A stretch of DNA of 64,000 bases from Dokdonella sp. (lineage in GTDB: Bacteria > Pseudomonadota > Gammaproteobacteria > Xanthomonadales > Rhodanobacteraceae). Position numbers and translations under genes: made by a program. Where the stretch lies: the NCBI RefSeq assembly GCF_019634845.1, contig NZ_JAHCAQ010000007.1, positions 1 to 64,000 of the forward strand, given 5' to 3'. A model generated the notes under the pieces. It was not told where the DNA came from. It ran no database searches and saw only the letters and a program-made list of their open reading frames with translations. This document shows, one piece after another, positions 1 to 64,000 of this stretch (the stretch's first letter is position 1; the number at the start of each line of letters is the position of its first letter).

Positions 1-939
<939 letters not shown>

Positions 940-999
940 CAGCGCCCCCACGATGACAGTGGCGCGGCGGCAGGGCTCGCGGCGGCCGCTCTCATGGCA

Positions 1000-1440
1000 T
1001 CAGCGATCCTTCCACTCCAGGCGCTCGATCGCGCAGGGCTGCATCATCGCGCTGCGCGCGCTGGCATCGGCCGGTGCATTGAACGGAAAGATCAGCCAGC
1101 TGAACACGCGACTGCGCTCGGCGTTGGCGACCGTCGGTTCGAAGCGCAGATGCTTGCCCATGCTCTCGGCCACGCGCACGAGGTCACCGGCCGGCACCAC
1201 ACGCTGCACCTTGACCTGGCTCGTGGTGCCATTCTTCTCGACCACGAACGATACCGTTGCGCAGCCGGGGACGTTGATGTTCTTGGCGATGTTCGGCACG
1301 TCGGCCTCGACCGAATCGTTGAGCAGGGCCCAGTAGCTGGCGAGCTTGCCGGGCGCGACCACCTTGGGTGCATCGACCGACTGCGCGGCGGCAGTGGCAC
1401 TCAGGGCCAGGGCCAGAATGGCAAGGGCGGGACGCTTCAT
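1000..1440 (-). CDS. TonB C-terminal-domain periplasmic protein
   Basis: A 146-residue secreted protein. Residues 1-20 form a signal peptide (MKRPALAILALALSATAAAQ) with an AXA-type cleavage site. The remainder resembles the TonB C-terminal fold, with the typical stretch GCATVSFVVEKNG followed by VVPAGDLVRVAES. It lacks the N-terminal membrane anchor and Pro-rich spacer of true TonB, so it is not expected to energise transport itself. Free TonB-C domain proteins of this type are common in Xanthomonadales and mostly unassigned. An AGGAG ribosome-binding site precedes the ATG at 1440. It lies just upstream of the Ser/Thr kinase on the same strand; a link between the two is only suggested by position. 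Confidence 0.8.
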   Translation of the reverse strand: MKRPALAILALALSATAAAQSVDAPKVVAPGKLASYWALLNDSVEADVPNIAKNINVPGCATVSFVVEKNGTTSQVKVQRVVPAGDLVRVAESMGKHLRFEPTVANAERSRVFSWLIFPFNAPADASARSAMMQPCAIERLEWKDR

Positions 1441-1675
1441 GATGGACTCCTGGGATCGCCGACGATGGCGCTGCGGCCATTCTAGGCTCCCGCGCCGGGC
1501 GGCGCGATCGATCGGCGACGAACAGGCGGCGGTCGCCTGCGGCGCGCGACAGGCCACCACGGGCGGATCCGTGCGCTGATTGCGCCGCGCGGCGCCCCCG
1601 CAAGGCCCGCCTTGCGTGAACGGGCGGCAACCGCGCGCATGCGGCCGGTTTTGCCAGCGCGCCGAGCCCCGCGCG

Positions 1676-3142
1676 CTACAGGTCCTGCAGGCCCTCGGTG
1701 ATGCCGTCGGCGCCGAGCGCGAGCAGCTTGAGCGTATTGGTGCCGCCCAGGCGCCCGGTATGGTCGCCCGTGGTGACCAGCACGCGGTCGCCGGCGGCCA
1801 GGTGACCGAGCCGGAACAGGTGCGCCAGCGCCTCGCGCACGGCCTGGGTCGGGCCCGCCCCGCGTGCATCGAAGTCGACCGGGTTGACGTCGCGGTACAG
1901 CAACATGCGGCGGCGCGCGGCGGCGTTGCGCGACAACGCATAGATCGGCACCGTCGATCGGAAGCGCGACAGCCACTGCGCGGTGGCGCCCGATTCGGTC
2001 AGCGCCACGATCGCGCGCACGCGGATGCGGTCGGCGAGGAACATCGCCGCCAGCGCGATCGCCTGATCGGTGCGATCGAGCCGGTGCGCACCCGGACCGA
2101 GATCCTCGACCGGCTCGAACTGGCGCTCGGCACCGAGACAGACGCGGCGCATCGCCGCCACCGCCAGCGCCGGATGTTTGCCGGCGGCGGTTTCCTGCGA
2201 CAGCATCACCGCGTCGGTGCCATCGATCACCGCGTTGGCCACGTCGAGCACTTCAGCGCGGGTCGGGATCGGCGACTCCACCATCGACTGCATCATTTGC
2301 GTGGCGGTGATGACGATGCCGCTCTGGCGCAGCGCTTCGCGGATGATCTTCTTCTGCAGGCCCGGCAGTTCGGCATCGCCGATCTCCACGCCCAGATCGC
2401 CACGCGCCACCATCACCGCATCGGCCGCGGCGACGATCTCGCTCAGGTTGTCGATCGCCTCGGCGCGCTCGATCTTGGCCACCAGTGCGGCGTCGCCACC
2501 GGCCTCGTGCAGCAGGCGCCGCGCCTGTTCGATGTCGGCAGCGGTCTTGACGAACGACACGGCGAGGAAATCGACCTCCATCGCCGCCGCGAGGCGGATG
2601 TCGGCGCGGTCCTTGTCCGACAGCGCCGCCACGGTCAGGCCACCACCGAGACGGTTGATGCCCTTGCGGTCGGACAGGCGCCCGCCGGCCAGCACCACGC
2701 AGTCGACGCGGGCCTCGGCAACGCCGACCACCTCGAGCGAGACCAGGCCGTCGTCGAGCAGCAGCACGTCGCCGGGCTTCACGTCGCGCCACAGGTCAAG
2801 GTACGACACGCCGATGCGACCGGCGTCGCCGGGCGCGGCGTCGGCGCGGCAGTCGAGGCTGAATGGCGCGCCCGCCGCGAGTTCGACGGCACCGGCAGCG
2901 AAGTGTTCGATGCGGATCTTGGGTCCCTGCAGATCGGCGAGGATGCCGACCTCGATGCCAAGTTCCTGCGCCGCCGCACGCACCGCCGCGGCACGTGCAC
3001 GATGGTCGTCGGCCGTACCGTGCGAAAGGTTCAGGCGCACCACATTGACCCCCTCGACGAGGATCTGGCGCAACGCGCCGGGTGCATCGGTGGCCGGGCC
3101 CAACGTGGCAATGATCTTGGTGCGGCGCAGTTGCTCGGTCAC
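1676..3142 (-). CDS. pyk: Pyruvate kinase
   Basis: Glycolytic enzyme converting phosphoenolpyruvate and ADP to pyruvate and ATP in the cytosol. The 488 residues match the family length. Visible are the N-terminal RTKIIATLGPAT signature, the NLSHG motif, the K+/Mg2+ and substrate site around AVSFVKT and LVAKIER, the MVARGDLGVE signature, and ITATQMM with the TRAEVLDVANAVIDGTDAVM stretch. A C-terminal allosteric domain is present. Translation probably begins at a GTG (3142) preceded by AAGGGA. It is transcribed away from ohrR. pgk lies about 3 kb away on the same strand, a lower-glycolysis grouping recalled from Xanthomonadales, here interrupted by ohrR-ohr and a chitinase gene. Confidence 0.97.
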   Translation of the reverse strand: MTEQLRRTKIIATLGPATDAPGALRQILVEGVNVVRLNLSHGTADDHRARAAAVRAAAQELGIEVGILADLQGPKIRIEHFAAGAVELAAGAPFSLDCRADAAPGDAGRIGVSYLDLWRDVKPGDVLLLDDGLVSLEVVGVAEARVDCVVLAGGRLSDRKGINRLGGGLTVAALSDKDRADIRLAAAMEVDFLAVSFVKTAADIEQARRLLHEAGGDAALVAKIERAEAIDNLSEIVAAADAVMVARGDLGVEIGDAELPGLQKKIIREALRQSGIVITATQMMQSMVESPIPTRAEVLDVANAVIDGTDAVMLSQETAAGKHPALAVAAMRRVCLGAERQFEPVEDLGPGAHRLDRTDQAIALAAMFLADRIRVRAIVALTESGATAQWLSRFRSTVPIYALSRNAAARRRMLLYRDVNPVDFDARGAGPTQAVREALAHLFRLGHLAAGDRVLVTTGDHTGRLGGTNTLKLLALGADGITEGLQDL

Positions 3143-3261
3143 CGGACAGTCCCTTCACGCGGATTGAGGGCCCGATCATACGCGAGCGCGCGGCCGGCGC
3201 GGTCGGTGCCGCGGCCGTGGCAGTGGGCACGCACCTGAACACCGACGATATCGACAATCTG

Positions 3262-3273
3262 ATTGTGCACAAT
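3262..3273. promoter_or_regulatory. Palindromic operator upstream of ohrR-ohr
   Basis: A perfect 12-bp palindrome ATTGTGCACAAT. It is followed by an overlapping CACAA-N5-TTGTG inverted repeat (3268-3282). OhrR-family repressors are known to bind AT-flanked TTGT/ACAA palindromes, so this is a likely autoregulatory OhrR site. It lies 30-40 bp before the ohrR ATG, inside the divergent spacer with pyk. Confidence 0.6.
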
Positions 3274-3304
3274 TCAGTTGTGTCACATTCCATTTGCTGC
3301 TGCA

Positions 3305-3772
3305 ATGGCGAGTGTGACCACGCCCAATGCCTCCCTGCTGCTCGATGAGCAGCTCTGCTTCGCGCTGTATGCGGCCTCGCGCGCGATGACCGCGGCGTAC
3401 CGGCCACTGCTCGAACCGCTGGGCCTGACTTATCCCCAGTACCTGGTCCTGCTCGTGCTGTGGCAGGACGACGGTCGCAGCGTGGGCGAGCTGGGCCAGC
3501 GCCTCGCGCTCGACTCGGGCACGCTGACGCCGCTGCTCAAGCGCATGGAGGCCGCCGGCCTGGTCACGCGCGAGCGCCGCCAAAGCGACGAACGCGAAGT
3601 GGAGATCCGCCTCACGCGCGCCGGACGCGCGCTGCACGCCAGGGCGCGGCCGATTCCACAGTGCCTGCTCGCGCGCGCCGGCATGAGCGCCACCACGTTG
3701 GGCCGCCTGCGCAACAACCTCGCCCAACTCACCCGCTCGCTCGCGAGCGAACCCGAAGGAGACAATCCATGA
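3305..3772 (+). CDS. ohrR: OhrR-type MarR-family peroxide-sensing repressor
   Basis: A 155-residue MarR-family winged-helix regulator of the OhrR group. These repressors sense organic hydroperoxides through an N-terminal cysteine; here LLLDEQLCFALYAASRAM carries that Cys in the expected helix. The winged helix follows (LAQRLALDSGTLTPLLKRME-like stretch, then RRQSDEREVEI for the wing). The start was placed at the ATG at 3305. An in-frame TTG at 3263 would put the palindromic operator inside the coding sequence and is less likely. The stop codon overlaps the start of ohr (ATGA), so the pair is translationally coupled. Expected behaviour: repression of ohrR-ohr until the Cys is oxidised. Confidence 0.9.
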   Translation: MASVTTPNASLLLDEQLCFALYAASRAMTAAYRPLLEPLGLTYPQYLVLLVLWQDDGRSVGELGQRLALDSGTLTPLLKRMEAAGLVTRERRQSDEREVEIRLTRAGRALHARARPIPQCLLARAGMSATTLGRLRNNLAQLTRSLASEPEGDNP

Positions 3773-4200
3773 AACTCAGCAAAGTCCTCTACACTGCCAC
3801 CTCGACCGCCAAGGGCGGCCGCGCCGGCCACGTCAAGAGCAGCGATGGCGTCGTCGATATCGACCTCAAGGTACCCAAGGAAATGGGCGGCCCGGGTGGA
3901 CACGCGAGCAACCCCGAGCAACTGTTCGCCTCGGGTTATGCCGCCTGCTTCGAAGGCGCCGTGCGCCTCGTCGCCAGCCAGCAGAAGGTCGCGGTGCCGG
4001 CCGATACCAGTGTCACCGCCCATGTCGGCATCGGTCCGCGTGAGCCGACCGGTTTCGGCATCGCGGTGCAGCTCGACGTCCACCTGCCCGGCCTCGACCA
4101 CAAGATCGCGCAAGGCCTCGTCGACACCGCGCACCGTGACATCTGCCCGTATTCGCATGCCACGCGCGGCAACGTCGAGGTGACGATCAAGCTCGTGTGA
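3769..4200 (+). CDS. ohr: Organic hydroperoxide resistance protein
   Basis: A 143-residue thiol peroxidase of the Ohr/OsmC family that reduces organic hydroperoxides using a Cys pair recycled by lipoyl proteins. The two catalytic cysteines are visible: C60 in SGYAACFEGA and C126 in HRDICPYSHATRGN. The N-terminus MKLSKVLYTATSTAKGGRAG contains the conserved Arg region. Length and motifs fit Ohr rather than OsmC. It overlaps ohrR by 4 bases (ATGA) and has an AAGGAG-like ribosome-binding site inside the ohrR 3' end, so it is presumably induced by lipid peroxides through OhrR. Confidence 0.96.
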   Translation: MKLSKVLYTATSTAKGGRAGHVKSSDGVVDIDLKVPKEMGGPGGHASNPEQLFASGYAACFEGAVRLVASQQKVAVPADTSVTAHVGIGPREPTGFGIAVQLDVHLPGLDHKIAQGLVDTAHRDICPYSHATRGNVEVTIKLV

Positions 4201-4234
4201 TTGCGCTGCTGCGCGCCGGCGCGGCGCGCGCCAC

Positions 4235-4265
4235 GTCGCGATATGCGCAATGCTCATATCGCGAC
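4235..4265. repeat. 31-bp inverted repeat after ohr
   Basis: Perfect 11-bp arms GTCGCGATATG / CATATCGCGAC around a 9-base centre, 34 bp after the ohr stop. No T-run follows, so it could be a processed or weak terminator, or a protein-binding palindrome ahead of the chitinase gene. Confidence 0.6.
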
Positions 4266-4384
4266 ACGCGGCACCCTTGCGACGTTCTTGTTGCGGCAGC
4301 GCACATTTCCGTTTGGCGGCCATCGACAGGACGGCTGCGATCGGGTGAGCATTGCGTTGCTCGTCCGCTCAAGGGTCCCCTGTC

Positions 4385-5686
4385 ATGGCATCGACCGCTT
4401 CACTGCGCGCCGCCGCGTGCGCGGCGCTTTCGTTGTGTGGCCTCGCCGGCGCCGACCACGCCGGTGCCCAGCAGTCGCCGGACTGCGCACCGGCATGGAA
4501 TGTCACGCACGTGTATGTGGGTGGCGATCTCGCCAGTCAGGACCACATCAACTACCTCGCCAACTGGTGGACGCAAGGCGATGAACCGGCAAGCCACAAT
4601 GGCCCGCCCGGCTCGGCGCAGCCGTGGACTGCGCAAGGCGCGTGCGCGGGCGACGGTGGCGGCGGTCCGCCGTCGGGCATCGACCCGATCTTCGCCAACG
4701 GTTTCGATGGCGTGCGCGAGGGCTTCCTGTTCAGCCCGTACAAGGACGCCACGATCAACATGGACTGGAACAGCAACCGAATGCGCACGGCCGTGCTCGG
4801 CAGTCCGATCCCGCTGGTCGGCAGCGGCGGCCTGCTGCCGCAGCATGTGCCCGACCTGCACGCGGTCACGCTCGCCTTCGCAACCGGCGAATGCGGCAGC
4901 GAGAACTGGGGCGGCGTCGGCGCGCAGGCCTTCGCCGATGCCAACATCCCCGCGCTCGCCAACGCGGGCATCGATTACGTGATTTCCACCGGCGGTGCGG
5001 CGGGCGCCTTCACCTGCGCGAGCAGCGCCGGGCTCAACCAGTTCATCGCGCGCTACGCCAGCCCACAGCTGCGCGGCATCGACTTCGACATCGAGGCGGG
5101 CCAGACGCCGGCACAACTGCAGGCGCTGGTCGATGCCGCCGCCGGCGCCGAGGCCACGCATCCGGGCCTGCGCTTCTCGTTCACGCTTGCCACGCTGGCG
5201 GCTTCCGATGGCAGCCACGGCGGCGTCAACGCGACCGGCGATGCCGTGGTGCGCGCGGTGCTCGGCGCGGGACTCAGCAACTACACGATCAACCTCATGG
5301 TCATGGACTACGGCGCGGCGGGCCCGGCGGTGTGCGTGGTATCGGGCGGCATCTGCGACATGGGTGCCTCGGCGATCCAGGCCGCGCAGAACCTCGCGCA
5401 CACCTACGGCGTGCCGCTCGACAGGATCGAGCTCACGCCGATGATCGGCCTCAACGACGTGGTCAGCGAAACATTCACGCTCGCCGATGTCGACACGCTC
5501 TCCGCCTGGGCGCGCAGCAACGGCCTTGCCGGCGTGCACTACTGGTCGCTCGACCGCGACACGCCGTGCGCGGTCAGCACCGGCTCGGCCTCGCCGATCT
5601 GCCACTCGGTCACCGGCCTGCAGCCATTGGCTTTCACGCTGCGCTTCGTGCAGGCCACGCGCGCGACCACCACGCTGCGGCGGTGA
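4385..5686 (+). CDS. Secreted GH18 chitinase with N-terminal chitin-binding module
   Basis: A 433-residue secreted enzyme. A signal peptide (about residues 1-30) ends near GADHAGAQ. A CBM5/12-type chitin-binding module follows (about 33-80; WNVTHVYVGGD, NWWTQGDEP, AQPWTAQGAC). A Gly/Pro linker carries the motif DPIFANGFD, then comes a GH18 TIM barrel. The catalytic motif is LRGIDFDIE, with E237 the likely acid/base. The barrel ends near GVHYWSLDRDTPC, as in bacterial chitinases. Predicted action: hydrolysis of chitin outside the cell. The ATG at 4385 gives a clean signal peptide; an in-frame TTG at 4352 is less likely. The gene stands alone and converges on the phosphatase gene. The IF-NGFD linker recurs in two other secreted proteins of the window. 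Confidence 0.88.
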   Translation: MASTASLRAAACAALSLCGLAGADHAGAQQSPDCAPAWNVTHVYVGGDLASQDHINYLANWWTQGDEPASHNGPPGSAQPWTAQGACAGDGGGGPPSGIDPIFANGFDGVREGFLFSPYKDATINMDWNSNRMRTAVLGSPIPLVGSGGLLPQHVPDLHAVTLAFATGECGSENWGGVGAQAFADANIPALANAGIDYVISTGGAAGAFTCASSAGLNQFIARYASPQLRGIDFDIEAGQTPAQLQALVDAAAGAEATHPGLRFSFTLATLAASDGSHGGVNATGDAVVRAVLGAGLSNYTINLMVMDYGAAGPAVCVVSGGICDMGASAIQAAQNLAHTYGVPLDRIELTPMIGLNDVVSETFTLADVDTLSAWARSNGLAGVHYWSLDRDTPCAVSTGSASPICHSVTGLQPLAFTLRFVQATRATTTLRR

Positions 5687-5693
5687 AGATCGC

Positions 5694-6335
5694 TCAATGC
5701 AGCAGCAGCGCGACCAGTTCGTCCGGGGCGGCCGCGATCGCGTCGGCGCCGGCACCGGTCAGTTCCTCACGACTGCCGAAGCCCCACCCCGCACCGATCG
5801 CGCGCACGCCATTGGCGCGCGCGCCGCGCATGTCGAAGCTGCGGTCGCCAACCATCGCCGCCTGCGCGGCGGCGACGCCGAAGTCAGCCAGCGCCCGCGC
5901 GATCATGCCGTCCTTGTCGCAATGCGCGCTGTCGGCCGCCGGCGCATAGGTATGCGCGAAGTGGGCGCCGAACGGCAGGCTGGCGACGATGCGTGCGGCA
6001 TAGGTGTCGGGCTTGCTCGTGACCACCGCGAGCTGCGCACCGCTCGTCGCCAGCGCACCAATGGCGGCGCCGACGCCCGCATACACCTCATGCTCACGCC
6101 AGCCCAGCGTGGCGAAGCGCTCGCGGTACAGCGCGACCGCGCGCTCGACCGTTGCGGCATCGTCGCCGAGCACGCGCGGCAAGGTCGCGCGCAGCGGCGG
6201 ACCGATCCAGTCGCGCAATTGCGCTCGCGGCGGGATCGCCGCGCCGAGCGTGCGCAGCGCGTGCCCGATGCAGTTGACGATGCCGGTCTCGGAGTCGATC
6301 AGCGTGCCATCGAGATCGAACAGCACCAGCCTCAC
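5694..6335 (-). CDS. HAD-family phosphoglycolate phosphatase-like hydrolase
   Basis: A 213-residue HAD hydrolase. Motif I is [14 protein letters not shown] with nucleophile and acid Asp, motif II the Thr/Ser in LAVVTSKPD, motif III the Lys region, and motif [10 protein letters not shown] helical cap lies between motifs I and II. This is the layout of phosphoglycolate phosphatase or 5'-nucleotidase-like enzymes of the Gph group; the true substrate cannot be read from sequence. The GTG start at 6335 overlaps the pgk stop by 4 bases (GTGA), so it is translationally coupled to pgk. Phosphometabolite repair linked to glycolysis would be a reasonable role (inference). Confidence 0.87.
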
Positions 6336-7519
6336 GCGCGCGCCTTGAGCGCGGCCACGGCCGGCAACTCCTTGCCTTCGAGGAACTCGAGGAACGCGCC
6401 GCCGCCGGTGGAGATGTAGGACACGCGCTCGGCGACGCCGTACTTCTCGATGGCGGCCAGCGTGTCGCCGCCGCCCGCGATCGAGAACGCCGGCGAGTCG
6501 GCGATCGCCTGCGCCAAGGTGCGCGTGCCGTTGCCGAAGGCATCGAACTCGAACACGCCGACCGGCCCGTTCCACACCACGCTGCCGGCCGCGGCGATGA
6601 GCTGCGCGTAGCGCTGCGCGGTGGCCGGGCCGATGTCGAGGATCATGTCGTCCGCCGCGACGGCTTCGACTGGCTTGACCGTGGCAGGTGCATCGGCGGC
6701 GAAGGATCCCGCCACCACGACGTCGATCGGCACCGGCACCTCGGCGCCGCGGGCCTTGGCCGCGGCCATGATCCTGCGTGCGGTGTCGAGGAGATCGGGT
6801 TCCACCAGCGACTTGCCGACCTCGTGGCCGCAGGCGGCGATGAAGGTGTTGGCGATGCCGCCGCCGACGATGAGCTGGTCGACCTTGGCGACGAGACTGT
6901 CGAGCAGGGTGAGCTTGGTCGACACCTTCGAGCCCGCGACGATCGCGACCAGCGGCCGCGCCGGATGCTCGAGTGCCTTCGCCAGCGCATCGAGCTCGGC
7001 CATCAGCAGCGGACCGCCGGCAGCCACTCGCGCCTCGCGGATCGCGCCGTGGGTGGAGGCCTGGGCACGGTGGGCGGTACCGAACGCGTCCATCACGTAG
7101 ACGTCGCAGAGCGCGGCGTACTTGCGTGCAAGCACGGGATCGTCCTTGCCCTCGCCGATATTCATGCGGCAGTTCTCGAGCAGCACGAGCTGGCCCGGCG
7201 CCACGTCGACGCCGTCGAGCCAGTCGCGCAGCAGCGGCACCTCGCGCCCGAGCAGTTCGCCGAGCCGCCGCGCGACCGGGGCGAGCGAATCCTCGACGCT
7301 CCACACGCCCTCCTTCGGACGACCCAGGTGCGACATCACCATCACCGCGGCGCCGCGCTCGAGCGCGAGGCGCAGCGTCGGCAGCGCGGCGAGGATGCGC
7401 GCCTCGGAGGTGATGTGTTCGCTGCCGTCGGCGCCGCGCTCGATCGGCACGTTGAGGTCTTCACGGATCAGGACGCGCTTGCCGGCGAGGTCGAGCTCGC
7501 TCATGCGGAGGATGGCCAT
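6332..7519 (-). CDS. pgk: Phosphoglycerate kinase
   Basis: Glycolytic and gluconeogenic enzyme interconverting 1,3-bisphosphoglycerate + ADP and 3-phosphoglycerate + ATP. With the ATG at 7519 it has 395 residues, the usual size. Visible are the N-terminal [11 protein letters not shown] substrate motif, [10 protein letters not shown], the hinge region [21 protein letters not shown], and the C-terminal nucleotide-binding [16 protein letters not shown] and [14 protein letters not shown] second ATG at 7504 is possible. It is followed by an overlapping HAD phosphatase. A candidate sigma70 promoter lies at 7551-7580. Confidence 0.97.
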
Positions 7520-7550
7520 TGCGGAGGTTCCGGTGTCGGGAAAGCCGTGC

Positions 7551-7580
7551 ATTACAGCGGCGGCGCGGCGCGGGCGCAAC
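7551..7580 (-). promoter_or_regulatory. Candidate sigma70 promoter of pgk
   Basis: On the minus strand, TTGCGC (7580-7575) and TGTAAT (7556-7551) are separated by 18 bp. This would give a short leader of about 25 bases before the pgk start. Confidence 0.4.
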
Positions 7581-8226
7581 GTGCAGGCGCCGCGCGAATG
7601 CGTGCGGCCACGCAAATTGCTGCCGGCGCCGGTGGGTTCGAACGCGACTGCGTCATGGTGTGGATCGAGGCAAAGCCACGAACCCCACCGCGCCAAGTCA
7701 CGCTTGCCGAGCGGTCCGCGCACCGGACCGCGGAAAGATCACCGGCACGCCGCCGCGGATCGCGAGGCCAGCGCCGAGCCGCGCCCGCGCGCCGGGGAAC
7801 AGGCGCTCGTACCGGTTGGCGTCACGGCACGACAACCCGTGGGCGCCATGCAGCGCGACGTGGTTGCGTGCACCCTCGCTGCACGCTTTGGCCGCCAAGC
7901 GGAAGAGGGATCTCGTGCCGACCGCGCTGAGCGGCGCAGACACGCGCCGCGGCGGCACGCGCGACACTCTCCCCGGTCACGGCCTTGGCTACCGCCATGG
8001 CCTGCGCCCGCGTTGCGGGCAGCGGTCCAAGCGGGCCGATGGCAAGGGCTGAGTCGCAGGCGTGTGGGCCGAAGGCGAGCGCGCTGCGCTCACGCGCGGG
8101 TCGAGTCGCGGCCTCGGACCCGGATGGGCAGCGGCGGGGGCACCGCCAGCATCGCGGCTTCAGCCGCGATGCCATCTGGCTGCTTGGCGCAACGCACCGC
8201 TCCGCGATGCAACGGGCCGCGTCGGC
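7581..8226. other. Gene-poor spacer between pgk and the DUF4097-like gene
   Basis: About 650 bases with no reading frame that looks like a protein. The frames present are low-complexity Arg/Ala/Pro translations without signals. No tRNA cloverleaf was recognised. The only clear structure is the hairpin at 8149-8172. Confidence 0.5.
8149..8172. repeat. REP-like hairpin
   Basis: Perfect 10-bp arms GCATCGCGGC / GCCGCGATGC around a TTCA loop. A CGCGGC-TTCA-GCCGCG core resembles repetitive extragenic palindromes of Xanthomonadales; it could also end transcription from the neighbouring minus-strand gene, 55 bases after its stop. Confidence 0.55.
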
Positions 8227-9066
8227 CTACTCGTCATTGAGGCCAGGCAGCTCGACCTTGCCGCGCACGTCGCGATAGTCGATGTCGCCCGAGCCATGGC
8301 GCGCCACGCGCAGGTTGCCGCCGACATCACGCACGCGCAGGTCGCCCGAACCGATCGACTCGAGCTGCACGTCGCCGGTCACGTGCGTGAGTTCGAGATC
8401 GCCCGAGCCGACGCTCTCGGCGCTGACCTTGCCGCCGACGCCGTCGAGCACCACGTCGCCCGAGCCGATCGGGCCGAGCTTTGCATCGCCGCGGATCTGG
8501 CGCAGGTCCACATCGCCCGAGGCCACCGCGCGCAACTCCAGCGAGCCGATATTGGCGCCGCTGGCGTCGGCCGAACCCAGCGCCAGCACGACTGCACCGG
8601 CGATGTCGTGCACCTGCAGGTCGCCCGACCCCGACTTGAACTCGAGTGCGGCCACCTTGCGCACGTCGGCGTCGCCGGCGCCGGTCGTGACCGCCACCGC
8701 CAGCCGCTGCGGCACGCGAATGCGCAGCTCGATCCAGGCATAGCTCGACCCGAGCAGACTGATGTTGACGCTGGCGTCGCGCCCCTTCGGCGTCACCGTG
8801 AGGCGATCGGCCGCGACCGCGTGCTCCACGGTCAGTGCCTCGAGCCAGTCCTGGCGCGAGGCGCAGGCGCGGGCACGCACCTCGACCTTGTCGAGCCCGG
8901 GCACGCCTTCGACCCAGACATCGCTCGCGGCCAGGTCCAGCGCCAGCGTCTTGAGCGCGGCGGCATCGACATCGAAGTCACGCTGCGCCGAGAAGCGACA
9001 TTCGGTCGCGGCGGCGCCGAGCGGCAGGGCGAGGAAGAGCAGGCAGGCAATGGCAAGCTGGCGCAT
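8227..9066 (-). CDS. DUF4097-like secreted beta-repeat protein
   Basis: A 279-residue exported protein: signal peptide MRQLAIACLLFLALPLGAAA, then a Cys-containing N-terminal part, then regular beta repeats. From about residue 140 onward a unit of about 19 residues recurs, of the form SGD-(L/V)-x-L/V-x-x-V-x-G-x7-G (for example VGSGDLELTHVTGDVQLES). This repeat is typical of DUF4097/putative adhesin proteins and should form a right-handed beta-solenoid. An enzymatic role is unlikely; a periplasmic or surface structural role is inferred. A GGAG ribosome-binding site precedes the ATG at 9066. Its upstream neighbour is divergent (SpoIID-domain protein). Confidence 0.8.
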   Translation of the reverse strand: MRQLAIACLLFLALPLGAAATECRFSAQRDFDVDAAALKTLALDLAASDVWVEGVPGLDKVEVRARACASRQDWLEALTVEHAVAADRLTVTPKGRDASVNISLLGSSYAWIELRIRVPQRLAVAVTTGAGDADVRKVAALEFKSGSGDLQVHDIAGAVVLALGSADASGANIGSLELRAVASGDVDLRQIRGDAKLGPIGSGDVVLDGVGGKVSAESVGSGDLELTHVTGDVQLESIGSGDLRVRDVGGNLRVARHGSGDIDYRDVRGKVELPGLNDE

Positions 9067-9229
9067 GGGCGGATCTCCGTGGCGAACCGGTGGTGAGACG
9101 CGACTCGGCGCGGAAAGGTTTAGCCCGGCGTGCGCCGAGGCCGGCGGCGGCGCCGGAACCGACCACTGACCGCCGCGGCATGGCATTGCACGTGGGGACG
9201 TGTATCGTTGGCCACATCGGGGAGGACAC

Positions 9230-11008
9230 ATGCACGCCACGACCTTGCACCGGCTCCTGCTGCTCGGCGCCGGACTGACGCTGACCCCGGCATTGCCGGC
9301 GGTGGAACTGGCCGCTCGCGATGCGCTGACGGGCGCGCCGCTCGCGGCGACGCTGAGCTACGACGACGGCGGTGCGCACGTTGCACGCATCGACGGCGCG
9401 CTGCGCGCGATCGCGGCGCCGACGCAGCGCGTGACGGCGACGGCCACGGCAGCCGGCCACCACACGCTGTCCTTCGCGCTCGACCCGGCGGCAGGGCCGC
9501 TCACGCTGCTGCTCGATCCGCTCGCCGAACCCGCGGCCTTCACGCGCCTGACGACACGGGCGGCGACGCGCGACGATCTGCGCTGGCTGCAGGGCTACGT
9601 GCGCCGCGCCGCCGACGGCTCGCCGCTGGCCGGCGCCACGCTGACGATCGAGGGGCGCAGCACGCGCAGCGATGCCGCCGGTTACTTCGAACTCGAGCTG
9701 GCGCCTTGCACCGCCAACGCGGACGCACGTTCGAGCCTGCACGTGCACGCCAGCGGCGTCGGCGAACAGCAGCGCAGCGGCATCGTCTGCAGCAACGGCG
9801 TGACACGCCTGCTGCTCGCGCTCGGCGCCGGCATGCCCGCGCAACTGCACGAGGACGTCGGCGCGCTCGACCGCGGCGCGCGCAGCACCGGCGACGCCGG
9901 CGCTGCGATGCTGCCGCTGCTGCGCGAGGCAACGCCGATCGGCACGCTGGTCGCGCCCGGACTGGTGCCACCGACGTCGATCCGGGTCGGCTATGCCGAT
10001 GCCGCCTGCACGCAGTCGTGTTGCACCGCGTCCTGCACCCACACCTGCGTGTTGCCGCTGGAGACCTATGTGCGGCGTGGCCTCGACAACGAATGGATCT
10101 CGAGCTGGAACACGCAGAGCCTGCGCGCGGGCAGCGTCGCTTACCGCAGCTACGGCGCCTGGCGTGTGGCACACCCGATCCGCCCGAGCTTCGACATCTG
10201 TTCCAACGCCTGTTGCCAGGTCAACAATGGCGACACCCACAGCAGTACCGACAACGCGATCGCGCGCACGCCCGGCCTGCTGCTCACGCGCGGCGGCAGC
10301 GAAGCCGCCGCGGCCGAATACTCGGCCGAAAACAACAGTTGGGATGATCCCAACGACGGCCTGCCGTGCAGCAACAATGACCTGTCCTGCGGCGACGGCT
10401 ACGCCGGCTCGCCGGCCAATGGCTGGCCGTGTCTCGCCGACAGCGTCGGCGCCGGCCGCGGCTGCTTCGGCCATGGCCGCGGCATGTCGCAATGGGGTAC
10501 GCAGCGCTGGGCGATTGCGGCCACGCCGCCACTGTGGCGCTGGATCGTCGATCACTACTTCAACGACAACGGCGCCGGCAGCAACTTGCGCACCGCCGTC
10601 ATGACCTCGCCGCTGACCCTGACCGGCCTCAGCGCGACACCGGCCACGGTCGCAGCGGGCGCGACCTTGCAGATCAGCGCCAGCGCCGGCAACAGCGCCG
10701 GTGCGAGTCATGCCCACCTGCTGATCGGCGCAAGCCTCTACCGCAGCGGCGTCGGCTATCTCGACGACAGCGCGCACGATGCGCCGCTCGTGCTCGCCAC
10801 TGGCACGCAGGCGATCGGCCGCAGCTTCAGCGTGCCGGCCAGCGCGCCGGCCGGCAGCTACGACCTGCTCGTGTCGCTGTATCTCGACGTCGACGAGAAT
10901 GGCGCGATCAGCGGCAACGATCTCGCACTCGCTCTCGCCATCGCCAGCGGCGCCGTGCAGGTCGGCAACGACCGCATCTTCGGCGATGGCTTCGAGACCA
11001 CGCCCTAG
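9230..11008 (+). CDS. Secreted SpoIID/LytB-domain protein with carboxypeptidase-regulatory-like repeats
   Basis: A 592-residue exported protein. After a signal peptide (ending near LTPALPAVE) come two carboxypeptidase-regulatory-like beta-sandwiches (about 25-95 and 120-165). Then comes a SpoIID/LytB domain: PLETYVRRGLDNEWISSW, SLRAGSVAYRSYG, and the end motif GHGRGMSQWG near residue 415. SpoIID enzymes are lytic transglycosylases acting on denuded glycan in spore formers; relatives in Gram-negatives are poorly studied. A C-terminal beta domain and the terminal tag RIFGDGFETTP follow. The region contains many Cys, probably disulfides. The ATG at 9230 was chosen because GGGGAGGA lies just before it. 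A peptidoglycan-active or surface role is inferred. Confidence 0.8.
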   Translation: MHATTLHRLLLLGAGLTLTPALPAVELAARDALTGAPLAATLSYDDGGAHVARIDGALRAIAAPTQRVTATATAAGHHTLSFALDPAAGPLTLLLDPLAEPAAFTRLTTRAATRDDLRWLQGYVRRAADGSPLAGATLTIEGRSTRSDAAGYFELELAPCTANADARSSLHVHASGVGEQQRSGIVCSNGVTRLLLALGAGMPAQLHEDVGALDRGARSTGDAGAAMLPLLREATPIGTLVAPGLVPPTSIRVGYADAACTQSCCTASCTHTCVLPLETYVRRGLDNEWISSWNTQSLRAGSVAYRSYGAWRVAHPIRPSFDICSNACCQVNNGDTHSSTDNAIARTPGLLLTRGGSEAAAAEYSAENNSWDDPNDGLPCSNNDLSCGDGYAGSPANGWPCLADSVGAGRGCFGHGRGMSQWGTQRWAIAATPPLWRWIVDHYFNDNGAGSNLRTAVMTSPLTLTGLSATPATVAAGATLQISASAGNSAGASHAHLLIGASLYRSGVGYLDDSAHDAPLVLATGTQAIGRSFSVPASAPAGSYDLLVSLYLDVDENGAISGNDLALALAIASGAVQVGNDRIFGDGFETTP

Positions 11009-11016
11009 CGGGCGCG

Positions 11017-12396
11017 TCAGGACGACACCTCTTCCAGACGCCGGCCGCTGGTACGCGGGCCGGCCAGCGCGATGAGGCCGGCAAGCAGTCCGGTCAGGCC
11101 GATGCCGAGGAATCCGGTGAAGAACGAGGTCGCGCCGATGAGGCCCGGCAAGGCCAGTGCGCCGAGCGCGCCGCCGGTATGGCCGATGCCGTCGGAGAGT
11201 GCGAAGCCGCTCGAACGCGCCCGCGTCGGGAACAGTTCGGCTGTGTAGGTGTAGGCCACCTGCAGATACAGGCCGAGCGCCAGCGAGGCGACGAACGACC
11301 CGAGGATCAGCACCGCCTCGTTGCTGTTGAGGCCGATCAGCAGCATCCCCACCAGCCACACCACGGTCGAGGCGAAGATCAGCATGCGGCGCTCGATGCG
11401 GTCGGCCACCAGCGCCATCAGCAGCGCCCCGAGCGGATAGCCGAGCGCGCCGACGCCGAGGAACAGCAGCGAACTGCCGACCGCAAACCCCTGCGCGGCG
11501 ATGAGGGTGGCCGCATCGCCGAGAAAACCATAGTTGCCGATGTACCAGCAGAACCACATCGCAGCGAGCAGCGCGAGGCGGGCGCCATACGGCGGCCGCA
11601 GCAGGGCGCGGAACGGAAAAGCGTGGCGTTCGGTCGATACCGCGGTCGGCTGCGGCGGCGGCAAGGCGATGCCGCGCGCGGCGGCGCCCTGCTCCATGCG
11701 CCGTACCACCGCGTCGGCTTCGGCAAGGCGGCCATGCAAGGCCAGCCAGCGCGGCGATTCGGGCAGGTGGAAACGCGCCAGCACGCCGATCGTGGCGATG
11801 AGGCCGCCGATGACGAACAGCGCCCGCCAGCCCCATGGGTAATTGGGCACCAGCGCCAACGCGATGAATGGCGTCAGGGCCTGGCCGAGGATGCCGACGA
11901 GGAAGGTCAGGTTCGAGATGCGCCCGCGTTTGCCGGCCGGCGCCAGTTCACCGATGTAGGTCGACACGAGATTGAGGTCGGCACCGACGCCGAAGCCGGT
12001 GACGAAGCGCCACAGTGACAGCGAGACGATGCCGGTGGCGGTGGCGTCGAGGAACGACCCCAGCGCGGTCAGCGTCAACGTGACGATGAGTGTGCGATAG
12101 CGGCCAACGCGATCGGCAATCGCGCCGATCACGATCGAGCCGGCCACGTAGCCAACCAGGCCGAGTGCGAGCGCGACGAACAGCGCCTCCGAACCCGACA
12201 ACGCAAACTCGGTGGCGATCGCGGGCATCGCGTAGCCGATGTCGGCGATGTCGAAAAAGGTGAAGAAGTAGCCGACGCCGATGATCGCGAGATAGCTGCG
12301 CGGCAGCGTCCACACCGGAATGCGGTCGAGGCGCGCGAGGATCGCGTCGGCGTCGCCGCGGGGGTCACCGGCGCCGACTTCGGCACGAATCTCCAT
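11017..12396 (-). CDS. MFS transporter, sugar-porter-like
   Basis: A 459-residue inner-membrane transporter with about 12 predicted transmembrane helices. Family signatures are the loop 2-3 motif ADRVGRYRT, its repeat ADRIERR in the second half, the PESPRWL motif after helix 6 and ELFPTRARSSG in place of PETKG. These place it near the sugar porter / metabolite:H+ symporter group; the substrate cannot be predicted. The start at 12396 has GGAGAGG upstream. It sits between the convergent SpoIID-domain gene and the 3' end of the respiratory operon, separated from the latter by 272 bases, so it is probably a separate unit. Confidence 0.85.
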   Translation of the reverse strand: MEIRAEVGAGDPRGDADAILARLDRIPVWTLPRSYLAIIGVGYFFTFFDIADIGYAMPAIATEFALSGSEALFVALALGLVGYVAGSIVIGAIADRVGRYRTLIVTLTLTALGSFLDATATGIVSLSLWRFVTGFGVGADLNLVSTYIGELAPAGKRGRISNLTFLVGILGQALTPFIALALVPNYPWGWRALFVIGGLIATIGVLARFHLPESPRWLALHGRLAEADAVVRRMEQGAAARGIALPPPQPTAVSTERHAFPFRALLRPPYGARLALLAAMWFCWYIGNYGFLGDAATLIAAQGFAVGSSLLFLGVGALGYPLGALLMALVADRIERRMLIFASTVVWLVGMLLIGLNSNEAVLILGSFVASLALGLYLQVAYTYTAELFPTRARSSGFALSDGIGHTGGALGALALPGLIGATSFFTGFLGIGLTGLLAGLIALAGPRTSGRRLEEVSS

Positions 12397-12668
12397 GGGC
12401 CTCTCCAGACCAGCTGCGTGCATGCGTGCACGCGATCGCAACGAACGCTGCGGCAAGCTGCGCACCTGCAGCCAGCACGGCCATGCTACGCCGCCGTGGC
12501 GGCGCCGGCGCGACGCCGCGGAAGCATGTTCAGGGTGCGGTTCCAGACGCAGTCGCAAACTCGACGATTCGAGCCGCGCGGATGGACGCGGCATGCTGCA
12601 CGATCGCGCCAGCGGCGCAACGCGCTCGCCGCCACATCCGGCGGCCGTCGTGAGCGGCGGGCCGCCGC
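12397..12668. other. Spacer between respiratory operon end and MFS gene
   Basis: 272 bases without a credible gene. Only the terminator-like palindrome at its left edge (12651-12671) stands out; the promoter of the MFS gene must lie here but no clear -35/-10 pair was identified. Confidence 0.4.
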
Positions 12669-12671
12669 TCA
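12651..12671 (-). terminator. GC-rich hairpin at the end of the respiratory operon
   Basis: Perfect 10-bp arms TGAGCGGCGG / CCGCCGCTCA around one base, overlapping the stop codon of the last operon gene. No long U-tract follows, so it is a probable but not classical terminator. Confidence 0.45.
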
Positions 12672-14600
12672 GGTCGGTGGCGGCGGCGCGGTCGGCTGGA
12701 ACGCGTCGGAGAAGCAGAACTGCTCGCCGAGCCCGTGCGCAAGGAAGTCCGGCACGGCAGCCTCGACCATGCGGGTCGAGCCGCAGGCATAGACCTCGTA
12801 GCCGGTCAGGTCGGGATGGTCGGCCAGCAACGCCTCGTGCACGAAGCCGCGCCGGCCCGGCCACGGGTCATCGGCGGGAAGGTCCGACAGCACGGGCACG
12901 TAGCGGAAATTGGCATGCTCGGCCTGCCAGCGCGCGACGAGATCCTGCAGGTACAGGTCACCGGCGCCGCGCACGCCCCAGTACAGCTCGATCGGACGAC
13001 CGACGCCGCGCCGGAATGCATCTTCGAGGATGCTCTTGATCGGCGCGAAGCCGGTCGCGCCAGCGAGCATGAGGATCGGCCGCGCGCTGTCGCGCAGCAC
13101 GAAGTTGCCGAGTGGCCCCTCGAAGTCGAGCCGATCGCCCACCTTCATCGCCGTGAACACGTGGCCGGTGAAGCGGCCATCGGGAATGCGGCGGATGTGC
13201 AGCTCGATCACGTCGCCCGCGCTGGGCCTGGGTTCGCCGGGCGGACGCGGCGCATTGGCGAACGAGAACGCACGCTTGGCGCCGTCATCGAGGATGATGT
13301 TGATGTACTGGCCGGCGATGAACTCGATGTGCTCGCCCGCCGGCAGCGCGACGAACAGGCGCATGAGATCGTCCGACAGTCGCTCCATGCGCTGCACACT
13401 GGCCTGCCAGCGGCGCGGCGCGCCCGCGCTCGCGTCGGTGAGCGAGATCACGCCCTCGACTTCGAACTCGACGTCCTCCTGCGCCACCGCGCAGCACATG
13501 AGTGCCTGGCCGCGCGCGCGCATTGCCGCAGTGAGCGTGGCTTCCTGATAGGGCCCCGGATCGACGCGCCCGGCCAGAACCGTGCACAGGCACACGCCAC
13601 AGCCACCGGAGCGGCAGTCGAACGGCAACGTCAGGCCCGCGCGCAGGCCCGCGTCGAGCAAGGTCTCGCCGGCACGCGCACTCGCGCGCGCGGGGCCGGG
13701 ATGGATCGTGAGCTGGTTGACGACCTTGCCGCCGCGCCGCAGCGTGAGCCACGGCAACACGTAGAGGAAGACCGAGGCGCCGACCACGATCGCCCACACG
13801 GTCGACAGCGGGCCGTTGCGGATCAGCGGGAAGATCGTGAGCAGGAACCAGTCCAACGACAGCGTGGTCGGTTCGGTGCGCAGGTCGGCCATGCCCTGGC
13901 TGGCAACCGGGGCGATGATCGCGAGCGCGACGAGCATGCCCATCATCGCCGTGGCCAGCGGCCGCGGCGGCTGGGTGGTGGCCTTGGGTACGCGCTGCAC
14001 GTGCACCCACATCAGCAGCAGCAACACCAGCGACACGCCGATGTGCACGAACACGAGCAGCGAGAACAGGCGGTCGCTGACGTGCTCGGGCAGGATGAAA
14101 TTGCGGATCAGGCGGCCGCCGAAGCCGGGCAGCCAGTCGAGCCATTCGAAGCTGGTCTGGGTGACGTATTGCGCAAGGCGGTCCCACGGCAGCATGAAAC
14201 CGTTGGCACCGACCACGTAGACCAGCCATAGCAGCATGACGCCGGTGACCCACGAAAACGCCCGGAAGCCGCGCAGGCGGTCGAAGGCGAAGTTGCGCAA
14301 CATGTGCAGCAACATCAGCAGCACCATCGCGTCGGAGGCATAGCGGTGCACGCTGCGCAGCACGTTGCCGCTGCCCCAGCCGCCGTGGCTGATCGCCTCC
14401 ACCGATTCGTAGGCGCCGGTGACGCTCGTGTTGAAGAACGCGTACAGGATCAATCCGGTCGCGCCGAGGATCCAGAACAGGTAGAAGCAGATCTGCCCGA
14501 GGTGGTACAGCGGGTTCATGCGATCGCCGAAGGCGCGATTGAACAATGCCTCGACCGCCATGAAACCAGCGCGCAAGCCGCGCTGCACAATCGCCACCAT
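12669..14600 (-). CDS. Cytochrome b / [2Fe-2S] ferredoxin / FAD-NAD(P)H reductase fusion
   Basis: A 643-residue membrane flavocytochrome, last gene of the respiratory operon. Residues 1-290 form a cytochrome b6-like part with two His pairs spaced 14 apart (H85/H99, H186/H200), expected to bind two b hemes. Residues 295-385 form a plant-type ferredoxin domain with Cys C329, C334, C337 and C369 or C370. Residues 395-630 form a ferredoxin-NADP reductase-like part: flavin motif RAFSFA, nucleotide motif GATGFAPIKS and CGSTRMVEA. The layout predicts electron transfer between NAD(P)H, FAD, Fe-S and membrane hemes, with quinone or the partner oxidase as the other end. Its start overlaps the stop of the upstream oxidase-like gene (TGATG). 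Direction of flow is unknown. The triple fusion is unusual. Confidence 0.85.
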   Translation of the reverse strand: MVAIVQRGLRAGFMAVEALFNRAFGDRMNPLYHLGQICFYLFWILGATGLILYAFFNTSVTGAYESVEAISHGGWGSGNVLRSVHRYASDAMVLLMLLHMLRNFAFDRLRGFRAFSWVTGVMLLWLVYVVGANGFMLPWDRLAQYVTQTSFEWLDWLPGFGGRLIRNFILPEHVSDRLFSLLVFVHIGVSLVLLLLMWVHVQRVPKATTQPPRPLATAMMGMLVALAIIAPVASQGMADLRTEPTTLSLDWFLLTIFPLIRNGPLSTVWAIVVGASVFLYVLPWLTLRRGGKVVNQLTIHPGPARASARAGETLLDAGLRAGLTLPFDCRSGGCGVCLCTVLAGRVDPGPYQEATLTAAMRARGQALMCCAVAQEDVEFEVEGVISLTDASAGAPRRWQASVQRMERLSDDLMRLFVALPAGEHIEFIAGQYINIILDDGAKRAFSFANAPRPPGEPRPSAGDVIELHIRRIPDGRFTGHVFTAMKVGDRLDFEGPLGNFVLRDSARPILMLAGATGFAPIKSILEDAFRRGVGRPIELYWGVRGAGDLYLQDLVARWQAEHANFRYVPVLSDLPADDPWPGRRGFVHEALLADHPDLTGYEVYACGSTRMVEAAVPDFLAHGLGEQFCFSDAFQPTAPPPPT

Positions 14601-16060
14601 CACTGATTCTCCGCCGGTTGGGGTGCGCGCCGGCGACCACGCATCGCGCCGATCACCACCAGTGCAAACAGCAGGCCGCCGATGATCGCCAGCAGCCCAC
14701 CCAGGCCCATGAGTCCCATGCCGGCCACTTCGCCTGCGCTGCGCAGCACCTGCTCGCTGCCGGCGACCTTGCGCTGCACGCCGTAACCGCCCGACCACAC
14801 CAGCCCGATGATGTGCAGGAGCTGGCCGATGCCGTACAGCCACGGCTGGGTCACGGCCAGGCGGCCACGTGGCGCGGCAAACCCCAGGCGCGGCAGCAGC
14901 CAGTACACCACGCCCATGAGCGCGAGCGTGACGCCGACGATGCAGCCGTGGTAATGCGCCGGAATCTTGACGTTGCTGCCCTGGATGCCGATGCCGATCA
15001 CGCCGCCCGCGACGAACAGCAGCATCGACGCCAGCAGTGCCGCCCGCAGTGGTCGCTGCTCGGCAGGCAACTGGCGCAGCGGCAGCACCGCGATGAGCGC
15101 GGCCAGCGCCACCGGCGCGATGGCAAGGCCACCGCCGATGCGCATGGCCCAGGTGTGCATCGCGCGATGCTCGACCGAGGCCACGTCATGCATGAGGTAG
15201 GCCAGCGGCGTCACGAACACACCGCCGAGCGCGATCACGAACAGCACCAGCACCACGCGCGGACTGAGCGGCACACGCCCACCGCAGGCGCGCGCCAATG
15301 CCAGCCACGACACCAGCATGAGCAGGGTCCAGGTGAACTGCACCGCATGACCGCCGCCCCAGAACAGGATTTCGTAGTAGGCCTTGGCCGGCAATGCGCG
15401 CGGCACCTCGAGCAGCGACCAGCCGAACGCGAGCAGCGCGACTGCGCCGGCCACCACGCTGGCGTGCAGGCCGAAGCGCAACGCCGCGCTGCCATCGACC
15501 GCCGTGCCGACCCGTTGGCCACGCGCGAGGCCGAGCAGCACGAGCAGCAGGCTGCCGGCGCCGAACAGCCACAGCGCGCCGCGGAAAGCCGCGCTGTCGA
15601 GTACGGGAATGTAGTTGGCCATGATCGCCTCGCCCGGATCGACGAAGGCGGCCACGCCCATCGCCAGCGAACCCAGCGCGCACAGCGCAAGCGGCGCGCC
15701 GGCCACCGCGCGGCCCAGCGGCGTCGCAAACGGGCGCAGGTTGAGGCTCCACAACATGCCGGCGATGGCGACGAACCACACCAGCACCGACAGGTCCACG
15801 TGCACGACGAGCGCGATGCGGAAGAAGTCGGCGGTCGGCAACACGGCGTTGACGCCCGGCGTGCGCGCCAGCACGAGCAGGATCGCGAACACGCCCGAAC
15901 CGAGCAGCGCGGCCAGCGCAAGGCCGAGCCAGGCCTGCACCAGCAGGCGGTTGCCGGCGTCGATCGCCGGCAACACATAGCCGGCGCTGGCGGGCAGCGT
16001 CGATGCCTCCGGCGGCGACGCCCCGGCCCGGTCCGCGCCGATGGCTACCTCGCCGTTCAT
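14600..16060 (-). CDS. Heme-copper oxidase subunit I-like protein, non-canonical active site
   Basis: A 486-residue protein with about 12 transmembrane helices and the heme-copper oxidase subunit I layout. H87 (VVHVDLSVLVW) fits the low-spin heme ligand in helix II, H238 (FWGGGHAVQF) the helix VI metal ligand, and H369/H371 (PAHYHG) the HxH heme ligands of helix X. At +4 from H238, where A/B-type O2 reductases have Tyr and NorB has Glu, there is Phe. In the helix VII region the visible motif is LMHDVASVEH, i.e. HD rather than the usual HH pair. It could be an NO reductase-like branch or a structural homologue; cbb3-like annotation would be only approximate. Overlaps with both neighbours (ATGA and TGATG) argue for a stoichiometric complex. 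Confidence 0.8.
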   Translation of the reverse strand: MNGEVAIGADRAGASPPEASTLPASAGYVLPAIDAGNRLLVQAWLGLALAALLGSGVFAILLVLARTPGVNAVLPTADFFRIALVVHVDLSVLVWFVAIAGMLWSLNLRPFATPLGRAVAGAPLALCALGSLAMGVAAFVDPGEAIMANYIPVLDSAAFRGALWLFGAGSLLLVLLGLARGQRVGTAVDGSAALRFGLHASVVAGAVALLAFGWSLLEVPRALPAKAYYEILFWGGGHAVQFTWTLLMLVSWLALARACGGRVPLSPRVVLVLFVIALGGVFVTPLAYLMHDVASVEHRAMHTWAMRIGGGLAIAPVALAALIAVLPLRQLPAEQRPLRAALLASMLLFVAGGVIGIGIQGSNVKIPAHYHGCIVGVTLALMGVVYWLLPRLGFAAPRGRLAVTQPWLYGIGQLLHIIGLVWSGGYGVQRKVAGSEQVLRSAGEVAGMGLMGLGGLLAIIGGLLFALVVIGAMRGRRRAPQPAENQ

Positions 16061-16584
16061 TGCAGGACGATCGCGCCTTGGTTGGCGTCGAAATCGACGA
16101 CCAGCACCTGGCCCGGCGCCAGCGTGACATCGGCCGAGCGCGTGTAGGTCTGGGCGCCTGGCCGCACGTCGTCGTTGAGGCTCACTTCCAGATGGTGGTT
16201 GCCGGCCGGCACCGCCAGGCGCTCGTAGATCGAGGAGGCGCCATCCTTCGACAGGCCGGTCGGCGGCACCACGCGGTCGAGCACGCTCTTGCCATCGAGT
16301 TCGACGCGCATCGTCAGCGGCGCGCGTTCGCGCGGACACTGCTCGGGAAAGCGCATGTTGGGCGGCAGCTTGTCGAGTTCGGCCTGGCTGAGCTTGCGGC
16401 ATTCGCCGATCGGCTTGCCCACGTGCGACACACTGAGTTTGATCAGCGCCTGCTCGGCGCCGAGCGGATGGTAGGGCGGCCACTGCGAAAACACGCCGAT
16501 GGCGAGCGCGAACAGGCCGTACAGCACGAGCTGGCCGAGCCAGCTGAACAGGCCATGGGGTGTGGAGGGTCGGGTGTCGGACAT
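16057..16584 (-). CDS. Membrane-anchored protein of the respiratory operon
   Basis: A 175-residue protein not recognised as a named family. One N-terminal transmembrane segment (LFSWLGQLVLYGLFALAIGVF-like, about residues 11-30) is followed by a periplasmic-looking domain of beta character with a Cys pair (GECRKLSQ and PEQCPRER). It contains YHPLGAEQALIKLSVSHVGKP at the start of the soluble part (split here as YHPLGAEQ...SHVGKP). Its stop overlaps the start of the oxidase-like subunit (ATGA), so it is probably an accessory or assembly subunit. The start is the ATG at 16584; longer frames upstream are out of context because the preceding gene ends at 16604. Confidence 0.7.
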   Translation of the reverse strand: MSDTRPSTPHGLFSWLGQLVLYGLFALAIGVFSQWPPYHPLGAEQALIKLSVSHVGKPIGECRKLSQAELDKLPPNMRFPEQCPRERAPLTMRVELDGKSVLDRVVPPTGLSKDGASSIYERLAVPAGNHHLEVSLNDDVRPGAQTYTRSADVTLAPGQVLVVDFDANQGAIVLQ

Positions 16585-16603
16585 GTTCGCCAGGGACCGT
16601 GGA

Positions 16604-18094
16604 TCAGTTGGATGGAATCGACAGGGTCCGCACGCGCTCGCGCAGGCGCGCCACGGCTGCGGCCAGCGCCGCCTCGTCACCCGGTCCGGCCTGCACCCGC
16701 TCGAGCCGCTCGCGCGGCATGCGCGCGCGCAGGCGCGGTTCGCGCCGGCCTGCCAGCCGCTCGGCGGTCCAGCGCTCGCCGAGGCGAAACTCGCAGCCGC
16801 CGTCGCGGCAGGTCGCCACCACCACACCGGCCGCGCCATCGCGCAACGCATACTCGATGAAGCTCGGTGGAAGCTGTCCGGCGCAGATCAGGCCAAGCAC
16901 GCTCGTGTCCTCGCTTAGCGCGGCGCTGGCGCTTGCGCCATGATCGCATGTGAATATGACCAGCGGCTCGCGGGCCGTCGAGGTTGCGACATCTTGCCGC
17001 AGACGGCGCCGCAATGCATCGACCGTGAGCTGCGGCATGTCGATGCCGCTGACCAGCGTCTCCACGCCGCGGAACGGGGTCGACGACGGGCAGGCCCCGG
17101 CGCAGATGCCGCAGGCCACGCACAGGTCGGGGTCGACCTGCGCCAACAGGCGCCCGACCCGCGGCTGCGGATGCGGCACCATCGTGATCGCGGCATACGG
17201 GCAGTCGTCGAAGCAGCGTTCGCAGCCACTGCAGTTGGCCGGATCGACCACCGCCACGGCCGGCCGCGCCGGTTGCGGCAGGAACGGCGCCAGCACCAGC
17301 AAGGCCATCGCACCAGCCACCAGCGCCCAGGTGACGCCGCGCGTGGACGCATCGGTGAGCGGATGCAGCCACAGCACGAACCAGTCCAGTGCGACCGGCT
17401 CGGTCAGCGCGGCCGCCGGCGGCTGGCTCAGCACGGGCGCCACCAGCGCCAGCACGAGCAGCAGCAGCGACACGCCCAGCGCGAGCGAGCGCGGCGGCAT
17501 CACCGCGGCGCGACTCAGGCGCTGGAGATGGAACCACAAACCGAACAGCAGCAGCAGCGACACGCCGATGTGGATGAAGATGAACAGCGAAAACAGCCGG
17601 TCGCTGACCGCGTCGAGGGCAAGGAAATTGCGCGCAAACGGCGCGCCCAGCAACGGCACGGCGTCGAGCCATTCGGCGCTGGCCAGCGCCGAATACTGGC
17701 CGAGCCGATCCCACGCCAGCCAGAAGCCGCCCACGGCGCTGATCGCCGCAAACGCCACCGTCGGCACCCCGGTCAGCCAGTGGAAGCGGCGCACGCCGCG
17801 CTCATGTCGGTGCAGCCATTCGCGCACGATATGCAGCGCGATCACCACCACCAGCACATCGGTGGCGTAACGATGCACGCCGCGCAGCAGCCGCCCGCTC
17901 GCGAGCGGCCAGGTCTCGAGTGCCGTCACCGAACGCCACGCCCCCGCCACCGAGGTGTCGTAGACGGCGTACAGCAGCACGCCGCTGGCGAGCAGCAGCC
18001 AGATGGCGAGGAAGCCGATCGCGCCGAGATGACGCAACGGATTGCAGGCGGCACCGAACGCGGCATCGAAGCCGCGCTCGAGCGCGCGCCACAT
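16604..18094 (-). CDS. Cytochrome b / dicluster ferredoxin / FlpD(MvhD)-like fusion
   Basis: A 496-residue fusion. Residues 1-275 form a cytochrome b6-like membrane part with His pairs H74/H88 and H175/H189 (14 apart), clearly paralogous to the one in the last operon gene (shared HRYAxD, AWDRLGQY, SDRLFSL). Residues 280-345 bind two [4Fe-4S] clusters: C288, C291, C294, C298 and C325, C328, C331, C335. Residues 375-450 resemble the FlpD/MvhD iron-sulfur family: C383 (FTCDHG), C404 (LICAGQ), C429 and C434 (ATCRDGGCEF) with GAAGVVV between. MvhD normally links hydrogenase to heterodisulfide reductase, so finding it on a cytochrome b in an aerobic-type gammaproteobacterial operon is unexpected. 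An electron-input role is inferred. Confidence 0.85.
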   Translation of the reverse strand: MWRALERGFDAAFGAACNPLRHLGAIGFLAIWLLLASGVLLYAVYDTSVAGAWRSVTALETWPLASGRLLRGVHRYATDVLVVVIALHIVREWLHRHERGVRRFHWLTGVPTVAFAAISAVGGFWLAWDRLGQYSALASAEWLDAVPLLGAPFARNFLALDAVSDRLFSLFIFIHIGVSLLLLFGLWFHLQRLSRAAVMPPRSLALGVSLLLLVLALVAPVLSQPPAAALTEPVALDWFVLWLHPLTDASTRGVTWALVAGAMALLVLAPFLPQPARPAVAVVDPANCSGCERCFDDCPYAAITMVPHPQPRVGRLLAQVDPDLCVACGICAGACPSSTPFRGVETLVSGIDMPQLTVDALRRRLRQDVATSTAREPLVIFTCDHGASASAALSEDTSVLGLICAGQLPPSFIEYALRDGAAGVVVATCRDGGCEFRLGERWTAERLAGRREPRLRARMPRERLERVQAGPGDEAALAAAVARLRERVRTLSIPSN

Positions 18095-18096
18095 GC

Positions 18097-19155
18097 TCAG
18101 GCCTTGCTGCCGGATGCCGAAGCGGTGTTGACCGGCGGGCATGGCTTGCGTCGCTCGCGGCGCTGCCGGAGCCATTCACGGAAGAAGTAGACGAACACGC
18201 TGAAGAAGAACAGCACGCCGCCGGCGATCTCGAAGATGAGCTTGTAGTCGTAGCGGTACTGGCCGGTCTCGGCATCGTAGACCGTGCACAGGATGCGCAC
18301 GCGCTCGAACATCTCGCCGAGCGTCGTCGGCTTGGCCTGTGGCTCCCACAGCAGCAACTGGCGCAAGGGCGAGCCGAGCTGCTCGGCGGTGACGCCGTCA
18401 CCGAGCACCTGGGCGCTGATGCGCCCCTCGCCGTCGACGACGGTGACGCCGAGCACATGGTCGAATCCGGCCGGTGTCGGCGCCCAGCTGAAGCCGAACG
18501 CGCGCGTGAGCGCATCGACATCGCCGGCGGCGGGGCTGAGGAACTCCCAGTTGCGGTAGTTGATGCCATGTTGCGCGGCGAAGGCCTGCATCGCACCGGG
18601 CGAATCGAACGGCTGGTTGAAGCCGATGCTGACGACGTTGAACTGATTCTCGCCGAGCATGCGGTCGAGGCCCTTGACCGCCTGGTACAGCGTGCGGGTC
18701 TGGGTCGGGCAGACCTGGAAGCAGCCGGTGTAGATGAAGCTGACCAGCAGCGGCTTGCCGCGATAGGCAGACAGGCGCAGCGGCTGGTTGCGGCGGTCAC
18801 GCAACTCGATGTCGGGCACGTGTTTGCCGACCGCGGCGAGCGCGTTGCGGATCGCGGCCTGTTCGTCGAGGGCGGGGGCGCCGGCCAGGCTGCGACCACT
18901 CGTATCGGCCGCCAGCAGGCTGCCGCTCGCACCCAGCAGGGTCAGCGCCAACAGGCGGGCCAGGTGCGGCAGCCGTCGCGCAAGCACAGCTCGGCCGGCG
19001 TGGCTGCCGGCAGGGACGCGGGTCGCGGCCGCAGCCAGCGTGGCCACCCGCATCGGCATGGGCGCGACCGCCATGATCGCCAGCGCAGCGATCACGCCCG
19101 GCACGATCAGCACTTCACGCCCCACGACATGCCCATCACGTACTCGCTGTTGCAT
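18097..19155 (-). CDS. SCO-family copper chaperone / assembly protein
   Basis: Up to 352 residues. The thioredoxin-like SCO core contains the copper-binding GCFQVCP (CxxxC) and the distal His in FDHVLGV. A membrane helix near the C-terminus (IFEIAGGVLFFFSVFVYFF) and a basic tail (QRRERRKP) follow, so the protein is anchored at its C-terminus. SCO proteins deliver copper to the CuA site of subunit II, which fits the CuA protein encoded two genes upstream. The start is uncertain: ATGs at 19155, 19074, 19059 and 19053 are all in frame; the last two give a conventional signal peptide ending near GSLLAA. It ends 2 bases before the cytochrome b/ferredoxin fusion. Confidence 0.88.
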   Translation of the reverse strand: MQQRVRDGHVVGREVLIVPGVIAALAIMAVAPMPMRVATLAAAATRVPAGSHAGRAVLARRLPHLARLLALTLLGASGSLLAADTSGRSLAGAPALDEQAAIRNALAAVGKHVPDIELRDRRNQPLRLSAYRGKPLLVSFIYTGCFQVCPTQTRTLYQAVKGLDRMLGENQFNVVSIGFNQPFDSPGAMQAFAAQHGINYRNWEFLSPAAGDVDALTRAFGFSWAPTPAGFDHVLGVTVVDGEGRISAQVLGDGVTAEQLGSPLRQLLLWEPQAKPTTLGEMFERVRILCTVYDAETGQYRYDYKLIFEIAGGVLFFFSVFVYFFREWLRQRRERRKPCPPVNTASASGSKA

Positions 19156-19199
19156 GCGGCCAGGTCCGCCATCGACCGCGTCACCGCCGCCTCACCTCG

Positions 19200-19247
19200 C
19201 AGGCCGCCTGCGGCCTGCATGGCCGTGGGTGCGCTGCACCCACGGCC
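19200..19247. repeat. Two tandem hairpins between subunit I and SCO genes
   Basis: CAGGCCGC-CT-GCGGCCTG (19200-19217) and a 12-bp-stem hairpin GGCCGTGGGTGC-GCT-GCACCCACGGCC (19221-19247), 14 bases after the subunit I stop. No U-tract follows on the coding strand. They could stabilise the upstream oxidase mRNA or attenuate the distal genes. Confidence 0.6.
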
Positions 19248-19261
19248 TTCCAGCATCTTGC

Positions 19262-20962
19262 TCAGCTCAGGCCCCACAGCGTCGACAGGTACTTCCAGTT
19301 GATGAAGTAGTACAGGACGAAGGAGACCAGGAACACCATGGCCAGCACGAAGGTACCCGGCGCGGCGAAACCCGACGAGCCGTAACCTTCGGCCACCACC
19401 GCGGGAGCGGCGCGCTTGACCGGCGTGAACTGCGCGCTGGTCGCGCCGCCGTCGAGCTTCTTGCCCCACAGCAGCGAGCCCACCGTGATGTAGATGAAGG
19501 CTGCGCCGCCAACGATCGCGGCGACGCCGCCGATGCCGACCAGGCCCATCATGAGGTAGGCCGCACCGGGCCATTCATAGGCGAGCGCTGCGCCCTGGAA
19601 CGCCATGTCCCAATGACGGCGTGACACGCCCAGGGTTCCGGCTCCCATCATGACGAGGCAGAAGAAGTACATCGACAGTCCGAACAGGTAGGGCTGCCAC
19701 TGCGCGAGCTTGGGCGCGATCATCTCGCGCTTGAACAGCACCGGGATCAGGTAGAAGGTCAGCGCCATGAACGTCAGCGTGGTGCCCACCACCACGGTCG
19801 CATGGAAATGACCGGGCACGTAGATCGTGTTGTGGATGATGAGGTTGAGCTGCTCGGTACCCATCATCACGCCGGTGATGCCGCCGAGGAAGCCGAAGCC
19901 GATGATCGAGATGAACACGCCCGCGAACACCGGATTGCCCCATGGCGCCTTGCGCAACCACTCGAACAGGCCCTTGGTGTAGCCCTTCTGCCGCTGCGCG
20001 ACTTCCATCGCGCCCGGCACGGTCAGGCCGTGCAGCATCGAGGCGAGCACTGCCAGGTACATGAAGTAGCTCGTGTTGACGACCTTCCACGCGGTCGACA
20101 CGCCCGGATCGGCGAGCAGGTGGTGCGCGCTGGCCAGCTGCAGGAACAGGATGTAGAGCAGGAACGCCATGCGGCTCACGCGCTCGCTCATCGGCTTGGC
20201 GCCGAGCACGACCGCGGCCACCAGGTACCACACCGAGACGTGGGTGGCGACGTTGATCTGCTGCGACGAGTGGCCGAGCGCCCACCACACGGTGCGGTAG
20301 ATCAGCGGATCGACATTCATCAGGCCCATCGACATCAGCCATGCCGGCACGATGATGAGGGCGCCCGACAACAGCGTGAACACGGCGATGATCGCCGCGG
20401 TCATCGCACCGAACGTGACCAGCGGAATCGAGCCTTCATAAGTCTTTTCGCGCCGCGCCACCACCAGCGTGCCGAAGAACACGCCGCAACCGATCAGCGC
20501 ACCGACCGCGAACAGGATGATGCCGAGGTAGAAACTCGGTGCCGCCATCATCGGCACGTAGCTCGTCATCATCACGCTGGAGCCACCCTGATAGACGGCG
20601 ACGTTGTTGACGATCGAGCCGACCACCATCAGCACGAAACCAAGCCAGGCGAGCTTGGGGGTGGCGATGCGACAGCGCAGCAGCGTCGAGGAACAGAAGT
20701 GCAGGACCGCGATCTCGAAGAAGATGATCCAGAAGATCAGCATGTCCAGACCATGCGCAGTCAGCACCTGGTAGAACGTGGGAGCCTCCAGCCAGCGCAC
20801 GGCGGGCCAGCGCGTGAGCACGACGCCGAGCGCAAGCAGGCCGCCGATGAGCAGCCAGACCACGCCCATGAAGGCATGTGCCTTGATCAGCCACTCGGCC
20901 TGGCGTTCGAACTGCAGCCCGGAGCGCGGGCAGGTGCGATAGGTGGTCGCAACGGTAGCCAT
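19262..20962 (-). CDS. B-type (ba3-like) heme-copper oxidase/NO reductase-like subunit I
   Basis: A 566-residue polytopic catalytic subunit. Ligands by position: H70 (TAHGLDM) and H387 for the low-spin heme, H385 for the high-spin heme (PGHFHA), and CuB ligands H231 (WALGHSSQQ) and H280/H281 (ASAHHLLADPG). The HH-x-x-ADPG motif is characteristic of the B (ba3) family. In O2-reducing members a Tyr four residues after the helix VI His is cross-linked to it; here that residue is Gln235. Loss of this Tyr is typical of NO reductase-type members of the superfamily. Function as an O2 reductase is therefore doubtful and an NO reductase-like role is plausible (inference). It lies 11 bases after subunit II. 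Confidence 0.92.
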   Translation of the reverse strand: MATVATTYRTCPRSGLQFERQAEWLIKAHAFMGVVWLLIGGLLALGVVLTRWPAVRWLEAPTFYQVLTAHGLDMLIFWIIFFEIAVLHFCSSTLLRCRIATPKLAWLGFVLMVVGSIVNNVAVYQGGSSVMMTSYVPMMAAPSFYLGIILFAVGALIGCGVFFGTLVVARREKTYEGSIPLVTFGAMTAAIIAVFTLLSGALIIVPAWLMSMGLMNVDPLIYRTVWWALGHSSQQINVATHVSVWYLVAAVVLGAKPMSERVSRMAFLLYILFLQLASAHHLLADPGVSTAWKVVNTSYFMYLAVLASMLHGLTVPGAMEVAQRQKGYTKGLFEWLRKAPWGNPVFAGVFISIIGFGFLGGITGVMMGTEQLNLIIHNTIYVPGHFHATVVVGTTLTFMALTFYLIPVLFKREMIAPKLAQWQPYLFGLSMYFFCLVMMGAGTLGVSRRHWDMAFQGAALAYEWPGAAYLMMGLVGIGGVAAIVGGAAFIYITVGSLLWGKKLDGGATSAQFTPVKRAAPAVVAEGYGSSGFAAPGTFVLAMVFLVSFVLYYFINWKYLSTLWGLS

Positions 20963-20973
20963 GTGGATTCCCC

Positions 20974-21513
20974 TTATTTCACGTACAGGCGGCTGACCAT
21001 CATGTGATGGCCCAGACCGCAGTATTCGTTGCAGACGAGTCCGTAGGTGCCCGACTGGTTCGGCGTCACCGTGACCACGTGCTCAAACCCCGGCACCAGC
21101 TGGATGTTGATGTTGGCCGGCTGCAGCGAGAAGCCATGGTTGTAGTCGAGCGAACTCAGGTGCAGGCGGTAGGTCTTGTCCTTCTCCAGCTCGATGATCG
21201 GCCAGAACGACCACATGCGCGCGACGAGGTAGACGTCGGCGCCGGGCGGCGGCGCGACCACGGGGATTTCCTGATCGGTCTCGGTGCGAACCTGGTATTT
21301 CTCGGTCGCGGCCTGCGCCTTGGCCATGTACTGCTCGGCCGTGGTGCGATAGGTCTCGGTGGACAGGTTCTGTTTGCCCCAGATGTGCCAGCCGACCATC
21401 ATGAAGAACAGGATCATGCACCAGGTCAGGGCGATCGCGAGCCAGGTGCCCTCGACACGATCGATGGGGTGCTTGTACCAGAGTCGTTCCGCAGGAGGCA
21501 GTATCGCGCTCAT
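20974..21513 (-). CDS. CuA-containing subunit II
   Basis: A 179-residue subunit with one N-terminal transmembrane helix (about residues 24-45) and a cupredoxin domain in the periplasm. All CuA ligands are present: H126 (LDYNHGFSL), C161, E163, C165, H169 and M172 (CNEYCGLGHHMM). The short size and single helix match ba3-type subunit II rather than the two-helix A-type. It should accept electrons from a cytochrome c or cupredoxin and pass them to subunit I. A helical, charged spacer (about 50-80) separates anchor and cupredoxin domain. It lies 18 bases after the small subunit and 11 before subunit I, so it is firmly within the operon. Confidence 0.95.
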   Translation of the reverse strand: MSAILPPAERLWYKHPIDRVEGTWLAIALTWCMILFFMMVGWHIWGKQNLSTETYRTTAEQYMAKAQAATEKYQVRTETDQEIPVVAPPPGADVYLVARMWSFWPIIELEKDKTYRLHLSSLDYNHGFSLQPANINIQLVPGFEHVVTVTPNQSGTYGLVCNEYCGLGHHMMVSRLYVK

Positions 21514-21531
21514 GTGTGGTTCCCCTGTCGC

Positions 21532-21696
21532 TTACTTGGATACGGGCACGAGCAGGATGTCGATGACACCCCACACGTTGTAGACGAGCATCGGGATCAG
21601 CACGCCCAGCGTGAGCAGGATGAACGGGCTGTCCAGAAGCTGTTGCATCCACGGCACGGCTTCATTGGGATCGTCGTGTTCGGTCGGTGTTGTCAT
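21532..21696 (-). CDS. Small single-helix subunit (subunit IIa-like)
   Basis: A 54-residue peptide: an acidic N-terminal segment (TPTEHDDPNEAVPW) then one transmembrane helix (about residues 23-47; SPFILLTLGVLIPMLVYNVWG) and a short tail. ba3 oxidases have a comparable one-helix subunit IIa; homology is inferred from position and topology, not from residues. GGAGGGG lies 3-9 bases before the ATG at 21696. It is the first gene of the operon. Confidence 0.75.
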   Translation of the reverse strand: MTTPTEHDDPNEAVPWMQQLLDSPFILLTLGVLIPMLVYNVWGVIDILLVPVSK

Positions 21697-21822
21697 GTCC
21701 CCTCCTGCGCGCATTGACACACCACGGCGGCCGCACCGTGGCGCTGTTGCAAATGTCCGGATGAACGGGACGCTAACAGATTCCAAAACCCTTGGAAAGC
21801 CGAGTTTCATGCGGGTGTCGAT

Positions 21823-21846
21823 GCCCGATCGAGGCGTCGATCGGGC
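21823..21846. repeat. Inverted repeat next to the FNR/DNR box
   Basis: Perfect 10-bp arms GCCCGATCGA / TCGATCGGGC around GGCG, ending 4 bp before the FNR/DNR box. It may be a second operator or a leader hairpin of the respiratory mRNA. Confidence 0.55.
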
Positions 21847-21850
21847 GTTC

Positions 21851-21864
21851 TTGATGTGGGTCAA
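21851..21864. promoter_or_regulatory. FNR/DNR-type binding site
   Basis: TTGATGTGGGTCAA matches the TTGAT-N4-(A/G)TCAA consensus of FNR, ANR and DNR regulators, with one mismatch from perfect symmetry. It lies 155 bp before the first ATG of the respiratory operon. It implies induction under low oxygen and/or NO. No clear -10 was identified. Confidence 0.65.
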
Positions 21865-22285
21865 GAAGCGCTCTTCATGCCGCCTTGCGCAGCAACCGTG
21901 TCGACACGCTGCGAAGCCGCAGACAACGGGCGTTGTGTCGGCCGCAGGCGCGACCGTGAGGCGCCGGCCCGCATCATGCAGCGCAGCACGATGCTGCGGC
22001 AATTTGCCGCGAGAACCGACCGCGCCAAGCCGCCTCACCGATGCCGTCGTCGCGGTCGCTGCCGTCGCGGGACGCGACCGGGCTCGCGAACTGATTGTTC
22101 TGCTCGGCGAACGATCGCGCATGGCAGGCAACGTGCCAGATGAGCGCCCAGGATGTGCGCTGGGTCGCGACGAGCGCGATGCGTTGGCCCGATCATGCGG
22201 CGCAACGGGCCGGATCCGCGCCGCGCAGCCGTCGCGGCAATCGCGGCGCGGTCCCCCACGACCTGTCCACCAGCGGAGACGACCC

Positions 22286-23998
22286 ATGCACGTTGCCACG
22301 GTTCGCCCATCGTGCCGAAGCATCATCTGGATCAGCATGATCGCGTTGCTGATCCCGGCCCTTGCATCCGCCTTCGACAGCGTGTTCCACGACGGCTTCG
22401 AGTTCCCGCCCAACCACGGCTCGCCGCTGGGCAGCAACCTCGACGGCGTGGTCGACTGGTCGACGAGCTACACCTTCGTCGACGCCATGAAGCAATCGCG
22501 TGACTGGATCACGCAGGACACCGACGGCGGCGTGTGGGATACGGGCGACGAGGCGTGCCTGGACCGCGACGACAACGGCTACCTGCGCTCGCTGGCACCG
22601 GTGCTGTCGAATCCAGGCTGCTCGTCGCCGAGCTACAACGCGGTCGCCACGCTGTTCTCGTTCGGCGATCTGGCCGGCCATTACCCAAGCGGTCGCTACA
22701 TCGTCAGCTACGACGGCAACGCCACGATCAGCTATCACTTCGCGGCACAGAAGAACCTCGCGCTGTCGCAGCCGGGGCGCGACGTCGTCGATGTCGACGC
22801 GAGCCAGGGTGGCTGGATGATGCGACTGACCGCCATCGACACCGCCAATCCACCACGCGCGATCCATGTGTGGATGCCAGGCTTCGACGAGCACAGTGGC
22901 CCCGCGCAACTGTTCCATCCCGATTTCCTCGCGCTGGTGCGGAGAAACCGGGTGTTGCGCTTCATGGACTGGATGAACACCAACAACTCCGGGCAGCAGG
23001 AATTCGCCCAGCGCCCTCGCCTGGACGACGTCCGCTGGACCACCGGCGGCGGCGTGCCGCTGGAGATGATGGTCGAGCTGGCCAACCGCCTCGACGCCGA
23101 CCCTTGGTTCACGATGCCGCATCGCGCCAGCGACGATTACCTGACACGGTTCGCCCAGCGCGTGCATGCCTTGCTGCAGACCAACCGCCGCGTCTACGTC
23201 GAGTACTCCAACGAGGTGTGGAACGGTCAGTTCACGCAGAGCGCCTATGCCGCGGCGATGGGCAGCGCCGCCTACGGCAACGTCGCCTCCGCCTACGAAC
23301 GCCAACTGAGCTGGTACGGCCAACGCAGCGCGCAGACCTGCGAGCTGTGGAAGAGCGCCTGGGGCAGCCAGGCCAGCCGCATCACCTGCGTGCTCGGCGC
23401 CCAGGCCGCCAACGCATGGACGCAGCAGCAGGCCGCCGACTGTCCGCTGTGGACCGCCGGCGCGCCCTGCACCGCGCACGGCCTCGATGCGGTGGCCATC
23501 GCACCCTACATCGGCGGCTATCTCGGCAGCCCGTCGACCCAGGACACGGTCGCGGCCTGGTCACTCGACACGCTGTTCGACGAGCTGACGGTCGGCGGCG
23601 CGCTTGCCGGTGGCCCCGGCGGCGGCGCTCTCGCGCTGAGCGCTGGCTGGATCGACGCCCATCGCAGCGTCGCCGCAGCGCGCGGCCTGCATCTGGTGTC
23701 GTATGAAGGTGGCCAGCACCTGGTCGGCTACTCCGGCGCCGAGAACAACGCTGCCCTCACTGCGCTGTTCACAGGCGCCAACCGCGATGCGCGCATGGGC
23801 ACCGTCTACGCAAGCCATCTCGCGCAGTGGCGCGACCATGGCGGCGAGCTGTTCATGCATTTCACCGCCTCGGGCGGTTACGACAAATGGGGCAGCTGGG
23901 GCGCGGTCGAATACATCGACACCCCCGCCACGCCCAAGCAACAGGCACTGCTGCAGTTCATCGCCGCCAATCCGTGCTGGTGGCCGGGCTGCGAGTGA
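22286..23998 (+). CDS. Secreted clan GH-A glycosidase-like (cellulose-binding family) protein
   Basis: A 570-residue exported protein. The signal peptide (about 1-30) is followed directly by the motif DSVFHDGFEFPP. The body resembles proteins annotated as cellulose-binding, with a TIM-barrel of glycoside hydrolase clan A character. E310 in YVEYSNEVWN is the expected acid/base and E474 in LVSYEGGQHL the expected nucleophile. Cys residues are numerous, as in exported proteins. No separate carbohydrate-binding module is evident. The true substrate is unknown; a plant or microbial polysaccharide is likely. A GCGGAGAC ribosome-binding site precedes the ATG. It is divergent from the respiratory operon and convergent with hppA, with a strong hairpin between. 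Confidence 0.75.
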   Translation: MHVATVRPSCRSIIWISMIALLIPALASAFDSVFHDGFEFPPNHGSPLGSNLDGVVDWSTSYTFVDAMKQSRDWITQDTDGGVWDTGDEACLDRDDNGYLRSLAPVLSNPGCSSPSYNAVATLFSFGDLAGHYPSGRYIVSYDGNATISYHFAAQKNLALSQPGRDVVDVDASQGGWMMRLTAIDTANPPRAIHVWMPGFDEHSGPAQLFHPDFLALVRRNRVLRFMDWMNTNNSGQQEFAQRPRLDDVRWTTGGGVPLEMMVELANRLDADPWFTMPHRASDDYLTRFAQRVHALLQTNRRVYVEYSNEVWNGQFTQSAYAAAMGSAAYGNVASAYERQLSWYGQRSAQTCELWKSAWGSQASRITCVLGAQAANAWTQQQAADCPLWTAGAPCTAHGLDAVAIAPYIGGYLGSPSTQDTVAAWSLDTLFDELTVGGALAGGPGGGALALSAGWIDAHRSVAAARGLHLVSYEGGQHLVGYSGAENNAALTALFTGANRDARMGTVYASHLAQWRDHGGELFMHFTASGGYDKWGSWGAVEYIDTPATPKQQALLQFIAANPCWWPGCE

Positions 23999-24039
23999 TT
24001 CGCCGCAGGCCGGCTGCGGGTGACGACGTCCCCAAACGA

Positions 24040-24065
24040 CGACGGCGGCCATGCGGCCGCCGTCG
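24040..24065. terminator. Bidirectional hairpin terminator
   Basis: An 11-bp stem CGACGGCGGCC / GGCCGCCGTCG with an ATGC loop, between two convergent genes. TTTGG follows on the minus strand and TTGGTTG on the plus strand. Confidence 0.7.
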
Positions 24066-24089
24066 AGGTTGGTTGCTGCGCGGCCTTGC

Positions 24090-26141
24090 TTACAGCAGCG
24101 GCACCAGCAGCAGGGCAACGATGTTGATGATCTTGATCAGCGGGTTCACGGCCGGGCCGGCCGTGTCCTTGTAGGGATCGCCGACCGTGTCACCGGTCAC
24201 GGCCGCCTTGTGCGCGTCCGAACCCTTGCCGCCGAAGTTGCCGTCCTCGATGTATTTCTTGGCATTGTCCCAGGCGCCGCCGCCCGTCGTCATCGAGATC
24301 GCGACGAACAGACCGGTCACGATCGTGCCGATCAGCATGCCGCCGAGCGCCTGCACACCGGCCAGCGGGCCGCCGAGCCAGCGGAAACCGAACGCGACCA
24401 CGATCGGCACCAGCACCGGCAGCAGCGAGGGAATCATCATTTCCTTGATCGCGGCCTTGGTCAGCAGGTCCACCGCCTTGTGGTACTGCGGCTTGCCCGA
24501 ACCGTCCATGATGCCCTTGATCTCGCGGAACTGGCGGCGCACTTCCTCCACCACCGCGCCGGCCGCGCGGCCGACCGCCTCCATCGCCATCGCACCGAAC
24601 AGGTACGGGATGAGGCCGCCGATCAGCAGGCCGATGATGACGTAATGGTTGGAGATGTCGAAGGTGTAGACCACGCCCGGGTGCTCGACGCCGAGCTTGT
24701 GCGTGTAGTCGGCGAACAGGACCAGCGCGGCGAGGCCGGCCGAACCGATCGCATAGCCCTTGGTCACGGCCTTGGTGGTGTTGCCGACCGCATCGAGCGG
24801 ATCGGTGACGGCGCGCACCTCAGACGGCAGTTCGCTCATCTCGGCAATGCCACCGGCGTTGTCGGTGATCGGGCCGTAGGCGTCGAGCGCCACGATCATG
24901 CCCGTCATCGACAGCATCGAGGTTGCGGCGATCGCGATGCCATACAGTTCGGCCAGCTGGTAGGCGCCCCAGATCGCCGCACACACCGCCAGCACCGGCC
25001 ACGCGGTCGACTTCATCGAGATGCCGATGCCGGCGATGATGTTGGTGGCGTGGCCCGTGGTCGAAGCCTTGGCCACGTGGCGCACCGGGCCGTATTCGGT
25101 TGCGGTGTAGTACTCGGTGATCACGACCATCGCGCCCGTCAGCAGCAGGCCGATCACGGCGCAGCCGAACACGTTCATGGCGCCGTAGGTGCTGCCGGCC
25201 ATGAGCTGCTGGGTGACCGGGTAGAACGCGATCAGCGCGAGCACGCCCGACACGATCACGCCCTTGTACAGCGCGTTCATGATCTTGCCGCCCGAATGCT
25301 TGACGAAGAAGGTGCCGATGATCGAGGCGATGATCGACACGCCGCCGATCACGAGCGGATACAACACGCCGTGCGGGCCGGCCTGCGCGGGCATGACGCC
25401 GCCGAGCAGCATCGTCGCCACCAGCGTCACCGCATAGGTCTCGAACAGGTCGGCCGCCATGCCGGCGCAGTCGCCCACGTTGTCGCCCACGTTGTCGGCG
25501 ATCACGGCCGGGTTGCGCGGATCATCTTCCGGGATGCCGGCCTCGACCTTGCCGACGAGGTCGGCGCCGACGTCGGCACCCTTGGTGAAGATGCCGCCGC
25601 CCAGGCGCGCGAAGATCGAGATCAGCGACGAGCCGAAGGCCAGGCCGACCAGCGCATGCAGCGCCTTGTCGGGCGTGCTGCCGGTCTGCAGCAGGGCGAC
25701 GTAGTAGCCCGCCACGCCGAGCAGGGCGAGGCCGACCACGAGCATGCCGGTGATCGCACCACCGCGGAACGCCACCGCGAGCGCAGCCGGGATGCCACTA
25801 CGCGCGGCCTCGGCCGTGCGCACGTTGGCGCGCACCGAGATGTTCATGCCGATGTAGCCGGTCAGGCCCGACAGCACGGCGCCGAGCGCGAAGCCGATCG
25901 CAGTCGGCCAGTCGAGCGCGACGCCGATGACGACCAGCAGGATCACGCCGACCAGCGCGATCGTGCGGTACTGGCGGTTGAGATAGGCGCGCGCGCCTTC
26001 CTGGATCGCCGCAGCGATCTCCTGCATGCGCGGATTGCCGGCGGGCTTGGCCAGGATCCAGCGGATCGACCAGGCGCCGTAGACGATCGCGAGCACGGCG
26101 CAGCCGAGCGCGATCCAAAGACCGTATTGACTGAAGAACAT
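24090..26141 (-). CDS. hppA: Membrane-bound proton-translocating pyrophosphatase, K+-independent type
   Basis: A 683-residue polytopic pump that hydrolyses PPi and exports H+. The substrate-binding motifs are intact: [20 protein letters not shown], the [16 protein letters not shown] acidic cluster, and the C-terminal [18 protein letters not shown]. In [15 protein letters not shown] the Lys after NTT marks the K+-independent class (K+-dependent enzymes have Ala there). Start at the ATG 26141 gives the normal membrane-embedded N-terminus; AAGGGGAAG lies before it. It is transcribed from a promoter with a perfect TATAAT box at 26201-26206. It may recover energy from PPi released by biosynthesis and pairs with the PPi-type phosphofructokinase nearby. 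Confidence 0.97.
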
Positions 26142-26200
26142 CGACTTCCCCTTGGAGGCAAGGTGGTTGGAACGGCGGGAATGCAAGGCAAAACGGGCCG

Positions 26201-26206
26201 ATTATA
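26201..26206 (-). promoter_or_regulatory. -10 box of hppA
   Basis: TATAAT on the minus strand, about 60 bases before the hppA start, in an otherwise GC-rich spacer. No good -35 is visible at the usual distance. Confidence 0.5.
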
Positions 26207-26332
26207 ACGGTCGCGGCGCCGTGCTGCAGCGCGCCGGGCGGCCGGCTTGCCGACCGCCACCTGCGCCGCACATGATCCGTACCGGCGCACTACCGCGCGT
26301 ACTTGCACAATCCCGTCCGAGCGAGTGTCCTC

Positions 26333-27574
26333 ATGCCTCCCAACGCGCCGCCCGCCCTGCCCTTCAGCCTGCTCGGCCTCGCGCTGGCCGCAGCCGCCGC
26401 CCACGCCGGCGACCTCACGCTCAAGGTGCACGATCGCCTCGCCGTACTGCCCACGCCAAGCGGTCGCGTGCTCGTGCATGAACTGGACCTGCGCAACGCC
26501 GGCGCAGCCTGCGCGCGCATCGTCGATGTGCGCCTCAGCAGCGCTGGGCAGTTGCTGCGCCGCTACCAGGCCGGCGCGATCGCCGCCAACACGCTCGCCT
26601 ACGATGCGCGGATGAATCCGCTGCCCAATCCCGCGCCTGGGCAGGCCACGCCACACGCGGTCGAGTTGCCACCCGGCGGCGGCGCGGTGGTCTACTTCTT
26701 CCTCGTCCTCGACAACAACCTGCCGCTGCCCGACCGCCTGCACCACGAAGTCGACAGCACGGCCTGCAGCAACGCCGCGTCCGCGCGCAGCACCGCCAGC
26801 ACCGACACCCCGGTCTCGCACGCGGCGCCGGTGATGGTCGGCCTGCCGTTCCGCGGCACGGGCTGGGTCGCGGGCGATTCGGCCAACGACTTCGGCGTCC
26901 ATCGGCGCACGCTGATTCCCGAACGCGACGCCGCCGGCAACGCGATCGTCGGCGTCTACCATGCACCCGAGCGCTATGCGATCGACTGGGTCAAGGTCGA
27001 TGCCGACGCCCATCGTGCGATCGGTCCGCTCGACCGCAACGCGAGCTACCTCGCCTGGGGCGAGGAGATCATCGCGGTGGCCGATGGCACGATCACGAAC
27101 CTGCGCGACGGCATGGCCGAGGGGACACCGCCCAACAACCCGCCCAACCCGACCGTGGAGATGGCGGCCGGCAACTACCTCATGCAGGACATCGGCGGTG
27201 GCCATTACGCGTTCTACGCCCACCTGCAGCCCGGCAGCCTGCGCGTGCGCCTCGGCGAGCGCGTGCGGCGCGGCCAGGTCATCGCCCTGCTCGGCAACAG
27301 CGGCAATTCCAGCGAGGCACACCTGCACTTCCACGTCTCCGACGCCAACGACCCGCTCATGTCCGAAGGCGTGCCCTACGTGTTCGACCGCTACGCGCTG
27401 ACCGGCCTGGCCGGCGGTTTCGACGACGCCAACGGCCTGTTCGACGACCTCGCCCTGCACGCGCCCTCGCCGCGCTTCGCGCTGATTCCGGCGAGCTATG
27501 CGGTGCTCGATGCCGACGCCGCGCCCAGCGCGGTGGCCGCCTGGGCGTTCCCGATCCAATATCCGTCGCAGTAG
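26333..27574 (+). CDS. Secreted M23-family metallopeptidase
   Basis: A 413-residue exported protein with a signal peptide ending near AAAAHAGD, a beta-rich N-terminal region (about 25-170) and a C-terminal M23/LytM-type fold. Recognised signatures are YAIDWVKVD (first zinc-ligand region), GGHYAFYAHLQPG, and HLHFHV with the HxH zinc ligands. GERVRRGQVIALLGNSGNS is typical of the family. Members are usually peptidoglycan endopeptidases or activators. The start at ATG 26333 fits the signal peptide; an in-frame TTG at 26303 is less likely. It is divergent from hppA and 20 bases before the DUF2165 gene, so those two may be co-transcribed. Confidence 0.88.
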   Translation: MPPNAPPALPFSLLGLALAAAAAHAGDLTLKVHDRLAVLPTPSGRVLVHELDLRNAGAACARIVDVRLSSAGQLLRRYQAGAIAANTLAYDARMNPLPNPAPGQATPHAVELPPGGGAVVYFFLVLDNNLPLPDRLHHEVDSTACSNAASARSTASTDTPVSHAAPVMVGLPFRGTGWVAGDSANDFGVHRRTLIPERDAAGNAIVGVYHAPERYAIDWVKVDADAHRAIGPLDRNASYLAWGEEIIAVADGTITNLRDGMAEGTPPNNPPNPTVEMAAGNYLMQDIGGGHYAFYAHLQPGSLRVRLGERVRRGQVIALLGNSGNSSEAHLHFHVSDANDPLMSEGVPYVFDRYALTGLAGGFDDANGLFDDLALHAPSPRFALIPASYAVLDADAAPSAVAAWAFPIQYPSQ

Positions 27575-27594
27575 CGATCTTGCCGGAGAGCGCC

Positions 27595-28101
27595 ATGCCG
27601 CTGCTGCGCCTGTCCAAGATCCTCACCGTCGCCGCGGTCGCGCTGTATGCCAGCCTGGTCGCCTTCGGCAACCTCACCGACTACGGCAGCAACCTCGCCT
27701 TCGTGCAGCATGTGCTGGCGATGGACAGCGTGTTTCCCGACAGCACGACCCGCTGGCGCGCGATCACCGATCCCGCCGTGCAGCACCTCGCCTACGCGCT
27801 CATCATCGCCAGCGAGACCGCCACCGCGTTGTTGTGCTGGTTTGGCGCCGCGCGACTGTGGCGACGGCGCCATGCGCCCGCCAACGAGTTCCAGCGCGCC
27901 AAGTCAGTGGCGATCGGCGGCCTCACGCTCGGCTTCCTCGTGTGGCAGGTCGGCTTCATGACGATCGGTGGCGAATGGTTCGGGATGTGGATGTCGACGC
28001 AGTGGAACGGCCTGGAAACCGCATTCCGCTGCTTCATGCTGATCCTGGTCACGCTCGTGTTCGTCGCCGCGCGCGACGAGGAGCTGCCGCCGCGGGCGTG
28101 A
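27595..28101 (+). CDS. DUF2165-like small integral membrane protein
   Basis: A 168-residue protein with four predicted transmembrane helices. It carries the features of DUF2165 proteins: YASLVAFGNLTDYGSN, the loop with HVLAMDSVFP, WRAI, and GGEWFGMWMSTQWNG near the C-terminus. The function of the family is unknown. GGAGAG precedes the ATG at 27595. It follows the M23 peptidase closely. Confidence 0.8.
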   Translation: MPLLRLSKILTVAAVALYASLVAFGNLTDYGSNLAFVQHVLAMDSVFPDSTTRWRAITDPAVQHLAYALIIASETATALLCWFGAARLWRRRHAPANEFQRAKSVAIGGLTLGFLVWQVGFMTIGGEWFGMWMSTQWNGLETAFRCFMLILVTLVFVAARDEELPPRA

Positions 28102-28183
28102 ATCACGCACCGACGCGATCATGCGTGCCGGCGCTGCCGCGGCATGGCACGATAAGCGTCTTCGCCGCCACCGGGCCATCGCC

Positions 28184-28813
28184 ATGTACACGCTCTACTA
28201 CTCGCCCGGTTCGGCCAATCTCGTGGTGCACCTGGCGCTGCTCGAAATCGGCGCGCCCCACCAACTCGAGCGCGTCGACATCAGCAAGGGCGAGAACCGC
28301 AGCGCGCAGTACCTCGCGATCAACCCGAGCGGCATCGTGCCCACGCTCATCGTCGACGGCCAACCGCACACCGAGGCCGCGGCGCTGGCGATGCTGCTGG
28401 CCGAACGCCATCCCGCAGCGGGGCTTGCGCCAGCGCCGGGCAGTGCGGGACGCGCCGACTATCTGCAATGGATGTTCTACCTCGCCAACACGCTGCAGCC
28501 GCTGTTCCGGCAGTGGTTCTTCCCCACCGACCACCTGCCCGCCGCAGCCGACACGATCAAGGAAGCCGCCCGCATCGGTATCGAAAAATGCTGGGCCAAG
28601 CTCGATGCCCACCTCGCCGCGCACGGACCCCACGTGCTTGGCGATACCTTCAGTCTGGCCGACCTCTACGCGCTCATGCTCATGCGCTGGTCGCGCAACA
28701 TGCCGCGCCCGGCCACCGGCTGGCCCGCGATCGCCGCACTCGCCACCCGCCTCAAGGCCCGTCCGTCGTGGCCGCGCGTCAATGCCGCCGAAGAGCTGAC
28801 CGAGTGGCCGTGA
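28184..28813 (+). CDS. Glutathione S-transferase family protein
   Basis: A 209-residue two-domain GST. The thioredoxin-like N-terminal half begins MYTLYYSPGSANLVVH (Ser or Tyr of the YYSPGS stretch is the candidate catalytic residue) and contains the cis-Pro motif GIVPTLI and the glutathione gamma-Glu contact region TEAAAL. The helical C-terminal domain has the N-capping motif LGDTFSLADLYAL. A cytosolic conjugation or thiol-transfer role is expected; substrate unknown. Start ATG at 28184. Confidence 0.85.
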   Translation: MYTLYYSPGSANLVVHLALLEIGAPHQLERVDISKGENRSAQYLAINPSGIVPTLIVDGQPHTEAAALAMLLAERHPAAGLAPAPGSAGRADYLQWMFYLANTLQPLFRQWFFPTDHLPAAADTIKEAARIGIEKCWAKLDAHLAAHGPHVLGDTFSLADLYALMLMRWSRNMPRPATGWPAIAALATRLKARPSWPRVNAAEELTEWP

Positions 28814-29368
28814 GCCCGGCCATGCGACGCTGATCGAGACAGCACCGACCACGATCAGGACGTCCGGCGCGCGGGCCGGACTGTCGACCACGCGCATTGC
28901 GCATGGCAACCGCGTCATGACCTGGCCACGCACCGTGGCATCGCTCGGCTGGCTCCTCAATCTTGTGGATTCGCCGCAACCGGCCGCTCTGCACAATCGC
29001 CGCTGACGAAGCATCGCCCTGCCTGCAGGCACGTGGCCGGCCCGCGCAGCGCCACGAGCAGCACCCGACGCCCGCGCGCGGACATGCGCATCGCCGGCAA
29101 GTCGGTGCAGTGCGCGGCTTTGCTTTGCCGCTGCGCAGGCCCACGCGACCTCTCGAGAACACAGGTGCATCCCATCCTTTTTTCGCTTCGACCGGGTGCA
29201 ACGGCGTCACTGCTGCAGTGGCGGGCCGGAGCCGGCCCAGTCACCGGCAGCAATGAACGGGCCGCGGCGCAGGTCGGACCAGCCTTCGGCGTTCCCGTCG
29301 CGAGCGCATCGACAACGGCGGCATCGGTCAGCAGGAACCGACCGGGCGCCACGGCGGCCATCGCCGGC
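28814..29368. other. Unassigned spacer
   Basis: 555 bases between the GST gene and the autotransporter-like gene. Reading frames exist on both strands but none has recognisable motifs, a ribosome-binding site or sensible composition. A 12-bp palindrome TGCCTGCAGGCA lies at 29020-29031. The region may contain the leader of the next gene or gene remnants. Confidence 0.4.
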
Positions 29369-31540
29369 ATGATCCACGCCACGGTATTGCGGCCCGCACC
29401 ACGCGACGCAACACCCGGCGGCGCAGCGCCGATCGGGCCTGCCTGCCATGACCACGGCCAGCAAGCTGCGCCGGCTGCGCGCCGCTGCGACCGCACCCGG
29501 CATCCTCAGCGCGCACTCGTCCTGCTGTCGACGTTGCTGCTGTGGCTGCTGGCGATGCCGGTCGCGTTGGCGCAGTCGCTGCAGATCCGCATCAGCGAGC
29601 CTGCCGATGGCGCCGTGATCCACGCCCATGGCGCGGCCGACATCGCGCTCGAAGCGAGCGTCACCGGAACCTTGTCCAGTTACGTCACGGCGGTGGAGTA
29701 CTTCGTCGACGGCGTATCGATCGGCTACGGCGATGGCGCACCCGACCATGGCTTCGTATGGCGCAACGTTGCACCGGGCCACTACTCGATCCAGGCCCAG
29801 GTGAGGGCCGGGATTCCGCTCGTGCCGCCAGGCTACGTCGCCGATTCGCCACCGGTTCGGATCGAGGTGCGCGCACCGCTGGTCCACCCGGCCCTCGACC
29901 CCAACGGACCACCCCTGCAGTTCACGCCGGGAGTCGAGGCCAGCGTCGGCGTCGTCGCCGTCGATGAGCTGGACCACCGGATCGCGGGCGCAGCGCTGTC
30001 GTGGAGTGTCGAGACAGTCGGCAAGTTGCGCGCCAAGGCCGCTTGCAGCGAGACCGACGCACCCGACCACGGCCAATTCACCACGGGCGCCGACGGCACG
30101 GCACGGCTGCGGTTCACGCCCGGCTGCGCGAGCGCCAACCGCCTGGTCGTGATCAGGTCAACGCAAGGCGCCGCACCGCCACTGCAGCTCACGCTGCGTG
30201 GTCCCGACGATCGCGCGGGCGCGATCCGACTGGCCGCCAATGAGTCGGTGCTGGTGCTGCCGCCGGCCAGCACGACAGCGGTCACCTACACCGTGGTCGA
30301 CGCGCAGGACTTGCCCGACCCCGGCGCAACCATTCAACTGAGCCTCGTACCGGCCACTGCGGGCACGATCGAGCCGAGCATCCGCGTCGGTGACGACGGT
30401 TCGGCCACCGCCCACCTCCGTCTGTCCGACGCCGCCACAACGGCGGTGCTCACCGCGTGCGTGCGCGGCAACACCGGTGTCTGTGTGCAGGTACCGGTAC
30501 GCAGCAGCGAAGGCGCGATTGCCGTACCCGCCGCCGCCATCCTCGCGCCGATCGTGCAGCAGGCGCTCGATGCACCGGGTGTCCAATTCGACAACATCGG
30601 CCAACACCTGCGCCTGCTGCGTGGCGGCAACGCGGGCGCTCTCAGCAACGAGCTGACGATCAACACCGACAAGGGCAGCACCGGTGGCGGTGGTGCCGGC
30701 GACGCCGTTGCGGATGGTTCGCGCGTCACACTGTTTGCAGCGGGCAGCATCGATCTTGGCAAGCGTTCTGGCGCCCGCAGCGGCTTCGATGCGACGACCC
30801 GTGGACTCACGCTCGGAGTCGACCTGCGCGTCAAGCCGGGGCTGGTGGTGGGTGCAGCGCTGGGTGGCCTGCGCGCACATGCCAGCGCCGCGGCCGGCGT
30901 CGACTTGCACGCCGGCGGCCTGAGTGGCTCGCTCTACGCCCAATGGCTGCCCACCGAACGCGCCTACCTCAGCGCCGCGCTCAACATCGGTGGCGAGGAT
31001 TTCGACGTGACGCGGCCGGCGTGTGGCACGCAGTTGACCGCCGCCACCGACAGCAGCCACCGCGCGCTGGCGCTCGAAGCCGGCTATTCGATGGCCGCCG
31101 CGACGGTTCGATTCACGCCCTACGTCCGCTACCAGCACGTGCGCGCCGATCTCGATGCATGGGTCGAGCGTGGCACCTGTCTCGACGCGCTGTCGATCAG
31201 CGCCGCATCGCTGCGGCGCTCGCTGTTCGCCGGCGGCGCATCGTTGGGCCGTGCCTTCAGCACCCGCAGTGGCGTATGGACACCCGAACTGGCGCTGGAG
31301 TACACCTCGCAGGCCGAGCACCATGACGCGATCTACGCACGCTTGCTGGCGCGCGGCCCGAACGTCCCGGTGCAACTGGCCAAGGTCGACCGCCGCTACG
31401 GCGTCGCGCGTCTGTCGCTGAGCTGGATGACCTCGATGCAGGCGCACCCGCTGTCGGCCTTCATCGGCTTCGACACCGACATCGGTCGCAGCGACTACGA
31501 CAGCCGCACCTTCATGCTCGGCCTGCGCATCCCGTTCTGA
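29369..31540 (+). CDS. Autotransporter-like outer-membrane beta-barrel protein with Ig-like passenger
   Basis: Up to 723 residues. A hydrophobic export segment (LVLLSTLLLWLLAMPVALAQ, about residues 51-70) has an unusually long basic lead if translation starts at ATG 29369. Ig-like beta domains follow (SEPADGAVIHAHG; then two Big-type repeats with GADGTARLRFTPG and VGDDGSATAHLRLS). From about residue 460 a C-terminal domain with alternating hydrophobic strands ends in GLRIPF, with the terminal Phe typical of outer-membrane barrels. It is read as an autotransporter barrel that exposes the Ig-like part. The start is uncertain: no good ribosome-binding site was found, and a frame change upstream of the signal peptide cannot be excluded. 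Confidence 0.7.
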   Translation: MIHATVLRPAPRDATPGGAAPIGPACHDHGQQAAPAARRCDRTRHPQRALVLLSTLLLWLLAMPVALAQSLQIRISEPADGAVIHAHGAADIALEASVTGTLSSYVTAVEYFVDGVSIGYGDGAPDHGFVWRNVAPGHYSIQAQVRAGIPLVPPGYVADSPPVRIEVRAPLVHPALDPNGPPLQFTPGVEASVGVVAVDELDHRIAGAALSWSVETVGKLRAKAACSETDAPDHGQFTTGADGTARLRFTPGCASANRLVVIRSTQGAAPPLQLTLRGPDDRAGAIRLAANESVLVLPPASTTAVTYTVVDAQDLPDPGATIQLSLVPATAGTIEPSIRVGDDGSATAHLRLSDAATTAVLTACVRGNTGVCVQVPVRSSEGAIAVPAAAILAPIVQQALDAPGVQFDNIGQHLRLLRGGNAGALSNELTINTDKGSTGGGGAGDAVADGSRVTLFAAGSIDLGKRSGARSGFDATTRGLTLGVDLRVKPGLVVGAALGGLRAHASAAAGVDLHAGGLSGSLYAQWLPTERAYLSAALNIGGEDFDVTRPACGTQLTAATDSSHRALALEAGYSMAAATVRFTPYVRYQHVRADLDAWVERGTCLDALSISAASLRRSLFAGGASLGRAFSTRSGVWTPELALEYTSQAEHHDAIYARLLARGPNVPVQLAKVDRRYGVARLSLSWMTSMQAHPLSAFIGFDTDIGRSDYDSRTFMLGLRIPF

Positions 31541-31554
31541 ATGTGCCGGCGCGT

Positions 31555-32814
31555 TCAATCGGCGATTGCGTAGGGCGCGAGCTTGCGCCGCACCAGCACC
31601 TTGTCGAGCCGCACGTAGTCGGGCAGGCCGTCGCGGCGGTAGGGCGGTGCGTCCTCGCCGCGGATCAGCGGCTCGAGATAGCGCCGCGCGGCGGCGGTGA
31701 TGCCGTAGCCGTCGCGCGTGATGTAACCCTTGGGCAGCTTCTTCTCGCGGTTGGCGATGCGCGCCAGCGGTGCCGCCTCGATCTTCCAGCGGTACGGCGA
31801 TTCGGATGTGCGCACGATCACGGGCATGACGGCGTTGCGGCCCGCGAGCGCGTATTCGACCGCAGCCTTGCCCACCGCCCAGGCCTGTTCGGCGTCGGTC
31901 CTGGAGGCGATGTGGCGCGCCGACCGCTGCAGGTAGTCGGGCAGTGCCCAGTGGCACTTGTAGCCGAGCCGGGCCTTGACCAGGCTCGCCAGCACCGGCG
32001 CCACACCGCCGAGCTGGTGGTGGCCGAAGGCATCGCTGGTGCCGGCCTCGGCCAGGAACTGGCCGGCCGCGTTGCGCAGGCCCTCGGAGGCGACCACGGC
32101 GCAGTAGCCGACCTTGGCGACGGTCGCCTTGACGCGCGCGAGGAAGGCGGCCTCGTCGAAGGCCACTTCGGGAAACAGGATCAGATGCGGCGGCTCGCCG
32201 ACCTTGCGCGCGGCGAGCCCGGCAGCGGCCGCGATCCAGCCGGCGTGGCGGCCCATGACCTCGATGATGAACACCTTGGTCGACGATGCACTCATCGACT
32301 CGACGTCGAGGCCGGCCTCGGCGACCGCCACCGCGGTGTACTTGGCGACCGAACCGAAGCCGGGGCAGCAGTCGGTGACGGCAAGGTCGTTGTCGACGGT
32401 CTTGGGCACGCCGACCACGGTCAGCGGGTAGCCCATTTCGTGGCCAACCTGCGAGATCTTGAGCGCGGTATCGGCCGAATCGTTGCCGCCGTTGTAGAGG
32501 AACCAGCGGATGTCGTGGGCGCGGCACACCGCGATGAGGCGCTCGTATTCGGCGCGACTGTCCGCGATCGACTTGAGCTTGTAGCGACATGAGCCGAACG
32601 CCCCACCGGGCGTGTGGCGCAGCGCGCGCAGCGCCGCGGCACTCTCGCGCGTGGTGTCGATGAGTTCCTCGCGCAGCGCGCCGATGATGCCGTTGCGCGC
32701 AGCCAGCACCGGCACCTTGCGCCGGCGCGCGGTATCGATGATCGCGGCGGCGGTGGCATTGATGACGGCGGTGACGCCGCCCGATTGCGCATACAGCAGT
32801 CGGCCTTGGCTCAT
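31555..32814 (-). CDS. pfp: 6-phosphofructokinase, pyrophosphate-dependent type
   Basis: A 419-residue phosphofructokinase phosphorylating fructose 6-phosphate. The PKTVDND motif (residues 137-143, Lys in place of the Gly of ATP enzymes) marks the PPi-using class. At the phosphate-donor site GGNDS (109-113) replaces GGDDS of classical PPi enzymes and GGDGS of ATP enzymes. The MGRHAG motif is conserved. PPi-dependent enzymes are known in Xanthomonas and in methanotrophs. ATG 32814 is favoured because YAQSGG follows at the normal distance. It is divergent from adk. With hppA nearby it suggests that PPi is a working energy carrier here. Confidence 0.88.
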   Translation of the reverse strand: MSQGRLLYAQSGGVTAVINATAAAIIDTARRRKVPVLAARNGIIGALREELIDTTRESAAALRALRHTPGGAFGSCRYKLKSIADSRAEYERLIAVCRAHDIRWFLYNGGNDSADTALKISQVGHEMGYPLTVVGVPKTVDNDLAVTDCCPGFGSVAKYTAVAVAEAGLDVESMSASSTKVFIIEVMGRHAGWIAAAAGLAARKVGEPPHLILFPEVAFDEAAFLARVKATVAKVGYCAVVASEGLRNAAGQFLAEAGTSDAFGHHQLGGVAPVLASLVKARLGYKCHWALPDYLQRSARHIASRTDAEQAWAVGKAAVEYALAGRNAVMPVIVRTSESPYRWKIEAAPLARIANREKKLPKGYITRDGYGITAAARRYLEPLIRGEDAPPYRRDGLPDYVRLDKVLVRRKLAPYAIAD

Positions 32815-32952
32815 GGCAGGAAGTCCTTGGGTCGGTTTCACGCGCGGTTTGACACCTTTGGGGCCAACCGCTAGCGTTTCGTGGGTCGCCGGCGCCGCGG
32901 GGCGCGGCGCGTCCTCCATAGTATGCAGCGCGCTGCGCAGCCACGGATCAAC

Positions 32953-33528
32953 ATGCGACTCGTTCTACTCGGTGCACCCGGCTCGGGCAAGGGCACGCAG
33001 GCCGAACGCCTCAAGCAGCAACTGGCGATTCCGCACATCTCCACCGGCGACCTGCTGCGCGCAGCGGTCAGGGCCGGCACGCCGCTCGGCCTCAAGGCCA
33101 AGGCGGTGATGGACGCCGGCCAGCTCGTCTCCGACGACATCGTGCTCGGCATGCTGGAGGAACGCCTGCGCCAGCCCGATGCGGCCAGCGGCTTCATCCT
33201 CGACGGCTATCCGCGCAATCTTGCCCAATGCGCCGCGCTGCAGGCCCTGCTCGAGCGCCTCGGCCAGCCGCTCGATGTCGCGATCAAGCTCGACGTGCCG
33301 AGCGAGCTCATCGTCGAACGCATTGCCGGCCGCGCCGCCAAGGAAGGGCGCAAGGACGACACGCCCGAGACCGTGCGCGAGCGCCTGCGCGTGTACGCCG
33401 AGCAGACCGAACCGGTGGCAAGTTACTTCGAGCGCATCGGCAAGCTGCGCTGCGTCGACGGCGTTGGCGAACTCGAGGACATCTCGCGCCGCGTGCTGGC
33501 CGCGCTGCCGCAGACCCTCACCGCCTGA
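32953..33528 (+). CDS. adk: Adenylate kinase, short form
   Basis: A 191-residue cytosolic enzyme interconverting ATP + AMP and 2 ADP. It shows the P-loop GAPGSGKGTQ, the AMP-binding STGDLLR and DGYPRN motifs, and the Arg-rich GRAAKEGRKDD stretch. The LID domain is the short version without zinc Cys. Start at ATG 32953. A membrane-protein gene follows after 20 bases, then mpl and a LON-domain gene, probably one transcription unit. Confidence 0.97.
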   Translation: MRLVLLGAPGSGKGTQAERLKQQLAIPHISTGDLLRAAVRAGTPLGLKAKAVMDAGQLVSDDIVLGMLEERLRQPDAASGFILDGYPRNLAQCAALQALLERLGQPLDVAIKLDVPSELIVERIAGRAAKEGRKDDTPETVRERLRVYAEQTEPVASYFERIGKLRCVDGVGELEDISRRVLAALPQTLTA

Positions 33529-33548
33529 GCCGGCACGCGGCACGCGCG

Positions 33549-34097
33549 ATGAACGAGCCCGCCCCGCGCCGGCCCGACCTGTCCGCACAGGTGCTGGCGC
33601 TGTGCCGCCTGCGTGGCGGGCCGCAGGACCTGCCCTGGTCGCCGGCGCTGCTGGGCGTGCTGTTCGTGGCCGCCACCGCACTCGACGTTGCGGTGGGCGA
33701 CCTGCTCGACCGCGACGATCGCGCACTGGCGCGTTCGCTGCTGTCCTCGCTCGTGATCCTCGGCCTGTGCTGGGTCGCGCTGGCCGTGCGCAGCCATCGC
33801 AACCGTTTCGTGCAGACCGCCACCGCAATCATCGCCACCGGCATCGTGTTCACGCTGCTGCAGGGCGCGCTGCTGTGGTTCGGCGGCGTGCCACCGGGCG
33901 CGACCACCGCCGCGCTCACCACCACGCAATCGCTGGTGGCCTGGTCGCTGTTCGCGATCTTCCTGTGGCAGGTCGCGGTCACCGCGCACATCGTGCGCCA
34001 TGCCGTCGACCTGAGCGCGGGCTTTGCCCTGACCCTCGTCATCATCTGGATCGTGGCCTGGTGGGCGCTGGAGCAGGCCGTGTTCGGCGCACGCTGA
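33549..34097 (+). CDS. Hypothetical five-helix membrane protein
   Basis: A 182-residue protein that I do not assign to a named family. A polar N-terminus of about 30 residues is followed by five predicted transmembrane segments (about 34-54, 68-91, 95-121, 127-155, 158-180). A conserved-looking LWQVAVTAHIVRHAVD segment lies in helix 4. It sits between adk and mpl with short spacers, suggesting co-expression. No motifs for transport or catalysis are seen. Confidence 0.75.
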   Translation: MNEPAPRRPDLSAQVLALCRLRGGPQDLPWSPALLGVLFVAATALDVAVGDLLDRDDRALARSLLSSLVILGLCWVALAVRSHRNRFVQTATAIIATGIVFTLLQGALLWFGGVPPGATTAALTTTQSLVAWSLFAIFLWQVAVTAHIVRHAVDLSAGFALTLVIIWIVAWWALEQAVFGAR

Positions 34098-34178
34098 GCA
34101 CCGCGCCGCGCCTGCGGCGGGTGTCGACCGGCGCCGCGCGTGCCATCATCGCGCCCATCCCATTTCCCCGGTTCCTGC

Positions 34179-35549
34179 ATGCGACTGCACATCCTCGGCA
34201 TCTGCGGCACCTTCATGGGCGGCATCGCCGCGCTCGCGCGCGAGCTCGGCCATACGGTCGAAGGCAGTGATGCGAACGTCTATCCGCCGATGTCGACCCA
34301 GCTCGAACAGCTCGGCATCAGCTTGCGTCAGGGCTATCGCGCGGAGCATCTGCTGCCGGCGCCCGACCGCGTCGTCGTCGGCAACGCGCTGTCGCGCGGC
34401 AACCCGGCCGTCGAATACCTGCTCGACGAGCGCCTGCCCTACGTCTCGGGCCCGCAGTGGCTCGGCGAGAGCCTGCTGACGCAGCGCCGCGTGCTGGCCG
34501 TGGCCGGCACCCATGGCAAGACCACGACCACCTCGCTGCTGGCCTGGATCCTCGACGCCGCCGGCCGCGCGCCGGGCTTCCTCGTCGGCGGCGTGCCGGC
34601 CAACTTCGGGGTATCGGCGCGCCTGGGTGGCGCCGACGGCGGCGACTTCGTGATCGAAGCCGACGAATACGACACCGCGTTCTTCGACAAGCGCAGCAAG
34701 TTCCTGCACTACCACCCGCAGATCGCGATCCTCAACAACCTCGAATACGACCACGCCGACATCTTCCCCGACCTCGCCGCGATCCAGCGCCAGTTCCACC
34801 ATCTCGTGCGCATCGTGCCGCGCAATGGCCGGCTCATCGTCAATGCCGAAGACGAGGCGCTGGCGCAGGTGCTGGCACAAGGCTGCTGGACGCCGGTCGA
34901 GAGCTTCGGCATCGATGCCGGTGACTGGCGCGCGCGGCTCGGTGCCGCCGATGGCAGCACGTTCGAGGTCAGCCATCGTGGCCGCGCCCTGGGCCAGGCG
35001 CGCTGGGCACTGAGCGGACGCCACAACGTGATGAATGCGCTGGCCGCCATCGCGGCCGCGCATGCGGCGGGCGTCGCTCCGGCCACCGCGATCGCGGCGC
35101 TGGCCAGCTTCCGCAACGTTGCCCGCCGCATGGAACTCATCGCGCAGCAGCGCGGCATCCACGTCTACGACGACTTCGCCCATCACCCCACCGCGATCGC
35201 GACCACGCTCGCGGGCCTGCGCGCCCGGGTCGGCGAGGCGCGCATCCTGGTGGCGATGGAGCCACGCTCCAACTCGATGCGGATGGGCGCGCACGCCGTC
35301 GACCTCGCCCCCTCGCTCGCCGACGCCGATGCGGTGGTGTTGCTGCAACGGCCCGAGCTGGCCTGGGACGCGGACGCGGTGATCGCGGCGCTCGGCGGCC
35401 GTGGCCGCAGCGCGCCCAGCGTCGAGGCGCTCCTCGCGGACTTGCTCGCCCAGGTGCACGCGGGTGACCACGTCGTGTTCATGTCCAACGGCGGTTTCGA
35501 GGCGGCGCCACGTCGTTTTGCCGCACAACTGGGCGCTGCCGCGCCATGA
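34179..35549 (+). CDS. mpl: UDP-N-acetylmuramate:L-Ala-gamma-D-Glu-meso-DAP ligase
   Basis: A 456-residue Mur-ligase family enzyme that attaches recycled tripeptide to UDP-MurNAc in peptidoglycan recycling. The start MRLHILGICGTFMGG is the typical Mpl variant of the MurC Rossmann motif. The ATP loop is GTHGKTTTTS; further markers are VIEADEYDTAF, LNNLEYDHADIF, the H(N)VMNALAA region and VYDDFAHHPTAI. The last is characteristic of MurC/Mpl. The length and the lack of MurC-specific features favour Mpl. Start ATG at 34179. Confidence 0.94.
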   Translation: MRLHILGICGTFMGGIAALARELGHTVEGSDANVYPPMSTQLEQLGISLRQGYRAEHLLPAPDRVVVGNALSRGNPAVEYLLDERLPYVSGPQWLGESLLTQRRVLAVAGTHGKTTTTSLLAWILDAAGRAPGFLVGGVPANFGVSARLGGADGGDFVIEADEYDTAFFDKRSKFLHYHPQIAILNNLEYDHADIFPDLAAIQRQFHHLVRIVPRNGRLIVNAEDEALAQVLAQGCWTPVESFGIDAGDWRARLGAADGSTFEVSHRGRALGQARWALSGRHNVMNALAAIAAAHAAGVAPATAIAALASFRNVARRMELIAQQRGIHVYDDFAHHPTAIATTLAGLRARVGEARILVAMEPRSNSMRMGAHAVDLAPSLADADAVVLLQRPELAWDADAVIAALGGRGRSAPSVEALLADLLAQVHAGDHVVFMSNGGFEAAPRRFAAQLGAAAP

Positions 35550-35580
35550 CGGGCGCGCCGGCCCGACTCGCGCCGGGGCG

Positions 35581-36177
35581 GTGGCGGTGACCGGCGTCGA
35601 ACTGCCGCTGTTCCCGCTCGCGGCGGTGCTGTTCCCGGGCGGCACCCTCGACCTGCGCATCTTCGAGCCACGCTACCTGGACCTCGTGCGCGACTGCGCG
35701 CGGCAGGACCGTGCGTTCGGCGTATGCCTGATCCTCGCCGGCACCGAAGCCGGTGCCGGCGCCGTGCCGGCCGCGATCGGCACGCTCGCGCGCATCGTCG
35801 ATTTCCACACCTTGCCTGACGGCCTGCTCGGCATCCGCGTGCGCGGCGGCGGACGTTTCCACATCGGCGCGACGCGAGTGCGCGACAACGGTCTCGTGCT
35901 CGGCGACGCGCGGCTGTGGCCCGACGAGCCGACGCTGCCGGTGCCGCCCGAATACGGTCTGCTCGCGACGCTGCTCGAACGCCTGCTCGAGCGCATCGGC
36001 GGTGAAATGGCGCGCGTCGCGCGCCGCTGCTACGACGATGCGAGCTGGGTCGGCTTCCGCCTTGCCGAGCAGCTGCCGTTCACGCCCGGCGAGCAGCAGC
36101 AGCTGCTGCAACTGACCGACCCGCTCGAGCGGCTGGCGTGGCTCACGCGAGAACTGCCGCGCTTCCAGGACGGCTGA
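35581..36177 (+). CDS. LON-substrate-binding-domain protein
   Basis: A 198-residue protein consisting of the Lon N-terminal substrate-binding domain only; there is no AAA+ or protease part. ELPLFPLAAVLFPGG and LRIFEPRYLDLVRDC are typical. Stand-alone LON-domain proteins are common in proteobacteria and of unknown function. The start is probably GTG at 35581 (or 35587). It follows mpl after 31 bases and ends against a convergent amidase gene, with a hairpin between. Confidence 0.85.
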   Translation: MAVTGVELPLFPLAAVLFPGGTLDLRIFEPRYLDLVRDCARQDRAFGVCLILAGTEAGAGAVPAAIGTLARIVDFHTLPDGLLGIRVRGGGRFHIGATRVRDNGLVLGDARLWPDEPTLPVPPEYGLLATLLERLLERIGGEMARVARRCYDDASWVGFRLAEQLPFTPGEQQQLLQLTDPLERLAWLTRELPRFQDG

Positions 36178-36180
36178 AGC

Positions 36181-36215
36181 GCGCTGGCCGCAGGCACATC
36201 GCCCACGGCCAGCGC
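36181..36215. terminator. Hairpin between convergent genes
   Basis: Perfect 10-bp arms GCGCTGGCCG / CGGCCAGCGC with a 15-base loop, directly after the LON-domain gene and before the amidase stop. No U-tract. Confidence 0.5.
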
Positions 36216-36226
36216 ACGGCGCCTGC

Positions 36227-38095
36227 TCAGTTCTTGACCTGCACGTCGTCGAGGTAGACGTACACGCTGTAACTGGTGTTGGCGTGGTAGAGCCAGACGG
36301 CATCGAGCGTGACGGTCGAGGCCGTGATCGCGCCATTGCCGCCGACCCATGCGTCCCACTGGCTGGCATCGGTCAGGCTCCACTCCAGCCAGGTCCAGCT
36401 GTTGGCCGGGATCGCGCGCGCGATCGACCGTTCGGTGCCATCGCTGTCATCCATGCCCAGCGCCGCGGACATGCCGCTGCCGCCCGCATAGACCCAGAAT
36501 CCGACGCGGCCATTGGCGCGCGTGAGCTTGATGTTGGACGAAGGCGTGCCCGCACCCGACAGCAGGCGCACCGCCCACGGCGCGGTGGTGGCGGTGTTGT
36601 CGACGAGCTTGACCTGCAGCGAGCAGTTGCCGTTGCGGGACATCGAGCAATCGCGCAGCGCGGTCGAGCTGGCGGCGATGCCGGTGGTGCTGCCCGAGTA
36701 GCTCGGCGAGGTGGTGAAGTGCCCGACGCTGCTTTCGAACGTATCGAGCACCTTGGTGGTGCCGCTGCTGCCCGGATTGAGCAGGTCGTAGTAGCGCGAC
36801 CAGTTCCAGTAGATGCCCGGATCGGTGTGGTCGTTGCCGCTGTAGTGCTGATGGCCCTTGATCTTGACGCTGGCCGGCAGCACCACGCTGCCACTGCTGG
36901 CGGCGCCGCGATAGGCCGAACTGCACGGGATCGTGCTGTACTTGCCGCAGAAGTTGCGCACCAGCGCGGCCGAGGCGTTGTACATCGCGGTGGTGTACCA
37001 GGAGCTGTTGCTGATGTAACCCTCGTGCTCGATGCCGAGCGTGTAGCTGTTGTGGCTGCGCACGTGCCAGGCGGTGTCGGCGTTGCGCACCATCTGCGTG
37101 ACCTGGCCATCGGAGCTGCGGATCACGTAGTGCGCGCTGACCTGCGCGCTCGCATTCTTGAACCACGAGATCGTGCCGGCATAGCTGCCCTGGGTGGTGT
37201 GGATCGTCACCGCGCTGATCGCCGCGCTGCGACCTGAGCTGTAGTTGCTGCTCGAGGCCGCGCTCCAGATCGCCGGACCGTAGTCGGTGCTCAGCGGCGC
37301 CATGCCGGCGGCCGTGCTGCGCCCACCCTCGCCGGTTGCGACGATCGTCTCGCTGGTCGGGTCGATCGCATAGCCGGCCGCTTCGATGCGGTCGCCGGTC
37401 ACGTCCAGGCGCACCATCGGCGCCCGCATCAGCGCCAGCGTGCGGATCGGGAATGCCTGCTCCCAGTGCACGGGCGTCTCGGGCACCAGCGCGCCCTTCT
37501 CGTTGATGCCGCGATCGAGCGTGAGCAGCACGTCGAACGCAAAGCTGTCGCGCGCGAAGTCATCGACCACGCCGCCCTTGGCGGGCGTGAACCCCGCGTA
37601 GCGCGCCAGCACGGGCGCGAGCGTGGCGACGTTGGCGTCGCTGTCGCGCTTGCCGGCGGCGTCGATCTCGCGTGCGAGCAGCGCCGCCGCACCGAGGATG
37701 TTGTAGCGATCGTCGCTGGCGATGCGGCTGGCCGGCACCCCCAGCAGGGCCGCGGCGTCGGCGAGCTGGTCGGCAAAGCCCTCGCCACCGTACAGGCCCA
37801 TCACACCGTATGCGGTGGGCATGTGGTGGTGATTGTCGCCGGCGCGCGTCGGCGGCGCCGGCGACCAATGCGTCTGCGACCATGCGATCGCTTCGAGCAT
37901 GCCCGCCGGAATCTGCCGATAGCGCGCCTGCGCCTCGGCGAACAGGGCCGGATAGGCGGCGCGCTGGGCAACCAGTTGGACTTCTTCGGCCTGCAGACGC
38001 GCAGCCAGCGCCGCATCGTCGCCTTGTGCAAAAGCCGGCGCCGCCAACGCGCAGGCCACCACCACCCCCACTGACAACAGGGTACGAACTCGCAT
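36227..38095 (-). CDS. Secreted N-acetylmuramoyl-L-alanine amidase, modular
   Basis: A 622-residue exported protein. The signal peptide ends near APAFAQG. Residues 30-260 form an N-terminal region with a helical GVMGLYGGEGFADQL element of unknown role. Residues 285-440 form an Amidase_2/PGRP domain: VTIHTTQGS (first zinc His), SAHYVI, GIEHEGY, and HQHYSGNDHTDPG with the second His and acid. Residues 460-622 form a jelly-roll, carbohydrate-binding-like domain (FESSVGHF, WLEWSLT, VYVYLDDVQVK). It should cleave the lactyl-amide bond of peptidoglycan outside the cytoplasm, in its own or competitors' walls. GGGGAG precedes the ATG at 38095. The size and C-terminal module suggest secretion and substrate targeting. 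Confidence 0.88.
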   Translation of the reverse strand: MRVRTLLSVGVVVACALAAPAFAQGDDAALAARLQAEEVQLVAQRAAYPALFAEAQARYRQIPAGMLEAIAWSQTHWSPAPPTRAGDNHHHMPTAYGVMGLYGGEGFADQLADAAALLGVPASRIASDDRYNILGAAALLAREIDAAGKRDSDANVATLAPVLARYAGFTPAKGGVVDDFARDSFAFDVLLTLDRGINEKGALVPETPVHWEQAFPIRTLALMRAPMVRLDVTGDRIEAAGYAIDPTSETIVATGEGGRSTAAGMAPLSTDYGPAIWSAASSSNYSSGRSAAISAVTIHTTQGSYAGTISWFKNASAQVSAHYVIRSSDGQVTQMVRNADTAWHVRSHNSYTLGIEHEGYISNSSWYTTAMYNASAALVRNFCGKYSTIPCSSAYRGAASSGSVVLPASVKIKGHQHYSGNDHTDPGIYWNWSRYYDLLNPGSSGTTKVLDTFESSVGHFTTSPSYSGSTTGIAASSTALRDCSMSRNGNCSLQVKLVDNTATTAPWAVRLLSGAGTPSSNIKLTRANGRVGFWVYAGGSGMSAALGMDDSDGTERSIARAIPANSWTWLEWSLTDASQWDAWVGGNGAITASTVTLDAVWLYHANTSYSVYVYLDDVQVKN

Positions 38096-38333
38096 GATTT
38101 TCTCCCCGAAACAGAATGACCCGATGTCGCTGCCGACCTCTCCCGCCGGCAGCGACCCTCGATGCTAACGGAGCACACCGGGCACGATGCACGCTGCGGC
38201 GCAGCGCAGCGGCCAGGCACAGCGCAAAGTTGGGACGCACGTCTCACTCGCGCCGGCCTGGCCGCGCCGGCGGCAGCCGGTTCGGCGGCTTGCGCGATAA
38301 TGACGCTCCCATCCGCGCCGGAGCCCTGCCCGC
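38096..38333. other. Divergent spacer amidase / glyoxalase
   Basis: 238 bases, no gene seen. A GATAAT box (38296-38301) could serve the glyoxalase gene, but no -35 partner at 16-18 bp was found. Confidence 0.3.
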
Positions 38334-38756
38334 ATGCGCTACCTGCACACCATGATCCGCGTGCATGATCTCGATGCCACGCTGCGCTTCTTCTGCGATG
38401 GCCTGGGCCTGCGCGAGACGCGCCGCGTCGACAACGCAGCCGGCAAGTTCACGCTGGTGTTCCTGGCGGCCGCGGGTTCGCCCGAGGCCGAAATCGAGCT
38501 GACCCACAACTGGGGTTCGAGCGAGGACTACGGCAGCGCACGCAACTTCGGCCATCTCGCGTTCGCGGTCGACGACATCTATGCGAGCTGCGCCCGCCTG
38601 CAGGCGATGGGCGTGACGATCAACCGCCCGCCGCGCGACGGCCACATGGCCTTCGTGCGCTCGCCCGACCGCATCTCGATCGAGTTGTTGCAGGCCGGCG
38701 CGGCACTGCCGCCGCGCGAGCCGTGGGCCTCGATGCCCAACACCGGCAGCTGGTGA
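38334..38756 (+). CDS. gloA: Lactoylglutathione lyase (glyoxalase I)
   Basis: A 140-residue VOC-fold enzyme converting the methylglyoxal-glutathione hemithioacetal to S-lactoylglutathione. The expected metal ligands are visible: H5 ([10 protein letters not shown]), Glu in [10 protein letters not shown], His in NFGHLAFAV and Glu in ISIELLQ. The core [14 protein letters not shown] is the usual start of the fold. Length fits the bacterial Ni-type short enzymes. It lies 54 bases before the aminotransferase gene on the same strand. Confidence 0.93.
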
Positions 38757-38809
38757 GCGGGCATCCGCCGGCCAGCGTCCCGTCACGACCGCCTCGCGCA
38801 GGATTGCCC

Positions 38810-40024
38810 ATGGACACTTCCGATCTCGTCGCACTCGGCGCGCGCTACTGGCTGCCGGTCTACCAGCCGCGCGCGATCGTGCTCGAACGCGGCGCCGGCG
38901 CACGCGTGTGGGATCACGACGGGCGCGACTACATCGACCTCGCTGCCGGCATCGCCGTCACCAGCCTCGGCCATGGCGACCCCGATCTGCTGGCGGCACT
39001 CACCACACAGGCCGCCCGGCTCTGGCACGCCAGCAACGTGTTCTACACCGAACCGCCGCTGCGCCTGGCGCAGGAGTTGGCCACTGCGGCCGGCTTTGCC
39101 GAGCGCGTATTCCTGTGCAACTCGGGCACCGAAGCCAACGAGGCGGCGATCAAACTCGTGCGCAAATGGGCGGCGGCGCAAGGTCGTCCACCCGAGCGGC
39201 GCACGATCCTGAGCTTTCATGGCTCCTTCCACGGCCGCACGCTGGCGGCAGTGACGGCCACCGCGCAGCCCAAGTACCAGCAAGGCTACGAGCCGCTGCC
39301 AGCGGGCTTCCGTTACGCCGCCTTCAACGACATCGCGGCGGTCGAAGCGGCGTTCGCCGCGCGCGACATCGCCGCGGTGATGCTCGAACCCGTGCAGGGC
39401 GAAGGCGGTGTACTGCCGGCGGCGCCGGGCTTCCTGCGCGCGGTGCGCGCGCTGTGCGATGCGCACGGCGCCCTGCTCGTGGTCGACGAGATCCAGTGCG
39501 GCATGATGCGCACGGGCACGCTGTTCGCGCACACCCAGGACGAGGTGGTCCCCGACATCATGACGCTCGCCAAGGCGCTCGGCTGCGGCTTTCCGCTCGG
39601 CGCGCTGCTGGCCGGGCCGCGGGTCGCCGAGGTCATGCAGGTCGGCGCGCACGGCACGACGTTCGGCGGCAATCCACTCGGCGCCGCCGTCGCGCGCGTG
39701 GCGCTGCGCAAGCTCGCGCAACCGGCCGTTGCCGCCAATGTCGAGCGGCAGGCGCAGGCACTGCGCGAGGGACTGGCGAGGATCGATGGCGGTCGTGGCC
39801 TGTTCACGCAGCTGCGTGGTCGTGGGCTCATGCTCGGCGCCGTGCTCGGCGAGGCCTGGCGCGGCCGTGCCGGCGAGATTCTCGACCGCGCCGCCGCGCA
39901 CGGCGTGCTGCTGCTGCAGGCCGGTCCCGATGTGCTGCGCCTGTTGCCGCCGCTGACGATCAGCGACGCCGAACTGGCCGAAGGTCTGCAACGGCTCGAC
40001 GCGGCGCTGCGCACGGCGGCGTGA
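38810..40024 (+). CDS. argD: Acetylornithine / succinyldiaminopimelate aminotransferase
   Basis: A 404-residue PLP-dependent class III aminotransferase. ArgD-like features are VYQPRAIVLERGAGARVWD, the NSGTEANEAAIKL phosphate-binding loop, SFHGSFHGRT, MLEPVQGEGG, VVDEIQCGMMRTG, and the Lys in LAKALGCGFPLGA. GTTFGGNPLG closes the active site. It serves arginine and/or lysine-DAP biosynthesis. Related omega-aminotransferases share many motifs, so the exact substrate is likely but not proven. Start ATG 38810. Its stop faces the regulator gene, 17 bases apart. Confidence 0.88.
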   Translation: MDTSDLVALGARYWLPVYQPRAIVLERGAGARVWDHDGRDYIDLAAGIAVTSLGHGDPDLLAALTTQAARLWHASNVFYTEPPLRLAQELATAAGFAERVFLCNSGTEANEAAIKLVRKWAAAQGRPPERRTILSFHGSFHGRTLAAVTATAQPKYQQGYEPLPAGFRYAAFNDIAAVEAAFAARDIAAVMLEPVQGEGGVLPAAPGFLRAVRALCDAHGALLVVDEIQCGMMRTGTLFAHTQDEVVPDIMTLAKALGCGFPLGALLAGPRVAEVMQVGAHGTTFGGNPLGAAVARVALRKLAQPAVAANVERQAQALREGLARIDGGRGLFTQLRGRGLMLGAVLGEAWRGRAGEILDRAAAHGVLLLQAGPDVLRLLPPLTISDAELAEGLQRLDAALRTAA

Positions 40025-40041
40025 CGGCGCCGCCGACGCGC

Positions 40042-40710
40042 TCAGGAACCGGCTTCGCCGGGATCGACCTTCGCCGCGCCGATGCGGAAACGGCACGACT
40101 TGCCGCCGTGGAGCAGGCACTCCACGTGCTCGATCGGGCGCCCGGTCGCGGTTTGCATGAAGGCCAGGTCGAATTGGCACACGTCGGGATGGGCCCTGGC
40201 CACGTCGTGGAACACGCAGTTGTAGGCTTCGACCTGGGTCTCGCCATCGTGGCGTGTGGTCGAGGCTTCGTAGCCGAGCGCATCGAGCTGATCGGCCAGC
40301 GATGCCGCCACCTCGTCGTGCGAACCGGTGTTGATGTGGCTGGCTGCGCGGGTGCCGAGTTCGCGACCGAGCCGCGCCAGGACCTCCTGCACCGCATCCT
40401 TGCCCGCGCTCTGGTACAGGCTTTCGATGATGCCGGTGGCGATGAGACCGTAGTTGCGCGCGAACAGCTCGCGTCCGGCCGGCGTGAGCACATAGCGCAG
40501 CTGCGGCCGGCCGCCGCTGGGCCTGGGCGCGCCGCGGCCAATGAAGCCCGCAAAAATCAGCGCGGTCAGGTGCTGCCTGACCGCGTTGTGGGTGATGCCG
40601 AGCGCATCACACAGGTCGTCGACGGTCAGGCCCTGCGGCGCTGCGAGCAGGCCGCGCAGCAGCTTCTGCTGCGTGCTGCCGAGCTGGCGCAGGGCGCTGA
40701 CCTGGTTCAT
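40042..40710 (-). CDS. SufR-like iron-sulfur HTH regulator
   Basis: A 222-residue cytosolic regulator. The N-terminal winged helix is QKLLRGLLAAPQGLTVDDL...GITHNAVRQHLTALI followed by RPSGGRPQLRYVLT. The C-terminal part holds YNCVFHDVARAHPDVCQFD and ECLLHGGKSCRF, a spacing (C-x12-C ... C-x7-C) like the Cys that ligate an Fe-S cluster in SufR/YfhP-type regulators. Sensing of Fe-S status, iron or oxidants is inferred. The start overlaps the stop of the upstream His-rich periplasmic protein gene by 4 bases (ATGA). It is not next to suf genes, so its target is not the usual one. Confidence 0.8.
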   Translation of the reverse strand: MNQVSALRQLGSTQQKLLRGLLAAPQGLTVDDLCDALGITHNAVRQHLTALIFAGFIGRGAPRPSGGRPQLRYVLTPAGRELFARNYGLIATGIIESLYQSAGKDAVQEVLARLGRELGTRAASHINTGSHDEVAASLADQLDALGYEASTTRHDGETQVEAYNCVFHDVARAHPDVCQFDLAFMQTATGRPIEHVECLLHGGKSCRFRIGAAKVDPGEAGS

Positions 40711-41366
40711 TCGGCCTTGGCCGGAAACTGCTTGGCGATGGCGTCGGACAAGGCGTCGGCCAACGTGTTCATGTGCGCCTGCATGTGGGTCCAGGTGGTT
40801 GCTTCGCCCTTGGCGTCGCCCCTCATGATCTGGCTGATCTGCGCCTCGTGGTCGCCGATGTGCATGATCATGAGGCCGCGCACGCCTTCCTCGGTGAGGT
40901 TGGGATTGGCGCCGGCCAGAAACTTGGCGATCGCGTCGGCGTTGGCGGTCAGATCCTGCATGGCCTTGTCGTGTGCAGCCGTGGCGCCAGCCTTCGCGGC
41001 ATCGGTCATGGCCTTGACGCCGCTCCAATGTCCGGCCAGCAATTCAAGCATACCCTTGCCGGCCGCTTCGCCATAGAAGCCGGCGACCGCATTGGCGATC
41101 TCCTTGGCATTGGCGACGGTCGCATCGGCCGCCTTGGCCTCGGCCGCCTTGTCACCGGCCTTGACCGCCAACGCATAGGCTCGCGTGTTGTCGATGTGAC
41201 CGCGCCACAGCGCGCGCATGGCGGCGTGCAGCTTGGGTGCGGCCACGGTCGCGGCAGCGCTCGCCGCGGCGGTGGTGGAGTGGGTGTCCTGTGCTTGCGC
41301 CAGCGGCGCCGCAGCCGAAAGGGAAAGGCCCAGCGCAACGGCGCAGGCCAACGTGAGCATCTTCAT
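40707..41366 (-). CDS. Periplasmic helical protein, His-rich
   Basis: A 219-residue exported protein of unknown function. The signal peptide ends near PLAQAQD. The mature part is almost all helical, Ala-rich, with regularly placed His (WRGHIDNTR, AGHWSGVKAM, MIMHIGDHEAQI, THMQAHMNTL), suggesting a four-helix bundle that may bind metal or heme. ATG 41366 is preferred to 41369 because GGGAG then lies at normal distance. It is coupled to the SufR-like regulator (ATGA overlap) and driven by a good promoter (41406-41434), so both may act in one metal or redox response. Confidence 0.7.
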   Translation of the reverse strand: MKMLTLACAVALGLSLSAAAPLAQAQDTHSTTAAASAAATVAAPKLHAAMRALWRGHIDNTRAYALAVKAGDKAAEAKAADATVANAKEIANAVAGFYGEAAGKGMLELLAGHWSGVKAMTDAAKAGATAAHDKAMQDLTANADAIAKFLAGANPNLTEEGVRGLMIMHIGDHEAQISQIMRGDAKGEATTWTHMQAHMNTLADALSDAIAKQFPAKAE

Positions 41367-41405
41367 CATGAACTCCCTGTACGCCGTCGAATGGCGGCAC
41401 CCGTG

Positions 41406-41434
41406 ACTATCGAGTTGCTCCGTTACATATTCAA
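41406..41434 (-). promoter_or_regulatory. Sigma70 promoter of the His-rich protein/regulator pair
   Basis: On the minus strand, TTGAAT (41434-41429), 17-bp spacer, GATAGT (41411-41406). The expected start of transcription is about 33 bases before the ATG. Confidence 0.55.
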
Positions 41435-41445
41435 TAGACCTATGT
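41425..41445. promoter_or_regulatory. Palindrome over the -35 box
   Basis: ACATA-N11-TATGT, covering the -35 hexamer and containing a second TATTCAATA palindrome. It is a candidate operator for the SufR-like regulator encoded downstream. Confidence 0.4.
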
Positions 41446-41590
41446 GCAAAGCTTCAGGTACCGTATCCAATCGCGCAGCAGCGAACCGCGGGCGATCGCT
41501 GCTGCGATGCACCCAGCGGTCGCAGGTGGTGGCGGAGCGATCGCCTGCACCTGCGTGGCGCCCACCCTTGTTCCCATCCGAGGCAGCATC

Positions 41591-42409
41591 ATGGACACCC
41601 TGGCCGGCAAGACCCTGTTCATCACTGGCGCATCGCGCGGCATTGGCCTTGCGATCGCGCTGCGCGCCGCGCGCGATGGCGCCAACATCGTGATCGCGGC
41701 CAAGAGCACGGTACCCAACCCCAAGCTCCCGGGCACGATCCACAGCGCCGCCGCCGCGGTCGAAGCCGCCGGCGGCAAGGCGTTGGCCGTGCAGTGCGAC
41801 ATCCGCGACGAGGCGGCCGTGCAGGCCGCCGTTGCCGCCACGGTCGAGCGTTTCGGCGGATTGGACATCCTCGTCAACAACGCCAGCGCGATCTGGCTGG
41901 CCGGCACGCTCGCAACGCCGATGAAGCGCTTCGACCTCATGCAGCAGGTCAACGCGCGCGGCAGTTTCCTGTGCGCGCAGGTCTGCCTGCCGCATCTGCT
42001 CAAGGCCGCCAACCCGCACATCCTCACGCTGGCGCCGCCGCCATCGCTCGATCCCAAATGGTGGGCGCCGCACACGGGCTACACGCTGGCCAAGATGGGC
42101 ATGAGCCTGGTCACGCTCGGCCTGGCCGCCGAGTTCGCCGCCAACGGCGTCGCGATCAACGCGCTGTGGCCACACACGATCATCGCCACCGATGCGCTCA
42201 ACATGATCGCAGGCGTCGCGCGCGAGCGCTGCCGCCGGCCTGAAATCGTCGCCGACGCCGCCCACGCGATCCTCGTGCGTCCCGCCGGCAGCGCCAGCGG
42301 CCGCTTCTTCCTCGACGAGGACGTGCTGCGCGAAGCCGGTGTCAGCGACTTCAGCCGCTACGCGCTCGACCCGGCGCAACCACCGCTGCGCGATCTGTTC
42401 CTCGATTGA
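41591..42409 (+). CDS. HSDL2-like short-chain dehydrogenase
   Basis: A 272-residue NAD(P)-dependent SDR with a GASRGIG nucleotide motif, NNASAIW, and the YTLAKMGM catalytic Tyr/Lys. Where classical SDRs have the Ser of the triad, the sequence reads LTLAPPPSLD, the Pro-rich variant of hydroxysteroid dehydrogenase-like protein 2. It lacks the C-terminal SCP2 domain of the animal protein. Substrate unknown; lipid-related. Start ATG 41591. Confidence 0.85.
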   Translation: MDTLAGKTLFITGASRGIGLAIALRAARDGANIVIAAKSTVPNPKLPGTIHSAAAAVEAAGGKALAVQCDIRDEAAVQAAVAATVERFGGLDILVNNASAIWLAGTLATPMKRFDLMQQVNARGSFLCAQVCLPHLLKAANPHILTLAPPPSLDPKWWAPHTGYTLAKMGMSLVTLGLAAEFAANGVAINALWPHTIIATDALNMIAGVARERCRRPEIVADAAHAILVRPAGSASGRFFLDEDVLREAGVSDFSRYALDPAQPPLRDLFLD

Positions 42410-42430
42410 CACGCGGCCCGCGCGAGCGCC

Positions 42431-43315
42431 TCACCGCGACGAATCCCCCGTCGCGGCCGCGAGCTGCGCGCCGCAGTGGTGACAGTAACGCGCCTGCTCG
42501 TCGTGGCCGCGCGTGCCGCAGGCGGCGCAATGCCGCTGCAGGCGGGCGTGACTCAGCGCGCTGGTGAGTTCGGCGGCATAGATGCCAGTCGGCACCGCGA
42601 TGATGCCGTAGCCGATGAGGATCATGACGGTGGTGATGAACTGGCCCAGCGCGGTGCTCGGCGTGAGGTCGCCAAAGCCGACCGTGGCCATCGTGACCGC
42701 TGCCCAGTACATCGCGCGCGGGATGCTGGTGAAACCGTGCGTGGGCCCCTCGACGAGATACATGATCGCGCCGAACACCGAGATCAGGATCAGCATCGTG
42801 GTCACGAACACGAAGATCTTGCGCCGGCTGCGCAGCAGCGCGACACGCATCTGCTCGGCCGCACCGACGTAGCGCGCGAGCTTGAGCACGCGGAACACGC
42901 GCAGGATGCGCAGCGCGCGGATGCCGATGAGCTGCTCGGTGCCGGTGAGCACGAGGCTCACCAGCGCGGGCAACACCGCAAGCAGGTCGACGATTCCGAA
43001 GAAGCTGCGTGCATAGCGCAGCGGCCGGCGCAGGATCACGAGGCGCAGCACGTACTCGGCCGCGAACAGCGCCGTGAAGGCCCACTCGGCAATCTGCAGC
43101 ACGCCACCGCAATACGCGTGCACGCTGGCGACGCTGTCGAGCATCGTGACGACCACGCTGGTGACGATCGCGACGATGAGCGCCGCATCGAACGCGCGGC
43201 CGGCCGGCGTGTCGATGCCGAACACGATGTCGAAGGCGCGCTTGCGCCAGCCCTGCTCGCGGGCCGGCACCACCCACACGTCGCGCTCGCGTCCCTGGCT
43301 CAGCGGACGCGACAT
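42431..43315 (-). CDS. Voltage-gated K+ channel-like ion transporter with C-terminal zinc ribbon
   Basis: A 294-residue six-helix channel subunit. The S4 voltage sensor is RALRILRVFRVLKLAR, the pore helix and filter MATVGFGDLTPS (K+ selective signature TVGFGD), then S6. Beyond S6 there is a short tail with two Cys pairs (CAACG ... CHHCG), a zinc ribbon not usual in KvAP-type channels. It probably assembles as a tetramer in the inner membrane and conducts K+. Its ATG overlaps the hemL stop (TGATG), so it is translated with hemL, although a functional link is not evident. Confidence 0.88.
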   Translation of the reverse strand: MSRPLSQGRERDVWVVPAREQGWRKRAFDIVFGIDTPAGRAFDAALIVAIVTSVVVTMLDSVASVHAYCGGVLQIAEWAFTALFAAEYVLRLVILRRPLRYARSFFGIVDLLAVLPALVSLVLTGTEQLIGIRALRILRVFRVLKLARYVGAAEQMRVALLRSRRKIFVFVTTMLILISVFGAIMYLVEGPTHGFTSIPRAMYWAAVTMATVGFGDLTPSTALGQFITTVMILIGYGIIAVPTGIYAAELTSALSHARLQRHCAACGTRGHDEQARYCHHCGAQLAAATGDSSR

Positions 43316-44601
43316 CAACCTGCCAGCGCTTCGCGCAGCGCCTCGCGCGCGGCTTGGGTGGTCTGGGCGATGATTTCCTCGCCATGCGCGATCGACACGA
43401 AACCGGCCTCGAACGCGCTCGGCGCAAGGTAGACGCCGCGCCTGAGCATGCCGTGGAAGAAGCGATTGAACATCGCCGTGTCGCAGGCGATCGCCTGTGC
43501 GTAGGTTTCGACCTTTTGCGAGGTGAAGAACAGGCCGAACATGCCGCAGACGCGGTTGACGCTGAACGGCACGCCCGCGTCGTCGGCCACCGCCTGCAAC
43601 GAGTCGGTGAGCAGGCGCGTGCGGCGGTCGAGCTCGGCATGGAAACCGGGCGTCTGCACCAGTTCGAGCATCGCCAGTCCGGCCGCCATCGCGAGCGGAT
43701 TGCCGCTCAGCGTGCCGGCCTGGTAGACCGGGCCGGCAGGCGCGATCTGCGCCATGATTTCGCGCCGCCCGCCATAGGCGCCGACCGGCATGCCGCCGCC
43801 GATGATCTTGCCGAAGGTGGTGAGGTCGGGCGTGATGCCGTACAGCGCCTGCGCGCCGCCGAGCGCGACGCGAAAACCGGTCATCACCTCATCGAAGATC
43901 AACAGCGCACCATGGCGCGTGCACAGCTCGCGCAGACCTTCGAGGAAGCCGGGCACGGGCGGGATGCAGTTCATGTTGCCGGCGACCGGCTCGACGATGA
44001 GCGCGGCGATCTCCTCGCCGCACTCGTCGAACAACGCCTGCGTGGCGGCAAGGTCGTTGTAGGGCAAGGTCAGCGTGAGGTCGGCCAGTGCCTTGGGCAC
44101 GCCCGGCGAGGTCGGCACGCCGAAGGTCAGCGCGCCCGAGCCAGCCTTGACGAGGAAGCTGTCGGCGTGACCGTGGTAGCAGCCCTCGAACTTGACGATC
44201 TTGTCGCGTCCGGTCACGCCGCGCGCGAGGCGGATCGCCGACATCGTCGCCTCGGTACCCGAGTTGACCATGCGCACGACCTCGACCGAGGGCACCAGCC
44301 GTGCGATCGTCTCGGCCATCGTGACCTCGGCCGGACAGGGCGTGCCGAACGACAGGCCGCGCTCGACCGCATGCTGGACCGCGGCGCGCACCTGCGGGTG
44401 GTTGTGGCCGACGATCATCGGTCCCCACGAACCGACGTAGTCGACGTACTGTCGCCCGTCGGCATCGTAGAGATACGGACCGTCGGCGCGCGTGGTGAAG
44501 AACGGCTCGCCGCCAACCGACTTGAAGGCGCGGACCGGCGAGTTGACGCCGCCGGGAATGTGCGCGAGCGCACGCTGGAACAGGTCGTGATTGCTGCTCA
44601 T
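43315..44601 (-). CDS. hemL: Glutamate-1-semialdehyde 2,1-aminomutase
   Basis: A 428-residue PLP enzyme forming 5-aminolevulinate in the C5 tetrapyrrole pathway. Markers are [11 protein letters not shown], the [12 protein letters not shown] loop, [32 protein letters not shown], the Lys in [14 protein letters not shown], and TLSGNPLAM. Length is normal. Start at ATG 44601; no strong ribosome-binding site. Rubredoxin lies about 1 kb upstream on the other strand; hemL near rubredoxin is a grouping I recall from Xanthomonadales. Confidence 0.96.
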
Positions 44602-44766
44602 GGGAGGTCCATGTGGGTGGTCGCCGGACCCGCGCAGCGCGGCGGCGGCAAAACCCGCATGGTACACGCCTGCCGCGCCACCCGGTGGCGAAGGCGCGAC
44701 GCGCGCCGATGCTGCGGCACGCGATGGCACCGCCCGTGTCGCCGCGCCCGACTTCGGGACAGGCCG

Positions 44767-45461
44767 ATGCGCCTGCGCGGGTGGATCTGCGCATGGGCCG
44801 TGGCCAGCGCTGGCGCACATGCCGCGGTGCCCGCGCCCGCGCTCAAGTGGGCCTGGGGCGGCTGCTTCGCTTCGTGGTGCCAGGCGGGCCGATACGGCTC
44901 GCCGGCTGCGCTCGACCTCGATGGCGACGGGCCGCCGCGAGGTGCTGGCCGGCCCCTGCGGCCTCGACGCGCTCGCCGGCATCGATGGTTCGCTGCGCTG
45001 GCGCGCCGCAGGCGGCGCGCGGGCATGGCCGGGCATCGCGGTCGGCGACCTCGACCACGACGGCGCGCCCACCGACACCCATTGCGTGACCACGTTCGAC
45101 CGCAATGGCCTGCAACGGCGCGCCCAGCCGATGTGCGGCTCCAGCAGCGACGACCGTGCACGCAAGACCCGGGCCGAGGTCGGCATGCATGTCGACCACG
45201 CGACCGACCTGCGCGGCGATGCCCACTGCGGCAGCGAGCGCCGCCCCCCATTTCGCCGCTGCCGCAGCCGCGATCGGTGATGTCGGTGGCGAACGCGAGC
45301 GCGTGATCCAGACCACCGCAGCGGGCGTGGTCGGCTGCGATCTGCCCCGCACGCGCCACGCGCGGCCGCTGTGCGCCAGCCGTCGCGGCGGCTGCCTGCG
45401 CGCCGCCGTGGCCTGCAACGATCGGCTGTTCGGCGGCGCCTGCAACGGCGCGGGCGACTGA
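44767..45461 (+). pseudogene. Broken FG-GAP/VCBS-repeat secreted protein
   Basis: Remnant of an exported beta-propeller protein. The start encodes a signal peptide and the sequence [11 protein letters not shown], then [12 protein letters not shown], the first FG-GAP repeat. Immediately after, the frame is lost. Deleting one G from the GGG at 44929-44931 restores [16 protein letters not shown] and continues through DGSLRWRAA and [11 protein letters not shown], a second repeat. After about 45100 the homology fades, and a Cys-rich end ([15 protein letters not shown]) occurs in another frame. Either a genuine pseudogene with several changes or a sequencing error in the first part. It lies between hemL and rubredoxin. 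Confidence 0.6.
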
Positions 45462-45551
45462 TCCGGCGATGGCAGCGCCACGCACCGCGCTTGGCGCGTG
45501 TCGGCGGCACTGCGACAATGCGCGCCTGCCCTGCCCGTCGATGTGCCATCC

Positions 45552-45755
45552 ATGTCCAGCACCCCCGCCGCCGCACCCGTCCAGACGCCGTTGCGCAGCT
45601 ACATCTGCATTGCCTGCGGCTACGTCTATCACGAGGCCGAGGGTTGGCCGGCCGACGGCATCGCGCCGGGGACGCGCTGGGAAGATGTGCCCGACACCTG
45701 GACCTGCCCCGATTGCGGCGTGACCAAGGACGACTTCGAACTGCTGCAGGACTGA
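45552..45755 (+). CDS. Rubredoxin
   Basis: A 67-residue one-iron electron carrier. The two iron-binding pairs are CIACGYVY and [12 protein letters not shown], with the Trp/Asp-rich [10 protein letters not shown] in between. An N-terminal extension of about 15 residues precedes the core. Start ATG 45552. A stand-alone gene, cytosolic. Partner reductase not in the window. Confidence 0.95.
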
Positions 45756-45868
45756 CTCCGGCGCACGCGCCCGCAATCGGCCACCTCGGCGTCGCTGCGC
45801 GTCAGCACGGTGACCGCGCGCGGACAGCCGCCGGCGCTCCAATGGGCCTGTCCCACCGGAGCCATGCC

Positions 45869-46069
45869 ATGCACGTATTCATCCCACTGGAAGACAGCAC
45901 CCGTCCTGCGGCCGGTACGCCGCTGGTACCGTATCGCTGCGGCCTGCCGTTTGCGTTCGAGTGCGTGACCGAGCCGCCTGCGGACCCGGTTCAGCGCTGG
46001 ATCGCGAGATCGTCGCCCACCACCACGCCCAGCGCCCGCGCACGGCCACCATTGAGTTCGAGCACGTAA
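45869..46069 (+). CDS. Possible small protein (66 aa)
   Basis: A reading frame starting MHVFIPLEDSTRPAAGTP. The first 40 residues have protein-like composition (PLVPYRCGLPFAFECV), but the last 26 overlap the 3' end of the convergent DUF192 gene and look like antisense translation. A GGAG lies 11 bases before. No family recognised. It may be real but truncated or spurious. Confidence 0.25.
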   Translation: MHVFIPLEDSTRPAAGTPLVPYRCGLPFAFECVTEPPADPVQRWIARSSPTTTPSARARPPLSSST

Positions 46070-46431
46070 CGCGCCGGTGCACCGCTCGAATAGGCCGGGC
46101 ACGGATCGGCCGTGCACGGTGGCACGTCGTGCTGCACGCTGACGAGGCGGCGTTCGGCGTCGAAGAACAGCATGTCGAGCGGGATCTTCGTGTTCTTCAT
46201 CCAGAACGCGCGCGGTGCATCGTCGTCGAACACGAACAGCATGCCGTGGTTGGCGTCCATCTGGGTGCGGTCCATGAGGCCATGTTCGCGGGCGGCCTCG
46301 GTGTCGGCGATCTCGACCGTGAAGCGCTGGCCGTGCAGTTCGACCGCCGGTCCCTTGGCGCCGCAGGCCGACATCGCGCCGACGAGGATGAACAGCACAG
46401 CGAGATGGAGCGCGCGTGAGGGTTTGGACAT
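45991..46431 (-). CDS. DUF192 lipoprotein
   Basis: A 146-residue protein with a lipoprotein-type signal (LFILVGAMSACG, Cys as lipid acceptor) and a DUF192 domain: EIADTEAAREHGLMDRTQM, GMLFVFDDD, FWMKNTKIPLDMLFFD. The function of the family is unknown; members are usually periplasmic. A CPAYSSGAPARYVLEL segment closes the fold. Start ATG 46431, 27 bases after the PfkB kinase stop; possibly co-transcribed. Confidence 0.88.
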   Translation of the reverse strand: MSKPSRALHLAVLFILVGAMSACGAKGPAVELHGQRFTVEIADTEAAREHGLMDRTQMDANHGMLFVFDDDAPRAFWMKNTKIPLDMLFFDAERRLVSVQHDVPPCTADPCPAYSSGAPARYVLELNGGRARALGVVVGDDLAIQR

Positions 46432-46458
46432 CGATGTCTCCGCTGGGGTTGGCGTGGC

Positions 46459-47400
46459 TCAGCGCGTCAGCGCGTAGCCGAATTCGCGCTGGAACTGCGC
46501 GGCGAAATGGGCGAAGTCGAAGCGCTGGTTCTGGGTGCCCGGATGCTCGACCTTGAGCGCGCCCATCAGCGATGCCATGCGGCCGCTGGTGGGCAGGTCA
46601 TGGCCATGCATGAGGCCGTAGATGAGGCCGGCGCGATAGGCGTCACCGCAACCGGTCGGATCGACCACGCGCTGTTCCTGGGCCGGCGGGATCTCGTGCG
46701 TGCTGCCGTCGCGCAGATGGATGACCGAGCCGCGCGGACCGTGGGTGATGATGTAGGCGCTCACGCGCGAGGCGATCTCGCGCGCGTCCCAGCCGGTACG
46801 CGCCTGCAGCAACTGCGACTCGTAGTCGTTGACGATCACGTAGGTGGACTTGGCGATCATGGCGCGGAATTCGGCGCCGTCGAACAGCGGCATCGCCTGG
46901 CCGGGATCGAAGATGAACGGCACCCCGAGTTCGGCAAACCCGTCGACATGCTGCAGCATGGCTTCGCGGCTGTCGGGGGCGACGATGCCGAAACTCACGC
47001 CCGCCACGTCGCGCACGCGGTTCTCATGCGAGCGCGACATCGCGCCCGGATGGAAGGCCGTGATCTGGTTGTTGTCGAGGTCGGTGGTGATGAAACACTG
47101 CGAGGTGAACTGGTCGTTGCACACGCGCACCTGATCGAGGCGGATGCCGCACTGCTCGAAATGGGCGCGATAGGGCGCGAAGTCCTGGCCGACGGTTGCC
47201 ATCGGGATCGGATCCTCGCCCAGCAGCTTGAGGTTGTAGGCGATGTTGCCGGCGCAACCGCCGAACTCGCGCCGCATGGCCGGCACCAGGAACGACACGT
47301 TCAGGATGTGCACCTGGTCGGGCAGGATGTGCTTCTTGAACTGGTCCTGGAAGACCATGATCGTGTCGTAGGCAAGCGAACCGCAAATCAGTGCAGACAT
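46459..47400 (-). CDS. PfkB-family carbohydrate/adenosine kinase
   Basis: A 313-residue ribokinase-fold kinase. It has MSALICGSLAYDTIM at the start, the glycine pair region FGGCAGNIAYNLKLLG, and the anion-hole motif DPTGCGDAYRAGL with the catalytic Asp. Close relatives in Xanthomonadales are annotated as adenosine kinase; specificity cannot be fixed from sequence alone. FDPGQAMP and VIVNDYE are typical of this subgroup. Start ATG 47400. It is divergent from mreB. Confidence 0.88.
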   Translation of the reverse strand: MSALICGSLAYDTIMVFQDQFKKHILPDQVHILNVSFLVPAMRREFGGCAGNIAYNLKLLGEDPIPMATVGQDFAPYRAHFEQCGIRLDQVRVCNDQFTSQCFITTDLDNNQITAFHPGAMSRSHENRVRDVAGVSFGIVAPDSREAMLQHVDGFAELGVPFIFDPGQAMPLFDGAEFRAMIAKSTYVIVNDYESQLLQARTGWDAREIASRVSAYIITHGPRGSVIHLRDGSTHEIPPAQEQRVVDPTGCGDAYRAGLIYGLMHGHDLPTSGRMASLMGALKVEHPGTQNQRFDFAHFAAQFQREFGYALTR

Positions 47401-47654
47401 CGAGACCTTCCGGCGCAGGAGCGGGACGCGCCCGCACGCGGGCGCCCAAACCGCCAAGCTTAACCGAGACGCGGGCGCGACCGAAGCCGCCACGTGCAAC
47501 GCCCCAGCGGACCGCGCTCGCAGTGCAGGTCGCGCCGGCGGCAACGCCGGACCAGCGCCGCCGTGCCGACGACACCGCGTGCGATGGCTCCGGCGCGCTG
47601 GCCGCAAACGCCGGCGGCGCCGCGCGAAATAAGGCTTTCTTAACCTCGATTTCC

Positions 47655-48772
<1,118 letters not shown>

Positions 48773-48860
48773 TGCCGGTGCGGCGCGTTGGCGATGCGAT
48801 GACCCAACCCGCGCCCGCGCATTGCATTCGCCAGTTGCCGCTTGCCGCTCGCCGCCGTCG

Positions 48861-49784
48861 ATGGCCATAGCCCGTGACAATGCCGCCAGCCTGTTCGCCG
48901 AGGGCGGCGCGAGCACGCTGCGCCTGATCCTGTACCTCGCCGGCGCGATCACGCTGATGGTGCTGGATCATCGTGCCGACTACCTGCAACGACTGCGCCG
49001 CGCCGCAAACGTGGTGATCGAGCCGACCTACCGGCTTGCCGGCCTGCCGGCGCAGGTGGCGCGCGCGACGCGCGACGCCGTGGTCAGCCAGAACCAGCTC
49101 GCCGACGAAAACCGCAGCCTGCGCGAGCAGTTGCTGCTGGCGCAGGCACGCCTCAACCGGCTCGATGCACTGCTGGCGCAGAACGAACGCCTCAAGGCCC
49201 TGCTCGATGCGCAGCACGACCTCGGTCTGGCGGTGCAGTTCGCCCATCTGATCGACGTCGATCTCGATCCGTTCCGCCATCGCGTGGTGCTCGACGTGGG
49301 CGCCGACCAGGGCGCGCGCGTGGGCCAGCCGATCATCGACGCGCGCGGCATCATGGGCCAGCTCGTCGAAGTGCTGCCGGCCACCTCGGTGGCGATGCTG
49401 ATCACCGATCCGACCCATGCCATTCCGGTCGTGGTCGAGCGCACCGGCCTGCGCGCGATCGCCTATGGCAGCGGCGCCACCGATCGCCTGGAGCTGCGCG
49501 ACATCCCGCGCAGCGCCGACATCAAGGAAGGCGACCGGCTCATCACCTCGGGGCTGGGCGGGCGTTTTCCGGCCGGATTTCCGGTCGGCATCGTCGCTAC
49601 GGTCGGCATCGACGCCAATGGTCTGTTCACCACCGCAACGGCACGCCCGAGCGCCGCGCTCGATCGCAGCGGCGAAGTGCTGCTGCTGCAGGATCAGCCC
49701 CAGCCCTACGGACCGCCGGCCACGCTCGGCGGTGCCGCGGCACCGGCGGCCGCGCCGGCGGCAGCCACCGCGGAGGGGCCATGA
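48861..49784 (+). CDS. mreC: Rod shape-determining protein MreC
   Basis: A 307-residue bitopic protein: one N-terminal transmembrane helix (about 20-38), a coiled coil (about 70-115; QNQLADENRSLREQ), and two beta-barrel domains in the periplasm. VLDVGADQGARVGQPIID, MGQLVEV and GDRLITSGLGGRFPAG are typical. The C-terminus is a Pro/Ala-rich tail. It links MreB filaments to PBP2. The ATG at 48861 is 88 bases after mreB; mreD overlaps its stop (ATGA). Confidence 0.95.
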   Translation: MAIARDNAASLFAEGGASTLRLILYLAGAITLMVLDHRADYLQRLRRAANVVIEPTYRLAGLPAQVARATRDAVVSQNQLADENRSLREQLLLAQARLNRLDALLAQNERLKALLDAQHDLGLAVQFAHLIDVDLDPFRHRVVLDVGADQGARVGQPIIDARGIMGQLVEVLPATSVAMLITDPTHAIPVVVERTGLRAIAYGSGATDRLELRDIPRSADIKEGDRLITSGLGGRFPAGFPVGIVATVGIDANGLFTTATARPSAALDRSGEVLLLQDQPQPYGPPATLGGAAAPAAAPAAATAEGP

Positions 49785-50269
49785 GCCGCCTGCGCCTGCA
49801 AGCGTGGCTCGTCACCGCCACCATGCTCGCGGCGTTCGCGCTGCAACTGATGCCGTTGCCGCCGCTGGCCGAGCCGTTCAAGCCGTATTGGATCGGCCTC
49901 CTCGTCGTGTACTGGGCGATGGAAACGCCCGAGCGCATGGGCCTGGGGCGCGCCTTCGCGCTCGGCCTGTGCGCCGACATCCTGGTCGGCCAGTTGCTCG
50001 GCGAGCAGGCCATGCGTCTGCTCGTGCTCGCCTTCATCGTGCTGCGCTTCCGCGCGCGACTGCGCTTCTTCCCGCTGGGTCAGCAGGCACTGGCGGTGCT
50101 GGCGCTGCTGCTCAACGACCGCGTGGTCACGCTGATGATCCGCGGCTTCGCCGGCGAGCCGATGCCGCCGCCCGCGTTCTGGATCGCGCCATTGACCGGC
50201 ACGCTGGCCTGGCCGCTGCTGTTCGTGGCGCTCGACCGCCTGCGCCTGCGCCAGCGCAGTGCCGACTGA
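49781..50269 (+). CDS. mreD: Rod shape-determining protein MreD
   Basis: A 162-residue inner-membrane protein with five predicted helices. Family features are PLAEPFKPYWIGLLVVYW and MGLGRAFALGLCADILVGQLLG. It completes the MreBCD elongation complex. It overlaps mreC by 4 bases; mrdA starts 1 base after its stop. Confidence 0.94.
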   Translation: MSRLRLQAWLVTATMLAAFALQLMPLPPLAEPFKPYWIGLLVVYWAMETPERMGLGRAFALGLCADILVGQLLGEQAMRLLVLAFIVLRFRARLRFFPLGQQALAVLALLLNDRVVTLMIRGFAGEPMPPPAFWIAPLTGTLAWPLLFVALDRLRLRQRSAD

Positions 50270-50270
50270 C

Positions 50271-52187
50271 ATGCGGCGCCTGCGTCTGCGCGGCCGACGT
50301 GGCGGCGCGCCCAAGCCGATCGGCGAGGCGCGCGTGGAAGCGGCCATGTTCCGGCGCCGCGCGCTGGCCGGCTTCGCCCTGATCGCGCTGTGCCTGGCCG
50401 GACTCGGCCTGCGCTTCTCGTTCCTGCAGGTGGACGAGCATGCGCGGCTGAGCGCGCGCTCGGACGCCAACCGCATCCTCACCCGGCCCCTGGCACCGGC
50501 GCGTGGCCTCATCTACGACCGCAACGGCGTGCTGCTGGCCGAGAACGTGGCCGCGTTCCGGCTCGAGGTGACGGCCGAGCAGGCCGGCGACGTGCAGGAC
50601 ACCGTGCGCCGGCTCGGCGAATTCCTGCCGATCAGCGACGACGACATCACGCGCTACAACACGCTGCGCAAGCGCAAGCGGTCCTACGAGGGCGTGCCGC
50701 TGCGGCTCAAGCTGTCGGAGGAGGAGATCGCGCGCTTTTCGGTCGCCCGCTGGGCCTTCCCGGGCGTCGAAGTGGTGCCCTACCTGACCCGCGCCTACCC
50801 ACTCGGCGCCGAGTTCGCGCACACCGTCGGCTATGTCGGTCGCATCGACGAGAACGATCTCAACCGCCTCGACGCGGGCGAATACGCCGGCACCACCCAC
50901 GTCGGCAAGACCGGCATCGAGCGCTACTACGAACCGCGCCTGCACGGCCGCGTCGGTTACGAAAAAGTCGAGGTCAATGCCGACCACCGGCCCTTGCGCG
51001 TGCTGCCCGACCGCGTCGCACCGGTGCCGGGCGACAACCTGTACCTGTCGATCGACGCCCGCCTGCAGGAAGCAGCCGAGGCCGCCTTCGCCGGTCGCGC
51101 CGGTGCCGCGGTGGCGCTCGACCCACGCAATGGCGAAGTGCTGGCCATGGTCAGCGTGCCGAGCTTCGATCCCAACCTGTTCGTCAACGGCATCTCCGGT
51201 GCCGACTACAAGGCCCTGCTCGACAACGATGGCAAGCCGCTGCTCAACCGCCTGCTGCGCGGCACCTACACGCCGGGCTCGACGATCAAGCCGTTCGTCG
51301 GGCTGGCCGGACTCGAACTGGGGCTGCGCCGGCCCGAGGACACGGTGCTGTCGACCGGCGAGTTCTTCATCCCCGGGCAGTCGCGCGCCTACCGCGACGA
51401 CGTGCGCGGCGGCTTCGGCCGCGTCGACCTCGTGCAGGCGATCGCGCGCTCGGTCAATACCTATTTCTACTCGGTGTCGCTCGACATGGGCATCGATCGC
51501 TTCAGCAGTTACCTGAGCCGCTTCGGCTTCGGCCAGACCACCGGCATCGACCTCGTCGGCGAGGGCAGCGGCGTGCTGCCCTCGCGCGAGTGGAAGCGCG
51601 CGCGATTCAACCAGGCCTGGTATCCAGGGGAAACGGTGATCGCCGGCATCGGCCAGGGCTACTGGATCGTGACGCCGCTGCAACTGGGCAACGCCGTGGC
51701 GACGCTGGCCGCGCGTGGCGTGCCGCATACGCCGCACCTGCTGCGCGCGGTGCAGGCGGCCAGCGACGACCGGCCGCAGGTGCTGCCGCTGGCCCCCGAC
51801 CAGGCCAGCGTGATCGACCGCGCGGCCAACTGGCAGGCCGTGCAGCGCGGCATGATCGAGGTCGTGCAGGCCGGCACCGCGCGCGCGGTGGGCGGCGACT
51901 TCCCCTATCCGATCGCCGGCAAGACCGGCACGGCCGAGCGTTACTCGCGCACCGACGAAAGCTGGACCAGCATCAGTGCCAGTCCGATCGAACGCCACCA
52001 GGTCCTGTTCGAGTGTTTCACCCCGGCCGACGATGCGCGCATCGCGGTCATCGTCGCGCTCGAGGCCGGCCGCAGCGGCGCCAGCGATGCGGCGCCGATC
52101 GCACGGCGGATCCTCGACACATGGCTGCCGGGCGACCAGCAGCGCCAGCGCGAGACGCTGGCCACATCCGATGGAGGCGGCCCATGA
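50271..52187 (+). CDS. mrdA: Penicillin-binding protein 2 (class B transpeptidase)
   Basis: A 638-residue elongation-specific transpeptidase. One N-terminal membrane helix (about residues 26-48) is followed by the dimerisation domain (RGLIYDRNGVLLAENV) and the transpeptidase domain with S337-T-I-K340 (GSTIKPF), SVN and KTGTAE. Start at ATG 50271 immediately after mreD. It cross-links peptidoglycan with RodA, whose gene overlaps it (ATGA). Confidence 0.97.
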   Translation: MRRLRLRGRRGGAPKPIGEARVEAAMFRRRALAGFALIALCLAGLGLRFSFLQVDEHARLSARSDANRILTRPLAPARGLIYDRNGVLLAENVAAFRLEVTAEQAGDVQDTVRRLGEFLPISDDDITRYNTLRKRKRSYEGVPLRLKLSEEEIARFSVARWAFPGVEVVPYLTRAYPLGAEFAHTVGYVGRIDENDLNRLDAGEYAGTTHVGKTGIERYYEPRLHGRVGYEKVEVNADHRPLRVLPDRVAPVPGDNLYLSIDARLQEAAEAAFAGRAGAAVALDPRNGEVLAMVSVPSFDPNLFVNGISGADYKALLDNDGKPLLNRLLRGTYTPGSTIKPFVGLAGLELGLRRPEDTVLSTGEFFIPGQSRAYRDDVRGGFGRVDLVQAIARSVNTYFYSVSLDMGIDRFSSYLSRFGFGQTTGIDLVGEGSGVLPSREWKRARFNQAWYPGETVIAGIGQGYWIVTPLQLGNAVATLAARGVPHTPHLLRAVQAASDDRPQVLPLAPDQASVIDRAANWQAVQRGMIEVVQAGTARAVGGDFPYPIAGKTGTAERYSRTDESWTSISASPIERHQVLFECFTPADDARIAVIVALEAGRSGASDAAPIARRILDTWLPGDQQRQRETLATSDGGGP

Positions 52188-53308
52188 ACGCCGCGCTGCT
52201 CGCGCAACTGCGTGACCACCTCGGCAGCCTGTGGCGCAGGCCGCGCCTGGATCTGCCGCTGCTCGGCGCACTGCTGCTGCTCATGGGCGTCGGCCTCGGC
52301 ACGCTCTACAGCGCCAGCGACCTCGACCGCGGCCAGATGCTGGCGCAGACACTGCGCTTCGTGCTCGGCCTCGGCGTGATGGTGGTGATCGCGCGCATCC
52401 CGCCATCGACGCTGCGCAACTGGACGCCATGGCTGTACACGGGCAGCGTGCTGCTGCTGCTGGTGGTCATGGTGCTCGGCGAGGGGCGCGGCGCGCATCG
52501 CTGGTTGGACCTGAAAATCCTGCGCTTCCAGCCCTCGGAACTGCTCAAGCTGACGATGCCGATGATGATCGCCTGGTACCTCAACCTGCGCCCGTTGCCG
52601 CCAGGCTGGAGCACGCTCGGCATCGCCGGCGCGCTGATCGCGATCCCGGTCGTACTGGTCGCCGAACAGCCCGACCTCGGCACCGCACTGCTGATCGCAG
52701 CGAGCGGCGCGTTCGGCATCTTCCTGTCGGGTGTGGCCTGGTGGCGCATCGGCGTCGTGGTGGCGGTCGTCGCCGCCGCCATCCCGCTGCACTGGCGCTA
52801 CTTCATGCACGACTACCAGAAGAACCGCGTGCTGACCCTGCTCGATCCCGAAGCCGACCCGCTCGGCAATGGCTGGCACATCATCCAGTCGCAGATCGCG
52901 GTCGGCTCGGGTGGCGTGTGGGGCAAGGGCTGGCACCATGGCACGCAGTCGCGGCTGGAATTCCTGCCCGAGCACACCACCGACTTCATCTTCTCGGTGT
53001 TCGCCGAAGAGTGGGGGTTGATCGGCGTGCTGATGCTGCTGGCGCTGTACCTGTTCATCATCGCGCGTTGCCTGTGGATCGCGGCCAATGCGCGCGACAC
53101 CTACGCGCGCCTGCTCGCCGGCGCGATCAGCATGGCGCTGTTCGTCTACGTGATGGTCAACGGCGGCATGGTGACGGGCATCCTGCCCGTGGTCGGCGTG
53201 CCGCTGCCGCTGGTGAGCTACGGCGGCACCTCGGCGGTGTCGCTGCTGGCCGGCTTCGGCGTGCTGCTGTCGATCCACGCGCACCGCCGCAACCCCGGCG
53301 CGGGCTGA
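52184..53308 (+). CDS. rodA: SEDS glycosyltransferase RodA
   Basis: A 374-residue polytopic SEDS-family peptidoglycan polymerase of the elongasome. Typical stretches are GAHRWLDLKILRFQPSELLK, AEQPDLGTALLI, the large loop with PEHTTDFIFSVFAEEWG (catalytic Asp region), and VVGVPLPLVSYGGTS. Last gene of the operon. It converges on amn 50 bases later; no strong terminator seen. Confidence 0.97.
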   Translation: MNAALLAQLRDHLGSLWRRPRLDLPLLGALLLLMGVGLGTLYSASDLDRGQMLAQTLRFVLGLGVMVVIARIPPSTLRNWTPWLYTGSVLLLLVVMVLGEGRGAHRWLDLKILRFQPSELLKLTMPMMIAWYLNLRPLPPGWSTLGIAGALIAIPVVLVAEQPDLGTALLIAASGAFGIFLSGVAWWRIGVVVAVVAAAIPLHWRYFMHDYQKNRVLTLLDPEADPLGNGWHIIQSQIAVGSGGVWGKGWHHGTQSRLEFLPEHTTDFIFSVFAEEWGLIGVLMLLALYLFIIARCLWIAANARDTYARLLAGAISMALFVYVMVNGGMVTGILPVVGVPLPLVSYGGTSAVSLLAGFGVLLSIHAHRRNPGAG

Positions 53309-53358
53309 GCGCCGCGCCAGCAACGCGTTGATCAAGCCGCTGCCGGAGCAGCGCGCCG

Positions 53359-54147
53359 CTAGAATTCGTCGCCGTTCTCGAAGCGCAGATGCTTGACGCT
53401 GCGCCCGTTGCGCCGCACCAGCTTGAGCGCCTCGATGCCGATGCGGATGTGGGCATCGACGAAACTGGACGTGATCACGCGATCGCTCGCTTCGGTCTTG
53501 ACGCCCTCGGGAATCATCGGCTGGTCCGACACCAGCAGCAGCGCGCCGCTGGGGATGCGGTTGGCGAAGCCGGCGGCGAAGATCGTCGCGGTTTCCATGT
53601 CGATGGCCATGCAGCGCGTCTTGCGCAGGTAGTCCTTGAAGGCGACGTCGTGCTCCCACACGCGCCGGTTGGTGGTGTACACGGTGCCGGTCCAGTAATC
53701 GTGACCGAGATCGCGGATCATCGTCGACACCGCGCGCTGCAGCTGGAACGCGGGCAGCGCCGGCACTTCCGGCAACAGGTAGTCGTTGGAGGTACCCTCG
53801 CCGCGGATCGCCGCGATCGGCAGGATCAGGTCGCCGAGCCCATTTTTCTTCTTCAGGCCGCCGCACTTGCCGAGGAACAGCACCGCGCGCGGCGCGATCG
53901 CCGACAGCAGGTCCATCACGGTGGCGGCGTTGGGACTGCCCATGCCGAAGTTGATCATGCTGATGCCATCGGCGGTGGCGTTGGGCATCGGCCGGTCGCG
54001 GCCCTGCACTTCGACACCGTGCCACTGCGCGAACACGTCGACGTAATGGCCGAAATTGGTGAGCAGCACGTGCTGCCCGAACGACTCGACCGCCACTCCG
54101 GTGTAGCGCGGCAGCCAGTTGCTGACGATCTCGGACTTGTTCTTCAT
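53359..54147 (-). CDS. amn: AMP nucleosidase, short form
   Basis: A 262-residue nucleoside phosphorylase-fold enzyme hydrolysing AMP to adenine and ribose 5-phosphate. It has SMINFGMGSPNAATVMDLL, LFLGKCGGLK, IDMETATIFAAGFAN (active-site Glu), and LLVSDQPM with the catalytic Asp. It corresponds to the catalytic half of the enterobacterial enzyme, as in many other bacteria. Start ATG 54147. Divergent from fadE by 101 bases. Confidence 0.9.
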   Translation of the reverse strand: MKNKSEIVSNWLPRYTGVAVESFGQHVLLTNFGHYVDVFAQWHGVEVQGRDRPMPNATADGISMINFGMGSPNAATVMDLLSAIAPRAVLFLGKCGGLKKKNGLGDLILPIAAIRGEGTSNDYLLPEVPALPAFQLQRAVSTMIRDLGHDYWTGTVYTTNRRVWEHDVAFKDYLRKTRCMAIDMETATIFAAGFANRIPSGALLLVSDQPMIPEGVKTEASDRVITSSFVDAHIRIGIEALKLVRRNGRSVKHLRFENGDEF

Positions 54148-54248
54148 CGGCCGATTCTAGACAAGATGCGGCGCCGCGCCCACGTCGTGCAGCCGCGCGA
54201 CAGCTGCGCCGTCGCATAATCGAGCGCATCGGACCACGAGGAACCGCC

Positions 54249-56669
54249 ATGTTGTGGATCGCCCTCATCCTTGCCGTGCTCGCGTTCGCCGCGCTCGCCT
54301 TCCGCGGTCTTGGCTTTCTCGCCTGGCTGGTGGCGGCCGGCGTATGGCTGCTTGGCTGGCGCCTCGCCGGCGTCGAGCATCCGCACCTGTTCGCGGCCAG
54401 CTGCGCCGTGCTCGCGCTGCTCGCGCTGGTGGCCGGCGTGCCGCCGCTGCGGCGCCAGCTCGTGTCGCGCTGGGTGTTGCCGGTGTTCGCACGGGTGCTG
54501 CCACGACTGGGCGCCACCGAGCGCATCGCGCTCGAGGCCGGCACCGTGTGGTGGGACGGCGACCTGTTCGGCGGCATGCCCGACTGGGACAAGCTGCTCG
54601 CGTTCGCGCCGGCACCGCTCAGCGCCGAGGAGCAGGCGTTCATCGATGGCCCGGTCGACGAACTGTGCCGGCGTCTGGACGACTGGGCGGTGTACCAGCA
54701 GCGCGACCTGCCGCCGGAGATCTGGCAATACATCAAGGAGCAGCGCTTCCTCGGCATGATCATCCCGAAGGAGCACGGCGGCCTGGGCTTTTCGGCGATC
54801 GGCCACTCGCGCGTGGTCACGCGCATCGCGACCCGCTCGATCACGGCCGCGGTCACGATCATGGTGCCCAACTCGCTCGGCCCCGGCGAACTGCTGCTGC
54901 ACTACGGCAGCGAGGAACAGAAGCGGCGCCATCTCGAGCGCCTCGCGCGCGGCGAGGAGATCCCCTGCTTCGCGCTGACCGGGCCGGAGGCCGGCTCCGA
55001 CGCGGCCGCCACCCAATCGGAAGGCATCGTCGAGAAGCGCATCGTCGATGGCGTGGAGGTCATTGGCCTGCGTCTGAACTGGAAGAAGCGCTACATCACG
55101 CTGGCACCGGTGGCGACCCTGATCGGCCTCGCCTTCCGGCTCAAGGATCCCAACCGGCTCATCGGCGAGGTCGAGGACCGCGGCATCACCTGCGCACTGA
55201 TCCCGCGCGCCACGCCCGGCATCGAGATCGGCCTGCGCCACGACCCGATGGGCGTGCCGTTCATGAACGGCCCGATCGTCGGCCGTGACGTGTTCGTGCC
55301 GCTCGACGAGGCGGTCATCGGCGGTCGCGCGCAGATCGGCAACGGCTGGCGCATGCTGATGGAATCGTTGGCCGCCGGGCGCTCGATCTCGCTGCCGGCC
55401 CTGTCGATCGGCGCCGCGCAGATGTGCACGCGCATCTGCGGCGCCTATGCCACCGTGCGCGAGCAGTTCGACACGCCGATCGGCCGCTTCGAAGGCATCG
55501 AGGAACCGCTCGCGCGCATCGCCGGCCTCACCTGGCTCATGACGGCCGCACGCACGCTGACCTGCGGCGCACTCGACGCCGGCGAAAAGCCGGCCGTGCC
55601 CGGCAACATCTGCAAGGCCTACCTCACCGAGTGCATGCGCCAGGTGGTCAGTGACGCGATGGACATCCGCGCCGGCAGCGCGATCCAGCGCGGTCCGCGC
55701 AATCCGCTGGCGCGCGCCTGGGATGCGGTGCCGATCGGCATCACGGTCGAAGGCGCCAACATCCTCACCCGCACCATGATGATCTACGGGCAAGGCGCGA
55801 TCCGCTGCCATCCGTTCGTGCAGAAGGAAATCGACGCAGTCGCGCAGCGCGATCTGGCCGCGTTCGACCGCGCGATCTTCGGCCACCTCAACCTGTTCTG
55901 CACGCGCCTCGTGCGCGCCAAGCTGCTGGCCTGGACCGGCTCGCGCCTGGCCGCGGCGCCGGCCACCCACGACACCCACCGCTATTTCCAGCACCTGTCA
56001 CGGTTTGCCGCCGCCTTCACGATCCTGTCCGACACCGCCATGGGCACACTCGGCGGCTCGCTCAAGCGGCGCGAAAAACTGTCGGGGCGGCTGGCCGATG
56101 CGCTGGCCTGGCTGTACCTGGCCAGCGCCACGCTCAAGCGCTACCACGACGAGTCCAAGACACGTTCCAACTTCGCACTCACGCGCTGGGCCACCGAATT
56201 GGCGCTGTACCGCATCCAGGAGGCACTGGTCGGCGTGCTCGACAACCTGCCCGTGCGACCGGTCGCAACGCTGCTGCGCTGGACGATCTTCCCGCTCGGC
56301 GCACGCTTCCGTCCGCCGTCGGACCGGCTCGGCGGCGAGGTCGCGCGCGACATCCTCGAGGACCGCGAGGCACGCCGTACCCTGACCGCCGACGTGTTCG
56401 TGCCACCGGCCGACGAGCCCGGCCTGGGCGCGCTCGAGGCCGCGCTCGACAAGGCCGTGCGCGCGCTGCCGATCGAGACCAAGCTGCGCGACGCAGTCCG
56501 CGCCGGCCGGCTCGATCGCGCGCCGGGCTACATGCTCGACGAACTCGGCGTCGAGGCCGGCGTCATCAGTGGCGAGGAATACGACCTGCTCAACGAGGCA
56601 CGCGACGCGCGCGACGAGGTGATCGCGGTCGATGCGTTCGACGCGGCGCGGTACAAGACCCTGCATTGA
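54249..56669 (+). CDS. fadE: Acyl-CoA dehydrogenase FadE
   Basis: An 806-residue FadE-type fatty acyl-CoA dehydrogenase, the first oxidation step of beta-oxidation. Two N-terminal membrane helices (about 1-60) are followed by the ACAD core: WQYIKEQRFLGMIIPKEHGG, CFALTGPEAGSDAA, LNWKKRYITLAPVA, and the C-terminal DUF1974 region typical of FadE. EGANILTRTMMIYGQG lies in the catalytic-base region. Length matches the family (about 810). GAGGAA precedes the ATG. Confidence 0.95.
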   Translation: MLWIALILAVLAFAALAFRGLGFLAWLVAAGVWLLGWRLAGVEHPHLFAASCAVLALLALVAGVPPLRRQLVSRWVLPVFARVLPRLGATERIALEAGTVWWDGDLFGGMPDWDKLLAFAPAPLSAEEQAFIDGPVDELCRRLDDWAVYQQRDLPPEIWQYIKEQRFLGMIIPKEHGGLGFSAIGHSRVVTRIATRSITAAVTIMVPNSLGPGELLLHYGSEEQKRRHLERLARGEEIPCFALTGPEAGSDAAATQSEGIVEKRIVDGVEVIGLRLNWKKRYITLAPVATLIGLAFRLKDPNRLIGEVEDRGITCALIPRATPGIEIGLRHDPMGVPFMNGPIVGRDVFVPLDEAVIGGRAQIGNGWRMLMESLAAGRSISLPALSIGAAQMCTRICGAYATVREQFDTPIGRFEGIEEPLARIAGLTWLMTAARTLTCGALDAGEKPAVPGNICKAYLTECMRQVVSDAMDIRAGSAIQRGPRNPLARAWDAVPIGITVEGANILTRTMMIYGQGAIRCHPFVQKEIDAVAQRDLAAFDRAIFGHLNLFCTRLVRAKLLAWTGSRLAAAPATHDTHRYFQHLSRFAAAFTILSDTAMGTLGGSLKRREKLSGRLADALAWLYLASATLKRYHDESKTRSNFALTRWATELALYRIQEALVGVLDNLPVRPVATLLRWTIFPLGARFRPPSDRLGGEVARDILEDREARRTLTADVFVPPADEPGLGALEAALDKAVRALPIETKLRDAVRAGRLDRAPGYMLDELGVEAGVISGEEYDLLNEARDARDEVIAVDAFDAARYKTLH

Positions 56670-56705
56670 CCGCGATGCGATGCCGGCGCGCGGCGTGGCC
56701 TTCGG

Positions 56706-58421
56706 CTACGCGCGGCGTGGCGGCGCGGCGGACCGCGCTGCAGCCGCGGCATGTGAACCACGCCGGGCCTCGCCGTCGGCGAGCGCGCGGTCGAGCATTT
56801 CCTCGGGCGTGCGCACGTCCTCGCCGAGCGACGCCACGCCCAGCGCCAGCACGCTCGCCAGTGGCGCGCCGCACAGGTCGAGTGCGGCCGCGTCGATGTG
56901 GCGCACGATGCGCTCGGCGAGCGCCCGTGCGGCGCCGGCATCGGCTTCGGATGCGATGGCAAGCAGGCGCTCGTCGCCAGCGCGCACGATGCCGTCGTTG
57001 CGGCGCAGCTCGGCGCGCAACACCGCCATGAGCGCGCACAGGCTCGCATCGACTTCACTGCGTGCGCAGCCATTGCGGCGCTCACGCAGGTGCGGCCCCA
57101 GATCACAGCTGATGAGCGACAGCGGGCGCTGCCGCGTACGGGCCGCGACGAAGCTTGCGCGCAGGCGCGCCAGGCCGGCGCCGCGGCTGAGGGCGCCGGT
57201 GAGCACGTCGCGCTCGTGGCGGACATCGCCGTACGACGCCACCGCATCGCGCGGCAGGCGTTGCGACAGCAGATGCAGCATACCGAGCGCGGCCACGCTC
57301 AGCGCCGCCGCCTGCAGCGGTCCAGCCAGCGGCGGCGAGGGCTGCTGCAGCAGCACGTACACCATGCGCAGCAGGATCACCGCCAAGGTCGGCGACCACA
57401 CCAGCACGAACAAGGCAGCGCCGGGGCGGCGGTGGCGCCAGGCCCGCACGCCGGCCAGCCACGACAGCGTCAGCGCCGTGCCGACGAGGGCCGACGTGAT
57501 TCGCATCATCCACGCATCGGGCAGCGGCAAGGTGCAGGCGATCACGAAGGCGACGAGGACACCGCCACAGCCGATGAACCCACGCGCCAGGCGCGGTGCC
57601 CAGCGCGGCAGCTCCAGGTAGGCACGCGCCAGCGCCAGTGCGAACAAGGCGACCGTCGTCGCCGCCAACGCAGTGGCGCGCACGCCGAGCGGCGCCAGCA
57701 GCCGGGTCGGCCAGTATTCGAAGGCCAGGCCCGACTTGCAGGCCATCGCCACGGCGATGGCAGCGGTCAGGCCGAGGTACAGGGCGCCGAGGTTGTTGCT
57801 GCGTGGTCGCAGCACCACCAGGCCGGCCAGCAACAGCGACAGTTGCAGCAGCGGCCACAGCACGTCGAGGCGTGCCTGCGTCAGCTCGGCGGCGTACGCC
57901 GACTGCCGGTCGGTGACGATGAACTGGTGCGTCACCGCGGTTGCCGCTTCCACGCGCAGGTACAGCGGCGTGCCGGCGTTCCAGCCCTGCGGCAACGGCA
58001 CCACCAGCACGCGCCGCGTGCGCAGGGTGCCGATGTCGGCGCGATAGATGCTGTATTCGTCGCCGCCATAGCTCGGCGGCCCATAGGCGCGCACGCGCAT
58101 GTCGTTGGCGTAGGTGATGAGCAGCACCGGCTCGCGCGGCGACACCCACTCGGCGACGAGCTGCACGCGATACCAGGTGGTACGCCCGACCGGCGGGGTC
58201 ACCGCGGCCGGATCTTCGGCCTGCAGGCGGGCATCGAGGGCGCCGCGCTGCAGGGCCGCGAGGTCATCGTCGCCGATCGCCGTCACATAGCGCTCCACCA
58301 CGATCGGCACGCCTTCCCGCGTCGCGGCCAGTGCCGGCATCAGCCAAGCCAGTGCGCCGATCGCCCAGAGCAGCCATGACCAGCGCAGCCGCCCCCGTTT
58401 GCCACTCCAATCCACGCTCAT
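56706..58421 (-). CDS. 7TM-DISM-like sensor with degenerate GGDEF domain
   Basis: A 571-residue membrane signalling protein. A signal or anchor (LRWSWLLWAIGALAWLMPALA) precedes a periplasmic domain (about 40-205) and seven predicted helices (about 205-400), the 7TMR-DISM layout. The cytoplasmic end resembles a diguanylate cyclase (DVLTGALSRGAGLARLRA, then RRNDGIVRAGDERLLAI). The signature GGDEF reads AGDER, so cyclase activity is doubtful; it may bind GTP or act as a receiver. The start is uncertain between ATG 58421, 58445 and 58451. It is divergent from the DUF4124 gene. Confidence 0.75.
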   Translation of the reverse strand: MSVDWSGKRGRLRWSWLLWAIGALAWLMPALAATREGVPIVVERYVTAIGDDDLAALQRGALDARLQAEDPAAVTPPVGRTTWYRVQLVAEWVSPREPVLLITYANDMRVRAYGPPSYGGDEYSIYRADIGTLRTRRVLVVPLPQGWNAGTPLYLRVEAATAVTHQFIVTDRQSAYAAELTQARLDVLWPLLQLSLLLAGLVVLRPRSNNLGALYLGLTAAIAVAMACKSGLAFEYWPTRLLAPLGVRATALAATTVALFALALARAYLELPRWAPRLARGFIGCGGVLVAFVIACTLPLPDAWMMRITSALVGTALTLSWLAGVRAWRHRRPGAALFVLVWSPTLAVILLRMVYVLLQQPSPPLAGPLQAAALSVAALGMLHLLSQRLPRDAVASYGDVRHERDVLTGALSRGAGLARLRASFVAARTRQRPLSLISCDLGPHLRERRNGCARSEVDASLCALMAVLRAELRRNDGIVRAGDERLLAIASEADAGAARALAERIVRHIDAAALDLCGAPLASVLALGVASLGEDVRTPEEMLDRALADGEARRGSHAAAAARSAAPPRRA

Positions 58422-58502
58422 GTCCCGATCGTCGGCCCAAGCCATTACCATTGACGGCGTATCCCATGCAGAACCTGTGCCATCCTCGGGACGCACGTCG
58501 CA

Positions 58503-59180
58503 ATGCCCTCCAATCGCTTGCTGCATCACGCGAAATGGCTGTTGTTGCCATGGCTCGGCGGCAGTCTCGGGATCGTCGCGCAAGGCGCCGAGGTCTACCG
58601 CTGTGACAGCGCCGCCGGGGTGAGCTTCCAGGACCGCCCCTGCCCGCCACAGCAGCGCCAGAGCCGGCCGCGGCTGGCGCCCGCGCCCATGCCAAGCGCA
58701 CCGCCCGCCAGCGAGCCGGCAGTGCCGGAACCGGCGGCCGCCACCACCGGGCCAGCGGCGCCCGCAAGCGCGCCAGCGGTCGCCGTGGCACCGCCATCGT
58801 TCCACCTGTGCCGCGCCATCGACGGCAGTCGCTACCAGAGCGCGAGCGGCGTCGGCCTGACCCGCTGGGTGCCGTATGGCGTGATCGATGGCCACGGCCA
58901 GAGCCTGGCCGACGCCTACGGCGGGCCCGACGGACTGGCCACGCATCCGCCCGGCGCAGCGAACATTCCGCATCATCCGGCCGCGCCGGGCTCGGCAGCG
59001 GGCTATTACGTCGAGGTCACCGATCCCTGCCATCGGGCCGCACCGGCCGAGGCCTGCGCCTGGCTGCGCAGCGAACTCGACACACTCGATGGCCGCATCC
59101 GTCGCGCGTTCAGCGACACCCTGCCCGGCCTCAGGCAGCAACGCGCCGAGGTCGCGCGGCAACTGCGCGGCTGCCCCTGA
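58503..59180 (+). CDS. DUF4124-domain exported protein
   Basis: A 225-residue protein with an N-terminal export segment and a short DUF4124 domain (EVYRCDSAAGVSFQDRPCP). A Pro/Ala-rich linker (about 55-100) follows, then a C-terminal region with Cys pairs (FHLCRAIDGSRY, VTDPCHRA, EACAWLRS) and helical end. DUF4124 occurs in periplasmic proteins of proteobacteria without known role. No operon partners. Confidence 0.75.
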   Translation: MPSNRLLHHAKWLLLPWLGGSLGIVAQGAEVYRCDSAAGVSFQDRPCPPQQRQSRPRLAPAPMPSAPPASEPAVPEPAAATTGPAAPASAPAVAVAPPSFHLCRAIDGSRYQSASGVGLTRWVPYGVIDGHGQSLADAYGGPDGLATHPPGAANIPHHPAAPGSAAGYYVEVTDPCHRAAPAEACAWLRSELDTLDGRIRRAFSDTLPGLRQQRAEVARQLRGCP

Positions 59181-59328
59181 GCGCGCGGATCGCGCAACCA
59201 CTGGCAGGGCCGGCGGAATGTCGTCGCAATGCGACCACGCGCCGGCACAATGCGACAGCCGGCGTGCGGCCAGGCCGTGGAATGTGACTTGCTGGCAGCG
59301 CGCGACGCGATCGCGCAACCGTGGTCAC

Positions 59329-61041
59329 TCAGTGCCGCGGCCGCTCCAGCCACCACAGCAGGCCGGCCAGGCCGAGGAAGGCGAGCCAGAAGGGCCAGCG
59401 CGGCAGCGCGCGCGCACGCGCCGCGGCACCGGCGTCAGTGGCCGGCAGCGCACCGAGCAAGGCCTGCGTGGCGTCGGCCCGTGCGGCGCGGGCCAGCGCG
59501 CCATCGGCGGCATCGGCCAGCACCGCGAACGGCCAGCGCCCGGTACCGCGCACGAGCGCATGCCAGCCGGCGGCAACCGGCCAGTACGCCGCGCATTGCG
59601 TCGCCGCCGGCCCGGCCACTGCCAACAGGGCGCTGCGCCGGCCCTGGCTGTCCTCGACCTCGTCGCCATCGGCCACGCCACACAGCACGGCGCGTTCGCC
59701 GACCTGGGCGCGTTGCGGCAGTTGCGGCGCCGCAGTCGCATGGGCCCGCGCCAGTTGCGTGACGAGCGCGCTCCATAGACCCGCCTGTGCCGCCGGCGTG
59801 CCGCCGAGCACGAACTTCCAGTCGCCGTCGAAGCCGATCATGCCGACGCGGCCCCGCCCGCTGGCACGCCACAACGCGAGCGGCGTGCCGTCGTCGCCAC
59901 GCAGCAGCAGCGCGGCATCGGCCGCCGCCGGCACGAGCGGCAGCGCCGTCAGCACGAGCGGCGGCGACGCGCCAAGCGCGTGCGCGACCGCCACCTCGCG
60001 CGCCGCGGTGGCCGTGGTGGCAAAGCCCAGCGCGCGCCAATCCTGCGCCACCGCGGGCGGCAACGGCCCGCTCGCGCGCAGCAGCAGGCCGAGCCCGGCC
60101 GCGACCGCGTCGTGCAGTGCCTGCTTGCGCGCATCGTCGAGGCCGGCCCAGGCGCGCTCGTCGATGATCACGAGGTCGGTGGCCGCCAGCGTGGCCGGGT
60201 CGAGTCGTGCATCGCCTTCGCGCAAGGCGATGCCGGTGCTGAGATCGATGCGGCTGTCGAGGTCGAGGCCGGCATCGAGCGCCCAGCGGCGCAGGTACTT
60301 GAGTTGCGCGGCAGGTGCGCCGGCCAGCAGCAGCAGGCGCAGGCGCTCGCCTGCGCGCACCGCCAGCGGAACCGGCAGCGTGTCGAGCACCGCGCCCCGC
60401 GCATCGAGCGCGCGCAGGCTGTAGTCGACCGTGCCGGCCGCTTTCGCGGTCACGTCGAGCTCGAACTGTCCCTGTGCATCGGTGGGCGCACTCGCCGCCA
60501 CCGCGCCGGCCGGATCGTGCAGCTCGACGCGGGCGCCGGGCGCGGCGTTGACGCGGCCCGTCAGCCGCCATCGCGCACCGACGCCAACCACGCCCGGCGC
60601 AGCCAGTTCGACGATGCCGGGCGGCAGTGGCGCGGCGTCGAACGCCGCCAGCCGCCCGCGCGCGGCATCACGATCACGCGCCGGCAGCCCGCCACCGATC
60701 ACGCGCAGGCGCTGCGCCTGCGGATGGTGGCGCAGTGCGGTGGCGAGATCGGCGACGGGCTCGAGCGCAGCCGGCGCGACGACGCCGGGCAGCACCACGG
60801 CAGCGGCGTCGGCGCCGGCGATCTGGGCCGGCGTCGCCGCCGGCGTCAGCACCGTGAGTTGGTCCGGCCGGAACGACTGCTGCAACGACGGTGGCCACAG
60901 GCACAGCCACAGCGCGAGCGCGACGGCGACCTGCAGCAGGCTGCGCAGCAGCACGCGCCGCGGTCGCGCGCGCCAGCTGCGCACGAGCCCGAGCAGCGTG
61001 CCGAGCGCGAGCAGCAGCGCGGTGGCCAGCGCGGCGTTCAT
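59329..61041 (-). CDS. Membrane protein with glutamine-amidotransferase-like fold, BatA/MoxR-cluster type
   Basis: A 570-residue protein with N-terminal helices (about 2-18, 30-50), a carboxypeptidase-regulatory-like beta sandwich (about 140-230; VELHDPAGAVAASAPTDAQG) and a class-I glutamine amidotransferase-like region (about 230-420; TDLVIIDERAWAGLD, GRGRVGMIGFDGDW) without an evident catalytic Cys. A C-terminal helix (FWLAFLGLAGLLWWLER) precedes a short tail. Such proteins accompany MoxR/DUF58/BatA genes in proteobacteria. Function unknown. Its start overlaps the DUF4175 gene by 4 bases. Confidence 0.72.
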   Translation of the reverse strand: MNAALATALLLALGTLLGLVRSWRARPRRVLLRSLLQVAVALALWLCLWPPSLQQSFRPDQLTVLTPAATPAQIAGADAAAVVLPGVVAPAALEPVADLATALRHHPQAQRLRVIGGGLPARDRDAARGRLAAFDAAPLPPGIVELAAPGVVGVGARWRLTGRVNAAPGARVELHDPAGAVAASAPTDAQGQFELDVTAKAAGTVDYSLRALDARGAVLDTLPVPLAVRAGERLRLLLLAGAPAAQLKYLRRWALDAGLDLDSRIDLSTGIALREGDARLDPATLAATDLVIIDERAWAGLDDARKQALHDAVAAGLGLLLRASGPLPPAVAQDWRALGFATTATAAREVAVAHALGASPPLVLTALPLVPAAADAALLLRGDDGTPLALWRASGRGRVGMIGFDGDWKFVLGGTPAAQAGLWSALVTQLARAHATAAPQLPQRAQVGERAVLCGVADGDEVEDSQGRRSALLAVAGPAATQCAAYWPVAAGWHALVRGTGRWPFAVLADAADGALARAARADATQALLGALPATDAGAAARARALPRWPFWLAFLGLAGLLWWLERPRH

Positions 61042-63170
61042 GGCCTCGCCCCCGCGGCGGCTGGCAGCGCATCGAGGTAGGTCGCGCCGGCGGCGTCGGC
61101 CGCCTCACGCGGCAGCACCTGCGCGGCCGGCGTCGGCAGCAGCGGCCACAAGGCCGCGCGCAGGCGCTGCCGACACTCGGCGCAGTCGGGCTCGTGCTGC
61201 GCGCGGTCGAGCGCAGCCAGCACGTCGAGTGAACGCGCATCGGTGGCAGCGGCACCGCCCAGCGCATGCAGCGCGCCGTCCCAGTCGGGCGGCGTGCCGA
61301 GCGCCAGCGCCTGCCACAACTGCACCAAGGGTGCTGTCGCGTCGCTGGCCGCGGCCAGACTGCCGGTGACGTCGGTCACGCCCTTGCGCTCGCCGCTCAG
61401 GCGCCGCGTCTCGTCGGGCGGGGGCAATTCGAGGCCGACGCGCGCGAGGTAGATGCGCGTGGCCTGCTGCGCCTGCTTGATGAACTCGAGCGCGCGCTGT
61501 TCATGGGGCAACGCCGCGGCCGGCGCGCCCTGGCGCAGATGCAGCTCGGCCTGCCACATGGCATCGAGCGCGGCCTTGAGCGTGGCGCGCGTGCCTGCAT
61601 CGAGCAGCGTCGCCGCCTCGGCGATGTCATGCACGTGGCCGTACTGCGCCAGCACGTCGCCGGCGACGCCGAACCGACCCTCGCTCGTGGCCGCGCGTTC
61701 GCTGGCCTCGTGCGCCTGCGCCAGCGCACCCAGTTGCGAGTCGGCCTCGGCATGGCCAGCCTCGACCGCGGCAGCGGCGGCGCCTTCGGCTTCCTCGCCG
61801 AGGAACTGGCCATAGCGCAGGCGCAGGATCTTCTGGTCCACGCCGATCGCATCGGAGCGCGCCAGCAGGCGCGCGGGGTCGAGCCGGTCCTGCTCGGCGA
61901 GCAGGGTTTCGGTGTCGATGATGATCTGGCGCTGGCTGCGGAAGTAGGCCGGCAGCACCTGCTGGCTGATGCCGTCGACGCCGGCCGCATCGGCAGCGGG
62001 CGGCGCGCTCCAGCGCAGGATCAGCGCCGGGCTGCGCGTGATGTTGGGCGTGGGCGTGCGGTTGTCGCCGACGATGAGGCGCGCGATCACTTCATCACCG
62101 GCGGCGAGCTTGAGCGCGGCCAGATCGACCTCGTGGCGATAGCGCTGCCGGCGCGCACCGTCGAGCGCCTCGCCCTGCAACGGCACGCTCTGCTCGCTGA
62201 AGCGGATGCTTTCGCCCGTGCCCTGGGCATGGGTCAGCGACAGCTCGGCGCTGGCCAGGCCGTAGTCATCGGCCGCTTCGAACAGCAGCGGCCAGCGCGC
62301 CTGCCGGCCATCGTAGGTGGTCAGGCTCTGCTGTGGTTCGAGAATCCGGATCGTCGGCGCGAGGTCGGCGCTGACGTCGATGCGGTGCAGCGGATCGGTC
62401 AGCGGCGCGGCGGCCTCGACGCCGATGCGGTACAGGCTCGAGGCGGCGAGGGTGCGACCGCCACGCCAGTCGTCGCCGTGGCGCTGCAGGTCGAGTCGGC
62501 TGCCGTCGTGGAAGGCCAGCCAGACGGCGCTCGGCTGCGGAGCGAAGCGCAGGCGCCAGTCGAGCCGCGCATCCTGCGGCACGCGCGCGTCGAGTGCTTG
62601 GCCGCTGCGTGCAGGCAGGCCCGTGTAGGCCGGCGGCGTCACCGCGAGCTGCGCCGCCACCAGGCGCGTGGCGCTGGCCGCGGGCCCGCGCGCATCGACA
62701 GCGGGCGTGGGCGACGGCAGTGGCAGCGGCGGCGGGCGCAGCGCCACGGCCAGCAGCACCAGTGCCAGCAGCGCGCTGGCGGCGAGGGCGCGTCGCGGCC
62801 AGGCCGGGCGCAGGTCGAGGTCGAGGCCGCCCAGTCGCGCCTGCAGGCGCTCGCGCTGCAGGCGCTGCAGTGGCGTCAGTGCGGCCGCGTCGCGCCACAA
62901 CAGCGCGGCGCTGTCCTCGAGCGACGGCGCCAGCGCATCGAGCCGCCGCCCAAGCCAGCTCTCGACGCCGCGGCGCGACCAGTGCCACGCGACGAGGGCG
63001 CTGCCGGCGATGCCTGCAGTCGCCACGACCACCGCCAGCGTGCCCGCGCCGAAGCGCCAGGCCAGCCCGACCAGGCCAAGCAGCGGCGGCAGCGCGAGCG
63101 CCAGCACGATGGCCGCGCGACGCTGCGATACGGCGCGCTGCCAGCGCCGCAGTGGCGTGGTCTGGTTCAT
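61038..63170 (-). CDS. DUF4175-like large membrane protein
   Basis: A 710-residue protein with two N-terminal helices (about 21-62), one at about 130-150, then a long extracytoplasmic region: beta domains (IRILEPQQSLTTYDGR, LLFEAADDYGLASAELSL) and a helical second half (about 430-640) with LPAYFRSQRQIIIDTE. These features match DUF4175 proteins, partners of MoxR-type AAA and DUF58 proteins. Role unknown, perhaps envelope stress. It overlaps both neighbours with ATGA junctions. Confidence 0.75.
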   Translation of the reverse strand: MNQTTPLRRWQRAVSQRRAAIVLALALPPLLGLVGLAWRFGAGTLAVVVATAGIAGSALVAWHWSRRGVESWLGRRLDALAPSLEDSAALLWRDAAALTPLQRLQRERLQARLGGLDLDLRPAWPRRALAASALLALVLLAVALRPPPLPLPSPTPAVDARGPAASATRLVAAQLAVTPPAYTGLPARSGQALDARVPQDARLDWRLRFAPQPSAVWLAFHDGSRLDLQRHGDDWRGGRTLAASSLYRIGVEAAAPLTDPLHRIDVSADLAPTIRILEPQQSLTTYDGRQARWPLLFEAADDYGLASAELSLTHAQGTGESIRFSEQSVPLQGEALDGARRQRYRHEVDLAALKLAAGDEVIARLIVGDNRTPTPNITRSPALILRWSAPPAADAAGVDGISQQVLPAYFRSQRQIIIDTETLLAEQDRLDPARLLARSDAIGVDQKILRLRYGQFLGEEAEGAAAAAVEAGHAEADSQLGALAQAHEASERAATSEGRFGVAGDVLAQYGHVHDIAEAATLLDAGTRATLKAALDAMWQAELHLRQGAPAAALPHEQRALEFIKQAQQATRIYLARVGLELPPPDETRRLSGERKGVTDVTGSLAAASDATAPLVQLWQALALGTPPDWDGALHALGGAAATDARSLDVLAALDRAQHEPDCAECRQRLRAALWPLLPTPAAQVLPREAADAAGATYLDALPAAAGARP

Positions 63171-64000
63171 CCGCGCACGCCTTCGCGGCGCCGCGTCGCG
63201 AGCAGGCGCTCGAGTACGAACAGGACCGCGATCGCCCATGCCAGCCAGCCATCGAGCGCGCGCGCGCCGTGCAGCGCCGCAGCACTGGCGCCGGTGGCGG
63301 CCATGCCGCCGACTGCGGGCGCCGAGGTGGCGGCGAAGGCGCGCGTCGGCGCCGCCGGGCTGCCGCGCAGTGCCGCCAGCAGCCGGTCGGGAAAGTCGGC
63401 ATCGAGCAGCCATGGCAGGTCGGCCGGCGCCAAGCTCGCCGGCAGTGTGATGAGGCGCCCTGCGCCACGAGCCTCGACGCGCGCGAGCACGCGGCCGTCA
63501 CCATCGCGCCACAACACCCGCCCGCGCGTCGCCGTGGCCGGTGCGAGCAGCGCGGTGCCGCCCTGCTCGACCCAGCTCGTCAGCGCGGCCGGCGCCGCCG
63601 CGCCGAGCCACAGCAGCCAGCCGTGGTCGGCGGGCAGCCCGGCCGCGAGCGGCTGCGCATCGAGCGTGTAGCGCGCCGGCTCGCGCAGGTTCCATGCCGC
63701 CAGCGCGGCACGCAGGTAAGCGAGCGCCGCGTCGGCGTTGTCGGCGTGGCGCACGTGCACGCGCACCGCCGCCGTGGCCGGCGCGATCGCCGACGGTGCG
63801 CTGCCGTCCACCACGATCCAGTCGATGGCATGGGCGAGCTGCGGGCGCTCGCCGTCGAGTCCATCGAGTGTGCGCGGCACCACCACGCGCAGGCGCGCGC
63901 CCGCCGGCGCGAGCGCGTCGAGCTCGCGCAGCAGGCTCGCGGTCGCGGTCGGTCCCGGCGCGGGCGCCGCCTCCAGCAGCGGGAATCCCGGCGCCAGCCA
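63167..64000 (-). CDS. BatA-like membrane protein (N-terminus beyond window)
   Basis: The 277 C-terminal residues of a larger protein. The visible part is a Rossmann-like or amidotransferase-like fold (TASLLRELDALAPAGARLRVVVP, AIDWIVVDG, GLPADHGWLLWLG) ending in one transmembrane helix (LAWAIAVLFVLERLLA) and a basic tail. The first gene of the group ends here; its N-terminal BatA domain would lie past base 64000. Stop overlaps the DUF4175 start (ATGA). Confidence 0.65.
   Translation of the reverse strand, partial: WLAPGFPLLEAAPAPGPTATASLLRELDALAPAGARLRVVVPRTLDGLDGERPQLAHAIDWIVVDGSAPSAIAPATAAVRVHVRHADNADAALAYLRAALAAWNLREPARYTLDAQPLAAGLPADHGWLLWLGAAAPAALTSWVEQGGTALLAPATATRGRVLWRDGDGRVLARVEARGAGRLITLPASLAPADLPWLLDADFPDRLLAALRGSPAAPTRAFAATSAPAVGGMAATGASAAALHGARALDGWLAWAIAVLFVLERLLATRRREGVRG

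Follow-up and report, generated by a model that had tools for sequence, protein, structure and literature searches.

Eight minus-strand genes at positions 12669–21696 of the Dokdonella window (the whole 64,000-nucleotide stretch that was analysed) raise the question of what kind of respiratory system joins a CuA subunit II and two proteins resembling subunit I of heme-copper oxidases with two cytochrome b fusions. A sequence-only reading had proposed a supercomplex or branched chain in which NAD(P)H and a low-potential Fe-S donor feed quinone or an NO/O2-reducing centre. All eight genes are present at that place, and the names given to their products agree with the Pfam matches. Judging from sequence comparisons, we favour with reasonable confidence the reading that the operon encodes an eNOR-type NO reductase for denitrification, together with a copper insertion factor and an electron-input module. 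The features are as follows.

21851–21864, minus strand: FNR/Dnr-like box TTGACCCACATCAA, matching 9 of 10 bases of the presumed consensus, its centre some 161 bases ahead of the first gene
21532–21696, minus strand: 54-aa one-helix protein, probably a subunit IIa-like small subunit of eNOR by position and relatives
20974–21513, minus strand: predicted eNOR subunit II, CuA cupredoxin (H126, C161, E163, C165, H169, M172)
19262–20962, minus strand: predicted eNOR subunit I (H70, H231, H280, H281, H385, H387; Gln235 replaces the cross-linked Tyr)
18097–19155, minus strand: SCO/SenC copper-insertion protein with a C-terminal helix (CxxxCP, distal His; start uncertain)
16604–18094, minus strand: cbFd, a diheme cytochrome b with two 4Fe-4S motifs and an MvhD/FlpD-like tail as in HdrA2
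16057–16584, minus strand: 175-aa protein with one N-terminal helix and a beta-sandwich, matching no family
14600–16060, minus strand: COX1b, oxidase fold with heme ligands H87, H369 and H371, a CuB-type H238, no HH pair and Phe at +4
12669–14600, minus strand: cbFNR, a diheme cytochrome b with a 2Fe-2S ferredoxin, FAD and NAD(P)H domain

By Pfam, subunit II matched COX2 slightly below the cut-off of 22 (1.7e-4, 21.9 bits), two proteins matched COX1 (5.6e-62 and 4.7e-13) and the SCO gene product carried a SCO1-SenC domain. Cytochrome_B was combined with Fer4 and FlpD in cbFd and with Fer2, FAD_binding_6 and NAD_binding_1 in cbFNR, and the 54-aa and 175-aa proteins had no Pfam match. The overlaps of 1–4 bases described earlier were found as a 4-base ATGA between the 175-aa gene and COX1b and as a single base between COX1b and cbFNR. 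Two bases separate the SCO stop from the ATG used for cbFd, for which an alternative longer start at 18175 would create an overlap, and the SCO protein is 352 aa long when read from 19155, perhaps shorter.

Of 80 loci fetched from other genomes, 62 contain all eight families, 53 of them in the gene order of the window and 9 in one permuted order; among the other 18 loci, 14 were interrupted by a contig end and 4 were short of one gene. The co-occurrence is far beyond chance. The gap between subunit I and SCO exceeded 700 bases in 74 of 78 relatives and contained a heme O synthase-like gene in all five loci that were read (UbiA family by Pfam in the sole one tested, L005), and in the window there is no such gene between subunit I and SCO.

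Subunit I retains all of the heme and CuB His ligands (80/80 rows) and has Gln235, at His231+4, in the position of the cross-linked Tyr of O2 reductases (80/80 rows). Table A4 of PMC8756737 gives Gln instead of this Tyr as the mark of eNOR, described as a NO reductase related to B-family oxidases, and PMC11388526 presents eNOR as characterised in that function. The same QQ motif was found in relatives from Thermus, Thermomicrobium and Defluviimonas. In a tree that did not contain the characterised eNOR sequence, subunit I fell into one clade (98/94) with Gln-type relatives, including the Thermus and Thermomicrobium proteins, apart from ba3 oxidases and c/qNOR. A B-family (ba3) O2 reductase does not fit because of the Gln in place of Tyr at CuB-His+4, cNOR and qNOR do not because Glu is absent at that position and the protein lies outside their clade, and sNOR and gNOR do not because the position holds Gln and not Asn or Asp, respectively. 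The gene at 19262–20962 thus most likely encodes an eNOR-type NO reductase subunit I, and its ligands and Gln indicate that the NO-reducing centre anticipated by the earlier reading is most likely present. In subunit II the CuA residues were present in 79/79 rows and the best PDB match was a ba3 subunit II. The 54-aa protein was found in 78 of the 80 loci, the remaining two being interrupted at that spot, and the Thermus, Thermomicrobium and Defluviimonas clusters have an ORF of 41–60 aa in the equivalent place (52% identity over 46 residues in Defluviimonas); it is probably a subunit IIa-like small subunit of eNOR.

We then examined a class sample of 274 gammaproteobacterial genomes, in which eNOR was called at E <= 1e-100 (24 genomes in 20 family codes, one a fragment, out of 56 matches at E <= 1e-3), COX1b at E <= 1e-50 (30 out of 35 matches), NirS at E <= 1e-140 (32 out of 108 matches, the weaker ones being taken as NirN/NirF), cNOR at E <= 1e-70 (58) and qNOR by score and frame length (20), with a NorB query chosen by motif within an unannotated stretch. 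The cd1-type NirS was found in 15 of 24 eNOR carriers versus 17 of 250 other genomes (Fisher 2e-10, counts not corrected for phylogeny), and among NirS genomes c/qNOR was found in 5 of 15 with eNOR versus 15 of 17 without (p = 0.003). Neither cNOR nor qNOR was found in 15 of the 24 carriers. No d1-type match at E <= 1e-110 was obtained for 3 of the 24, and NirK had no association with eNOR in the 274 genomes. Among 59 loci of at least 15 kb, 21 had a NirS-like gene in their flanks and 38 had no NirS-like match of 55% identity there; one operon in the class sample adjoins a NosR/NirI-like gene and nirS (G227), and no nir-type match was found within the 64-kb window. The genome of the window also carries a NorB-like gene, and eNOR is therefore probably not its only NO reductase. 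Scored against what we take to be the FNR/Dnr consensus, the best box had 8 or more of 10 matching bases in 55 of 79 upstream regions, compared with 10.7% of 3950 random windows from the same loci, suggesting that transcription is probably under an FNR/Dnr-type regulator.

The same sample does not support one obligatory unit of eight genes: 5 of the 24 eNOR genomes were without COX1b, 11 of the 250 genomes without eNOR had it, and the NAD(P)H-tailed fusion was also missing in most eNOR carriers. COX1b has the oxidase fold and its heme His ligands, and to this extent the description of two different subunit I-like proteins was borne out; it has no CuB site, however, as two of the three CuB ligands are gone, the HH pair being replaced and only H238 left (66/66 rows). 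COX1b was accordingly rejected as a catalytic heme-copper subunit I and, by known chemistry, is not a second NO/O2 centre, so that a reading of both proteins as such centres is not supported. Most likely it serves the electron-input module as a heme protein without catalytic function.

The cytochrome b domains of cbFd (H74, H88, H175, H189) and cbFNR (H85, H99, H186, H200) each have the four heme His of a bc1-type cytochrome b, which are invariant columns in alignments A3 and A5; a bc1 complex was rejected, as no Rieske protein or cytochrome c1 family is found among the eight proteins. The cbFd tail matches HdrA 4Fe-4S and MvhD/FlpD domains, and its cysteines are invariant in A5 (25 rows). As 4 of 71 rows called cbFd in the 80-locus alignment are without these cysteines and some rows called cbFNR (at least L030, L038 and L043) are the other fusion, invariance for the fusions was read from A3 and A5. 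The Fe-S-tailed fusion was found in 24 of the 274 genomes, 23 of them eNOR carriers (23 of the 24 carriers), with 2 of the 24 fusions being fragments, each on two contigs (G205 and G268). The full NAD(P)H-tailed fusion was found in two genomes, both eNOR carriers (G000 and G082), in the latter far from the eNOR genes. The fusions do not, then, regularly occur apart from heme-copper proteins, which the earlier reading had named as evidence against itself. Three genomes have an NAD(P)H-tailed fusion and no full Fe-S-tailed one, and G156 carries, besides an Fe-S fusion, near COX1b and eNOR, the b domain with a tail made up of flavodoxin, FAD and NAD(P)H domains (diflavin type). Three tail types were thus seen on one b domain, and a constant b domain with a changing tail is as expected of a donor module. 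By their K/R counts the tails are cytosolic, which for the Fe-S fusion holds only if one marginal helix is ignored. The proposed feed from NAD(P)H and an Fe-S donor agrees with both tails being on diheme cytochromes b; that the fusions donate electrons is something we infer from their sequences.

In the favoured scheme, SCO would insert copper for eNOR, and electrons would reach subunit I, by homology, from CuA of subunit II, the high-spin heme/CuB centre being predicted to reduce NO to N2O. The two cytochromes b, with a common diheme membrane domain and differing tails (HdrA/MvhD Fe-S or 2Fe-2S/FAD/NAD(P)H), would most likely pass electrons from cytosolic donors through the two b hemes to the quinone pool or a p-side partner, and the differing tails would let different donors drive NO reduction, with COX1b as a putative heme protein of this module. 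The eNOR assignment, the missing CuB ligands of COX1b, the nirS link, the box enrichment, the near-exclusive pairing with the Fe-S cytochrome b and the three tail types are supported by the comparisons above; the roles of COX1b and the 175-aa protein, the direction of electron flow and a physical complex are what we infer. A stronger form appears doubtful, namely NO respiration that bypasses quinone. Exchangeable diheme b 'wires' would carry electrons directly from a cytosolic donor, either NAD(P)H or Fe-S of low potential, to CuA and the eNOR centre, and COX1b, an oxidase subunit without its CuB, would belong to that complex and transfer electrons or handle quinone.

Alternatively, cbFd and the 175-aa protein could be assembly factors that serve eNOR by reducing or supplying its copper or heme, by analogy with CcoG, a cupric reductase with two 4Fe-4S clusters, and CcoH, which PMC7558416 describes for cbb3 oxidase. 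It would fit that they lie consistently close to heme O synthase and SCO, that the Fe-S cytochrome b pairs almost exclusively with eNOR and that the 175-aa protein consists of one helix and a beta-sandwich, but in that description CcoG has no diheme cytochrome b beside its Fe-S clusters and copper sites. Nothing matched the CcoG/FixG or FixH models at the limits used, which is no disproof, and the same b domain is also found with an NAD(P)H or a diflavin tail, although a copper reductase could use other donors; we consider this role unlikely. That subunit I is a high-affinity B-family O2 reductase and no NO reductase seems very unlikely: its closest solved structures are ba3 oxidases, its CuB and heme ligands are all kept and the related sNOR of Nitrosomonas is argued in PMC6967387 to be an oxidase, but the Gln in 80/80 rows, the association with cd1 nitrite reductase and with c/qNOR absence, and the eNOR activity reported in PMC11388526 all argue for NO. 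There is a similarly slim chance that COX1b is a heme-only enzyme reacting with NO or O2, fed by the NAD(P)H-tailed cytochrome b and needing no second metal. Its high-spin heme ligand and one CuB-type His persist in 66/66 rows, and in the window the genes for COX1b and cbFNR overlap, but COX1b has no CuB/FeB pair and most COX1b genomes in the class sample are without a full NAD(P)H-tailed fusion.

The eNOR known elsewhere (Hemp and Gennis 2008; Murali 2024; via PMC8756737 and PMC11388526) is described in these sources with the same Gln-for-Tyr B-family-like subunit I and CuA subunit II and is likewise linked there to denitrification genes. Here the genes after them encode SCO, one or two cytochrome b fusions, the 175-aa protein (39% identical to a relative in the Defluviimonas cluster) and the CuB-less oxidase-fold protein. 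In the eNOR clusters read from Thermus and Thermomicrobium, there is neither such a cytochrome b nor a second oxidase gene nearby, and thus not every eNOR needs one of these cytochromes. The cbFd tail shares domains with the heterodisulfide reductase parts HdrA2 and MvhD but here belongs to a fusion with a diheme cytochrome b of bc1/b6 type that pairs with a NO reductase; Qmo is also comparable to this tail. Heme-copper subunits are likewise encoded with cytochromes b in archaeal Sox, and the archaeal Fox cluster includes a second subunit I gene. PMC10654088 also describes cytochromes b encoded with the Fox heme-copper subunits, but that cluster is tied to Fe(II) oxidation and O2, and the best fold match given for FoxC is an ethylbenzene dehydrogenase subunit and not a bc1-type cytochrome b. 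The sNOR of nitrifiers (norSY-senC-orf1) resembles the operon in its CuA subunit II, B-family-like subunit I and SenC/SCO gene but has Asn at the Tyr position in Table A4 of PMC8756737.

NO is toxic and N2O is a greenhouse gas, and the operon, which most likely converts the first to the second, offers a testable case in which a NO reductase would have exchangeable cytochromes of its own for electron input. The 12 closest plasmid-borne eNOR-type genes found were all annotated as cytochrome oxidase, so that denitrifiers using the operon can seem to be without a NO reductase, and such hidden carriers bear on who makes N2O. The COX1b-type proteins form a family of oxidase-fold proteins that have lost copper and kept their heme ligands; COX1b relatives also occur standing alone.

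The minus-strand run from 21696 down to 12669 comprised the following eight genes, whose domain names were backed by Pfam and NCBIfam.

Gene 1, minus strand: 54-aa one-helix protein
Gene 2, minus strand: CuA subunit II
Gene 3, minus strand: heme-copper subunit I (COX1a)
Gene 4, minus strand: SCO protein
Gene 5, minus strand: cbFd, diheme cytochrome b with an Fe-S tail
Gene 6, minus strand: 175-aa protein with one helix
Gene 7, minus strand: COX1b, second oxidase-like protein
Gene 8, minus strand: cbFNR, diheme cytochrome b with a 2Fe-2S/FAD/NAD(P)H tail

The sequence-only reading had claimed an eight-gene minus-strand operon here and proposed a search for co-occurrence of its families. The observation held: the genes were located with agreeing Pfam and NCBIfam domains, and all eight families were found together in 62 of the best 80 loci. 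These loci were retained from a COX1a scan yielding at least 586 candidate stretches, at least 557 of them relatives, and by record title came largely from Burkholderiales, the rest including Lysobacterales and other Gammaproteobacteria; many were MAGs. The eight-gene set is thus a conserved operon. The gene order of the window was kept in 53 of the 62 complete loci, and one permuted order was found in the other 9 (L042, L050, L051, L053, L057, L063, L065, L069 and L078), with cbFd and cbFNR swapped and COX1b last. Fourteen of the 80 loci were truncated by contig ends and four were without one gene: COX1b in L010, whose genome elsewhere held only fragments of distant COX1b relatives, and cbFd in L028, L041 and L068. 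A membrane H+ pyrophosphatase gene was also found near the operon (24090-26186).

The gap between COX1a and SCO exceeded 700 bases in 74/78 loci. In each of the five loci where it was read, it contained a gene resembling heme O synthase, and the one such gene compared with Pfam belonged to the UbiA family. The gap was short in the window (19156-19261) and in L003, L028, L031 and L041; the heme O synthase-like gene absent from the window's gap had a counterpart on contig C19 of the same genome (39% identity). In the alphaproteobacterium Defluviimonas, the core order was small subunit, subunit II, subunit I, heme O synthase, SCO, cbFd and a relative of the 175-aa protein, followed by a hemerythrin-like gene; neither COX1b nor cbFNR was annotated in the stretch examined.

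The closest solved structures to COX1a were ba3 oxidases, and its six heme and CuB histidine ligands were conserved in all 80 alignment rows (window plus 79 loci). While O2 reductases carry a cross-linked Tyr four residues after the first CuB His, COX1a had Gln there in 80/80 rows. An excerpt of PMC8756737 gives Gln at the Tyr position as the criterion for eNOR, whereas sNOR has Asn there, gNOR has Asp and c/qNOR have Glu; eNOR is described as biochemically characterised and related to B-family oxidases in an excerpt of PMC11388526, citing Murali 2024. A 40-protein tree, whose qNOR and CcoN rows drew a long-branch warning from the program, placed COX1a in one group (98/94) with the Gln-type proteins of Thermus, Thermomicrobium and Defluviimonas and separated it from ba3 and c/qNOR. 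By these sequence features COX1a is assigned as subunit I of the eNOR type. With the CuA ligands of subunit II complete in 79/79 rows, the data support an operon predicted to encode an NO reductase of the eNOR type whose CuA and heme-CuB ligands are intact. This NO reductase belongs to a known kind; the literature searched, the main eNOR paper excepted, held no description of an operon with b fusions and a CuB-less oxidase-fold protein.

We then compared eNOR with denitrification genes in 274 gammaproteobacterial genomes, 24 of which carried eNOR, across 20 family codes. Uncorrected for phylogeny, cd1 NirS (E <= 1e-140) was found in 15/24 carriers against 17/250 others (Fisher 2e-10), and any d1-type protein (E <= 1e-110) in 21/24 against 33/250. 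NirK showed no such association in these genomes (above cut-off in 1/24 carriers and 14/250 others). Fifteen of the 24 carriers had neither cNOR nor qNOR (query S. meliloti NorB), and among NirS genomes one of the two was found in 5/15 with eNOR against 15/17 without (p = 0.003; uncorrected for phylogeny). Within one family code (f154), G153 combined NirS with cNOR and G264 combined NirS with eNOR. An excerpt of PMC6446978 reports several Accumulibacter genomes without a known NO reductase gene although able to make NO, which an overlooked eNOR could explain.

At the locus level, a NirS-like match (>=55% identity) flanked 21 of the 59 loci that spanned 15 kb or more. In genome G227, the eNOR genes were followed by cbFd, the 175-aa gene, COX1b, a NosR/NirI-like gene and nirS, and in T. 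thermophilus NAR1 a stretch of ~4 kb that included a transposase separated an eNOR-type gene pair from a nitrite reductase gene. No nir-type match was found within the 64-kb window; elsewhere in the same genome there were a cd1 NirS match (C6:79638-80816), a NirK match (C12:146146-147045) and a divergent NorB-like gene (C1:189529-190917, 36% to S. meliloti NorB). NosR/NirI-like proteins near nirS-type genes and COX1b were seen at L155:10901-12520 (named by Pfam, FMN_bind and Fer4_5), L157:3982-5592 and L158:12613-14355 (both named by eye). A CtaA-like gene (heme A synthase, named by eye) was divergent beside the G227 operon (L156:9532-10497), with weak matches (E <= 1e-8) in 24/59 long loci. 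The NAR1 pair, on a plasmid (L136), was annotated as cytochrome oxidase and had genes for an Rrf2 regulator and a DUF542 protein nearby.

The cbFd protein matched cytochrome b6/b, HdrA-type 4Fe-4S and MvhD. It was found in 24/274 genomes, 23 of which carried eNOR; the two exceptions were G264, where eNOR is located at the end of a contig, and G215, a genome with a completeness of 77%. Full-length cbFNR was found in 2/274 genomes, that of the window and G082, both eNOR carriers, the latter with cbFNR distant from the eNOR genes; the other matches listed covered just one part, either the reductase tail or the b domain. A third tail type was found in G156 (C65, L161:672-3212), where the same b domain, encoded near COX1b and eNOR, carried a diflavin reductase-type tail made up of flavodoxin, FAD and NAD(P)H domains; no further copy of this tail was found among the loci collected. 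The genomes of L028, L041 and L068 (completeness unstated) had cbFNR and nowhere a full cbFd match. Five eNOR carriers were without COX1b, and the four examined at length kept cbFd and the 175-aa gene, with no cbFNR beside eNOR. From this distribution of cbFd, cbFNR and diflavin-tailed forms, eNOR is almost always partnered by a diheme b protein, whose tail is exchangeable.

Counts of K and R placed the tails in the cytosol (for cbFd, with one marginal helix dropped), and the cytochromes b would take up electrons from donors in the cytosol and pass them to quinone or towards the p-side. The main alternative is an assembly role like that of CcoG/CcoH, as treated in an excerpt of PMC7558416; the occurrence of one b domain with three kinds of tail, of NAD(P)H or Fe-S type, favours the donor role. 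COX1b, without two of the three CuB ligands, would be non-catalytic. Stand-alone COX1b relatives without CuB ligands were also seen (L115, L117, L118, L119 and L120), with cytochrome oxidase/heme synthesis genes or an rpoH-like gene as neighbours.

Upstream of the first gene, a box at 21851-21864 matched 9/10 bases of TTGAT-N4-ATCAA, which we take to be the FNR/Dnr-like consensus. A best box of at least 8/10 was present in 55/79 upstream regions, which are not independent as the loci are related, against a background of 10.7% of 3950 random windows drawn from these loci and 4.8% of shuffled sequences. This enrichment fits control by a putative FNR/Dnr-type regulator. In many loci the box lay about 60-110 bases ahead of the start.
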